This document shows, one piece after another, positions 1 through 64,000 of a DNA stretch of 64,000 nucleotides; the first letter of the stretch is position 1, and each line of letters starts with the position of its first letter. Position numbers and translations under genes: made by a program. Source of the DNA: Phycomyces blakesleeanus NRRL 1555(-) (lineage: Eukaryota > Mucoromycota > Mucoromycetes > Mucorales > Phycomycetaceae); the NCBI RefSeq assembly GCF_001638985.1, contig NW_017265139.1, forward strand, positions 1,984,001 through 2,048,000, in the 5' to 3' direction. The notes beneath the pieces were generated by a model. It searched no databases. It was not told where the DNA came from and worked only from the letters and a program-made list of their open reading frames with translations.

Positions 1-255
1 ATACTACTAATATTTCTATTCTGTGCACATGTATAAATATAATACACATTACGAGGAAATACACGTCTTTTTAAATTTCTGTTTATTTCAAAGCCTTAGA
101 TACTAAGCACATCTTTAACATACCACTTGAACAAATGTATCAAACTATACTGTCTTGTTTCCTTTAATGTGTTGGTGCAATTGCAGCTTATAATTTGATT
201 TATTTTAGATACTAGAGGGTGATGGTCTGTTCTGGTGAATATATGCAAAAAATAT

Positions 256-289
<34 letters not shown>

Positions 290-458
290 TAAGAAAAGTA
301 AAGTAAAGTAAAAGATGAAATGAAATAAAAGGTAGTGAAAATAATAATAAAAAGGAAGACTGGAAATAAATGTAATGTAATAGAATATAATAGACTAACA
401 AATTGGATATACTTTCTTACTCGTACACACTCTTTTTTTTTTTTTTGGTAAGTGACTC
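1..458. other. AT-rich flank downstream of VTC4
   Basis: I see no gene here. The stretch is AT-rich, with an AAT-type microsatellite near 258-288 and a long T run just before the VTC4 stop codon. It probably holds the VTC4 3' untranslated region and terminator, since that gene reads leftward into it. Confidence 0.6.
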
Positions 459-2936
459 TTACTTATTCCACTCAAAATCATCACCATTTGAAATGCGCAG
501 ATAAAGATTAGTCAAAACAGCAGCAATCAGAAGTCCGGTCAGAATTGCTGGTGCATTCTTCTCAGAGTAATCTCCAACTTCTCGCTTCTCGACGCTGGTG
601 GTACGAGCATGGTAGTTGTAGAGTGCATAGATCATGACACCAACCGAAATAAGCGTAAATAAGGTGGCTGAGATACGACCAACATGATCAGAAAAGTTTA
701 AAAGACCAAGGGCAAGTGCTCCCAACAGAACAGTAAATTGCAACCAATGCAAGAAAGTACGTTCGTTTGCAAAATAAGTCTTGACAGGAGGTGCACGCTG
801 AATGACAGGCTGGCGGGTAGTTGGGGCCTTGTGAGGGGCAGTGTTGCGCACAAACGTGGTCTTGGACTTGCGAACAAGGTTACGCAAGCCAGGGGGTGAA
901 AGAACCTTGAGAATACCATCACGCATAATGCCGCCTCGTCCTCTTTCTTCTTCTTGATTCTCTGTGTCCAACAAAGCTCTGCTTTCATTATCATTATCAT
1001 CATCTTCAGCGTTCATATCAATCTCTACACGATTCTCATCGTCATCTTCATCAGAGTCTTTTTGAGGTCCGCCGCTACTGATGCTACTGCTCTCGATGGC
1101 TTCGGGACGGAAGAGGCCAAAAGAAGGGTTGGGAGGTTTGCGGATATCGATATCCATTTGAGGAAGCCAGAAGGGCAGTTGGTAGATCTTGTCTTCCAAA
1201 AGTGTGGCACAACCATGAATAAACTTTGAGAACTTGGGAACAGACTCTACGAGATGTGAGTTGACTAGTTCAACAACCCATGCAGGGGGTTCTTGCCCAA
1301 CGTGAGTCTGGAGCTTAACTTCCAGGACAGCATAGGGAAAGCGGCAAATGTCCTTATCCGGGAGCTGCTTAAAAGGCCAGTCGACACCAATGTCATTACG
1401 ACGCCAATTGTCTCCTGAACGCACCTGGCCATCATTATCTTCGCGAATCAGGCTGAGTTCGGTGTCGAGCGAAATACGGACACGGGCATCACCGGGAAGT
1501 TGGAATGCTGTGCGGTTGTAAAAGGTACGCATCATGGGATGGAGTCTTTTTGTCAGCACGCGGTATTGGACCTCTTGGGCCAATTGCTCGAGCTCTTCGA
1601 TTTCTTTTTCGGATTTACGACCCTGCTCTTTGGCTTTGGCAAACAACTCGTCGGTGGTGTAATTGCCGCTGAGGAAAGCGTTGAGGTATTTTTCCTTGAT
1701 CGGGAATCTTGCCTTGACGCTCTTTTCGCCCGTCCAATCTTCGCGATGGGTTTTGCGCTCGACAAAAATCGTATTGCTACTCATTCCGCCGTACCATCGC
1801 ATACGAATAGCCTCAGCACCCTCGGTCTTCTCGAGACGTCCGGTGTATAGATCAAACTCATCATTATCATAGTAGATACTAGTGATTGCGGAATCCTCTT
1901 GGGAGAACTCTTTGTTGGGGTTGAACACAAGTACAGGAAGATGTTTGAGAATGATTAGCTTGAGTTCTGTGATGTTGTCAGGATGAACCCTAAAATGCAA
2001 AGAATGACATATGAGCCGATCTAGTACGATGTAAGGCACATCACTACTGCTACTACTACTACTACTACTACTACTACTATCATTAATAATCCCTTTCTGA
2101 CTTACCAGTATTTTGTAGTGTTTCTAACAAAGGCAGCTTGCTTTCCACCAGCAGAAGCATCACCACCTCGCTCCTTTCCTCGGGTACGGACTCGGTCGTA
2201 AAGACTGGATATACGGACAATTAGAGCATCGTAGTTTTCAGCGTAGAAAGGTTTAGCGTTTAGACGTACACCAAACATTGGTTTGAGTGACCAGCCGGTC
2301 ATTTTCTAGGTGCAAAAGAGGCAAGTGAGTCTGGCGGCCCATCAAAGGAATACACACGTGCAGAAGATGATTGGCAAGCACTGACAATTCAAGGACGTTA
2401 CGCGCGCTTTGTTCCTTTGCGTTCAAGCACCGCTATAAAAAATAAAAATAAAAAGTTCTAACTTACATCGTGTTTCTTTATGATCTTGAGGAAGCCAGTA
2501 TAGTTCAGACGAGTGAATTTTGCCAGATCGTGTACATCAGCTATGATGTGTCCCAACTCAATTTCAGATTCTGTGAATTCGTGTTCCTCGGCCTCGCTGT
2601 TCTGACACAGAGCCTCCACCTCCTGAGTTTCTGCTGTAATACGACCCTGGATTTCGTCTAGCTTGGTACGCTGGAAAGCATACACTTTCTCAAGCTCGCG
2701 TTCAAGTCGCTCAATAAACTTGGATTCATTGTCTTCAGTCCACTCTCGATTTGCAGCCTCATTCTTCAGAAAGTGTTTCAGATCATCGTACGCTGTGAAG
2801 GGAAGAAATAATAATTAAAGGGTGTGAATATAAAGTCGACTAATCCATTTAGATGTTTAGGTGGCTAGAGCTTACCAACATAGTTGGCTGTCCATTCTGG
2901 ATTGAGCGAAGTTCTGAGCGTAAGGCCGAACTTCAT
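459..2936 (-). CDS. VTC4: VTC4-type vacuolar transporter chaperone (polyphosphate polymerase)
   Basis: Family role: the catalytic subunit of the VTC complex makes polyphosphate from ATP and moves it into the vacuole. Exons read 2936-2876, 2792-2467, 2305-2106 and 1989-459, giving 705 residues (yeast Vtc4 is about 720). The start at 2936 opens the typical SPX N-terminus ([15 protein letters not shown]). Exons 2-3 complete the SPX domain, with the inositol-pyrophosphate-sensing lysine region [13 protein letters not shown]. Exon 4 holds the VTC catalytic core, with [42 protein letters not shown] and PKFSKFIHG. It ends in three DUF202 membrane helices. An acidic Asp/Glu-rich linker lies between core and membrane part. 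The basic residues of the active-site tunnel look intact, so this is more likely the catalytic Vtc4 than Vtc2/3. The gene lies head to tail behind PCCA, about 300 bp away. Confidence 0.93.
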
Positions 2937-3240
2937 GTTGAGAAAAGGTAAAGAAGGAGAAAGGGAATTGAGAAGAAGAAGAAAAAAGGTCAGTAAAGGG
3001 ATAAAGAAGAAGGTCAAAAAAATAAACGATCGGAGTCTGGCTGAGTTCGATTAGCATCAAGCCGCAACTGATGCTAAGCTTGACTTGGGTGTGACAAGTA
3101 TATCATTGGCAAGATGATGACAATGACAGTTGCTAATTGATACTATTGAATACAATAGATATACATTTCTATATATATGTGGGTACATGTATTCATGCAT
3201 ACTTGTTTACGTGCGCGTATTTTGTGTATATTTATTGAAA

Positions 3241-5881
3241 TCAACAATCAATTACGGCATCTTGGAATTCAATCAAGAGTTGCCCTGTTTTTACAGAGGT
3301 TCCTGGGTGGACATGTATCTTCTTGATCGTACCCGTCCGAGGAGTACGCAGAATATTCTGCATTTTCATGGCTTCCACTACAGCCAACTCTGTACCTTCA
3401 ATCACCTAAGTCAAAAAAAAAATACAATGAAAAATCAGCCCATAATCTATCGATGTCAAATCTTTTTTAAGAAAAAATGATTTCATACCTCATCTCCTTC
3501 TTTTACTGCGAGACTAATGATTTTTCCAGGCATAGGACTATTAACAACCTTAGAAGTAGGCTCCCTTTCCTTCTTCTTCATAAGTTTTGACAACTGTCGT
3601 TGGCGTTCTGTCAACACATTGACATTATACTAAGAAGGGCTTAGTTAACCAGATTGTATATATGTTGAACACAAATGGGGTTTAGTTACTTTACTGCCTT
3701 GGTACTGTATCCGGAATCCACTGTCTAGTCGATCAAGATACTGTAACACCATTTTGTGACCTGTCTCTTGCACGGTAGCGTGGGCCAGGAGTCCATCGAG
3801 CGGCCAGCGTGTTGACAGAGTCCAAGTGTCATGAAGTGGCGATGTAATCTATTTGTGTGTGTAGATTTTAAAATTCAAAATTCCCCCCAAAAAAAAACAG
3901 TCTTGATTTTATCAATAGACTTTGCTAAAAATCAATTTACCTCAAAAGCATTATCGGGTCCTCGCTTGATCTCTAGTCTTGCTTCAGTAGTTGTATTAGT
4001 TTGGTCTTGAGTGACCTGCACCCAAACATCCCATGAAGACGGTCCTCCCTTTTTGCCCCACCGGCTATATTCCTTTTTGGCCCAAACAGCAGCACTGAGG
4101 GCAAAGAGACCATGTTGATCCTGCTCTGTCATCGGTGGGCGGCTATATCCACCAGGATATTCATCTGCCAAGAACTGGGTGGTGATCGATTGTCCGTCTT
4201 GGAAGCGAGGGTGAGCCATGACTCCTCGTAGGAGCGGAATGTTGTGAGTGACGCCACGGATCACATAATTATCCAGGGCATCGATCATTGTTTCAATCGC
4301 ACCTTGACGAGTAGGGGCGTGTGTGGCCAGCTTGCATAAAAGAGGATCATACTCTACATGCACTTCTGATCCTTCTATAAACCCAGAGTCACATCGCACA
4401 TGTGGTGTGATTGTTGGTTCCTGATAGGTCAATAAACGACCCACGGATGGGAGATAGTTTATTGGGTCCTCTGCATACACACGAGACTCGACAGCCCAAC
4501 CTTGCATCTGAACATCCTTTTGACTGATGGCCAGAGGATGGCCAGCAGCAGAGTACAGCATTTGTTCTACCAGGTCAAGTCCGGTTACATATTCTGTAAT
4601 AGGGTGCTCGACCTGCAGGCGAGTGTTCATTTCCAAGAAGTAAAAATTCTTTTGTGAATCCAACAAGAACTCTACCGTACCTATATATATGCATATACAT
4701 AAATACACGGGTGTTTATTTTGTGTACAAGTGATTCTTATATTCTTACCAGCAGAATTGTAGTTGACATGTTTAGCCAAAGCGACGGCTTGTGCTCCCAT
4801 CTTGTGCCGTGTAACTTCATCCACAAATGCACTTGGCGATTCTTCAATCACCTTTTGGTTCCTACGTTGTATTGAGCACTCTCTCTCGGGAAGATAGATG
4901 ACATTCCCAAAATTATCTCCGAGGACCTGGACTTCAATATGGCGAGGTTGATCAATGTACTTTTCAATCAACAGTCTAGCATCGCCAAACGAGGACTGTG
5001 CTTCCTGTTTGGCTAGCTTGAAACCATCCGCTAGCTCTATATCATTCCTGTTTTGTGATTTCATCCTGTCAGTACAGTACAATATTATTATTTTTCTTCT
5101 TCTTTTTATATGAATATATGCACATTACCAAGCAATTCTCATTCCTTTGCCGCCTCCCCCTGCACTCGCTTTAACCATGACGGGGTAACCAATGGTATGG
5201 GCAACAGATGTTGCTTCTTGAACCGAAAACACTTCTCCATCATAACCAGGGATACAATTTACACCACTTGCCTTTGCCAGAAGCTTGCTTTGGATTTTGT
5301 CTCCCATTGCTCCAATTGCCATTGCGGTTGGGCCGACGAATGTAACACCCTGTTGTTCTAGGGCCAGTACAAACCCCGGGTTTTCGCTCAAGAAACCATA
5401 CCCTGGGTGAACTGCCTGTGCCCCTGTATTCTTTATTGCTTCTAGCATCCGAGGAATCGAGAGATACGATTCTGACGATGCAGCCGGACCGAGATGGAAT
5501 GCTTCGTCTGCCAACTGTACATGGCGTGCGTTGGCATCCAGGTCCGAGTAGACTGCTACGGTCTTGATTCCCATATTGCGTGCTGTCTTGATAATTCGAC
5601 ATGCAATCTCTCCTCTGTTTGCTACCAACAAGGTATCAAATGTCTATATACATATTTATAGTCGACGGTAACATGCAGGTCAATGAGGGTGGTGGGACGT
5701 CCATAAGAGCGAAGGAGCGTACCTTTTTGTAGGGCTGGTGTGCATGTATGTGACTGGTAAGGTCGGTGTGGCTATGGGTGTGGTTGAAACGGTAGGTGGC
5801 TGGTGAGCGTAGAAATGTTATGGTGTTTAATCGGGCTGGACAGACCGATGCCAGACCATTGCGAGAAAGTAACTGGTACAT
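3241..5881 (-). CDS. PCCA: propionyl-CoA carboxylase alpha subunit, mitochondrial
   Basis: Family role: the biotin-carrying alpha subunit carboxylates propionyl-CoA to methylmalonyl-CoA together with a beta subunit. Exons are 5881-5723, 5643-5129, 5047-4749, 4680-3941, 3848-3690, 3629-3489 and 3405-3241, giving 725 residues (human PCCA is 728). The chosen ATG at 5881 gives a basic, Ser/Thr/Arg-rich leader of about 50 residues, probably a mitochondrial presequence. Biotin carboxylase follows: [24 protein letters not shown], the ATP-grasp glycine loop [27 protein letters not shown] and [11 protein letters not shown]. The BT linker region is next. The final exon carries the biotinyl site EAMKMQN (lysine near the coding end). 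[14 protein letters not shown] and the overall length match PCCA rather than methylcrotonyl-CoA or pyruvate carboxylase. A possible 7-codon upstream ORF starts at 5951. Confidence 0.93.
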
Positions 5882-6145
5882 ATGGTCAGGGAAGTGTGGG
5901 AATAAGCAAAAGATGGAAAAGGGAAAATTAGACCTTTGACCAGTCACTCATTTTGGACACCAACTCCGGTGAGTAGGTTTGTTGCATAGATTGTGTGAAA
6001 GAACAAGAACAAAGAAAGGATGAAAGAAAGAGGATAAAGATGTGAATTAAGATGTTTTAGTATATGAATAAGTTGGTAGATATGAAGAAGGGAAGCATAG
6101 TTATAAAGAGGGAAAGGGAGAAGAGTGAATATAGATTATAGCATA

Positions 6146-7252
6146 TTAAAGGTAAAGTTGACGTATCCCAAGCGAGACATGGATCATAACCCCCATAGTA
6201 ATTCCTATATATTTTTTTCGGTTAGTTGGTTCAAAAGATTAACAGCCTATTGGTTTTTGGAAAACTCTTAAAGATTCCCTTACCCATTCGATGCTTCCTA
6301 GTGAATACAGGTTCCCTTAGCCAGAACAGACACAGTAATCCAAGGAAGAAGCCCAAGATGAGACCACACAGGATCTGGTACACTGTACCTCCTGGTAATG
6401 TCTCTCCTGTACTTTCCATCCATGCGTCCTCTAACTGTCTTTGATGTTCTGTGGTTTCTGTATAATATAAAGGGAGTTTAATACAGCATATTTGAAAGGG
6501 GGATGTGTGTGTGTGTGTGTGTGTGTGTGTATAGTGGGGTATAGTGGGGTTTTAATTTTAATATTCTATTATATGTATTACCACCATTGTACTCAGTCCT
6601 GTGGGTTCTGTGAAACTCCATCCGAATGCTTCTAATTTCTTCGGCATTGTACCCAGACTTCCTTAGTCTGTCCAACCCTCTTTCTTCTTGGCCTTCGCTT
6701 TCCTATAAAGTCGTGAGGTTAAACTTTGACGATATTAAAGTGATCTAAAATAATAATTAAAATCCTAACAAGAAATTATATCAACTAGCTTCTTTATTCC
6801 TTTCTTTTTTTCTTTCTTTAATATTATTATTACTAATATTATTAGCATATAAGAATAAGATATAAAAGAAAAAGAAAAAGTAAAGTACCTCGTCAGAATC
6901 TTTAAATTGAGTTGAACTCTCAGAAAATTCAGATAGTGAACATAGAAAATAAACTGTAGAGATGGTGCCAAGACCATAGTCTGCTAGAGTATAATTATCG
7001 TCCAATAGTCGACCGTTGTGAATTAACCGGATGTTTTTGTGCGTGATATTAGGAAGTGTTCTTCGTAGCTAATTGACACCTGATTAAGTAAAGCAAGCAA
7101 GCTTTGGGATTCCATTCCATTGATCTAAATTGTACCAGATTCTTGATTGATAAAATATTGTCATGAACTGGAGATACACGAATTATTAGTTCATTTCCGT
7201 CATTCGAATTAATATTGACAAGAACTGAATCAAGCAAATGCTTTTGTGGCAT
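6146..7252 (-). CDS. DSC3: Dsc E3 ubiquitin ligase complex subunit 3 (DUF2407)
   Basis: Family role: Dsc3 is a membrane subunit of the Golgi/endosomal Dsc ubiquitin ligase, which cleaves SREBP in some fungi and clears membrane proteins. Exons are 7252-7136, 7068-6889, 6702-6582, 6457-6284 and 6204-6146, giving 216 residues. The N-terminal half is a ubiquitin-like fold, with NIRLIHNGRLLDDNYTLADY. The C-terminal DUF2407_C part has GLDRLRKSGYNAEEIRSIR, then LEDAWME, then a membrane helix (LCGLILGFFLGLLCLFWL). The last small exon adds the second hydrophobic segment, GITMGVMIHVSLGIRQLYL. Its intron has a good branch site (CTAAC) and keeps frame. Reading through that intron instead would stop at 6231 with a polar tail. 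The start region is shared divergently with GGA. Confidence 0.85.
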
Positions 7253-7811
7253 GGTGAAGAGGTAGTCAAGAAAGAGATTTCCAAAGAAGAATTAAAATAA
7301 AGTAAAATAAAATAAGAAAATAAAATATAATAAAAAAAAAAGAATAAAATAAAAATAAAAAGAAAGAAAGAATAAAGACAAAGCTTATAAAGTATAATGG
7401 TTTCCCTTTTCCCGAGCGGGCCATTTCATTTTTGAAACCCGGACTTGAAGGTTCTATTTGATGTGAGATGTCTATTGTAATTTACCTTGACACTTTTGGT
7501 CAATATCTAACCAGTCAAACGAACAAACAAACAAACAAACAATATATATATTTAATGAGAATTTTTTGGGTAAAGGTAGAGATAATTTGAGAGACAGAAA
7601 GCAAGAAAGCAAGAAAGCATGAGTCAGAAAATGAGCTCTACTTTAGACTTCATTTGGACCCTTTCAAACTTACCGGTTTATTCATTATTTCTTTTTCTAA
7701 ACCTCATCATAGTAGAATACATTTGAAACACCGAAACACGAGGGACCACCTAACCGTTGCACACACGCAACCGGCCTTTCCTCTCTTTCTTCTCCTTTAA
7801 ACCCATTAACA
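7253..7811. promoter_or_regulatory. shared divergent promoter region, DSC3 / GGA
   Basis: This 559-bp stretch separates the DSC3 start (minus strand) from the GGA start (plus strand). It is AT-rich with A-runs near 7300-7380, and no other gene is visible. Bidirectional promoter function is inferred from gene orientation only. I could not pin a TATA box or a named operator. Confidence 0.5.
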
Positions 7812-10778
7812 ATGTCTATTACACTACAGGACTTCATTGGTATATAATTACTGCTTCTAGACGCGATAAGATTCTTACATTCAGCCGTTTCTAGAGGGTG
7901 CATGCAGTCCAGCACGCTATGAAGCCGATCTTAGCATCAACCTCGAGATTTGCGAGATGATTAACAAGAAACAAGGCAACACGTCAGTAGTCTTTGTTAA
8001 TGCGTCATTACTATGTTCTCATATATATACATATATATTTGTGTGTGTGTGTGTGTTTGTTGTATATATATATAGACCTAGAGAAGCAGCCATGTGTATT
8101 GTTCGTCTTGTTAACAGCAAGAATGTAAACCAGGCTATACTCGCCCTCACTGTGAGTATACTGTGCACACTTATTATTTCTTTGGTGCCAATATATCCAT
8201 CTCTATCTCTCTATCTCTATCGGTGCCTATTAGTTGCTCGATAACTGCGTCAAGAACTGCGGTTATCCTTTCCACCTCCAGATTGCAACCAAAGAATTTC
8301 TTAATGAACTTGTTCGTCGTTTTCCTGAACGACCAGCCGTAAGTTTCCAAAAAAAAATTGAAGCTAGTGGGGTGAGGGGGAGGAAAGACTCAGCCTCATG
8401 CGTGTGCTTATATACAAAAAAGAAAAGAGAATGTGGAAAAATAATGATTTCCAATAGCCATTCCCAAGTCCTGTCGTACAGCGTATTCTGTATCTCATCA
8501 AGGAATGGAAAGTTGCTCTTACAGACATGTCACGCCATAAGGATGATTTAGTCCACATTAAGGATATGTACAGGCTCTTACGGTACAAAGGTATTGGATA
8601 TTTTAATTTATGATAAATTCAAGGGTCTGTGCGCCTTTAGTTTCATATACATAGATTTCCTTTGGACCCTTAATCCTTTTTTTTTATTACTTGCATTTGC
8701 ATTTTTATTTTCATTTACATTTTTTATCTGTATTGTGTTTAATTAGGCTATAGATTCCCTGAATTAAGAGAGTCTTCTATTGCTGCCCTTGCACCTTCTC
8801 AAGTAAGACAGAAATGGCTATTATCAGAGTGTAGAAATCTAGTTTCATGGGTCTATAATTAAATTAATTTACACATGTTTGTCTAGTCTCTCAAGTCAGC
8901 CCAGGAGCTGGAAGAAGAAGATCGAGTGGCCCAATCTGCGGTATTGTATATTTATCTATCTATATATATATCTGTCTGTCTGTCTGTCCTTGCTATGCGT
9001 CATACAGCTTAACTTACTCGGGGTTACAACTCTCAGAAATTGCAGGAACTTATTCGCCGTGGAAGACCCCAGGACTTGGTTGAAGCCAATCATTTGATGA
9101 AGATCATGTCTGGTTATGTAAGAATTAAGCCAAGAAAGAGTATAGATTAGACTTAATAAATAAATAAATAAATAAATATAAATAATTGGGGAGATGTTTA
9201 ATTATGCATATTCACTCGTTTACAGGACCAGAGACAGAAGCCAAACTACAAGTTGAAGTTTGAAGAGGAGCTCCACAGAATCCAAGGTCAGGCAATTCTG
9301 CTTTATGAGATGCTGGAAAATGCTCGACCAGAAGATAAATTGGATAGGGATCAAACAGTCGTTGTAAGCAAATGACTAGAAAGACGACGATGAAGAGTTG
9401 CAGATGGAATTAGAGCATAAAGAAAGAAATAAAAATGAACTAAAAGAATTTGCATGGATTTGATAGGAACTCAGAAATGCCTGTTCAAATGCTCAGCCCA
9501 AGATTCAAAAGATGATCACCGAAGAAGAAGACAGTGACAAGATTGGTATGAATTTGAGCAAAATTTTTTAAAATAATAGAAGAAAGGAGAAGATTAAAGA
9601 GAGATATATCCTTATTAACATTATTATTATTATCATTATTATTATAATAATAGAAAATCTTCTTACATTGAATGACATGATCAACAATGTGGTAGCCAAG
9701 TTTTCTGATATTCAAAAGGGCATGTTCGATACTCAGTATGAAATCAGTGGAAAGCCACCCACGAAGACCAACGAATCTGAAGAACCTCCTCAGGCCATTA
9801 GTTTGATTGACCTTGGTGATGATGAGCCCACGCAGCCCTTGCATTCATCGACATCCCCTGCAGGATCCAAGAATGCACTTGATGAACTAAGCGACCTTTT
9901 TGGCCAGTCGACTGTTTCCCCAGTCTACTCTCCTCCAACAACTAATGATCCCTTTGATTTGTTTGGCCAGACGCCCTCTTCCCCTCAACCACCAGTCGCC
10001 TCCGCTGCTACCATTCCTAAGCTTAGTGTACCCGTACCTTCATCTTCTCTTTCTTCGGGCAGCTTTGGCACACCCGTGTCGACTTACAACCAGCCAACTC
10101 AACCTGCTGCTGCTACCCAAAATAATCAAGCTTCCAATCCCACCCAACATGAACCAAGTAAAGAAAATAAGACAGAAAGAAAGAAAGCAAGAGAGAGAGA
10201 TAGAGTTGAATATCTTGTGAGACAACAGGGGTACTAACTTGATTATTGTTACTATTATTATTACTTCTTTTTTTTTAAAAAAAAAAAGTTGACTTGGTAA
10301 ATAAGAATGGCTTGCATATCACTTTGGATGTTGCTCAGTTGGACACCATTTACCGCTTAAAGGCATATTTCTCCAATAGCTCGACCGCACCTATGGAGCA
10401 ATTGACTCTCCAGCTGGCTGCTCCAAAGGTATGTTTTATTTGTGTACAAATTATAAATAAGCTTATAAATGTGTGTATTAAATATACCAATTTTCTGGTC
10501 TCATAGTCAATGCAACTGAAGATGGAAGCTCAGTCTTCACAGCTTGTACCCCCAAAATCTGAAAGATCTGTCTATCAAAATATTGTGATCAATAACCCCA
10601 ACAAGGTGATAATAATAAAATCAATAAAAAAAAAGAAGAAGAAGAAGATACGATGGTCTTTGGTTATCAAAGCTAACACATAATTTTTCTTTTGTAGGAG
10701 CCTTTACGGCTGCGGTACAAGGTCAGCTATTTACAATTTGGCGTGACCATGGAATTGGCTGGAAACTATCATGCTTGA
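7812..10778 (+). CDS. GGA: GGA-type ARF-binding clathrin adaptor (VHS-GAT-GAE)
   Basis: Family role: GGAs are monomeric clathrin adaptors recruited by Arf-GTP at the trans-Golgi for traffic to endosomes. I resolve 14 exons: 7812-7839, 7895-7982, 8076-8151, 8234-8338, 8458-8590, 8747-8802, 8887-8940, 9037-9117, 9226-9363, 9467-9545, 9654-10157, 10289-10428, 10507-10605 and 10698-10778. They give 553 residues (yeast Gga1 is 557). The VHS domain shows MINKKQGNTPREAAMCIVRL and CVKNCGYPFHLQIATKEFL. The GAT domain runs from about residue 170 to 310, with EANHLMKIMSGYDQRQKPNY. A Ser/Pro-rich hinge follows, with an acidic ISLIDLGDD clathrin-box-like motif and DPFDLFG. The C-terminus is a gamma-adaptin ear (GLHITLDVAQLD). 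The 28-nt first exon is the least certain part. Exon 12 is preceded by a T-run/A-run acceptor tract. Confidence 0.93.
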
Positions 10779-13700
10779 TCTTATCCTTCCTTTTTTTTTT
10801 CTTCTTCTCTTTCCTACCCATCTCCTTCTTTTCGTTGTTTCTCTTTAATTTCCTTTTTTCTTTTGTGACAAAGTACATACTATTTATATATAAAAAATTA
10901 AAAGGAGATTAAGAAATTGAACAATACACATACTTAATTAGTATGTTCTGTTCTGTTGTGAGCTGTAGACTATAGGCTTATAGTACAAAATGATCAAGAA
11001 AGGTTGTGAGACTCTGGTTGTCTGAAATGATATTGGTATTACAGATATTAAATAATTGTCAATTGGCCAAATATTGAGCCTTTTATTCTACTAATAAGCA
11101 ATTTTCTTGGTAGGTTAGCTGTGAAGGTTGTGTAAGAATAAAGACTTGAGTTCTTGAGTACATGAGATGTTTAGTATTTTGATTGAAAAGGAAATTGAGA
11201 CTAGAATGGATTTTGATGGGGAAACTATTGAAATGTAATATATTCCTTGTGCACGTGGAAAACCAAAGGGACTCTAACTCAAGAGGTGTAATTGAGAATA
11301 ATTAGGGGAATATATAAAGTATAAATATAAATTGTGGGTGATTTTGAATCATAATACAACTTCTTTGAGATTATAAATTATCGCATGAGTTTTATATATA
11401 TACCTACATAATTACATGCATAATATCTTTATCTCTGCCATTTGTGTCTTAATATCTTGAGTGTTATAGGTAATCTTTTGATGCATTTAAAATTTAATTT
11501 CAGTTTCGACTCTCTTTTTTTTTTGAATTGGTACAATAAAATATACAAGGGTTATACAGAGAGAAAAAAAAGAGATTAATACTATACACTGCACTACTGG
11601 TGCTGCTGCTGTAATATTTTGTAACTCTAAAAGATAATGTACGTTAGATATAATATAAACCCAATGTTACTGTCTTACTCTGCTAATGAAACTTTAATAG
11701 TTTCTTTCAAATACTCTGTGCGATGCTACTGCTGCTTCTGTTGTTGTTGCTTCTGCTGTTAATGATACAACGGCGGGATGTGTAATATAATGTAGTGTTT
11801 CAAAAAATATAATATAATAAAAATCTCTTTGTTTCTTTCTTTTTAATTATTAATTAATAATTTTGATCGATATTTATCTGTGATTGACTGTGCATTTTTG
11901 TAGGTAAGAAATGTTTCTTTAAACAGCATTAAGTTCAAGTAAATATAAACCTATATAGTAGTAGTAATGATTTGCAGGCCTCTATGAATTTTTAATTAAT
12001 TCTTTTAAAAAAAAAATAGAATACAAGAAAGTTGGGATACAGATTAACTCAGTTCTTGACTGTTTTGTACACCAGTAGATCTAGACAGTTTAGAAAAACC
12101 TTTAAATGAAGCTCTTTAGGTTTATCATAAAGGCATACAATATAAAGGTATTGTACTATATCACAATCTTTAAAGATAAAGTTTAAAAAAGATCTCTCTT
12201 TTATTTATTTATTTAATAAAATGCCATGGGTAGAATCTATATGAGACGCAAGATTATGTAATACATTAGATTATATGTTTTTATTTATGAAAATATAATG
12301 ATAGCCTTTATGATTCTTATAAAAGACTAGTTTATTGGTATTACTATTATAACCACTTGCTGGTTACATTTTTTTTAATAGTAATAATATTTAAAGATTC
12401 TGTGGTTTACACAAACACAAGAAATCAATATCTGATGCCCAAAATATGAACGGACTAGGAAAAAAAACAATAGGGAAAGATACAGAACGGAAGAGAAAGA
12501 ATATGTAGTAGATTCAATTGGTGTATTCAATAGTTTCTAGAGTCTCGAACCATCTCTCTGTGTGTGTGTTTAAATATATATATATATATAATAGTAATAA
12601 TTAGACTATACGCATACTTCAGGTTGCTATGTGGGTGTAGTACAAAAAGCTTAAAGGATTTGTATTATGTATTGGAACCATTAAAGATGTAATTTTGATA
12701 TAGTACAATGTTTGATTTGAACCCAAGATAATTTATTAAAGAATTGAAATTCACCAACAACAACAACAATTTAGTTAAAGAATAGAACAACTTCTTTAAG
12801 GCTTATTTAAGGCAAATTAATTTTCATCTTTTTTTTTTCTATTATAAAAAGAAGAAGGGTAACAAGTGACGTGAGAGTGGTACAAGGAAATCATATTTAT
12901 TACAAGCGCTTGTAAGGAATGAAAAGAAAAAGAAGCTGTATATATTGATATTGATATACTTTCTTTTTTTTAAAAAAAAAACTAAATTTTTACAAAATTC
13001 TACCCGTTCTTGCAGAGTTCTCAAAAATGGTTCAAACTAAAACGCCTCCAAAAAAGAAAAAAGAAAACTTTGTGTGTGTGTGCTTATTTTCTAAACGACC
13101 CTTGCAGATAACCTGTAGAGATCATCTAAATAAGCTGGTTGTAGAAATCATAATAATTTTTTTCTTTTTTGTACCATTTAGATGACGCTTTTAAATAGAC
13201 AATTCTGTTTTATATATATAGATAGATAATATTAGTTTCAGTCTACTGAGTCGGCTTTCTTATACGCTTCTTGGTGCGACAAGGGAGCGAGTTCCGAAGA
13301 AGCCATGGGGAAGGAGAAGGGAAAGGGGAAAAGAGAGGAGTCTGGATGACAACCTGGTGTTTTCCTGTGAACATATGTAGAAAACAGCTTCCTGAAATGG
13401 TATAATTTGGCTTGGTATTGTATTCTGAATGACAAATATACGTACACAGACTACATACATATTTTATATAATTGTACATTTATCTGTGTGAACAAAGTAA
13501 ATCAAGTACATGTGCAGACATCGGGTATTAAACGAATATTAAGCAAGGGCATTGATGATAGGATATACGAAATGAAGTCGTACTGAAACGTGCACCTTTT
13601 GAATACAATATTCTACTATACCGAGTTTTTGTGGTACCTTTTCGGATCACCGCATTTGTCATGACATGTTTGATGTAATCATTCATTTCCTAGGCAAATC

Positions 13701-14383
13701 CAGTACTTGTTTATTTCCTGCTATTACTATTATTTAATAGCACAATATTCCAATGGGACTACCTCTACTTTATCAATCGACATTAGCCACCATTAGCCAC
13801 CATTAGCTATATTACCAAGAGGTCATTACTAATATAGAATACAATGCATTTGAATTACCAGTACCAGTACCAGTACCAGTACCAGTACCAGACTAAAGAA
13901 TAGCACAGTATTATGCTGTACAAGATAGTAAGGTGTGAATATCGATTATTATTTTTTCTTCACTTTCTTACCCCTTAACAAGTCTATGAACCCGGACTAA
14001 AGGATTGTATAAAAGTAACACCCAAAATAAGAAAGACACAAAAAAATTGTTAAAAGTGCGCTGCCCACTCTTTGGATTATAAAGCTTTTTTTTTCTTTTT
14101 TTAAATTTTTTTTTTTATTTCTTCTTCTTCTTCTTCTTCTAAACCCTCTCCTTTCTTTCCTCTCCCTACCTAATTTTTTTTATTTGTTCATTTTCTTGTG
14201 TGCTTTGAATCAACACCAGACTTACTCCACACGCATAAACGTAATACCTGTCGATTCACAAGAACTATCGACCTTACACATTACCACTATCATCGACATA
14301 CATACACACACATACACACATACACACATACACATAGAGATTGAGACAGAGACAGCTGGAGAAAGAATAAGAAGAAATATCTG
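10779..14383. other. AT-rich intergenic region, no convincing gene
   Basis: It lies between GGA and the 7TM gene. It holds T/A homopolymers, dinucleotide and trinucleotide repeats, and a hexamer tandem repeat at 13857-13891. A possible tiny minus-strand reading near 13240-13700 is discussed under rejected items. The last 300 bp are pyrimidine-rich, then rich in ACAC-type repeats, and are probably promoter and 5' leader of the 7TM gene. Confidence 0.6.
13857..13891. repeat. hexanucleotide tandem repeat (CCAGTA)n
   Basis: About six direct copies of the hexamer CCAGTA lie in intergenic DNA. A short duplication (TTAGCCACCA twice) lies just upstream near 13782-13803. Confidence 0.9.
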
Positions 14384-15812
14384 ATGAATGATTCTTCTGT
14401 GACCGACTGGACGTTGGAGCGTCACTGTATAGACGGTGTATGCCATTGTGATTGGCGGTTGACAGTTCAGGACTGTGTAGAATCCCATGCATTATACGTC
14501 GTCCATGTAATTAACATTGCTCTATCCGGACTTGTGTCTATACTAGGTAAAAAGAAAAAGAAAATATATTCATCATATCAAATATTAAATATCAAATAGC
14601 AATTGGAATTCTCTATGATCGCCTCGTTCTCAAAGGACATCGGTTATTTGACGGAAACATAGCCAAGGGATGCCTTCGACCGAAACCAATAGACAGCATG
14701 ATGTTTTTACTCACGTTTTTTAATATACGTGAGTAATTTTTTTTTCTTTTTTTATTTCTTTGCTTTGATTGCTCGATTGATTTGCTGTGTAGTGTGTTTC
14801 GAGTTTAATAATAACCTTGCCTATCTATTTATTTATCTATTTTCATCCTCAAGTCCGCTTGATTTCTAGCGTGATCATCGTAGCGGACATTGCACCAGGA
14901 AACATGATCGTTCGTTCTTGTAAGGTCCAAGCATACAAAAAAGCTAAATAGAAATAGAAATAGAAATATATTTATATTTATATATATTTATAAACGACCC
15001 TAAATTTTTATAGTTATGTTCGAAATCCCATGGCAATTTGGCTATGGAGGCTTCTCACTTTACCTAGTAGGAATCGCACAGACCTTGGCTGATGTAAGAT
15101 TATTATTGTATTTATTTATTTTTTTTTTAAAAAAAAAAACATACCATAAATCACCGCTTATATATATATATATATATTATTTTATTTTATTTTATTAGAG
15201 TCATAGAGCAATTGCTACCGGATGGTTACCTTCACCGCGCACCGTAGATGTTATAGGACTCTCCTTTTTTCTAGCGCCATTTATCCTTAATAATATTTGC
15301 TCCCTGGTTGCCGGATCACTGGCAAAAAGTAACCTGTACTTGTCAGAGATATTTGTACGGATATTGTATGTACTCTGGTTTTTTCATTGTGCTCTATTGG
15401 CCACGGCAGTCCTTTTCGCCGGCGTCCGTCTGGTCGGAATCCTTAACAGACACATAGCCAAGTTCCAAACTTCCGGTCCTCGGTTCACAACAGTAAAGAC
15501 TGGAATATTTAAGGTAAATTGAAAATCATTATTATTTTTACACACACAAGCACGCACCCACACAGACGCACGCGCGCGCAATATACATATACTTATTTTT
15601 TTTTTAAAAAAAAAAGATTAAATCTGTTATGAGCATATTGTCCATATGCTTAATGTTATTTGCCATATTCTTGCTACTATATGGAGCCCTCCGTAACTCA
15701 ATCACGGTCAACCCTGTCGGAAGTGTTTTTCTGGCCGTTATTTGGTCTTACCTGGCCGGGATTTCCACGCTTTCCTTGGAAATATCTATCCTCTTCAAGT
15801 ATGGCTCATAAA

Positions 15813-15846
<34 letters not shown>

Positions 15847-16328
15847 GATTTTATATATATATATATGGAGAGTTCTCTTGATTTCTCTCTATTTCTCGTC
15901 TAATTCAATCCAATTGTCTTAGTCCTACCATCAATGAAAACACCGATATTGGGCTGAAGAGCTCTAGTGGTGGTGACAAGTCAAACAACCTTTTCGAGAC
16001 TCAGAATTCAGGTTTACCCAGCGTTATGCACGACAAAAGTTTCCAAGGAACCTTGAGCCATAACGCATTTGACGATCTGAAGCAGCAGCAACTACAGTAC
16101 CAGCAAGCTACTCAAAAACACGCAAAAGGAGTCGGGGCAGCCAATAATGTCAACACAACAATCCTGACATCTCGAGCCGGTATTCCTCTAGAAGATCTCA
16201 GTTACTCAGACTCAAAAGACAATTACAAATCTCCACACTGGGCAGATCCAAAGCAAGATACCGAAGCCTGTAATCACATAGACGAGGCCTTGTTCTCTTC
16301 TCAAGTAGACCTCATGGATGCAAAGTAA
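14384..16328 (+). CDS. orphan seven-transmembrane protein, GPCR-like topology
   Basis: I do not recognise a named family. Exons 14384-14546, 14600-14728, 14854-14919, 15014-15093, 15199-15513, 15617-15798 and 15923-16328 join in frame to 446 residues. A short Cys-containing N-terminus (MNDSSVTDWTLERHCIDG) is followed by seven hydrophobic segments. These are near ALYVVHVINIALSGLVSIL, MMFLLTFFNILRLISSVII, FGYGGFSLYLVGIAQTLA, VIGLSFFLAPFILNNICSL, ILYVLWFFHCALLATAVL, ILSICLMLFAIFLLLYG and VFLAVIWSYLAGISTLSL. The last exon encodes a hydrophilic tail of about 135 residues that is Gln- and Ser-rich. Seven helices with an extracellular Cys cluster and a long polar tail resemble a receptor, but no diagnostic GPCR motif is evident, so receptor function is inference. 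The start is the first ATG after a pyrimidine-rich then CA-rich leader. Confidence 0.8.
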
Positions 16329-17011
16329 AAACAAAAACAAAAAATGTTCATATACGCATTTTATATTATATTATATTATATTTTATCTACCTATTTATTA
16401 TATTATATTATATTATATTATATTATTTATATATATATATATACTTTTTCTGTAAGTAAATAATTTTAACCCAATGCTAAATGACTTTCTAACTAATTAT
16501 TCTTTGCTCTTTTTTATGTATAGTTTATAAAAGAAGGAAAAAACAACCGAATTTTGAAACAACGGCTTTTGATTCCCACAAATGTCACTAGACATATCAA
16601 GGCTATCAAGAAAGAAAGAGAGAGAGAGAGAGAAGAGGGCCAACCAAACCATTACATATCATACAACTCGAATCTTACGATTTATACCATCACAAACACC
16701 TCATACCTATTTTTCTGATCCTTTTATCGGCATTCTCCTTTTTCATATTTATTTATATATAGGTATATAATCTATTAACAAACAAACACACATAAAGAAA
16801 ATACTCACTCCTAGTACACTACACTACCCACTATACTACGCATTCACACATTTACATCCTTTACTACACATACTATACACTTATTAAACAAAGCAAAAAA
16901 AAATCATACTCATTTTCAAATTATTTTCTCTTTCTCTTTCTATCTATCTATCTATTATAACCTGTACAGTTGAGTAAAAAAAAATTGCTAATATAAATAC
17001 ATAAATACCAT

Positions 17012-17042
17012 ACCAAAACCAAAACCAAAACCAAAACCAAAA
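17012..17042. repeat. tandem repeat (CCAAAA)n
   Basis: Five near-perfect copies of the hexamer CCAAAA in intergenic DNA. Confidence 0.85.
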
Positions 17043-20000
17043 TGACACCAGATGCGTTGGTTTTTATGATTTGTAGTATGTTTTTTAAATTTATTTAAAT
17101 AAATAAATAAATAAAAAATATTCAAGAAAATTAAATAATCTTACTCTTTCTTACAAGCAATCTCATTGAAATACCGCCTTTTTTTTAAAAAATAAAATAA
17201 AATCATATAACCAAAACCGAGAAAACGGGGCAAAATTGACTTTTTATTTTTATGTACATAATATATATTGGGCATATTGTCATTATATATGGCGGTGAAC
17301 AGATCTTTATCAGGAAATGAGGTGGGGAGGCTATCCTTTCTTGATCCATAGATCTCTCCAAGTTCAAATACAGAAGACTTTGAGGACCCAAAAGGTTTAT
17401 TATACAAATTATGAAATGCATTTGATAATTAAATGATATTCTGTTCTGTTCTGCATTGTATTTCATATCAAATTATCAGTCCATTATTTTTAACAACGAT
17501 AATATATATATACCTATATATATATATATAAAGACATATGAAAAATACACGCTGATATTCAGCCTAAACATCATTTGTGCGCTATCAAGCTATGTATATC
17601 GCGTTGACTGAAAACAATAATCTCGACTTTCAATAATAACCAAAAAAAAAATAAGAATAATAAAATAGTAATTAGATATTTAATACAATACAATACAATA
17701 CAATACAATACTCCGAATAATACTTTTTATTCCTTGCGTTTGTCATTGCCATATTTGAAATCTAGTACGCTCTTGCAATCTATACACCAAAAAAAAAACT
17801 CCAATCAAAGCAGCGGAAATATTACAGGAACAATAGGGAAATACTAAGAAAATATAAGCCTTGTAATTAAAAATCATATTGTTTTACATTACAACTGTTC
17901 ACGATTAGTTTTAATATCCTTGCGCTTCAGTCTGCACATTACATATATATATTAACAATTATAATTATAATTTTAGTTGTAAGAATTCGTACTACATATG
18001 ACAAATGAAAAGAAGACGACTGTAAATCTTGTGGAAGAATCTTGATACAAATCTAGTGAAAACGATTTGCTGGGTTAGGCCGATAATATGTGTAACGATT
18101 ATATTAATTTTTTTTTTAATATACTCTTTTAAAAATAAAAATAATAACAAAATGCTAGATAACCACAGAACGTTATAAGAATACGTATGATGGAAAGTAT
18201 ATGAACCTTTCAAAAGAATTGTACAAATATTCATGCAAAATATCTAAAGCAATACCTATATATATATATATATTTCTTATATTTTACTGGCCCAATATCA
18301 ACACTAATTAATATATATATATAGCAGCAGCAGCAGCATCAACAAGAAATGATGGCTGTTTTTTGTTATTATTTTTATTGAAGGTTGCTTAGATACATTT
18401 TGGGCATCATATTAAAATGGTATTATTTTATGTAACCATAAGGTTTAAAATCGGGATAGTAATGTGATGTGCACAGAAGATTGATTTTAGGACTAGCCTC
18501 AAAATGGGCGGAGATATGTATTTAATATATCATTTCTCTTATTGTAAAATACCAGTTTTTAAATATATGTGTAAAACAAATTATTATTATTTTTTTCTAC
18601 AAGTAAATGAATGAATAAAGATATCAAAATCAAATACAATTTCTATCTCTATAGAAACATACTGCTAATAAACAACAAGACTAAAATCTAAAGCCCTTCT
18701 TTACCGTGCATCTTTACAAGGAAGCAGATCTAGCCGAGACTATACCTAGACTCCAAAAGATATATTGTCGTCTACAATCCGAGAATTTATAAGTTAACCT
18801 TAATTTAATTTCATATATACATTCCCTTTTTTTAAAAAAAAAAACAATTAGTTGCTATGTTTTAGAGAATTGTATATGCGAGTGTTAATTGCAGCAAAGA
18901 GAGTGCTTCTGAGCCACATTTTGGTATCCTTGCTATTCAAATAATAATAATAATAATAATAATAATACCAGATGGTAAATAGTGAGCAGTAAGCATAAGA
19001 GAATATATATATATATATATTTCTGTTATTAGAAGAACGCTATACGATTCTCTCCAAAAAGATAAAACATATATTATTTATCACAATTGACAAAACCAAA
19101 GAACATTGTTTCAGTCATACTGACAAGTTTTGTGGAGTGGATCCAAATATTGCCAAGGTCCTTGTGAAACTGCAATGAAGGGAAAAAATACATGCATCAT
19201 CTTTAATGATCGTTAAAAATAAAAATAAAAATAAACTTAGTCCAAACACACAAACACATTAGTGAGAGTCTGCAAATATCCCAACAAGGTATAGTACAGA
19301 CTTGCCATATAGTTGAATCGATCTAGTATCTCAAGCAAATCTTTATTGACAATATATTATACTCGGTTGGACTTTTGAGATAACCAAAATAAGGAAAACT
19401 GGATCTCGACAAACGCCAAGCTAAATACACAAGCCTAATATATATATATATATATGTGTGTGTGAGAGTGCTGGTGTATGAATAGTGGAGATGTACTTAT
19501 TTTCTACTCTTTTTATGGAGGATTATACAAATTTTAGGACGACAGTTGCTCTATGATATAATATGGAGATTATAAACCTTGAGCCATGAGATTTGGATAG
19601 GGTCTATTAATGCCGTTCAATTCTCCAATGCAACTTTGAAATACAATTCTTTTGAGTTTTTATATAATTATTCCCTCAGACTTCTTTATAAAACTATCTT
19701 TATGCTAATTAAGCAGTGTTAAATAATAGTACAGAGTAAATAGTAATCAGAATAATTGCAATTTTTTTGAGTTAAAATTAAAGCTACATGATGCTCAATA
19801 GTATCAAAAAGTTACTCACAAATATTGAATATAATTAAAGGTAAGAGTGTGTATCCTGCTACGTTTGGCTTTAGAAATCCTTTATTTCTACCAGAGCTCC
19901 ACAATTTATATCCTCTTATTGCTATGGGATTGAGGAGAAATACAATTTATATGTACAGTCGTCAGCTTACAAAAAAAAATTAAAGAAAAGTACTGGATTG

Positions 20001-22222
20001 AACATACCGCACCATAATAGCACCTTTAGAAACAACTATATTGAAAATATTGTAACACTAGATCCCAATGACTTTGCACCTTTTTATATATATATATGGA
20101 GAGGTGCCAGTTACTATGGTATATAAGAGTGACACATGTATGTTTAAGTAACACCGAATACCATCAATCTAGTATTGGTATTATTTTCAGCTGCGAAGAT
20201 CTAAAGACGCAAGAGAGTACCTGTAGGAATAGATATATAACTAATGTGAGTATATAGTCCAAGACTTTTTCTTCTTCTTTGAATGCACTTGTTATGATAG
20301 CTAGTACAACTATACATGAGCTATTGATAAAATAATACATTTCTGAGATTTGAAAATCACTTAACAAAAGAGATACGACTTAAACGATACTAGAGAATCC
20401 AAGAAGAGAGAAATATATAAGAGCTTTAGTATGTAAAACAACGAGATATGTCTACTGATATAGTTAAAATCTAATGGCTCTAAAGAAATCCTTGATATAC
20501 TTACTCCTTGTTCTTTATTGAATTTAGAATTCTGCATGATTCTGGTGTAGATAGGGTTTTCTTTTGTCCCTTTAATCACCCCTCTTTTGTATCTCCCCAG
20601 TACCTTTATTTTGTGTTCTTTGTCTCTGTAGCCTTCTCTCGTTCTCTCGATATCTTGCTAGATCAGAAGCACAATCGAGCCAATGATCAAAGACATACCA
20701 TTATCGAAAAAAAAAACAGATCTCCAGGTTCACTCGGTGTATATATTTTGATATTTTTATAGTTCTTATCTACTATGCTTTACTGTTAATAATCTTTGAA
20801 AAATAAAAATAAAATGGCTTGTGCCTTTTAGTATAAATTCTCATTGTAGATTATTCACGTCAATGTACAGAAATATATAATAAAGAATATACGTAAATGA
20901 GAATAAGCTAAATAGTTTATTGTTCTTATTTTCTATATACTCTCTAAAGGTTCTGCAAATGTGTTCCAACATGAGCTTTCATGATAAAGGACAGCTTCCT
21001 AGATTTTTGTGGAAGTCCAGCATGAATCATAAAGTTCTCAAATACCCTAGGATTATGCGATTGATATCTCAATATGATATCCATATAATATACTACACAG
21101 CTCTGTATGTTGATTGGGATTTACAAGCTTACAAATTTGTACAAATATTATAGAAAATAACATTCTTTTCTATATATCAATTAATTCAACCATACAAATA
21201 ATCTGTATTTCTATAAATAAATGAACATAATATCAGTAGATATATATATATATATATACAAACCAACAAGGGAATAAGAAAGGCGGTGATTTAGAGTTCA
21301 AGGGACGCACTGGTTAGATACTCTCCGTTAAAGATGAAGAAACCTTAGTACTAGCTATAGGATCACCAAAGACCAAGAAAAAAAAGGCTATATCTAGACA
21401 GTTTAATTGTGTAAATACTCTAGTGTACGCCAAATAATGGGTAGGTGACACTAGAAGATGTCTCTACACGTAATTAAAAGAAGGGAAAAAAATTATAGCT
21501 CAATTAAATTAAATCACGTTTATAGTTGTGTGTCTTGTGTATTCAATACCCCACAATTTGATCTGCACTTGTCCACCCGGACTAATTTTTTTCTTAATAG
21601 ATAAAGAGGTAGTAATACTACAGTGTTATAGTTGCTATATCTTATATATCAACGTATGACTGGTATAAACCAGATATTCTCATCATTGGAAGTAAGCAAC
21701 CGTAAGCTCTTCTCTTTGAGTTTGAAGCAAAAGAAGAGGAAGAAGTAGGTTGGTATTTATAAAGAATAGAATTACAAGACAATCTATCGATGCTTCTGTT
21801 GTTCCTGATATGTAAGTACAGAAAATATCCAGAGATCGTACTTGGCTACTCTATACTGAGATTTTTTGGTAGAAATGTGAAATGCCTTAGGGGAAAGCTA
21901 CAGCCAAATCAATTTTTCTTTTATATTATCATTCAGGCCAAAACTATATATTTATTTAGGATCTGTGATTTTGGCGATCGGCTGATGAACGGTAAAAGTG
22001 ATAGACGCTGCAAAAAGAAAAAAAAGAAAAAAAAGAAGCGAGAGAATAGAGTGAAACAGTCCAAATTAAGAAAGGGACCAAATCGTTCAGATCTTGATGG
22101 AGCCAGCTGGTCGTAACCATTGTCTGGCTGACCCAGAAATCGGATTTTTGGAAATCGGATTTTTTGTATGAAGCTTTCGATGAGCCTTGGATCAATAGAT
22201 TCTGCAAGAATACTAGGATTAG

Positions 22223-22230
22223 TATAAAAA
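22223..22230 (+). promoter_or_regulatory. TATA box of the small intronless gene
   Basis: TATAAAAA lies 79 bp before the ATG at 22302. A CT-rich and then A/C-rich leader follows, as in many strongly expressed fungal genes. Confidence 0.5.
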
Positions 22231-22301
22231 GGATGGAGTTTTTTTTTGCTGGTACTTCTACTTTTAATTCTCTACACATCAACAAGATCAATATACCCAC
22301 A

Positions 22302-22676
22302 ATGCAGCTCACATCTCTCCAACAACAACTTCTTTCAAAGTATCAACGCCAACAAACCAAAACATCAGTCAAGCAAGCCACAATCAAAACTCGTGCCGGT
22401 AAATCAAACCGGAATTCCATCACATCCTCTTTGGGAAACTGTGTCCGCAGCCTGGCTTCTGTCAGCAAAGCATTCAACCGCAACAAACCAAAAAACTCGG
22501 TCGTACCTTCTGCAGTGTCTTCCTCAAACATCTCTAGCCAAATGTGCTACATCAATGAATATTCTCGGTCAACATCTACCCCTCTCTCAGCCAAGTCTCT
22601 GGCTCTCGAGTCTCTCATCTTCGATCACCCCTCAGTAACCATCCATATCCAGCCTATTTCTTGCAGAGCATTCTAG
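22302..22676 (+). CDS. small hypothetical basic protein, intronless
   Basis: This is a 124-residue ORF of unknown function. It starts MQLTSLQQQLLSKYQRQQTK and is rich in Lys, Arg, Ser, Asn and Gln in its first 75 residues, with no membrane helix or signal peptide. I chose the ATG at 22302 over the earlier one at 22164 because a TATA box at 22223 and a pyrimidine-rich leader sit between them, so the earlier ATG would be upstream of transcription. Its base composition is richer in G and C than the flanks, and an AATAAA-like signal lies near 22857. The context suggests a real, possibly inducible gene, but I recognise no homologue. It could be a lineage-specific orphan. Confidence 0.5.
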   Translation: MQLTSLQQQLLSKYQRQQTKTSVKQATIKTRAGKSNRNSITSSLGNCVRSLASVSKAFNRNKPKNSVVPSAVSSSNISSQMCYINEYSRSTSTPLSAKSLALESLIFDHPSVTIHIQPISCRAF

Positions 22677-24992
22677 AAAACCGAATCTTATTTATATTAC
22701 ACTGTATATATTGTATCATAATCTTGTATAAAACCCAAAAAAGTTTTCTACTTCAACTATTATTATTCTTCTTGAAAATTGTAGTCTTCAGCAAGACAAT
22801 CATTAATATTTTTACCAAACCAAAAAAGTTATTTATTATTATTTGCTATTCATCTTAATAAAACCAAAGCAGCAAATATAATCTGTTGATATCCTATCAA
22901 AATCTCTGTCTCTGTCTTTTATAATGTTCTTATAATATTGCTTCATAAGAGCTTGCAAAACACAGCCACGTCAATCAATAAACCCTAGACAAGGGATTGC
23001 CAGTACGAAAACATTATGATGTTGCTGTGTGCTATTGATAGACTAAGCTCATTTTGATATTTATTTTTGAACAAAAAAAAACAAGCTTGAGGCAGAGCCT
23101 TGTTTCAGACCAATCATTCGACACTTAAACAACTATTAGTTTAGTGCCACGAGTGATACGCAGATAGTTAAGCAGGGGTGAAAGTAGCATGCATTCACAT
23201 TTTTCTTTTGTTGTTGTAAAGGTTTATTTATTTTATTATTACCTTGTACACTACTATAAATAAATGAATAACCATGGAGAATAAAGACAATAAGGAAACC
23301 TTAGCAACCTTTGGTGTCTTATTGACATAGCAAGGATATAGAACAATAAGTCATGAAGAGACTAGAAACTAAGCCACACAGGCTATACTAGCTGCCAATA
23401 AACAGCCCAGTGTACCTTTTAGTGAGATAGATGGTTGAATAGATAGAGAGAAACACAGTCTATTTAATGTGTTCAATCTTTATTTAGGGTTTGATCAAGG
23501 CAAACTAAAATAAACAAATAGAAATCTTGGCACTTGGATGCAGGGTTATTTGGCTGGTTCTTTTGTTGTTTACTTTGGAAGAATTCTTTTGTATCTATTT
23601 GTGAATATATATATAGGTTGGCTTTTGGTTAATATTGCTGTATATAATCACATCTAATGTCAACCAAATCTCGACTCACTTTTGGAAATATTGTAATTAC
23701 GGATCAACGGTTTAATACCCAAAATACACCAGTAAACCATAAGAATAAAAATTAAATATTATCCAACTCATGTCTTGATACATCTTTTCTCTCTCTTTTG
23801 GATTATATTCTATTGATCTATGATATGTATCTTGGTAACAATATTCTAAAATGGAATCTAATTATATACATACATAAATAAATAAATAAATAAATGGGTG
23901 CTTTATAAATCGTGCCCAATAACCTATTTTGTATCAATGGGTTAGCCTGCAAATAGTATAAAACAAGACAAGCGATCTGGCTGGTTTACTGCCTATATTG
24001 ACTTGTAAAGCATCTTACTGCGATGCAAAAGACTGGTAGTCCAAAGACAAACCACATTTATTCCACTGCCACTTGAACATTTGTTCTTTCTTTCTCAAAA
24101 AAGGTAGTCAGTCTTTAGAGAAAAATTGATAGGACTTTTGGCGCACTTTTCTTTTTCTTTTACTTCAATGGGCAATCTTTATGTATATTTACAGGAGCAT
24201 TATGAATGGAGAGGGGAGAGAGACAATTCTTATACTTGACGGAAAAATCATTCAGACTAAAAAGAACTTTACCGATCTCTGTAAATCCATAAAAATAACC
24301 CCAAAATATTCTTCAACTTTGACTTGAATGAGTGTGATGTTGTTATGGAAAACCTTAAGCTCAAAAAATCATCAAAACAAATGAGGCCTATTCTTGTTAA
24401 ACATTTGCAACGCTTCATTCAGCCAGAGAAGTAATGGAATAAAGTACCATAAATACTAGTTCTCATTAATATCCATCGATACTTTACTATTACCGTATGT
24501 GATTGAACCAATTGTTTGTTTCTTTAAACTAAAATTAATATCATAATTTTCCTTTCTTTCTGATAAAAGTGTGTTAGAAACAGACAGAAAATAATGATAG
24601 ATGTCTTGTAGTTCAAGTAGATTTCATTTATTTTTATTTACAAGTATCCATTTTTCAGAATTGGTATATAACTTTGCACAAGTACAATAGATACCACACT
24701 ATTAAATGGGGTTGCCAGCAGAAAATATCTCATAGCCTGTTTGTTTGATTTTTTTTTGATCCACTCAAAGCATGTACTTTTACCTTGTGTATAATATTTA
24801 TCTATGAGCGCAAGCTTATATTGTTATCAACCCAACATATAATATACATATACATATAGATATATATATATATATATCTTAAAATAGTGCAAATATTCAT
24901 TCAAAATACAGTGGATTTGAGGGTCGTTACATGATGATCTTTGATCTATTAAAGCAAAGATGATATTAGCCAAAGTTCTTGAAAGTGCGTCT
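22677..24992. other. AT-rich intergenic region with one decayed coding fragment
   Basis: No intact gene. Microsatellites are common. A coding-like relic lies at about 24199-24434 and is listed separately. Confidence 0.6.
24199..24434 (+). pseudogene. decayed coding fragment, family unknown
   Basis: Two adjacent stretches in different frames read like protein. The first includes ETILILDGKIIQTKKNFTDL. The second includes DVVMENLKLKKSSKQMRPIL and ends at a TAA at 24432-24434. They would need a frameshift or an unusually short intron to join. I see no domain. A relic of a gene or mobile element is the simplest reading, but chance cannot be excluded. Confidence 0.3.
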
Positions 24993-27231
24993 TTACCTGT
25001 ATTCTTCAATGTTCTCATGTGTCAAAACAACTATAAAATCAGCCAGGTTAGAAAAATCAAATCTCAACACAGTAGCTCAATAGTCCCCAGCTTACCCAAA
25101 TCACGCTTTGTCAGTGGATTTTTTGTCAACGGACAGATGTTTTTCTTGCCTTCCCAATTAGACAAGCATCGGACCCAACTATCATACCTGGCAATTTCAA
25201 AAAGAAAATGGTTAGGTATCGAACATTTTATCTAACAGAAAAAGCAGATGCTGTATTTACCCCATAACGTGTCCATATTTAGAAATTGCTGGTTTTACCA
25301 CTTCATCAAGTGTAATTGGATCTACAAAGCCAGGAAGGGGGTTGTCCAGTTGCATATCGTCGCTATCCAACTCATCCTCTTCTTGATTCGTGTCTTCATT
25401 GTTTCCACTACTGTCATCCACTCTTGCGCGTGTCCGCCGTGTAGACCGTGTACTCAAAGTAAATGTACCAGAGTCATCATTATGATCCTCGAAATCGTGC
25501 TCGTCGTCATCTTCGTCACTATCCCAGCCACGAGTTCGTCTCTTTCTTTTCTTTATCTTCTTCTCTACAACCGGAGCTGCTCGACTACGAGATCCAGCAG
25601 GTGATGCTACCCGTCCAGTACCATGTTTGCTATGTGTTCTAAATGTCTTCTCTACTTGTCCGTCTGCATTTTTCTTGTCAAACAAGTAGTGTGCTTTACC
25701 CTTGGCATCCAGCACATAGTTTGGATCGTTTACTTCACCTGTCTCAACTAACAGGCGATAGAAGTTGGAGCACTATATATATGATTATTGTATATCAATG
25801 CGATTTGTTTTTGGTTAGTAAACCATTAAATATATAAATCCTTTTTTTTTTACCTGATAACCAACACGACCAGGGACCTTCATGGCAAAGATACCCCATT
25901 GACCATTTGCACCAAGTTCTTCTAGGCGCTCAAAAAACACCAAACGCTCATCCTCGGCCCACTGCCCCTTACGCTGTACCTCTCCGGGAGCATTGAAACG
26001 ATAATAATAGCTGTTTGGGTTCTGATCAATCATTTGGTATGCACGGATACGAGCTTGAGACCATCCTTCAAATGCCTTTTCAGGATCGACTTGGTTCTCG
26101 TGAATTTGCTTAAGAGCTTCATCTAGACCTAAGCGGCCTCCCATGCGGTATTGTCTAAATAGAATTAGACGTATATCCTTTTCTTGTTTTATAATTAACC
26201 TTACTTTTTGGCAGTATCATTAGTTGTCTTTTTTAGGGTCTCTGAACGCTTTTTCAGCAATTGTTGATAGGCTGCCTGTTGTTCCTCACTCATCATATTA
26301 TCTGTTGGCATGAAATACATTAATGAAATGTAAAAAGATACATATATATAGTTATATAGTAATACTTGCGTGAACTCTCTACTTCAGGTGCATGCTTAGT
26401 AGCAATCACACGTCTGATTCCAAGCAAGTAACCTATCTGAGTCAACCTGACAATAACCTCATCCTAAAAAAATGAACATATACATATATACATACGTATT
26501 GAGTGCTTAGCATAACTGTATAATAATTTTCTTTAAATAAGAAATGTATTCTTACTTCATCATGTCCACAATCAATAAGCATCTCTTCGATCTCTTCTGG
26601 TGTCAGATAATCATACATTTCTTTGATTTTCTTTGATTTTCTGTTTGTCTCTCTACGTTCATATTCGGCAAATTGACGCTGTTGAAGAGCTACTCGCTGT
26701 TGAATGATATCCATCTCGGATGCAGTTACTTCTTCGCCAAAGACATTCTCTTTTCGAACTGTTTCGATCTGGTCACTATATATCGTATTAGCGTAAGTTT
26801 CAGAAAAGTTATATAGATGTATCATAATTAAATATTACCCTTCTTCCATAGATAACTTAAAGGGCGCATGTTCAGATTCGATATAAACATCAAAAACCTG
26901 CTTCACTTTCCGAAGCGTTGCCTAAATATTGTCATGATTATGGTGAGATGATTATACTTTTTATATTAAAAAAAATAAAGATGATTACCAGCAATGGCTT
27001 GATCGTGACGCATGCAGGTACTGTACTATCTCTCCAGCTGCAACGGCCTTTGGAAAGAGCCTTACATGGTGCAGCATGATCTATAATCATTTACATCAGT
27101 AATCAAATCAATCTTTTTTTTTCCCATTTCCAGAAATATAAGTAACTGTCAGTTAGCCACTAACCTTCTTTAAGAAACTTGGAGACCAATCTGTCTTCTT
27201 CAGGTGTAGATTGTTTCTTAAGACGAACCAT
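24993..27231 (-). CDS. Myb/SANT-domain protein with C-terminal U-box-like module
   Basis: I do not know a named orthologue. Ten exons join in frame: 27231-27165, 27080-26989, 26921-26839, 26775-26556, 26463-26370, 26301-26205, 26154-25854, 25772-25261, 25187-25096 and 25030-24993, giving 531 residues. The N-terminus is a conserved-looking basic and Cys-containing region (KALSKGRCSWRDSTVPACV). A coiled, charged segment follows. Next is a UBA/CUE-like helix set (LTPEEIEEMLIDCGHDEDEV). A Myb/SANT repeat follows (KGQWAEDERLVFFERLEELG, then W and F/Y at Myb spacing). A Lys/Asp/Glu-rich linker comes next. The C-terminus resembles a U-box, with GFVDPITLDEVVKPAISKYG and NICPLTKNPLTKRDLVVLT. Chromatin-linked ubiquitin ligase function is inference. 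Intron 5 probably uses a GC donor (GCAAGT at 26369). The alternative GT splice changes only a few residues. Confidence 0.75.
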
Positions 27232-29230
27232 GCTGGGAGAGAGTATGAGCCACTAAGAGGTAACGTTCGACACGCGCGAATGTCTCGATTCTTTTTTAAA
27301 AAAAAATAAAATAAAACACGAAAATAAAAAAAAAATAAAGGATACGTGAGGAGGCACAGTCACACGTATTAAAGAGGGTGCAAAAGTATACCTTGGAGGA
27401 CTATCTATACTTCATCAAGAGCTATGGTGGATGGATGGCATTCTCCAGTACGCATTTTTTAAATTCGGATGAAAGGTCGATAAGCAAGCATTCGGCAAAG
27501 AGGAGGCCGTGAATGCGACTATGTCTCTAAGATATCTCAAAATCGAGGCTGATTTATGCCCAAAGAAGGCAAGGAAGATAAAGGTGGTCAAGAACGTATC
27601 AGAAGAGACCCGCAAGATAAAATATAATTTAAAATCGTTCTTATTCTCAACACAACAAATAATAGCAAATAAATAAGCAGCCATGTACGCATTGAAGGCA
27701 GCTGATCCATTTGATACTTCATTAGAATCATTGTACATGTACTTACACATCCTACGGCTGTATGGTATATGGTATATGTAATAAAAGAAATGCACATTTA
27801 TGCGTGATATTTTAAAATAGTGATGTTTTTTTTTCTAACGTGTATTATATATATATATATATATATATCTTAAACGGCTTGAGGCATTAGATGTCTCATC
27901 AGAACCCAATATGCTTCTTGTGGTTGATACAGATTTTCTAAAGTGTACTTTTTTTAAAAAAATAAATAAACTTAGTTTAGCAATATACTTGGTATGTTCA
28001 ATCCACATGTAGAAGCTATGTGTCCTTATTTTGGATAAAAAAAAGTACAAGCAAATAGTATTGCAATAATACCCGTACAGAGGATTTAATGTTAATATCA
28101 AATCATAGATGGGTCTAGTGAACAACTAATGTCTTCTATAAGCATTGTCTAGTATCGTTAACAAGAACATTAACATACGTTTTTTCTTATGTAAATGCAA
28201 CAACTTCTTGGTATCTATATATCAAGAAAACAAAAGGTATGGCTCATGATAATAAGTAGGGTCCATAAAAAGTCTTAAAATAAAGGAATTCAATATAATT
28301 AATACTAGCACAAAGAAATGTTAGATATGTAGCAAAGGATTAAATTTGTAATAAGTAACTAGTTCTTTCTGCTGTTAAATATATATTTATATTTCATAGA
28401 GTGAATCAATAAAGATGAGTAAAAAAATATAGATACTTTAACCTACCTTTGTATGTTTAATTAGTATAAGATGTCAAGTAAAGTTTTTAATAAACTTGAG
28501 TATAATAATATATAGAAATCAAAAGATATAGATGTTTATTCAATTGGCGGTACTTTCATCTCTATAGAGCCAGATATAAACATTTAAACAGTTGTTTAAG
28601 AAAATCAAGAACAAGCTCTAGTTTTTAGTATTTTATATGAAGCTTATAGAGTTAGAAAGCCTAAGAGAAATATAGAATGTGTAATACTTTTAATTAGATA
28701 GATTTTTATTAACAAAACCACTGATAACAATTTAAGCAACTTATCATCTAACTTGACTTTTTCTGCATAATACACTCACTACTATTGGTATGCTACTACT
28801 CTTTAGATAGTTACAAAGCATAATAAATATATTAGCTTTCTATTGCATTGCTCACACATATTATTGATAAGCTCAGTAATTATAACTTTTATAAATTTAG
28901 CAAGATGAATCTTGTTAAAATTTTATAGTTAACAAAAGATACTGCTGGTACTAATTATTATCTTGCGGTCCTTGATGAGTCTTTTTGTTAAGTAGAAAGA
29001 GATAAAGAAAATTAAAAAAAATAAATAAATAATTAGATGGTACTTATTGTTATTGGTTAATGTATGGAGTTGAGCTATATAATAATTACTACAAAGAAAT
29101 AATGAAGTTAATATATGTTATCTCTATAAATTAATAAACCAATAATGACTATAGTAAAAAAAATCACTTCCATTATAAAGTAGCATAGAAAGATATACTC
29201 TTTATGTAGTCATATATACCACATATTAAG
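27232..29230. other. AT-rich region with decayed coding relics
   Basis: No intact gene. The first part includes the likely promoter of the Myb/U-box gene, plus the relic at 27406-27762 described separately. From 27.8 to 29.2 kb the DNA is extremely AT-rich with many stop codons in all frames. Confidence 0.6.
27406..27762 (+). pseudogene. decayed protein-coding relic, family unknown
   Basis: One frame reads coding-like for about 115 codons with only two in-frame stops. It contains QELWWMDGILQYAFFKFG, EEAVNATMSLRYLKIEADL, ARKIKVVKNVSEETRKI and AAMYALKAADPFDTSLESLY. Amino-acid composition and G/C content stand out from the surrounding AT-rich DNA. I do not recognise the family. A degenerate gene or transposon remnant is the likeliest explanation. 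The opposite strand also has an open frame of about 126 codons here, but its product looks like a shadow. Confidence 0.4.
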
Positions 29231-29346
29231 GCATTCACAGCGGTTTGTGTAAATTTAACCAAAGTGTAAACTTTGATAATTTATGGATATCTAAAGTCTA
29301 TCAAGATCTACACATTTCCTAATTTTTCACACGTCGCTGTGGATAC
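29231..29346. mobile_element. palindromic MITE-like foldback element
   Basis: The whole element is a near-complete inverted repeat about 116 bp long. Its ends read CACAGCG plus a TGTG motif on the left, mirrored by CACACGTCGCTGTG on the right. The two arms align nearly base for base to a GATATC centre at 29286-29291, which is exactly the midpoint. It has no coding capacity, and I see no clear target-site duplication. A non-autonomous DNA transposon is the best reading; a structured RNA is an alternative. Confidence 0.6.
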
Positions 29347-29504
29347 TGTTGACAAACTCGTGTTTCTATAGGATATGGTCGAATAAATAAAAACTATTGT
29401 TTCTGCTAAAGTCTGATGTAAAGTCATTATTTTTATGAGTAGTTCTTTACAAAATGAATAAAGTGTGTTGACTTGAATTTTTATGATGGGATCTTAAGCC
29501 CCCT

Positions 29505-29507
<3 letters not shown>

Positions 29508-29538
<31 letters not shown>
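29508..29538. repeat. T-run followed by long A-run
   Basis: Eight T followed by about 25 A. It is the longest of several T(n)A(n) tracts in the window. It could be a simple homopolymer or the poly(A) end of an inserted retro-sequence. Confidence 0.7.
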
Positions 29539-29772
29539 CATGGCAGAGAATTAATAATAAATTTGTCAGATAAAGAAATAAAAGAAAATCTTTAATACTA
29601 ATAGCTATACTTTTGGAATATCTAAATATAAAAGCTCTTTACAAACAATCTTTTTTCCACTGGTATACATTCAACTCTTTTATTAATATACTTAACTTTT
29701 ACTATCTAGTCTCTGTTAAATTTGTCTTTTTGATAATACAGATAATACATATTAAATATTTTGTATAGTGCT

Positions 29773-29776
<4 letters not shown>

Positions 29777-29802
<26 letters not shown>
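29777..29802. repeat. (AT)n microsatellite
   Basis: A TA dinucleotide run directly upstream of the tRNA-like locus. Similar runs recur throughout the window. Confidence 0.85.
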
Positions 29803-29806
<4 letters not shown>

Positions 29807-29907
29807 AGTATAAATATAAATACTTTATTTTATTTTATCTAAGTTATTATATACTATGGTTTTTGTATTTAAGAATAAAAGTAAATTATTATAAAACATT
29901 TTATAAA

Positions 29908-29997
29908 GTCCTTGTGAGAATCGAACTCACCCTCTTTTCTAATCAAGATCAGAAAAAAGGCACCAGTCATGTCAACCAAGGTTAACTAGACAAGGAC
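29908..29997 (-). tRNA. tRNA-like gene, identity uncertain, abnormal arms
   Basis: On the minus strand the ends pair as a perfect acceptor stem (GTCCTTG with CAAGGAC). A five-pair T arm carries GTTCGATTC, matching the pol III B box. A TAGTTAACC region resembles an A box. A T-run terminator follows downstream. The internal arms are odd: a 7-bp hairpin with a TT loop replaces the normal D arm, and a 14-bp hairpin with a TT loop occupies the anticodon position, so I cannot assign an anticodon. It may be a degenerate tRNA, an intron-containing tRNA, or the head of a tRNA-derived SINE. Confidence 0.45.
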
Positions 29998-30199
29998 CTA
30001 AATATATGTGTATATACAAGAATCCCAAAGGTATTAAAGGTGTTCCGAAGAACAAATTCAAAGACAAGGGCTTAATCTTCAGTGATAAATGATTACAGGA
30101 TCATTTTACACCTTCGACACCCCGTCGATTTCATATAGTCTGTATGCGATTTTTTCCTTCCCAGTATTAACATTACATGTGACCCGATCAATCAAGACC

Positions 30200-31080
30200 A
30201 AGGTCAGCTAGTATAGTACTAGGCCCGAGAGCCAGGGTGTACAATTTGTACGCGGGAAGTATATTTTAGCATAGTCTAAAACCCAGAGATGCGACTTAAA
30301 GACGTTCGGTCACATCCTGACAAGCGTGACTCTGTAGCACTGGCCAAATCGACCGACTACAACGCTGCAGAGGCTTGAAGAAGAGAAAAATACTTGCGTA
30401 CTTTACTTCTTGGTTCGTACAATACTAGTACCATCAGTAAAAAGAAAATGACCTGACATCACGACGGTCTGCTGCCGAACTCTGGTCCAACCTTTATGGT
30501 AAGGTTTGGTCCACCCCAGACATAAGTCTCTCGCACGGGCTGAGTGGCTTGAAAAAGAATGTCACAACAGCATACTCCATAGCTTTTGCTGCTGCGCTCA
30601 CCAAACTTGTCTATTCTTCTTTCATCGCCCAACCTCAGATCTAGAATAGATGCCAAAGTTGCGGAAGAGCACTCCATGGCCTCACACGCAAGGGATGAGA
30701 AGGCTTCGATGGAAGGTTTCGGGCTAGTTCGTCTGCGGTGAACAGCGTTACTCCCAAGCCATGTCCACCCGCTGCCGATGCAGGGGGTTGGCCAAATGGG
30801 TGGTGGTATTTCATTGGCGCCTCTAGAAAGAAGCTCCCACCTAAAGACGCGCCCGAAGGCTCCCGTCTGTGACTACACCCCACTTGGCCGCGTCTATGTT
30901 TGACTTTGATATGTGGAGACTGGAGCCGAATCGGACAAGTTTGGTTTTTCTTTACTGAACGCTGAGAGGCCCATACCCTCTAGTTGGTTTGGTTGAGACC
31001 AGCTGTGGTGTAAACACCTCCGCTTCTGTCTCCAAGAGGCTTACATCAATCTCCCTCATTAGACCGAAATCTAACAGAAA
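30200..31080. pseudogene. GC-richer island with decayed coding sequence
   Basis: Base composition changes sharply from very AT-rich to roughly balanced, then back again. On the plus strand an open stretch near 30450-30640 reads like protein (WSNLYGKVWSTPDISLSHGL, then NVTTAYSIAFAAALTKLVY) before a stop, and further coding-like pieces follow. A 28-codon ORF near 30288 also looks coding. I recognise no domain. A relic of a mobile element or a transferred gene is inferred from composition and broken frames. Confidence 0.4.
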
Positions 31081-33308
31081 AGACTGAATATGGTAATTGT
31101 ATACCATGTGTAGGTGCATGCGCTTTTGGAATGTACATAACATAAAATGAATAAAGAAATAAGTACAAGAAATAAAGCATGGGCAGAAATGTAACATTAA
31201 TGTACTTACCATCTCTACGACCACAGAGCGTGTACGCATCACACTACGAATCAAAAATTCATACACTACTATTATGAATAATAGCAGAAAAAAACAGCCT
31301 CAAGATAAATCTCATGGGTTTCTTAAACAGTATAAACCTTGTAAAAAGAAGAAGAAGAAAGAAAAATAAAAAAAAAAGAGTTAATGTAAAGTCAATGTTT
31401 TGGTAAAGCATTAAGTAATGCATAATGAGTAATGGTGCTGATTGAGTAAATTGGTTTTTTTATAACAAAAAAAACGCGTTTTACACGTAAAGATGTGTAT
31501 AAAGAAGTGGTACTTACTTGATTGTTCCTAAGAATGGTGCATAGAGGAACAAGAGAAAAAACTAGACAGCGAGTTCCTCAGTACATATTTATCTCTTTCT
31601 CTCTTTATCTCTCTCCCTATAAAAAAATAAGGGGTCATTGGCGTTATTTGTTTTCAAAATAATACTATATCTATATTTAGTTAAGACTAAATTCCTACAC
31701 ATAGAAATTCCTTGACTTTCATATATCAAAGAGTTCTTATATTAAAGACCTCTTGATATTATTACATTACAGTCTATGTTAATAGTAAACATTTTCTATA
31801 ATACAGTTAGTTAAAGACATACAACCACCAAGTTGCTTTAAAGAAACCTTGTAACCCATGATAAACTGTTTGTGTGTATGTGTATGTGTGTGTGTGTGGC
31901 TGTGTGGCTGTGTAATAAAATTTACATGACTAAATCATGCATATGTTTTATTTTAAAAATGATGAGAAAAGCGATTTACAGCTACTATCTTTATATGACC
32001 AAGCTATGCCTCATATCCCAAAAAGTACGTTTAATGAGACCATTCTAATAGATATAGGCTCTGAGATAAAAGAGTAAAGAGGAAGCAAATGTAGAGTTAA
32101 AGTTCAATATTGCTGACATGGACATATCGAAGCGGTCAAAAATGATCAAAATGAACATCCAATTAAATTAATTTTCGTCTGTCCTCCCCATTTTTTTTAT
32201 TGATGTCCTTTAATATATAAAAGCGACTTTTCTTTTGTAAATATTTCTTTTAGAGTCACTTTTTTGAAATGTATTTTACATCTTCTATAATTTGTACATA
32301 TTAGCAGTGTCCTGAAAAAATATTCTGAAAGTTTCTATATTTGACAACCTAAGAATAAAATGTATTTGGTATTTTATGTTATAGTGTCAAGAATTTCAAG
32401 AATTAGAATGAATTTGCTCGACTTATTTATTTGAATAAAATATTATATCTATATATATACAGAAAAAGGAACATATCTTGTGATATGTCATTATCTCATA
32501 AGATAAAAGTATAGTATTTGCCTAGTTTTTAAAAAATAGCTTCTTCTACCATAAAGTTTGGCTTTTTAACTCATGTACCATCAACCTTGTATCATTATCT
32601 TTTTGTTCACCCTATGCACCATTGTTAGAGGAGCCCCGGTAGACTATATGATAAAAGATGACATCCAGCTGTAAGAATCTTGCTTTCTATTACTATTATT
32701 ACTTGGATTAAAATGAAGACTTGATCTCAAATAACTGGTATACATTAGTGCATATTCTAATCCTGTCTATTATATGGAAACAACAGACGCATCTGATCTG
32801 ATCAGCTTTGACCCACACACAAATCGGTTTCCTATAGTATTTGCAATAGAATGATTGCAGAATACAGGTTAACGCAATAGCTGGTTGTTTTACAATTTAT
32901 AACTTACACAAATACAGGCATTGTAATAGGAAAATTACAAACAATTAAGAAATGATAATATATTGCACATTAAACAATAATAAAAGACAAATACCAAAAC
33001 CAATAATTCGCTTCTAGTATGGGCTTAACAATGATAAGTTATGTAAACCGAATCTCACGAATTATTCGTTTACTCTTGATATAAATTTAGTGGTCTGGCT
33101 TGCTTTTCATAGAGATAAAAGCTTAACAAGAATAAGCCCACTTTTTGATAGACTTCTTCAACACTTTAAAAAGAAGAAAGGAGCTTATAACAATAAGATT
33201 TCATCTTGGATAGTAGCAAAAATAACAAAAATAACAAAAAAAATATTTAATTCAATTCTAACAGATTTCTCAAAAGAGCAAAAAATAGACATATTGACTA
33301 GATAATAA
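31081..33308. other. AT-rich intergenic region
   Basis: No supported gene. It holds a TG-rich microsatellite near 31870-31915 and is otherwise low-complexity AT-rich DNA. The right end must carry the 3' untranslated region of the giant histidine kinase. Confidence 0.6.
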
Positions 33309-36300
33309 TCACTTTTGAACTTTTTCTAACATCATATGAGCAGACTGCGGCGCAAACTTCTTAATAGCTGAAATAAGATCAGGGAACCTCAGCGGCTTTG
33401 TTACGTATTCATCCATTCCTGCTTGTAAGCACTTCTCACGATCACCGATCATAGCATGTGCTGTAAGGGCAATGATAGGGATATGTCTGTTAGGACCAGA
33501 AGTACGTTCGATTCTTCGGATTGTCTGCGTAGCCTCAAATCCTCCCATGATTGGCATCTGTACATCCATCAAAATTAAGTCGAACTTCTGAGACTCAAAT
33601 GCTTCAACAGCAAGTTTTCCGTTAGGTACAATCTTCACATTGTGTCCAAACTTCTCGAGAATGCGGACCGCAAGTTTCTGATTGACTACATTATCTTCGG
33701 CCAATAGAATCTCAAGAGGAACTGTCTTGGATGCATCATTCGGTAAAGCGGCAAGACTCTCGAGTGCAGGAAGAAGTGCATCAGCGAGATCGGGAACGTT
33801 TTTAGGTGAATTGATATAGGCAGTAATTCCAAGGTCAATACAGAGTTTCATGTTGAGTAGGTGTATTTCTGGTGCAATAAGAACAAGAGGAGTGTAACGC
33901 AAGTGAACAATTTCGCGAATTTTCTCTGCATGCGACATCTTATCAACAATTACTGTATCGAAGAATGGAGCATTCTTGTTACGGTTTGCGTTTGCATTTG
34001 CAACAGCTGTGGCTTCTTCAATTGAGGATACTTGGAAAGGCTTCAGACCAAGTTCAGTGATCTTATCGATCATACCAGTTTTGTCTTTCATACTGTCGAG
34101 GAATAAGATGTGTCTGTTCTGGAATCTGGCCATCTTCTTTACTACTTCGTCTTCACGCATAGCTACTTGCTTTAAGTTCATAGTAAAGTAGAATTCTGAG
34201 CCACGACCATACTTTGATTCAACCCACAAATCTCCACCCATGAGCTGGACCAAGTGTCTCGAAATAGATAAACCGAGGCCAGTACCTCCGTACTCACGTC
34301 TTTTATATAAATTTAATGAATAATAATAAAATGTTAGTTGTATGAATTCAATATACCAGTTATTTATTACTTACGTAGTACTTCCATCGGCTTGACAGAA
34401 TGTATCGAAAATAACATTTAATTTGTCTTCCTGAATGCCAATACCAGTATCGCTAACACAGAGTTGAAGTATAACATGGTCTCCTTGTGTCTTCGTAACA
34501 CGAGTACGCAATACAACTTCACCTTGAGTTGTGAACTTAACAGCATTTCCAATTAAGTTTGTGATAACTTGACGAAGTCTCAAGGGGTCACCAATCAACT
34601 GGTCGGGGATCGTACTTTCCATATTGTAAATCAGATCAAGTTTCTTTTGGTTTGCCTTAACTGCTAGTGTCTTAAGAACACTAAATACGGATGCTCGAAG
34701 GGAGAAAGGAATCGCCTCAATCATCATACGGCCAGCTTCAATCTTGGAAATATCCAAAATATCGTCAATAATTGTCAAGAGATTGTTCGCAAGACTTGAG
34801 ACGATCATCAGATTCTCACGTTGCTGACGAGTCAATTCAGTCTCAAGGGTCAAGGTGGTCATGCCAATAATACCGTTCATAGGTGTACGAATTTCATGAC
34901 TCATGTTAGCCAAAAACTCACTCTTTGATCTGTTGGCAAGTTCGGCTGCATCTCTTGCCAGCTGGTTCTTTTGGATCGCATCGCGTAAAGAGCCAACCAT
35001 CTGATTGATCTTCGTTTTGAGCGAATCCATTTCACCAGAAGCTTCAACAGTAATCAATCGCGAAAAGTCATTTTCGGTTGCAGCAGCTGAGATTTGAGCA
35101 AATGCACGAACTTGGGTAGTCAAATTTGAGGCCATTGTGTTTACATTACTGGTAATCTCGCGCCAGGCACCTTCAACATCCATAACCTGGGCTTGTACTC
35201 CAAGTTTTCCTTCAGTACCTACTTCTCTGGCAACTCTTGTAACTTCGGATGCAAATGAGCTTAGTTGATCCACCATGGTATTGATCGTGTTCTTAAGTTC
35301 GGCAATTTCTCCGTGCACCTCAACTTCAATCTTCTTCGATAAATCACCCTGCGCCACTGCTTTACATACTGCTGCAATCGCTCTTAGCTGGTCTGTTAGA
35401 TTACTGGCCATTAGGTTTACATTTTCAGTAAGGTCCTTCCAGGTACCGTCAACTTCTACAATAGTCGCTTGTCCACCAAGAATACCCTCAGTTCCAACTT
35501 CTCTCGCCACACGAGTAACCTCGGCGGCAAATATACGAAGCTGATCCACCATGCTATTAACAGTGTTCTTCAAATCAAGAATCTCTCCTCGTGTCTCGAC
35601 ATCAATCTTCTTTGATAGATCACCATTTGCTACCGCTTTGGTGACTTGTGCAATGGATCGCACCTGAGTGGTTAGATTGGCCGCCATTGTATTCACATTG
35701 TCTGTTAGGTCCATCCATGTACCAGCCACACCATTAACAATGGCCTGGCCTCCTAGTTTACCATCTGTACCGACTTCTCTTGCAACACGGGTAACCTCAG
35801 ATGCAAACACACGTAGTTGGTCAACCATAGAGTTTACTGTGACCTTGAGATCTTGAATTTCTCCTCGTGTCTCGACATCGATCTTTTTCGATAGATCACC
35901 ATTCGCAACGGCTTTTGTCACTTCAGCAATGGAACGGACTTGTGTAGTAAGATTAGCAGCCATCTGGTTGACGTTATCGGTCAAGTCCAGCCAGGTTCCA
36001 GCAACACCTTCAACCATGGCTTGGCCACCAAGTTTACCTTCGGTTCCTACTTCTTTAGAAACACGTGTAACTTCAGAGGCGAAGATACGGAGCTGGTCAA
36101 CCATATTATTGACAATATTCTTTAGATCAAGAATTTCTCCGCCACTTTCTACCCCAATCTTTTTAGATAGATCGCCAAGTGCAACGGCTTTAGTGACTTC
36201 GGCAATGGATCGTACTTGATTCGTAAGATTCGCAGCCATAATATTGACATTGTCTGTCAAGTCCAACCACGTGCCGGCCACACCTTCCACCATAGCCTGG

Positions 36301-39300
36301 CCACCTAGCTTTCCTTCCGTTCCTACTTCTTTAGAGACACGCGTGACTTCTGAAGCAAAGATACGTAATTGATCCACCATGTTGTTAACTGTGTTTTTCA
36401 AGTCAAGAATTTCTCCTCGCGTCTCAACTTCAATCTTTTTAGAGAGATCTCCTAAGGCCACGGCCTTAGTAACAAGGGCAATTGATCGTACTTGGGTTGT
36501 TAGATTGGCGGCCATTGTGTTGACATTGTCTGTAAGGTCCATCCAAGTACCGGCCACACCATCAACCATGGCTTGACCACCAAGTTTACCCTCCGTTCCG
36601 ACTTCTTTTGACACACGGGTAACTTCTGCTGCAAATACCCTCAATTGATCTACCATGTTATTCACCGTATTCTTAAGATCAAGAATTTCACCACGAGTTT
36701 CAACTTCAATTTTCTTCGATAGATCTCCATTTGCGACAGCTTTAGTGACTTGTGCAATTGAGCGTACTTGTGTTGTAAGATTGGCTGCCATTGTGTTAAC
36801 GTTGTCGGTAAGATCCATCCAGGTACCAGCAACTCCATCAACCATTGCTTGTCCACCTAGCTTGCCATCTGTGCCGACTTCCTTTGATACACGAGTGACC
36901 TCAGAAGCGAATATACGGAGTTGATCCACCATATTGTTGACAATATTCTTTAGATCCAGAATTTCTCCACCACTCTCAACCTCGATCTTCTTAGAAAGAT
37001 CACCTAACGCCACAGCCTTGGTTACTTCGGCAATGGATCGCACTTGACTAGTTAGATTGGCAGCCATTTGGTTTACATTGTCAGTTAGGTCCAACCAGGT
37101 ACCGGCCACACCTTCAACCATAGCTTGTCCACCCAGTTTGCCTTCTGTTCCTACTTCTTTCGACACACGAGTGACTTCAGAGGCAAAGATACGAAGCTGA
37201 TCCACCATGTTATTGACGATATTCTTTAGATCCAAAATTTCTCCACCACTCTCGACTTCAATCTTCTTGGAAAGATCACCTAGAGCTACAGCCTTAGTAA
37301 CCTCGGCAATGGAACGCACTTGACTTGTTAGGTTGGCGGCCATCTGGTTGACATTGTCAGTTAAGTCCAGCCAGGTACCAGCGACTCCCTCAACCATGGC
37401 CTGGCCACCTAGTTTACCCTCGGTACCGACTTCCTTTGATACACGAGTTACTTCAGAGGCAAAAATACGTAGCTGGTCCACCATATTGTTTACAATGTTC
37501 TTTAGATCTAGGATTTCTCCGCCACTCTCAACATCGATTTTTTTAGATAAGTCACCTAGTGCAACAGCCTTAGTAACCTCGGCAATGGAACGCACTTGAT
37601 TTGTTAGATTGGCAGCCATCTGGTTGACATTGTCAGTGAGGTCAAGCCATGTGCCAGCTACACCTTCAACCTTTGCTTGTCCTCCTAGCTTTCCCTCAGT
37701 ACCGACTTCTTTAGATACACGAGTGACTTCGGAGGCAAAAATACGTAGCTGATCCACCATGTTGTTGACGATATTCTTTAGGTCCAAGATCTCTCCGCCA
37801 CTCTCTACTTCAATCTTCTTGGAAAGATCACCTAGAGCCACAGCCTTGGTAACTTCGGCAATCGAACGCACTTGACTTGTTAGGTTGGCGGCCATCTGGT
37901 TGACATTGTCAGTTAAGTCCAGCCAGGTACCAGCGACTCCCTCAACCATGGCCTGGCCACCTAGTTTACCCTCGGTACCGACTTCCTTTGATACACGAGT
38001 TACTTCAGAGGCAAAGATACGAAGCTGATCCACCATGTTATTGACAATATTCTTTAGATCCAGAATTTCTCCACCGCTCTCGACTTCAATCTTCTTCGAT
38101 AGATCACCTAGGGCTACAGCCTTGGTAACTTCGGCAATAGAACGCACTTGACTTGTTAGATTGGCAGCCATTTGGTTTACATTGTCAGTTAGGTCCAACC
38201 AGGTACCGGCCACACCTTCAACCATAGCTTGTCCACCTAGTTTGCCTTCTGTTCCTACTTCTTTCGACACACGAGTGACTTCAGAGGCAAAGATACGTAG
38301 CTGGTCCACCATGTTATTGACGATGTTCTTTAGATCCAAGATTTCGCCGCCACTTTCGACCTCAATCTTCTTTGATAGATCACCTAGAGCCACCGCCTTT
38401 GTAACTTCAGCAATGGATCTGACCTGATTTGTTAGATTGGCAGCCATCTGGTTGACATTGTCTGTCAGGTCTAACCAGGTGCCCGCAACACCTTCAACCA
38501 TTGCCTGACCACCAAGTTTACCCTCCGTGCCAACTTCCTTCGATACACGAGTGACTTCAGAAGCAAAAATACGTAGCTGATCCACCATGTTATTGACGAT
38601 ATTCTTTAGGTCCAAGATCTCTCCGCCACTCTCTACTTCAATCTTCTTGGAAAGATCACCTAGAGCCACAGCCTTGGTAACTTCCGCAATCGAGCGTACT
38701 TGACTTGTTAGGTTGGCAGCCATCTGGTTGACATTGTCTGTCAGATCCAACCATGTACCAGCGACTCCTTCAACCATAGCTTGACCACCTAGTTTTCCCT
38801 CAGTTCCTACTTCCTTAGACACACGAGTGACTTCAGAGGCAAAGATACGAAGCTGATCCACCATGTTATTGACAATATTCTTTAGATCCAGAATTTCTCC
38901 ACCGCTCTCGACTTCAATCTTCTTCGATAGATCACCTAGAGCGACAGCCTTGGTAACTTCCGCAATCGAGCGTACTTGACTTGTTAGATTGGCAGCCATT
39001 TGGTTTACATTGTCCGTCAAGTCCAACCAGGTACCAGCAACACCTTCAACCATAGCTTGCCCGCCTAGTTTTCCTTCTGTTCCGACTTCTTTAGATACAC
39101 GAGTGACTTCAGAGGCAAAAATACGGAGCTGATCCACCATGTTATTGACAATGTTCTTTAGATCCAGAATTTCGCCACCACTCTCTACTTCAATCTTCTT
39201 TGATAGATCACCTAGAGCCACAGCTTTGGTAACTTCGGCAATGGAGCGCACTTGACTTGTCAAATTGGCAGCCATCTGATTTACATTGTCGGTGAGGTTG

Positions 39301-42300
39301 AGCCATGTACCGGCCACACCTTCAACCATTGCCTGACCACCAAGTTTACCCTCTGTACCGACTTCCTTGGATACACGAGTGACTTCAGAAGCAAAAATAC
39401 GTAGCTGATCCACCATGTTGTTGACAATATTCTTTAGATCCAGAATTTCTCCACCACTCTCAACCTCGATCTTCTTAGAAAGATCACCTAACGCCACAGC
39501 CTTGGTTACTTCGGCAATGGATCGCACTTGATTTGTTAGATTAGCGGCCATCTGGTTTACGTTGTCAGTTAGGTCCAGCCAGGTACCAGCCACACCTTCC
39601 ACCATGGCTTGACCGCCTAGTTTTCCCTCAGTTCCTACTTCCTTTGATACACGAGTGACCTCAGAAGCGAATATACGGAGTTGATCCACCATATTGTTGA
39701 CAATATTCTTTAGATCCAGAATTTCTCCACCACTCTCAACCTCGATCTTCTTAGAAAGATCACCTAATGCCACAGCCTTGGTTACTTCGGCAATGGATCG
39801 CACTTGACTAGTTAGATTGGCAGCCATTTGGTTTACATTGTCAGTTAGGTCCAACCAGGTACCGGCCACACCTTCAACCATAGCTTGTCCACCCAGTTTG
39901 CCTTCTGTTCCTACTTCTTTCGACACACGAGTGACTTCAGAGGCAAAAATACGGAGCTGATCCACCATGTTATTGACAATGTTCTTTAGATCCAAGATTT
40001 CGCCACCACTCTCGACTTCAATTTTTTTGGATAGATCTCCAAGAGCTACAGCCTTGGTTACTTCGGCAATGGATCGTACTTGACTCGTTAGATTTGCAGC
40101 CATCTGGTTGACATTGTCAGTTAAGTCCAGCCAGGTACCAGCGACTCCCTCAACCATGGCCTGGCCACCTAGTTTACCCTCGGTACCGACTTCCTTTGAT
40201 ACACGAGTGACTTCGGAGGCAAAGATACGAAGCTGATCCACCATGTTATTGACGATATTTTTTAGATCCAGAATTTCGCCACCACTCTCTACTTCAATCT
40301 TCTTTGATAGATCGCCTAGAGCCACAGCCTTGGTGACTTCAGCGATTGATCTGACCTGGCTAGTGAGATTTGCGGCCATTTGGTTCACGTTATCGGTCAA
40401 GTCCAGCCAAGTACCGGCAACACCTTCGACCATAGCCTGGCCACCTAGTTTACCTTCGGTACCGACTTCCTTTGATACACGAGTGACTTCAGAGGCAAAA
40501 ATACGTAGCTGGTCCACCATATTATTGACAATATTTTTTAGATCTAAAATTTCTCCGCCACTCTCTACTTCGATCTTCTTTGATAGATCTCCTAGAGCCA
40601 CAGCCTTGGTAACTTCAGCGATTGATCTGACTTGGTTTGTTAGATTTGCAGCCATCTGGTTGACATTGTCTGTCAGATCTAACCAGGTACCAGCAACTCC
40701 TTCAACCATAGCTTGACCACCTAGTTTTCCCTCAGTTCCTACTTCCTTAGACACACGAGTGACTTCAGAGGCAAAGATACGAAGCTGATCCACCATGTTA
40801 TTGACAATATTCTTTAGATCCAGAATTTCTCCACCGCTCTCGACTTCAATCTTCTTCGATAGATCACCTAGAGCGACAGCCTTTGTAACTTCCGCGATTG
40901 ATCTGACCTGACTAGTTAGATTTGCAGCCATTTGGTTTACATTGTCCGTCAAGTCCAACCAGGTACCAGCAACACCTTCAACCATAGCTTGCCCGCCTAA
41001 TTTTCCTTCTGTTCCGACTTCTTTCGACACGCGAGTGACTTCAGAAGCGAAGATACGGAGCTGGTCAACCATGTTATTGACAATGTTCTTTAGATCCAGA
41101 ATTTCGCCACCACTCTCTACTTCAATCTTCTTTGATAGATCGCCTAGAGCGACAGCCTTGGTTACTTCGGCAATGGATCGTACTTGACTAGTTAGATTGG
41201 CAGCCATTTGGTTTACATTGTCAGTTAGATCCAACCAGGTACCGGCCACACCTTCGACCATGGCTTGTCCTCCTAGTTTGCCTTCGGTGCCGACTTCTTT
41301 AGATACACGAGTGACTTCAGAGGCAAAAATACGGAGCTGATCCACCATGTTATTGACAATGTTCTTTAGATCCAAGATTTCTCCACCACTCTCTACTTCG
41401 ATCTTTTTCGATAGATCGCCTAGAGCCACAGCTTTGGTAACCTCGGCAATGGAACGTACTTGACTTGTCAAATTAGCAGCCATCTGGTTGACATTGTCCG
41501 TAAGGTTAAGCCATGTGCCGGCAACACCTTCGACCATGGCTTGACCACCAAGTTTACCCTCTGTACCGACTTCCTTGGATACACGAGTGACTTCAGAAGC
41601 GAAGATACGTAGCTGATCCACCATGTTATTGACAATGTTTTTTAAATCCAAGATTTCTCCACCACTCTCAACCTCAATCTTCTTCGATAGATCACCTAGA
41701 GCGACAGCCTTGGTTACTTCGGCAATGGATCGTACTTGACTCGTTAGATTTGCAGCCATTTGGTTTACATTATCGGTCAGGTCCAACCAGGTACCAGCAA
41801 CACCTTCAACCATGGCTTGGCCGCCTAGTTTGCCTTCTGTTCCGACTTCTTTCGACACGCGAGTGACTTCAGAAGCGAAGATACGTAGCTGGTCAACCAT
41901 GTTGTTGACAATATTCTTTAGATCCAGAATTTCTCCACCACTCTCTACTTCGATCTTCTTTGATAGATCACCAAGAGCTACAGCCTTTGTAACTTCGGCA
42001 ATAGATCGAACTTGATTTGTTAGATTTGCAGCCATCTGGTTGACGTTATCAGTTAGGTCCAACCAAGTGCCAGCAACTCCTTCGACCATAGCTTGACCGC
42101 CTAGTTTTCCCTCAGTTCCTACTTCCTTAGACACACGAGTGACTTCCGAAGCAAAGATACGAAGCTGATCCACCATGTTATTGACAATATTCTTTAGATC
42201 CAGAATTTCTCCACCACTCTCGACTTCAATCTTCTTTGATAGGTCGCCTAGAGCCACAGCCTTGGTAACCTCGGCAATTGATCGCACTTGGCTCGTTAGA

Positions 42301-45300
42301 TTAGCCGCCATGATGTTGACATTATCGGTTAGCTCATGCCAGGTACCAGCCACCCCTTCGACCTTTGCCTGACCGCCTAGTTTTCCTTCTGTTCCTACTT
42401 CTTTGGACACGCGAGTAACTTCGGAAGCGAAAACACGAAGCTGATCCACCATGCTGTTCACGATGTTCTTTAGGTCCAAGATTTCGCCTCCACTCTCAAC
42501 CTCGATTTTCTTTGATAGATCACCTAGTGCTACTGCCTTTGTCACTTCAGCAATTGAGCGCACCTGGGTAGTAAGATTTGCTGCCATGTGATTGACATTA
42601 TCTGTTAGATCCATCCATGTTCCTCCTACGTTTGGAACTACAGCTTGGCCACCTTTATGCAAAAAAATACAATAAAGAATTAGCATAGTAAGTATATATT
42701 AAAATAAAAGTGTATACCAATAAGACATGCGATATTTTTGATATGATTGAAGTATCAAATACTTTAAGTGTATTTGTACTATTACTAGTTTTTATTTACC
42801 TAGTAAGCCTTCTGTACCGACTTCTTTGGCTACTCTTGTTACTTCGGCTGCAAAAACGTTTAGTTGGTCCACCATGCTATTGACTGTGTTTTTTAGTTCC
42901 TGGATTTCGCCGCGAGTTTCGACTTCAATCTTCTTTGATAGATCACCATTAGCGACCGACTTGGTGACTTCGGCAATCGATCGCACTTGAGTTGTTAGAT
43001 TGGCGGCCATCTGATTGACGTTATCTGTCAAATCCATCCAAGTGCCGTCAACGTTTGGTACCAGTGCTTGGCCGCCTAGTTTTCCATCTGTTCCGACTTC
43101 TTTTGCTACGCGTGTTACCTCAGCCGCAAAGACATTTAGTTGATCTACCATGTTGTTGACCGTATTCTTTAGATCTAGAATTTCTCCTCGTGTTTCAACA
43201 TCGATCTTCTTTGATAGATCACCCTTTGCGACGGCCTTTGTTACTTCGGCAATTGATCGCACTTGAGTTGTTAAATTTGCAGCCATCGTGTTCACATTAT
43301 CTGTCAGGTCTTTCCAGGTTCCGCTCACACTGGGCACAATTGCTTCACCACCAAGTTTTCCTTCTGTGCCAACTTCACGCGCCACTCTTGTGACTTCTGA
43401 AGCAAATACACGCAGTTGATCTACCATGTTGTTGACTGTGTCCTTAAGATCAGATATTTCTCCACTCACGTCGACCATGATTTTTTTCGAGAGGTCTCCT
43501 GTGGCTACTGCCTTTGTGACGACGGCGATTGATCGTACTTGAGTTGTGAGGTTTGTGGCCATGGTGTTCACGTTCTCGGTCAGATCCTTCCATGTACCGT
43601 CTACATTTGGAACTACAGCCTGGCCACCGAGCTTGCCTTCGGTACCGACTTCCTTGGCGACTCTGGTGACTTCAGTAGAAAAGACACGCAATTGATCAAC
43701 CATGTTATTGACCGTGTTTTTTAGGTCCAGGATCTCTCCTCGTGTTTCAACCTCGATTTTTTTCGATAGATCACCCTTTGCAACTGCCATCGTGACTTCG
43801 GCAATCGATCGCACTTGGGTGGTTAGATTTGCGGCCATTGTATTTACATTGTCTGTCAAATCTTTCCAGGCACCTCCGACATCTTTGACATGCGCTTGAC
43901 CGCCTAGTTTTCCTTCTTCGCCGACTTCTAGTGAAACTCGCCGCACTTCTGCAGAAAATAGCGTCAATTGATCAACCTAAGGGCAGAAAAAAAAACAAAC
44001 AAATTCATGTACATATATGTATATGTATATGTATGTGTATGTGTAAGTGTAAGTGTAATTGTAGGTAAATATGTACATGTACTTGTTTATGTATAGTAAT
44101 TGTAATTATAAAAGTGAAAAAAAAATAAGTTGGATCAGAAGATTCAAAACTGTGGAACCATAGTTTTTTTCCAGCCAAAAGTTTGATTGTTATTATTTTG
44201 CATTTTGTTTAGTTTCTTACCATTCGATTCATAGTCGTGATGAGTTCAAGTACTTCTCCTTGTGCACTTGCGGTTACTTTTTTACTCAAATCACCACAAG
44301 CAACGGCTTTTGCAACAGATGCAATGTCTCGTACTTGGTTCGTGATTTTAAAAGCCATCATGTTGACATTGTCTGTCAAGTCTTTCCATGTTCCACCTAC
44401 ATCCTTTACAATAGCTTGTCCTCCTAATATTCCTTGTGTACCTACTTCAAGTGAAACGCGTGTCACCTCTGTTGCAAATATGGATAACTGCATAATGAAA
44501 ATAAAAAATCAAATCAAAAATAGTTAGCCTTTATTTCTTTTTTGCTCTTCCTCTTTATTTTATTTATTTTGCTATGTATATTTGATTTACAAAAATCAAA
44601 TAAGCTATGTACATATATAATCTTCGTCCAGTAACCAAGCCCCCTCCTCTCTCACATTGTATACATATACATTTTTTGTTTAAATAAAATAAAAAATAAT
44701 TGCATTTATTATATACATTTAATTACTTAATTCACTAATTAATTCTTGAACTATTTATCAAACTACCTTATTAGACTGTTTGACTATTTACTTTCTTTAA
44801 AAAAAATTATTTGTTTATTTTACCTGATCGACCATTGTATTGATCGTATTTTTTAGATCAAGCATCTCTCCCCGGACTTCTACTGTCACCTTCTTTGTCA
44901 AATCACCTTTGGCAACACTCTTTGAAACCTTTGCAATGTCTCGGACTTGGTTCGTCAAATTTGCTGCCATAGTGTTAACGTTGTCTGTCAATTCTTTCCA
45001 AATTCCGTCTGCGGCTTCAACCTTGGCTTGAGCGCCAAGTTTTCCTTCTGTTCCGACTTCGTGAGCTACCCGAGATACTTCAGAAGCAAACATGTTGAGT
45101 TGATTGACTATATATATATATATATATATATAATAGATAATTCATAAAAGATACATAGAGAGAGAAAGAGTTTTGGTTAGTGATTTTACACAATGTTTTT
45201 TTAATAATAATAAAAAACAATTACTAGAATTGAATCAAGTTGAATTGAACCGAATTGAATCAAAATGAACCCAATTGAACTAAAATAATACTAATCGATT

Positions 45301-47171
45301 TGATTTGAATTAAATTAAAATGAATTGAATTAAATAAAAAAAAGTAAGAAAAAGGAAATTGAATTGAATAATATACATGTAATAGTATTATTGTTTTTGG
45401 TTAGTTCTCTCACCCATAGTGTTAAACGTGTTCTTTAAAAGGAGCGTTTCACCCTTTACAGGGACCGTCATCGTTTTGCTTAGATCGCCTCGAGCAATTG
45501 CTGTCGACACATCCGCAATATCGCGTACTTGTTCCAAGTGGCTGGTTGTCATTGTGTTTAAGTTTACAACAAAGTTGTGCCAGGCACCGTTACATTCTTT
45601 TTCGCAGCGTGCTTGAACACCGAGTTTTCCTTTGACGGCTGTCTCGTGAGCAACGTAAATAACTTCGTCAGCGATAAGTTTTAGGTGATCAGCCATGGCA
45701 TTGACCGCATTTTTGAGAGTGTTGATTGGAGCAGAGGGTAAGGTTGGTCGGGTGACGCAGCGTTCGTGGTTGCAGGTGATTCTTTTGTCGAGGATGCCGG
45801 CGAAAATTGCAGATGACACACTCACGGCCTGGAGGACGCAATCGGGACAAACGATGTTATCTGGACTGGTCTGGTTAGTGGCGGCAGGGAAGGGAACCAA
45901 AGGGGGTGAGAGGGCATTAAAGTAGACAGGGTAAGCGGTAGCATGCGAGGCAACAGTGAAAGGAGGAGTAGGCATAGATGACGTGGTTAAACCACTGGCA
46001 ATTGGGGCAATAGCAGAGTAGATGTCAGAAGTAGTAGCAGTGGCAGGGGCAGGGGCTGTATAGATAAAATGTGTAATTATATATATATAAAGCAAAATAA
46101 AGGTTAGGGATTTATTCAATATATACATACATACGTACGTACGTATATATGCATATACGCATATAAGCATATACAAAAAAAAGCGCGTCAAAGAATAAAT
46201 AAAAATAAAGAATGGAAGAAAAGGCATAGATATATATCTATCTAGTTTGTTTTAGTTGGAGGGGATTTTAACTTGCCAAAGTATCCGATTCCGGGTGAAG
46301 TAGTTGGCAGGGTGAGTAATTGGTTGTACGAGGATTGCATTTGTTCGAGCATAGATGTGTTTTGGACGGTTGAGATTCCTTCTTCGGATGTGGCATTGTT
46401 GTCGTGGGTTTCTTGTCGATTTAGGTCTGGCGGAGGCGGATCCGTATCTTCTTCTGGATCATAGTGTGATGTCAGCATCTGATGTTGTTGTTGAATTGCA
46501 ATACGGTATCTAAGGTTTTCTGTTTCGAGATCCAGTTGGCGTTGCGCAATTTGTTTTAGAGTACTGTCTAAGAATGTTGCCATCTCTACATGAACTGGAT
46601 CGAGGGTATCAAGAGTTTCTTTTGTCAATCTGCTTTTGAGACATGCTTCAATGTCTCGTTGTTCCATGCTCTCGACCATAGATTTGATGTAATTAAGAAT
46701 TGATGCGGTCATTGTGTTTGTGTGAGATTCAGCTTCTTTTAGTTTAGATTCTTCGTTGTCGTCTTTCTCTTTCTCTTCTTTGCTTTCTTTTTCTTTGTTT
46801 TTGCCTTGCTCTTCTTGGGCTAGTTTGGTCTCCTGAGAGGTCTCTTGATGAGTCTCTTGATGAGTCTCTTGATTGTCTTGAGATGAGTTTGTAACCGTTG
46901 GGCCAGCACAAGTAGGTTGGTTGGTAGTTTCTGTTGAGTTTACAGGCATAGCAGAATCTTGAGACAAGGGGGGATTATTCGTGTCGTCTGTGGGGACTGG
47001 CGTAGTTGGAGTGGTTGGTGCGGTGGTATTGGTAGTGGTATTGAGTGTGGATGAGGGTGCGGGCGCGGGTGTGGGTGTGGAGGTGGATGTAGAGTTGGAG
47101 GTGGAGCCGTCGCTCTTGCAGTGTCTCTTACTGTTGAGTGAGGGATTGCTATTGTCTGAGAAGCGTTTCAT
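33309..47171 (-). CDS. nik1: giant group III hybrid histidine kinase with about 35 HAMP units
   Basis: Family role: Nik1/Os-1-type cytosolic kinases sense osmotic and other stress, feed the Ypd1-Ssk1-Hog1 phosphorelay, and are targets of phenylpyrrole and dicarboximide fungicides. Exons are 47171-46277, 46055-45414, 45107-44824, 44487-44221, 43976-42800, 42652-34375 and 34299-33309, in frame for 4177 residues (Nik1 relatives are about 1200-1300). The N-terminus is a low-complexity Thr/Pro/Gln/Glu region, then a short coiled segment. A Cys-containing insert follows, then tandem HAMP units of 92 residues: about seven diverged units in exons 2-5 and 28 in exon 6. The kinase core is complete: H box [11 protein letters not shown] (His near 3674), N box [19 protein letters not shown] and GGTGLGLS. 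A receiver follows, with [10 protein letters not shown], acceptor Asp in LILMDVQMP (near 4093) and Lys in VTKP. Intron 1 uses a GC donor. There is no membrane helix. Confidence 0.93.
34926..42652 (-). repeat. 28 tandem 276-bp HAMP-encoding repeats
   Basis: This is a coding tandem repeat inside exon 6 of the kinase. The distance from the first unit start to the 28th unit start is exactly 27 x 276 bp. Units 3-21 encode almost the same 92 residues, differing mainly at a TSQ/TNQ position and an LDL/LNL position. Units 22-28 and 1-2 are more diverged, so the array is youngest in the middle. Every unit keeps the HAMP core ([14 protein letters not shown]) and the linker helix ([18 protein letters not shown]). 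Confidence 0.97.
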
Positions 47172-47615
47172 CACCTCTCGGGGAAAGAAAAGAATTGGTG
47201 TACAAAGAAAGTAAAAGCACTTGAAAATAACAAGAAAAAAAAAAGAAAAAAGGGGTGCTTTACTCTCTTGGGAAAATGGGGAACACGACGGCTTTTTTTT
47301 ATATATATAATATAATATATTTATTTGGGTTGAATTGGGTTGTAGGTGGTGTAAAAAGGAAAAGTCTATTAATTTATTTATTTATTTTTTTGGATTTATT
47401 TTTTTGTAATTTTTTTGTATGTGTATTTGTTGTTAGAGTAAGATATATGTATTTCAATAAAGTGAAATTCTATGCAGGAGATCAAGTCAATATATATATG
47501 TGTCTGTAAGAGATATAGAGATAGGTAAAGAAGAAATAAGAGGGGCAAGGAGAAAGAGAAGAAGAAAAGAAGAGAGAAAGAAAGAGATAAAAAAAAACAA
47601 AGTTGAAAGGAGAGG

Positions 47616-47620
<5 letters not shown>

Positions 47621-47656
<36 letters not shown>
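47621..47656. repeat. (GT)n microsatellite
   Basis: About 18 GT units upstream of the kinase start, within its probable promoter or leader. Confidence 0.95.
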
Positions 47657-47659
<3 letters not shown>

Positions 47660-48306
47660 TAGTGTTTGTAGTATTTGTAGTGTCTGTAGTGTTTTGGAAA
47701 TGAAAATTATATTCCGGTTGTTTATACTCTATTTTTCTGCTTTCTAATAACCAAACTAAGCAATAACTACAAAATTGTAAGTATTGGAGTGGAGTAGGAA
47801 TACCACATCGAGTTTATTAAACATTTGTGGAAGGGTCGGCAGATTGACAGATGTAACATGTCTTCATGATTGGTCAAGGACATTTATTCATTTATCTCTC
47901 TCTGTCTTTCTTTTGGAGACATGTACAGATCCTATCATTCCTACTCACAATATATTAAAATATAAAAGACGCCCACCCATATATATAGATAGATAGATAG
48001 ATAGATAGACAGGCAAAGAAAGAGAAAGAAATGGAAGCTTCTTTGGATCTACACTGATATTTTCATGTATATGCGTATATGCGTATATGCGTATGTGCGT
48101 TTGTGCGTTTGTGCGTTTGTGCGTAAGTATTAGCATCATCATTTTCTTTTCTTTTCTTGTCTTAATAAATAAATTGATTTAAATGAGATAATTGTACTTT
48201 AAGCCGCACAAGTTACATGACAACCACTTTATATGTTCAAATAAAGGAGGATTTGCTTCTTAACCCCATCCTTACTTTTACTATTACTCTTTTTCTTTAA
48301 AAAAAA

Positions 48307-48341
<35 letters not shown>

Positions 48342-49433
48342 ATAATAATAATAAAAATAGTCTAATGAATGCATATATTTAGAGTTCATTAAAAATAAAC
48401 TATTTAGTTTTTAATTATTATTTAAAAGGATGAGTAAAAAAAAAGTAAAATTAAATAAATATAAATCAGTAACAGCAATAGTAAGTATTTATATTAATAT
48501 TAGTATCAGTGTTAGTATTAGTGTTAGTGTCAGCGTTAGTAATCAGTAGCAGCAACTGTCGCAGCAACAGCAAAATAGTATATCTTTCATTAGTAAGTAA
48601 CGTATATATATATAAATAAATATTTAGCATTTTGGATAATAATTCATCCTCCAGCTGCACAACCCAATCAAGTGTTTTGTATGTCTTCCACCGTCACTTG
48701 GTATGGAAACTCGCAAGTGATAATAACATTGTGGTCCACATGATAGGCAAGTTCACCATGGATACACAGTAGATATCCCTTCTCACTTTTGTATCTGGTT
48801 GTATATATGTATGTAATATAAAATAAAATAGGTTTAGCTTACTATATATGTACATGTATAAAAATATACATATTTATATATGTGTCTGTATATATTATTG
48901 AGATCGAATGGTGCGTCATAGCAACCATTTGTTTAAATGAATATATAATATAAATATATACATAAAGACAGTTATAATAGAAATAATACTTTAAATAAAA
49001 CAGTATATATAAATATTTTAGTGCAAGATATTGTGACTCCGATTTTATATTATAAAGTCTATCGATATCGTGTTTTCTGTCTTTTTATGTATATTTTCTG
49101 CTTGAGCAGAAAACTTAAATTGACAATCAAAGACGATTTATTATTAAAAGTTACATAGATACATAGATACATAGATACAAATATTCAGAACAATCAATTA
49201 CCTCCAAGTTATAGAATTGTGTTTCCATGGAAAACAGAATTAAAGATTTATAGGATCCTGATCTCTGTATTTATATAAATATATTCATATCCAGTCTTCG
49301 CAAATCTATAAATGGCAAGTTTCTCCTTGTTTTTCTTTTTGCCATTGGCCAAGACTAGAACTATCAAATATATAAACGATTCTTGTTTGATGTCGAATCT
49401 TCCTCTTTTGGTGTATTCCTTTGGGCTGTAACA

Positions 49434-49724
49434 TTACACACGCACACGCACACGCACACGCACACGCACAACCACAAGTACAAGTACAAGTACACACACA
49501 CACACACACGCAAACACACACACAAACGATAAACGCACAAAAACGATAAACACATAAACACAAAAGATAAAAGCACACACGCACACACGCACACACGCAC
49601 ACACGCACACACGCACACACGCACATACATACATACATACATACATACATACATACATACATACATACATACATCATACATAAACTACAATACAATACAA
49701 TACAATACAATACAATACACTATA
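49434..49724. repeat. CA/CGCA, CATA and ATACA tandem repeat cluster
   Basis: Successive arrays of CACG, AGTACA, CACACG, CATA and ATACA units fill nearly 300 bp directly before the UPF0658 start. ORFs reading Cys-Val or Tyr-Val-Cys repeats on the minus strand are artefacts of this cluster. Confidence 0.9.
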
Positions 49725-49740
49725 CCACACAAGCACGAAA

Positions 49741-52038
49741 ATGTCAAAATGCTTTGTATTTACCAGATCAGTGTTTCAAAAACAACGTGAAACGGACCAA
49801 GTATCAAGTATTTCTCATATTTTTGATCTAATGGTAATATGGTTTGTATTACTTTCATCATAGTCATCATATTACTATAATAATCATTATTATTAATATT
49901 ACTTTTAAAAAAAAGTAACATAAAAAACTAATGTGATATACATAGTACAAGCGATTAGGAGAATCTAAAGAGACTATAATATATTCAATACTTATTACTA
50001 TATCAGCTGTAATATGTATTGTATTGGAAATTCTGATCACATCATCTAATGGGAATGAGATCAATTCAATCTTGGAATCATATAATCAGTTTGATCATCA
50101 TCATGATTCCAACCCAACCTCAGATATTAGTCATGTTTACACAGACAATGCTTATGTGTCCATACTTGTCAACCTTCGTCGACAAAAGGATAAAAATATA
50201 TTTCTTATCTTGTTTCAATTGTTTCAAACTTATCTAGGAATTGATGCAGTAAGTCTATAAATCCAACTAATCAATCAAAATAACTTATCAAACACTTGAT
50301 TGGTATCTTATTGTTATTATTATTATTGTTATTATTATTATTATTTTATCTGTAATAGATTGTACGCCAAAACACCATTCAATTGATGGCCCATACTGTA
50401 TTCCAATTCATTTGTCTTTTGTTTAGTTTACTGCAATTTGTAGAGACACGAAAATGGTAAGCAACTATAGCCAAAGTATTTGTTACTATTACTATTATTC
50501 TTATTTTTAACATATTATATATATTTATATAAATAATAGGAAATCAGAAGTGTCTAGTATTGATGATACGATAGATCAATCTGGATTCACACAAATAATA
50601 TATTATGAAATTGGGCAGATTGTGTACATGGCCATCTTTACTCTTCTTCTTGTATTTTTAGTCAAGAGACTCTTGGGACAGGTGAGCACCAAAGAAGAAG
50701 AAGAAGAAAAGAAGCAAAATTGTGATAAATAAAAGTAATTAATAATAATAATATTATTATCATTATTATAACCAACTAATTTCATATATATATATATATA
50801 TTAAAAAAAAATGTTATTATTTTATGATCAATTATTGTAACAATATTGAATTAATTAATTAATCAATAAATAAATAAATATGTGAATAAAACCTAATATC
50901 CTCAAAGTTCGGCTGGAATATCTACAAGCGAATTGGTGCTGATCTACAGCTTCAAGGTATTCATAATTACTTTACACTTGCTATCTATATTAAATTTAAT
51001 TCGATAAAAGCACATCTATATCTACATTTAAACACACGCATTAATATGTATAATTTTCTTTTATTGTTATTATTTAGCAAGGTTTAGATTGTGCCTATTC
51101 TTCTTGTTGAATCTCAAATTAGATGCATTTTTCCACCTTTTCTTTAGTGTCTTTTGGTTTGTGGTGAGTGATGTTTCTTTCTTCCTTTTGCTTTTGAATA
51201 GTACATGTGATTTTTATTCTTAACGTCAATATCATTATCATGATTTTTATTGTCCATTCTGCAATTAGGTCATGACTCGGGAAACTTATTATAATAAAGG
51301 TTCTGCATATCTGGCCTGGTATATCCTACACCTTTTGTTAACCATCTGTCAGATCCCAGCTCTTTTTCTGGCAAGAAAAAGTATTCTGACCGAGAATCGC
51401 AGATTTATGATTGCTTGCTTGGTTGTTCATGGATTGACTACGGTTGATTTTATAATCATTCTTCAACAAAGTTTACGTTCCTGGGTATTTTGGATTATTG
51501 CAGGCATGTAATATAGATATATAGATATATAAATGTATATTAACATATATTTTATTAGTATGTTTGGCAATAGCACTTTCATTTGTAAGTATTATTATTA
51601 TTATTATTTAAAAAAAAGTACAATGATTATATGAGCTTTGTACTATTATTATTCTCTTACTTCATATGATAATGCTAATACCAATATTAATAATGAACCA
51701 ATGGTATATGCATGTATACATATATATATATATATATATATATATTAGTCTACAATTGTCTTGGCAAGCTTTGTCCTGAGAAACTTTGGCAAGGGATTGA
51801 AACCCCACAGTAAGTTGTTTCAAATAATTATTAAAAATAATAATAAATTGTTGACATTGATATTGACATATTTCAAAAAAAAAAAGTAAAACGGCTATCA
51901 GACAAGGACCACAGTTATATGATGAATAGAAGAGCCTTGGCCAACGAAACGTACGCAAGTAGCGATTCGTGGGTTATTGACCAAGACTCTATCGATTCTA
52001 GACAAACCAAGGCACCACCTTCTATTTCATTTCATTAA
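49741..52038 (+). CDS. UPF0658 family Golgi membrane protein
   Basis: The family is fungal, multi-pass and Golgi-located in fission yeast; its biochemical role is unknown. Ten exons join in frame: 49741-49833, 49946-50248, 50359-50456, 50540-50681, 50908-50956, 51078-51163, 51269-51503, 51559-51584, 51749-51809 and 51887-52038, giving 414 residues. The family signature FGWNIYKRIGADLQLQARFR is split by an intron and is followed by LLNLKLDAFFHLFFSVFWF. Around seven hydrophobic segments are visible, including ETIIYSILITISAVICIVLE and AYLAWYILHLLLTICQIPAL. The C-terminal tail is polar (RRALANETYASSDSW). The intron at 51504-51558 starts with GC; only this choice keeps frame into the next exons. 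A decayed copy lies about 9.5 kb downstream. The exact first exon is less certain, although the pseudogene conserves its splice site. Confidence 0.85.
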
Positions 52039-53446
52039 ATGTATATATATATATATATGTATGCATGTTATTTATTATTTGTTCATTATTTTATTACTCT
52101 TTTCTTTTTATTCTTCTTTCTTATTTCAATATAAGATATAATACAATATAATGTATATATATGTACGTGTGCGTGTGTATATTTTTTTCGTGTTTTTTTT
52201 TGTGTTTTGGTCTGATGTGTGAATGTCGACAGGATGACACAAAAAAATGGCTAAATAATAATAAATAATAATACAAGTGCCACGTTATTCAATGGTTTCA
52301 CGGCATTAAATCTGCCATGACATTTATAGATCTATAAGACCGTACTTGGTTTCCCATTTCAACTCAGGGAACGGCCACAAAGATCGACATTTAACGATCG
52401 TTAATATACCATAATATATATTACAAATATAACGTGAGTTTACAAATATGGGACAAGATTAATACAAATGAAATGAAGAAATGAAGAAATGAATATCATA
52501 ATTATTGCTATAAGAATAGGAATAACAATAACAGTAGTAGTAGTAAAATAGAAGGAGGTTAAGTTGTAATACCTTGGTTCCGGTTTTTTTAAAGAAAAAT
52601 AATATTTTCATATGTAACAAACAAACAATCCAAAAATCAAAAATTGAAAGATCAAAAGAGTTTATAGGAATATTTCAATACACTTGTTCCTTTTCTTCTC
52701 TTTTAGAATTTTCTTGAGCTGTTTTATATCAAGTATAAAGTATACTATTATTATCGAATGAATATGAATAGAAGAGCAAATAAAAGGGGTACTCAAATGA
52801 ATGCCCAACATTAGAGTTAAGTTCTCACTTATATAATCCAGCACATGTAAAATAAAAAACTAAAATAGATAGACAGATAGATGGATAGATGGATAGACGT
52901 TTTGAATGTGGTTTATTCAATTCCAGATGATCTGATATTTTATTCTTATTTTTTTTTCTTTTATAATAATAATAATAAAAAAAATTCTTGATCCCATAAC
53001 GTTGGCTTGATAGGGGAGGGAGTGAAGATGGTTTCCTTGATGTTGCAATTGTTCAAACAAGATATTGATCTTTCCTTTTGGCTTTTAATTCAACTTTTCA
53101 AATTTCCAGTTGGTATTTTTTTTCTTGCTAGTGATAAGAACTACAAATAAATAAGGAAAAGAAAAGAAAAAAAAGCTCGGAAATATAATGTATTTTACAA
53201 ATACAAACATACACAGTTCATAGAAAACGCCAGGGCTTATTTTTGTACTACTGTGTATTTGTATTTTGGGGGAACTTTTATTTTATTTGTATTTTATTTA
53301 TATTTTATACTTTTGGTATTCAACAGAAAAATTCAAATAATCAGAAAAAGTCTTAAAGCTTTTTATTTTTATTTTATTTTTTGTGATTTTAATATAAATA
53401 TATAAATAAATAAACATATGCATTTGACAAGTTTAGGTTTCCTGTG

Positions 53447-53480
53447 GGTTCCAAGGCAACCAAATGCACCCAGACCTGAC
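53447..53480. promoter_or_regulatory. X-box-like site, diverged copy
   Basis: GGTTCCAAGGCAACCAAAT shares its core and following bases (CCAGAC then TGA) with the segment at 54175-54203. It may be a related regulatory site or the remnant of a small duplication. Confidence 0.25.
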
Positions 53481-54174
53481 CAGATTAACAATATATATAT
53501 ATATATATTATATTCTTGATGATCTTATTCTTCAATTCTTCTTCATGAAAATCCTCGGAGCATTTTCTTCTTTTCCCTCTTCTTTTCCTTCCTTTGTTCC
53601 TTTCTTCTTTTTTCTTTTTTCTTCTTTAAAAACTAGCAAGGAATTAAGGAACAATAGATTGTGTATATGATTATCATATATCCCAAGCTTTAAATATTTA
53701 TTGCTGCTATTATGGACCGGGTCTTCTTTATAAATAAAAAGTAAATATAAAAGGAAAAAGAAACTCACTAGAGGTATTGAAGTTGTAAGAAGAAAGAGTT
53801 TGTATGTATCTTATATATATTAGTGGAGTTTTGAAAGTATTCGGAGAGAGCGATTGAATAACAAAAAAAAATCTATATAATAGTAAGAATGTATATATAA
53901 AAAAAAGAAAGAGTAAAATAGATGTGTATATAATTTCATGGCTGAACTCGACAAATATCTTTTTGTATTCCTTGCCTAGTAGATTTTTTTCTTTCTTTTC
54001 TTCTTTTCTTCTTTTCTTCCTGTTCACAAGGAACCTGTTACTGTGGTCAATAAAATTTCATGAACGACAAAGAAGAAATACAAAAAAAAAGAGAAAAACA
54101 AGGGACCTCAAAGTTAAAAAAAAAACAAACCAAAAAACCAAAAAAACACGACCTTTTCTTTTCTTTCTTTTTTT

Positions 54175-54203
54175 GGTTCCATGGTAACCAAATCCAGACT
54201 GAG
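54175..54203. promoter_or_regulatory. X-box-like palindromic site
   Basis: GGTTCCATGGTAACC is a near-palindrome resembling the RFX-factor X-box (GTTNCCATGGNAAC), one base short of the canonical spacing. The preceding pyrimidine tract (CGACCTTTTCTTTTC) recurs before the site at 60968. Confidence 0.3.
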
Positions 54204-56165
54204 TTTTAATACGGGTTTTTCTGTTTCTGTTGTTGTTGTTGAAATATATGTATGTATATTTATGTTTATAATATACAAAAAGGTTTCTGTGAAGTGACAA
54301 AGATAGAGGACAAAATTACCATGGCAATAAATAAAAATAAATAAATAAACAAATAAAGAGCATGTGCATGATATATGTATAAATATATTGACTGTTGAAA
54401 GTTGATCAAACTAAAGTGACGTACAGTATATTAAATATATTAATATAATTAATGATAGAAAAGTTTAATTTCTTTAACAATTTATCCTAAATTTGGTAAG
54501 TTTATATGTTTGAATCTAGTGCGGTAAATCTAAACAACAGCAACACACAACAACAACAACAATAACAATAAAAGTATATATATATATATATATATGGTTT
54601 GTAAATATGCACACAGTCATCTATACATCGATCTACATATTCATATCCATATCCATATCCATATATATATATATATATATATATAAAGTGTACGTATGTT
54701 TGTGTGTGATAATCAAAATCGAAGAGATTGAACCATAAAATAATAAGGTATCTTTTTGTAGGTTGTTTCAAATATATTAATATTGAACAAATCGGTAACA
54801 AGTTGACAAAGTTGTTCCTGAACACATGCCTAGATACATACTTAGATACATAGATACATAGATACATAAATACATAAATACATTTGAACATTATTCAACA
54901 CATATTTATATACGTACATACATAAAAGTGTCAAGTGGGACAAAGGATCTAAAAACGAACAATTGTGACAATTGATTTTCCAGCGGTGTAATATTTTATA
55001 CTCTTTTATTTTATTTCTATTTATGAGAATGTGGATTTTTCATACTTGATGAATCATAGCTCAATTTCTATTGGATGAATGCACTTTCTGGAAAGAGCGT
55101 ACAAAGAATAAAAATAAAAATTTATACTTTTTTTTTTTTTTTCTTGCCCCTGATAACAATTTTATCCGAATGACGTAAAAGAGAATAAATTAAACCCAGG
55201 CAACACACAGTTGATTTTATATTCCTTTCTTTCTTTTACTCATTTTTGATTTTTGATTTTTGATTTTTGATTTTTGATTTGTTATATCAGTTTAATTATT
55301 ATAATTATAATTATTATTGTTGGTATTAATTATCTGCTAATACATATACAATATAAATATATTTCATTTAATTTAATTTCATTTAATTTAATTTCATTTG
55401 TTCTTTATTAAATAGACTTTAGATAATTATTATCGGGTACTTCTTTAAGCGTAATGAAGTATTATTGGATATTGAGTATTGAATATTAAATATCATATTA
55501 GCAATAACATATTAGCCATATTTCATTTCTTATAAGCTATTAATAATTATTATTAATAATTACTCTTATTATTATTATTCTTATTATTCTTTTTATGATA
55601 TAATAAAATACATAGACGTACATACAAACATACATACATACATACATACATACATACATAATATTTGTGCGAATAAGAATAAATATATAATATAATGGAC
55701 ATGAGCTCTACTATACAAATTCGCATGCTAAACATTCCAAATCCGGAACTCCAAAAGAAAGAATAAAAAAAAACCCTATTCTGCGTCCTTTTAAAGCTCT
55801 TAGGACATTTGAATTAACGCTCAAGTCTGAAGGTTTTTTTTTTCTTTCTTTTTTGTCCTTTTCCTTTTTCCTTTTTTTTTTCTTTTTTTTTCTTTTTCTT
55901 TTCTTTTTCTCTTTTTTTTCTACCTGTTTTTTTTTTGTTATTTCTTCTTCTTCTTCTTCTTCTTCTTCCTTTTTTTCTTCATTTTTTCTTGTTCATTTTC
56001 TTCTTCTTTTTCTTTCTTTTTCTTTTTATATATATTTATATAATATATATATATATATATATAACCTACTCTAATCTCCGTCAATCTGTCACCTAGGTTA
56101 CCAAAAATATAACAGCACTTGTACGTACCTTTTTCATTCGAATTTTATCAGAGCACTACAAATCA

Positions 56166-56198
<33 letters not shown>

Positions 56199-56856
56199 CA
56201 TATATACATATATATTATACAACAACAGCACCAATATCAATAAGCAGCAATCATCAATAAATAACAGCGGCAGAATCAATAAATACATATATATATACAA
56301 CATATTTATATTACACCATCACTAAATATAATATAATATAATACAATATAATACAATATTCATATTCATATTAATATTCACACGATTACAATTCCAATTA
56401 CAATTCCAATTATACTTATACTTATACTTATGCTTACATATATATAATTTGTAATTTCTATATACAATAACCTTCCCCAGAATTAACAGAAAATCATACC
56501 AAGAAAAAGTGAGTTGCAGAATATTCAAGGTAAGCACAATTCTAATAATATTAATTAAAATAACCTTTCAAAAATAGGAAAATCAAATAAATAAATAAAA
56601 TTTTTATACACCCTATCTATTCTTAATTCTTAATTCCTATATTCTATTATATTCTATTATATTTCTATTTCTATACCTACACTTTAAACTCTTTACACAG
56701 ATTGTATTATACTATACACATCTGTTTATAAATATGTATAACATATGTGTGCTTGTGTATTTTTTTAACCCCTTGTTTTGTTTTCTTTGTACACAAACAT
56801 TTTTATAAAAAAATATGTATATTTAACCTTCTTTCCTTCTTATAAACATATATAGT

Positions 56857-57581
56857 ATGCGAATCCCATCCGGTTGCTCCAAGCTTGAGAGAGCTATTAT
56901 CATTGACAGAGTGAAAGGAATGATCTTTGGTAAGATTGAGATTTGAATAAACAACCAAATTGCTCCTAAACCAATAGATTTCATTTCCTATGTGTTCAAC
57001 AGGTGCTATCCTTGGCGACAGTCTTGGACTGGCTACAGAAGGAATGTCTAGAGAACAAGTTCAAAAGGCATATTCAAATGGCCCCATTCGATTTGGAATG
57101 GACGACGATCAAGAATCAGCTGGTGTTAATTTCATAAGAGACACCTTTCGCTCATTATTTGATGAAAAGTAATTATTGAATTTATTGAATTTATTTATTT
57201 ATTTATTTTTGCTTAATGTAGATCTTCTTTTATTTGATAATCTAATAGTACTTGTGATAATCGCTCATTTAATACATCTTTGTTTATTTTTAATCTTTTT
57301 TGTCTCAATAGTGATTTTGGCGATGACGCTGAACAGCAGCTCCTCATCTTATTTTCAATTCAAGAGAACCGGGGCACATTCAATTACAAAGACTATGCTA
57401 CACGACTTTATAATTATAGTAACCGAGGCATGCGCGGCCTAGACAAGCAACCACTCGGAATTAAAGCAACCACAAAATCAGTCCTTTCTCGACCTCATTT
57501 TCTCGAAAGTCCTGTAAGTAATTATTATTTCTTAGAGAGAGAGAGAAAAGACAAAAATTACCGTATATGAATATTCACATG

Positions 57582-57612
<31 letters not shown>

Positions 57613-58636
57613 GAAGATCCTAACAAACCATCATATTTTATATCTATTTATTTATTTTGTGTGTGTCTGTGTAGCACCCTACGGCAATAGATGTCTGGCG
57701 AAAGGAAATAGATACTCGCGACGATAGTGGTTCTTTGGTTCGTGCAGCAATTCTGGGCGTACCAAAGTTTTGGGATGGCACAACAGTTATCCAAAATTCG
57801 GCTGAATGTTGTCGTATCACTCATCCCGATCCTCGCTCTGTCATATCTTCTGTCATTGTATCTACCATTGTAGCAAGGTAAGCTTTCTATATATATATAT
57901 ATGTATCTAAATTACCTTGGCCCCTTCTTCTCTCCCCTCCTTCCACTCTCCCCTTGTATACATTTATTTATACCAATATTTCTTCTTTAGAATGCTGCGT
58001 GGACAAGACCTAGAAATGGAAATACTGGACTCTAGCCAACCTTCACCTCTACCTTCTCCTCTGCTGTCAAAACCTAATCAATTACCACTCTCATCAACAA
58101 AATTACCTCCGACTCCAACATCAACACCGCCTACACCAACCAGCGCTACTACCCCTACCACAAAATGGACTGACTCACTCGAGACAGATCGTGTATTAAT
58201 GTCACTCGTCAGAGCAGTGATTGACGCCAACAAGCGAATCCTGACCGCACCAAACACCGACCCACTTTTTCAAACTCCAGAAACAGACGCAAACCTGATG
58301 CAAGAGTACTTTGAGCAATTGATCAAGACTTGCTACCAGGAACCTCTTCAGCTCTCTCCACAGTTACTACACGAATCTCATGTGTTTTCCTGTCTAGGAG
58401 GAGCCAGCTATGTATTCACGCGCGTGATTCCAAAGGGTAGCGAGACCGAGTACTTTAAGCGACTGTTGATGGATATCGTGATGCAGGGTGGACACGCAGA
58501 TGCAAACGGGTCGGTTGCAGGTGCCTTGCTTGGTCTGAGGATAGGGTATGGTTGTCTTCCGAGCGAGTGGGTTGTTGGACTCAAGAGGTGGGAGTGGTTA
58601 GAAGATAGAGTTGAAGAGTTTTGTGAAATGCTCTAA
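56857..58636 (+). CDS. ADP-ribosylglycohydrolase family protein
   Basis: Family role: these binuclear-metal enzymes (DraG/ARH) remove ADP-ribose from proteins or metabolites. Exons 56857-56929, 57003-57168, 57312-57513, 57675-57877 and 57991-58636 join in frame to 429 residues. The N-terminus shows the family pattern KGMIFGAILGDSLGLATEG. DFGDDAEQQLLIL stands where the first metal-binding acidic cluster (usually DDT/DDTE) is expected. Near the C-terminus, GGHADANGSVAGALLGLRIG replaces the usual GGD(A/T)DTNG metal motif, with His for the first Asp and Ala for the Thr. A Pro/Ser/Thr-rich insert lies near residues 225-275. The altered motif could mean changed metal use or substrate, or loss of catalysis. 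The start is the first ATG, immediately after a possible acceptor AG, so a 5' untranslated intron is likely. Confidence 0.85.
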
Positions 58637-58925
58637 ACAAAAACCTTCTATTATTTTCTATTATTTTATTTTCTCGATCTCTATCTCTCTACTCCCTTTA
58701 TTTATTTATATATCTACCTATCTACCTACCTATCTATCTATCTATCTATCTATCCATATATTTTACTTTCTTTCACAAACCCAACAAAATCAACTCACAA
58801 ACGTATGTATATACTGCACTACACTGCACTGCACTGCACTGCATTACACTACACTACATTACACTACACTCTTACACTTACACGTTATGCCATTTGTTTT
58901 ACTTATTTCACTCCTTAATTATCTT

Positions 58926-58956
<31 letters not shown>

Positions 58957-59254
58957 TCCTTCTTCCCTTCTTTATTTTTTATTTTATTTTTTGCCGCAAG
59001 AACCTGCTTTTTTTTATCTTACATATATATTATATTATTCTTATTACACACACGCACACAAGCACAAACGACACCCAAAAAAAGACACTACAAAATACAC
59101 ACAAGCACAAACAAGTCAAATCAGGATGATTTGTATTTATCAAATTAAATGTTTCACAAAAAAAAGGGCGAAACACCAACAACAACAGCAACAGCAACAG
59201 CAACGATAACAACAGCAATAAAATGGAACAGACCAAGTAACAAAAAAAAACACA
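58637..59254. other. intergenic region after the ADP-ribosylglycohydrolase gene
   Basis: No gene. It holds CTAT, CACTG and AT microsatellites and a CAACAG-type repeat near 59175-59205. Confidence 0.65.
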
Positions 59255-60830
59255 AACCTTTCTCGTATCTTTGATCTAATGGTAATCTGATTTGTATTCA
59301 TTTCATTAATTATTAATTATTATTTTTATTAAAATAAAATTAAATTAAATTAAAATAAAATAAAATAAGAAAGCAAAAACCAATAGGGCTGTTCACACAA
59401 GTACAAGCAACCCAACCAAAAACAAAAAAGAATCTAAAGCCAAAAATAATGATGATAATAATACCATAATATACTCACACAACTCTATACATATTCGACT
59501 ACTATGATTGCTATAATGTGTATTTTTTCTTTTAAAAAAAAAGAATAGTACTAATCTTGCTCATCACATCCACATCATACTGAAATGAGATTATGAAATC
59601 TTTGAAATCATACAATTAGTTTAAATGGTGATGATTACCATCATCATCAGAATCGGAATCGGATTATAACCTAACCTCAGATATTTAGTCATGCTTATAC
59701 ACAGACAGTTGTTACATGTCCATATTTTTATCAACCTTTATTGACAAAAGGTTAAATATAAATATATAGAATATATTTCTTATTCTGTTTCAATTGTCTC
59801 AAAATTATTTAGGAGTTGATGCAGTAAGTCTATAAACCAACCAACCAATCAACCAACTTATCAAACTCACAGTATAATAATATCACATATGCTTAATTTA
59901 TAATGAAAACAGATATATTTTGTACATGACTTTCTTTATCCTTCTTTTAAGTGTCTTCTTTTGTTTAGTAAAGAGATTATTGATAGTATAAATTAATTAA
60001 TTAATTAGGTAATTAATTAAATTAGCAATATAATATTCTCAAGGTTTGGCTGGAATATCTATAAGCAAATTTGGTGCTGATCTACAGCCCCAATATATTC
60101 ACCATTACTTTATACTTGTTGTGCATATCAAAACCCTAATTCAATAAAATAATACATATATACATATACATGAATATGTATCTTTATGTATATGTATATG
60201 TATATGTATGTATATGTATATGTTTTTTTATAAGCTTTAGCAAGATTTATACTGTGCCTATTTTTCTTGTTGAATCTCAAATTTAGATTCACTTTTTTTT
60301 TCTCACCTTTTCTTTAGTCGATTTTGGTTTATGCTGAGCGATTTCTTTCTTTCTTTCTTTCTTTCTTTTGAATAATACGTATGATTTTAATTATTAAATA
60401 TGTTAGGATTTGGAAAAACCTACTACAATAAGGGTTCTGTCTATCTTTCCTGGTAAATTTTACATATTCTATTGACCATCTGGCAGATTCCGGTACCCAT
60501 CTTGTTTTTTTTTTTAAAAAAATGATACTAAAGTTTTAGGAATAAAAAATATTCTGGCCAAGAATTACCAAGTTTTATGATAGTTTACTTGGTGGGTTAA
60601 TGAATTAATTATTGAGGTTAATTTTTAGAATTTAGAAAAAGTAAATACTGTAAGAGTGTTTTTATTAGCAATTATATAATCTGCTATGCTTTGCTTTGCT
60701 CTGCTCTGGATTGTGGAGTTTATATTTTATGTAATTTCAGTGCTTATACAACAGCCGCGGTTTGATTTTTATAATCATTCTTTCAACAGGTTACGTTAAT
60801 AAGACTTTCGGATCATTGTAGGTATAAAGA
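59255..60830 (+). pseudogene. decayed duplicate of the UPF0658 gene
   Basis: Blocks match the gene at 49741-52038 in order and orientation. The exon 1 end and splice site (59262-59290) match 49816-49843. 59660-59750 matches exon 2 near 50113-50190. 59811-59850 matches the exon 2 end. 59925-59985 matches exon 4. 60043-60092 matches exon 5. 60239-60290 matches exon 6. 60420-60500 and 60745-60795 match exon 7. Exon 3 is missing. An extra T in the exon 5 signature shifts the frame, and TGGTAT has become TGGTAA in exon 7. Introns are also partly alignable, so this is a DNA duplication rather than a retrocopy. Confidence 0.88.
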
Positions 60831-62763
60831 TATTATATATAGGCAGTTTTATATATTTATTCAAAGAAGAAGTATTTGGAAATCAAATCTATACATTAAC
60901 AAAACGTCAAAGATGGAGAGTAGGTATGTACATGTATATATAAAACGCGACCTTTTTCTTTCCTTTTGTTTCCATGGCAACCAATACATATATTTAATTT
61001 CTTCCCACGTGAGTATAATGTATAAGATCTTATAGAAACAAGAGGTGTCTTCTTCTTCTTTAGAATTGTAGTATTCTATATATCAATCTAGTATATATAT
61101 ATAATTGTATGGCGCAATCGGAGATAACGATCAATATACCTAAAGGTATTATTAAATTTACAAAAATAATAATACTAACAACAATAACATCATAAAGTCT
61201 TGATCATTTTAAAGCTAGGCGGTATAAGTACTATTGAAACAAAAGAAGAGGAAAAAGAAAATCCACCTCTACCACCCTATCATATCCACTGTCCCCTCGC
61301 TCTTTCTTATGGTTGTCAAAACTGGGATATAAAATGTGCCTATTTTTCTTGACTTTTAATATGAAAAATCACCCGGGCTACTGTAGCTGTATATATATTT
61401 TTTTAAAAAAAAGTCTATTGTTGCAGTGAACGCGAAACTGAACTTCAATATTTTTAGATTTTAAAAAAGAAAGAAAAAAGAAGGGCAACAGAATAAAACG
61501 AAGTTCTTGAAGACAATACCCCTGTGACAAGCCCATTAACAAGATGACTGTAACTAAGCTTGGGTATTAAGATGCTAAAAGAAAAAAGAAAAAAAAGAAA
61601 AAGGTATATAATTACCTTACACTTGCACAAGTTGCATAAGTTACACACACAAATATACATTCTCCAGCTATAATATAAAAAAAATATAGATAATCTGTCA
61701 AGGAACTATTTTTTTTGCTATCCTCTGAGGAAGATTTTCTTGTTTCTAATTTTTTTGTTTGTAAATTCACCCAAACACTAGAAGCCAGAACGTAAAAGTT
61801 CAGGTTACAGTAAAGAAGTGTATACATATGTTTAAGAAATATTGAGATTTTTTTTGGAAATGTATCAACAAGTATTATTTGCGCAGTATCCGTCAAGTGT
61901 GTGTAGTCATGGTTACAAATGACTAGAATGTTATGTGATCAAATTACGATTTTTTTGTTAGTTTCTAAGGAGATCAAAAAGGCAATTTTGATACAGATTA
62001 AGAACTAAACAAGTGAAGAGCAAGTGAAGAGCAAGGACTATTCCTCTATTTGAGCTCATTTAACTCTGGATGACACAAAAAACGAAGAAAGAAAAAGGGA
62101 AGCCTGGTTTCAATGTTTGTTTAGTAGAATACGAGCCACAAATGAGGATTTTGGCTAAAATGGGGAGTTTTTTTTTGATAACGAACAAGAACAATCTTAT
62201 TTTGAGCTCTACCTAAGGTTTCACTGCGGATGTAAAATGTATTGGTATATTTACTGGGAAAGGCTTAGTGAAATGAGAGTGTTCGATTCTAGTGTTATTA
62301 CAGCCACAAGTTCCTGAACAGTAAGATCCATTATCGTTATTATCATAATATTTTTTTTAAAAAAAAAAACATATAGAAATAAATATAATTATGCCAAAAA
62401 GCTATCTCATATCCGCAAACACTAAACCCATATATAAAATAATAGTATTCTTAGGCGGAGTACTGTCAGATAAAAATATTGAAACAAATTCAAAAGGAAA
62501 CACACACACACAATTGATTTACCTCTCTTTTTTTTTAACTCTGGGTTACACCGTAAAGCTTGTACTTTGTTATGAGTTTCTAAAGTTTGTGTCTTGGCAT
62601 TGTAGATATGATAGTATGTGGATCTACTATTACTGACATTTGGTTATTATTTGATCCTTTTTTTTATAACTTTATATATAATTTGGAGATAATATATGTG
62701 TGAGCCTAAAGGCATTTGTTCAGTATCTGTACTGCCTATTATTATTATTATTATGTATACGTA

Positions 62764-62800
<37 letters not shown>

Positions 62801-64000
62801 ATTCTATTTTAAAAGTAAAAATAAAGTTGCTGACAAATAAAGAGAGAAGAAATTAAAAATAAAAATAAAAATAAAGGGTACAAACATTTACATCCTTTAA
62901 TTTTGACAGCAAAAATGAATTTTAATTTATTTAATTTTTTATGATTAATTCTTTGTTAGCTAAAAAAAAATGTTAAAAAAAATGATATTTTGATATAATT
63001 TCAAGAGTTATATGTATATTTGCTATTGAACCTTTCAAAAAAGGAATATATGTATATATATATAATGCACATGATGTATAGGACGTAAAATATATTTAAA
63101 GAAAAAACCAATTGAAACCAAATACAGCTCTCTTAGTTACTTTCACACACTGAAAAATAAAATATATAATGAGTGTGGCGATAATAATAATTTCTATATA
63201 TATAAAGATCAACCTTTTTTTTCTTGTTTTTAGTTGTGGCGGATGTCTAAACATATTTGTATTTTATTCATCTTATTTTTATTATGATTTGTGGCTAGGG
63301 CTTGGCATTTGGATTTGGATTTTTGTTATTTATTCATTATTCTTATCGCAATTATTAAAATCGGCATAATAATCGAATATTACTATTCTTTCTATAATAG
63401 CGTAACAATGCCTTTTATTTACATATATGAAAATAACCAGAACATAATACCAGAGAGAGAGAGAAGCATTCTCATTATTAGGCTTAACATATGATTGTGC
63501 GTGCGAAATATATATAGATCTAGATATAGACACTAGATAAAAGATAAAAGATAAAAGATAATAGATCATGGATATACATATGGATATGGATATACTACAC
63601 ACATTTTCTTTTGACAATTCTGTCAAAATACATACACAGATACATAATTGTTAATTATGTCAAGTATCCTTATGTGTTTTTTCTTCTTCTTCTCACAGTC
63701 TTCTGATTTTTTTTGTCTATTTGATGTGTTTTGTATTTATTTAATATTTACTATTACTACTAGTATTCGGATTAGTACTAGTATTAATATTAATATTATA
63801 CTTGCGTTTTACAGCATTGAGCTAATGTATATATTGTATAACATTATATTACAAAATAAAATAAATTAGAAGATTATAATTAGTTGTACAAACCTTGTTG
63901 AACAAATCTAGTAATAATCTCAACTTTTATGTGTATGTGTATCTCACCCAAAGATTTTTTTTGTAAACCTTAAGATTGTTTTTGGAATAACGCACTATTC
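60831..64000. other. AT-rich terminal region, no convincing gene
   Basis: Only short ORFs without motifs. The longest coding-like one (minus strand, 61612-61896) contains VLASSVWVNLQTKKLETRKS but has no clear start or domain. An AT microsatellite lies at about 62765-62798, and T-run/A-run tracts lie near 61400 and 62350. Confidence 0.6.
60968..60984. promoter_or_regulatory. perfect X-box-like palindrome
   Basis: GTTTCCATGGCAAC matches the RFX X-box consensus GTTNCCATGGNAAC at every defined base. It follows a CGACCTTTTTCTTTCC tract shared with the site at 54175. No gene start is obvious nearby, so function is unproven. Confidence 0.35.

What the first reader, a model, noticed from the sequence alone, without database searches (positions are those of the whole stretch)
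34926..46055. Histidine kinase with about 35 tandem HAMP units, several times the usual number
Seen: seven exons join in frame to a 4177-residue group III hybrid kinase. It has seven diverged HAMP units and then 28 more in one 8.3 kb exon, with exact 276-bp periodicity and no stop codon. Known: Nik1/Os-1-type kinases usually carry about five to six such units, which tune signalling by alternating helical states. Inference: an array this long could act as an extended rod, a tunable sensor or an amplifier, and its length may vary between strains. Intact H, N, G and receiver motifs argue it is functional.
Basis: partly seen in the sequence, partly recalled or inferred. Interest (0 to 1): 0.93.

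Follow-up and report, generated by a model that had tools for sequence, protein, structure and literature searches.

The report
Fungal kinase with frozen 35-repeat rod
A stress-sensing kinase gene of the mould Phycomyces carries 35 copies of a signalling repeat, about 20 of them nearly identical in protein although their DNA has drifted far apart, which suggests that evolution has guarded each copy.

Summary
Seven exons (minus strand, 47171-33309) join to a 4177-residue group III hybrid histidine kinase with 35 tandem 92-residue HAMP units. The genome is Phycomyces blakesleeanus NRRL 1555(-).

"Several times the usual number" needs context. In length-filtered searches 45 Mucorales records carry 17-26 units and Kickxellomycotina up to 39. 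The window gene ranks fifth of the 308 proteins counted, first among Mucorales. A second such kinase lies elsewhere in this genome.

The unusual part is the core. In units 11-28, 86 of 92 codon columns vary but only 4 of 92 residue columns; pS is 0.56 and pN 0.007. The copies are therefore old, not recent slippage or assembly collapse. Most relatives have mixed units; here one unit type, nearest Rhizopus delemar unit 14 (90/92), fills 20 consecutive positions.

A public model of this gene (1637 aa) skips most of the array through three doubtful introns.

Best reading: a dimeric phosphorelay kinase with a serial poly-HAMP rod in which every unit must stay compatible. The mechanism is inferred; no transcript or usable structure was available.

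The parts
46277..47171 (-). Exon 1: N-terminal region with no Pfam family; start codon chosen by homology
   Evidence: gene model; alignment to Mucorales N-termini; no Pfam match
45414..46055 (-). Exon 2: cysteine-containing N-terminal block, partial unit and most of unit 1
   Evidence: HAMP match
44824..45107 (-). Exon 3: HAMP unit (end of unit 1, most of unit 2)
44221..44487 (-). Exon 4: HAMP unit
   Evidence: gene model; HAMP match (not scanned)
42800..43976 (-). Exon 5: four HAMP units and part of unit 8
   Evidence: (4 stretches)
34375..42652 (-). Exon 6: rest of unit 8, units 9-35, HisKA and first part of HATPase_c; 8278 nt without stop
34971..45666 (-). Whole array, 35 full 92-residue units (aa 429-3649), introns included in the span
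   Evidence: coordinates converted by hand from residue numbers
36903..42422 (-). Units 9-28: 20 consecutive units each matching the core consensus at 88 of 92 or better
36903..41870 (-). Core units 11-28: near-identical protein, divergent synonymous sites
34731..34928 (-). HisKA domain with HEIRTP motif (H3674)
34170..34592 (-). HATPase_c, split by the last intron (34374-34300); N, G1, F and G2 motifs present
33309..34299 (-). Exon 7: end of HATPase_c, receiver domain, stop
33360..33710 (-). Receiver domain (Response_reg), LMDVQMP motif with D4093

Best explanation
This is a soluble group III hybrid histidine kinase whose N-terminal part is an unusually long poly-HAMP rod. Each 92-residue unit is a pair of HAMP modules (published for CaNik1p), so 35 units would give about 70 stacked modules in a parallel dimer, very roughly 150 nm long if a unit rises about 4.5 nm. 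The rod passes packing changes in series to HisKA and so sets kinase or phosphatase output into an Hpt/response-regulator relay. From a mixed ancestral array of about 20 units, the Phycomyces lineage gained length when one unit type came to fill about 20 positions. Because the units act in series, a faulty one would break transmission, so purifying selection kept every copy almost unchanged while synonymous sites drifted towards saturation. Adding whole pairs keeps the alternation of HAMP states in phase, which would explain the nearly fixed 92-residue step. Shown: architecture, count, register, single-type core, low pN/pS. Inferred: dimeric rod, series transmission, input signal, length.
For: Intact HisKA, HATPase_c and receiver. 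Spacing exactly 92 in 33 of 34 full-unit steps, in 1647 of 1815 steps of hand-listed fungal records and 1405 of 1511 of the rest. Core: 86 of 92 codon columns vary against 4 of 92 residue columns, pN/pS 0.012 (95% 0.004-0.021); 12 of 18 units identical in protein. Twenty consecutive units of one type, nearest Rhizopus delemar unit 14. Solved poly-HAMP chains 9trk and 9trj match the array (E 3.5e-92, 2.7e-42). The genome has 2 Hpt and 18 receiver matches. Literature: paired HAMPs of 92 residues and Hog1p activation on HAMP deletion (PMC3848655); alternating conformers (PMC3570549).
Against: No transcript, protein or usable structure: the AlphaFold model has pLDDT 37.4. Units exchange sequence: ten identical tracts of 90-188 bp against none in 100 shuffles, and units 18 and 28 differ at one base, so conversion helps keep them alike. 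Over a wider stretch (units 4-31) within-array identity is 91.7%, no higher than in two Linnemannia elongata records (92.1%, 92.4%) and near the paralog (90.8%). Synonymous sites are near saturation, so dN/dS is only approximate. Relatives with 17-26 units show that 35 are not needed for the family's function.
Confidence: 0.5

Rival explanations
1. Neutral length: extra units were inserted by recombination and tolerated because a longer rod works as well as a shorter one. Selection only removes units that misfold or block transmission, and length has no function of its own.
For: Unit number varies widely between species and units shift between Linnemannia elongata records. Exchange between core units is visible.
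Against: Does not by itself explain why one unit type fills 20 positions, nor the length being the highest of 45 Mucorales records.
Confidence: 0.3
2. Many sensors or docking sites: identical units bind the same ligand or partner, giving dose or avidity, and identity is kept by that contact rather than by serial transmission.
For: Twelve of 18 core units are identical in protein, as a repeated binding surface might need.
Against: No ligand-binding domain family was found in the array beyond HAMP-type matches and weak helical ones. The nearly fixed 92-residue step is not required for independent sites.
Confidence: 0.13
3. The mature mRNA lacks most of the array, as in the public model P0222, so the protein has about 12 units, nearer to an ordinary Nik1 kinase.
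For: P0222 (1637 aa, partial, NRRL 1555(-)) joins pieces of this gene across 3456, 1926 and 270 bp with GT and AG at the joins; 12 units by HMM.
Against: Two of the three introns have no stop in frame and the first has two, while containing the real 147-bp intron. The joins add stray residues that break the register. Low pN/pS on the skipped codons would be unexplained. The paralog's long frame is annotated whole in another assembly.
Confidence: 0.05
4. Assembly artefact: the array length is wrong in this assembly.
For: Long tandem arrays are prone to misassembly (general knowledge); reads were not available.
Against: Core units differ at about 14% of bases, so copies are distinguishable; the paralog's frame agrees over 2140 aa with a record on a contig of different length.
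Confidence: 0.02

Closest known systems
Group III (Nik1/Os-1/TcsC) hybrid histidine kinases
   Same: HAMP repeats of about 92 residues, then HisKA, HATPase_c and receiver
   Different: 35 units instead of the five to six given in PMC3848655
Long poly-HAMP kinases of Mucoromycota, Mortierellomycota and Kickxellomycotina (database records)
   Same: same architecture, unit length and, in Mucorales, N-terminal block
   Different: most have mixed units; the window gene has a single-type core and is the longest of the 45 Mucorales records counted, while four Kickxellomycotina records are longer
The C5 paralog in the same genome (P0002)
   Same: 23 full units, partly homogeneous core with pS 0.58
   Different: core pN four times higher (0.028); belongs to a different Mucorales clade in the kinase tree
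Bacterial poly-HAMP proteins, Aer2 and PDB 9trk/9trj
   Same: concatenated HAMP domains; sequence match to 9trk, 9trj and weakly 3vol; bacterial records with the same 92-residue step
   Different: fewer units (8-20 in the other class), often with GAF-type domains
Polyubiquitin genes (evolutionary analogy, recalled, not tested)
   Same: tandem units alike in protein with divergent synonymous sites
   Different: polyubiquitin is cut into monomers; here the units stay in one chain

Membership tests
Group III hybrid histidine kinase | tandem HAMP repeats of about 90 residues before the kinase | tested here: met
Group III hybrid histidine kinase | HisKA, HATPase_c and receiver with conserved motifs | tested here: met
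Group III hybrid histidine kinase | clusters with named Nik1-type kinases in a kinase-domain tree | tested here: inconclusive
   includes one record named NIK1 (P0011, Entomortierella) and many unnamed fungal relatives, but no Ascomycete Nik1
Group III hybrid histidine kinase | control of Hog1 signalling and fludioxonil response | not testable with these tools
   needs experiments
Poly-HAMP rod (Aer2-like stacking) | two HAMP modules per 92-residue unit | tested here: inconclusive
   helix pattern compatible, but pLDDT 37.4; published for CaNik1p
Poly-HAMP rod (Aer2-like stacking) | sequence homology to solved poly-HAMP structures | tested here: met
Poly-HAMP rod (Aer2-like stacking) | continuous stacked dimeric structure | not testable with these tools
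   single-chain prediction only, low confidence

The most novel reading that the evidence does not exclude
The core is a ruler or series transmission line: one ancestral unit type came to fill about 20 positions because length itself is useful, and each copy is individually indispensable. Removing pairs would then shift the signalling threshold step by step. It would be a case of tandem protein repeats diverging far less between copies than is usual.
Probability: 0.3. Interest if true: 0.8.

Novelty: new variant of a known kind. Interest (0 to 1): 0.6.

Why it matters
The function of HAMP repeats in group III kinases is called largely unknown in PMC3848655 (abstract passage). That repeat number varies between fungi is already in print (PMC5159414, passage). 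Long arrays appear in many early-diverging fungal records, yet eight searches of the held library on HAMP and histidine-kinase terms listed no title or abstract about them; full texts were opened for few of the hits. A nearly monotypic array with frozen units gives a clean system for asking what each HAMP pair contributes. It also runs against the reported rule that repeats diverge faster within proteins than between species (PMC5120217, abstract and section 7), though vertical dN/dS could not be measured here. A public gene model hides most of the array, so similar genes may be undercounted.

Tried and rejected
Assembly artefact: unlikely, since core units differ at about 14% of bases and the paralog's frame is identical over 2140 aa to a record on a contig of different length. 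Recent slippage: not compatible with a mean pS of 0.56. Higher-order repeat: mean identity by lag 1-13 stays between 83 and 88% with no clear period. Strict length constancy between strains: I first took similar unit counts in Linnemannia elongata as stability; a closer look shows shifted units, so I dropped that argument.

Structure: one AlphaFold job gave pLDDT 37.4. A second alignment with full-length relatives was scattered over the repeats and was not submitted; no fold search was run.

Literature: PMC2878581, PMC2892831 and a Phycomyces genome paper (DOI recalled) were not held. PMC2852951 was not read: the one call failed on a short term and was not repeated. Dunin-Horkawicz and Lupas 2010 was seen only as a citation and may already describe long arrays. 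No paper behind 9trk or 9trj was found.

Limits of the counts: protein searches return candidates of 0.55-1.75 times the query length and list the best 120, so the taxon ranges describe long proteins, not species. Taxon lists were made by hand from source names. The 45 Mucorales records all come; one (P0010) is unnamed and was placed by the tree. Ten named fungal records, all under 1767 aa with 11-14 units (five Mucorales, four Mortierellomycota, one Dimargaris), stayed in the 'other' class, as did unnamed ones. P0222 was left out of the classes. Some Kickxellomycotina records are partial or irregular.
Full report
WHAT IS THERE. On the minus strand a stop-free frame of 2775 codons lies at 34371-42698, with a 276-bp tandem repeat and no indels. 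Joining seven exons gives 12534 nt and 4177 residues with no internal stop; introns are one GC-AG and five GT-AG. The N-terminal exons agree with Mucorales relatives.

DOMAINS. Pfam finds HAMP in each array exon scanned (27 + 4 + 1 + 1 stretches; exon 4 was not scanned there), then HisKA, HATPase_c and Response_reg. It also lists helical families such as a coronavirus stalk or spectrin, with no stretch passing on its own, which I take as coiled-coil noise. The six-frame genome search finds 34 HAMP matches here and 22 in one other gene (56 matches of 58 scored candidates; such counts are lower bounds). A 92-residue HMM, built from this gene's and the paralog's units and then from relatives, counts 35 full units and one partial match; spacings between full units are 93 once and 92 thirty-three times.

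ORGANISM AND PARALOG. The paralog on contig C5 has a 2140-codon frame identical to a Phycomyces blakesleeanus protein, P0002. Contig C6 is 2433215 bases, the contig length listed for P0222, a protein of strain NRRL 1555(-) that maps onto the window gene. P0002 has 23 full units. A kinase-domain tree puts the two Phycomyces genes in different Mucorales clades, so the duplication seems older than the genus; no support values were printed.

IS 35 UNUSUAL? Three protein searches gave 307 public proteins. Counting units that cover at least 61 of 92 positions: Coemansia 39, Linderina 38, two more Coemansia 37, the window gene 35. Forty-five Mucorales records have 17-26 (median 21), 12 Mortierellomycota 21-30, 13 Kickxellomycotina 14-39, three Dacrymycetes 24-27, and 223 others (mostly prokaryotic or unnamed, with ten named short fungal records) 8-20 (median 14). 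The window gene is the longest of the Mucorales sample, about 1.7 times its median, but not a record.

THE CORE. Gene units 11-28 (units 3-20) have mean nucleotide identity 86%, pS 0.558 and pN 0.0067 over 153 pairs. Twelve of 18 are identical in protein. Of 92 columns, 86 have more than one codon and 4 more than one residue; pN/pS is 0.012 (bootstrap over columns 0.004-0.021), and the 138 pairs with pS of at least 0.4 give the same ratio. Fully randomised synonymous codons with this codon usage would give pS 0.787. For comparison, pN/pS is 0.21 among the nine other full units of exon 6 and 0.048 in the paralog's ten-unit core; a kinase fragment compared between paralogs has pS 0.71 and pN 0.10.

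RESULTS AGAINST A PURE SELECTION READING. Ten identical tracts of 90-188 bp occur between core units, none in 100 column shuffles, and codon identity is weakly correlated over short distances. Units 18 and 28 differ at one base. So units also exchange sequence, at least now and then.

ORIGIN OF THE CORE. In close relatives units align by position at high identity while differing along the array: Mucor lusitanicus and M. atramentarius share 21 aligned units at 99.6%, against 78-85% within arrays. Not all of the 24 pairs run there behave so: Coemansia P0123 and P0124 align at 79.1% and Phycomyces P0002 with Spinellus at 90.4%, about the within-array level. Four Linnemannia elongata records (22 or 23 units) align at 98.6-99.9% in the four pairs run, but leave two or three units unmatched on each side, and their units match at shifted positions: units were gained and lost at about strain level, or gene models differ. 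The window core consensus is nearest Rhizopus delemar unit 14 (90 of 92; next best unit there 86); five other Rhizopus records give 86-89, the other Mucorales examined, own paralog included, 82-88, and Mortierella alpina 68. Twenty consecutive units (9-28) match the consensus at 88 of 92 or better.

HOW UNUSUAL IS THE HOMOGENEITY? In one search (exon 6 only for the window gene) within-core identity is 97.0% with 11 identical units of 19; the 61 other rows lie at 55.8-92.1%, with at most 4 identical units. Over a wider stretch (units 4-31) the window gene has 91.7%, no higher than Linnemannia elongata (two records at 92.1% and 92.4%) and near the paralog's 90.8%. The claim therefore concerns the core. 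The simplest history is that one unit type came to fill about 20 positions long ago. That this type was already frequent in an ancestor is not excluded, since some Rhizopus genes have two close matches.

THE PUBLIC MODEL. P0222 is annotated as a partial type IA hybrid kinase of 1637 aa. It maps to the window in five exact pieces, starting in exon 5. Three gaps fall in the array (3456, 1926 and 270 bp) with GT and AG at the joins; two have no stop in frame, and the first has two and includes the real 147-bp intron. The joins insert stray residues that break the 92-residue register. I take them as prediction artefacts; no transcript was available to prove it.

STRUCTURE AND MECHANISM. CaNik1p repeats are described as pairs of HAMP domains with an overall length of 92 residues, and deleting all its HAMP domains activates Hog1p in yeast (PMC3848655, passages). 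In D. hansenii Nik1 the order of HAMP domains matters (review PMC5159414, passages). Alternating conformers in tandem HAMPs are discussed in PMC3570549 (passages). TcsC of A. fumigatus needs its N-terminus for nuclear targeting (PMC11253588, passages). PDB chains 9trk and 9trj match the array profile strongly and 3vol weakly. The AlphaFold model of four units has pLDDT 37.4; its helix pattern (about 30 and 29 residues, connectors about 14 and 19) is compatible with two modules per unit but is no evidence of geometry. The genome gives 8 HisKA, 2 Hpt and 18 receiver matches, exon pieces possibly counted apart, so relay parts exist; which act with this kinase is unknown. The rod length of about 150 nm is my estimate from recalled HAMP helix geometry.

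CONCLUSION. A real gene, a new variant of a known kind. Its length is notable but shared by a wide group of fungi. The single-type, protein-frozen, DNA-diverged core is the feature most worth study.

Noticed in passing
G000 contig C5:1073283-1079702 (L009/L010): A second long poly-HAMP hybrid kinase in the same genome, its array frame identical to public protein P0002.
   Followed up: yes
window 43097-35292: Public protein P0222 skips most of the array by three introns lying mostly or wholly in open coding sequence; other records show odd spacings that may have the same cause.
   Followed up: partly
public proteins P0042-P0188 (part): Prokaryotic records carry poly-HAMP arrays with about 55-73% identity to the queries over the aligned part; a 97-residue step occurs among them. 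Ancestry between fungi and bacteria was not examined.
   Followed up: no
window 46276-46056: Intron 1 has a GC-AG boundary (GCAAGT donor).
   Followed up: partly
window 462-2123 (-), 3935-5643 (-), 57911-58633 (+): Neighbouring frames match VTC plus DUF202, biotin carboxylase, and ADP-ribosylglycohydrolase; no link to the kinase is apparent.
   Followed up: no
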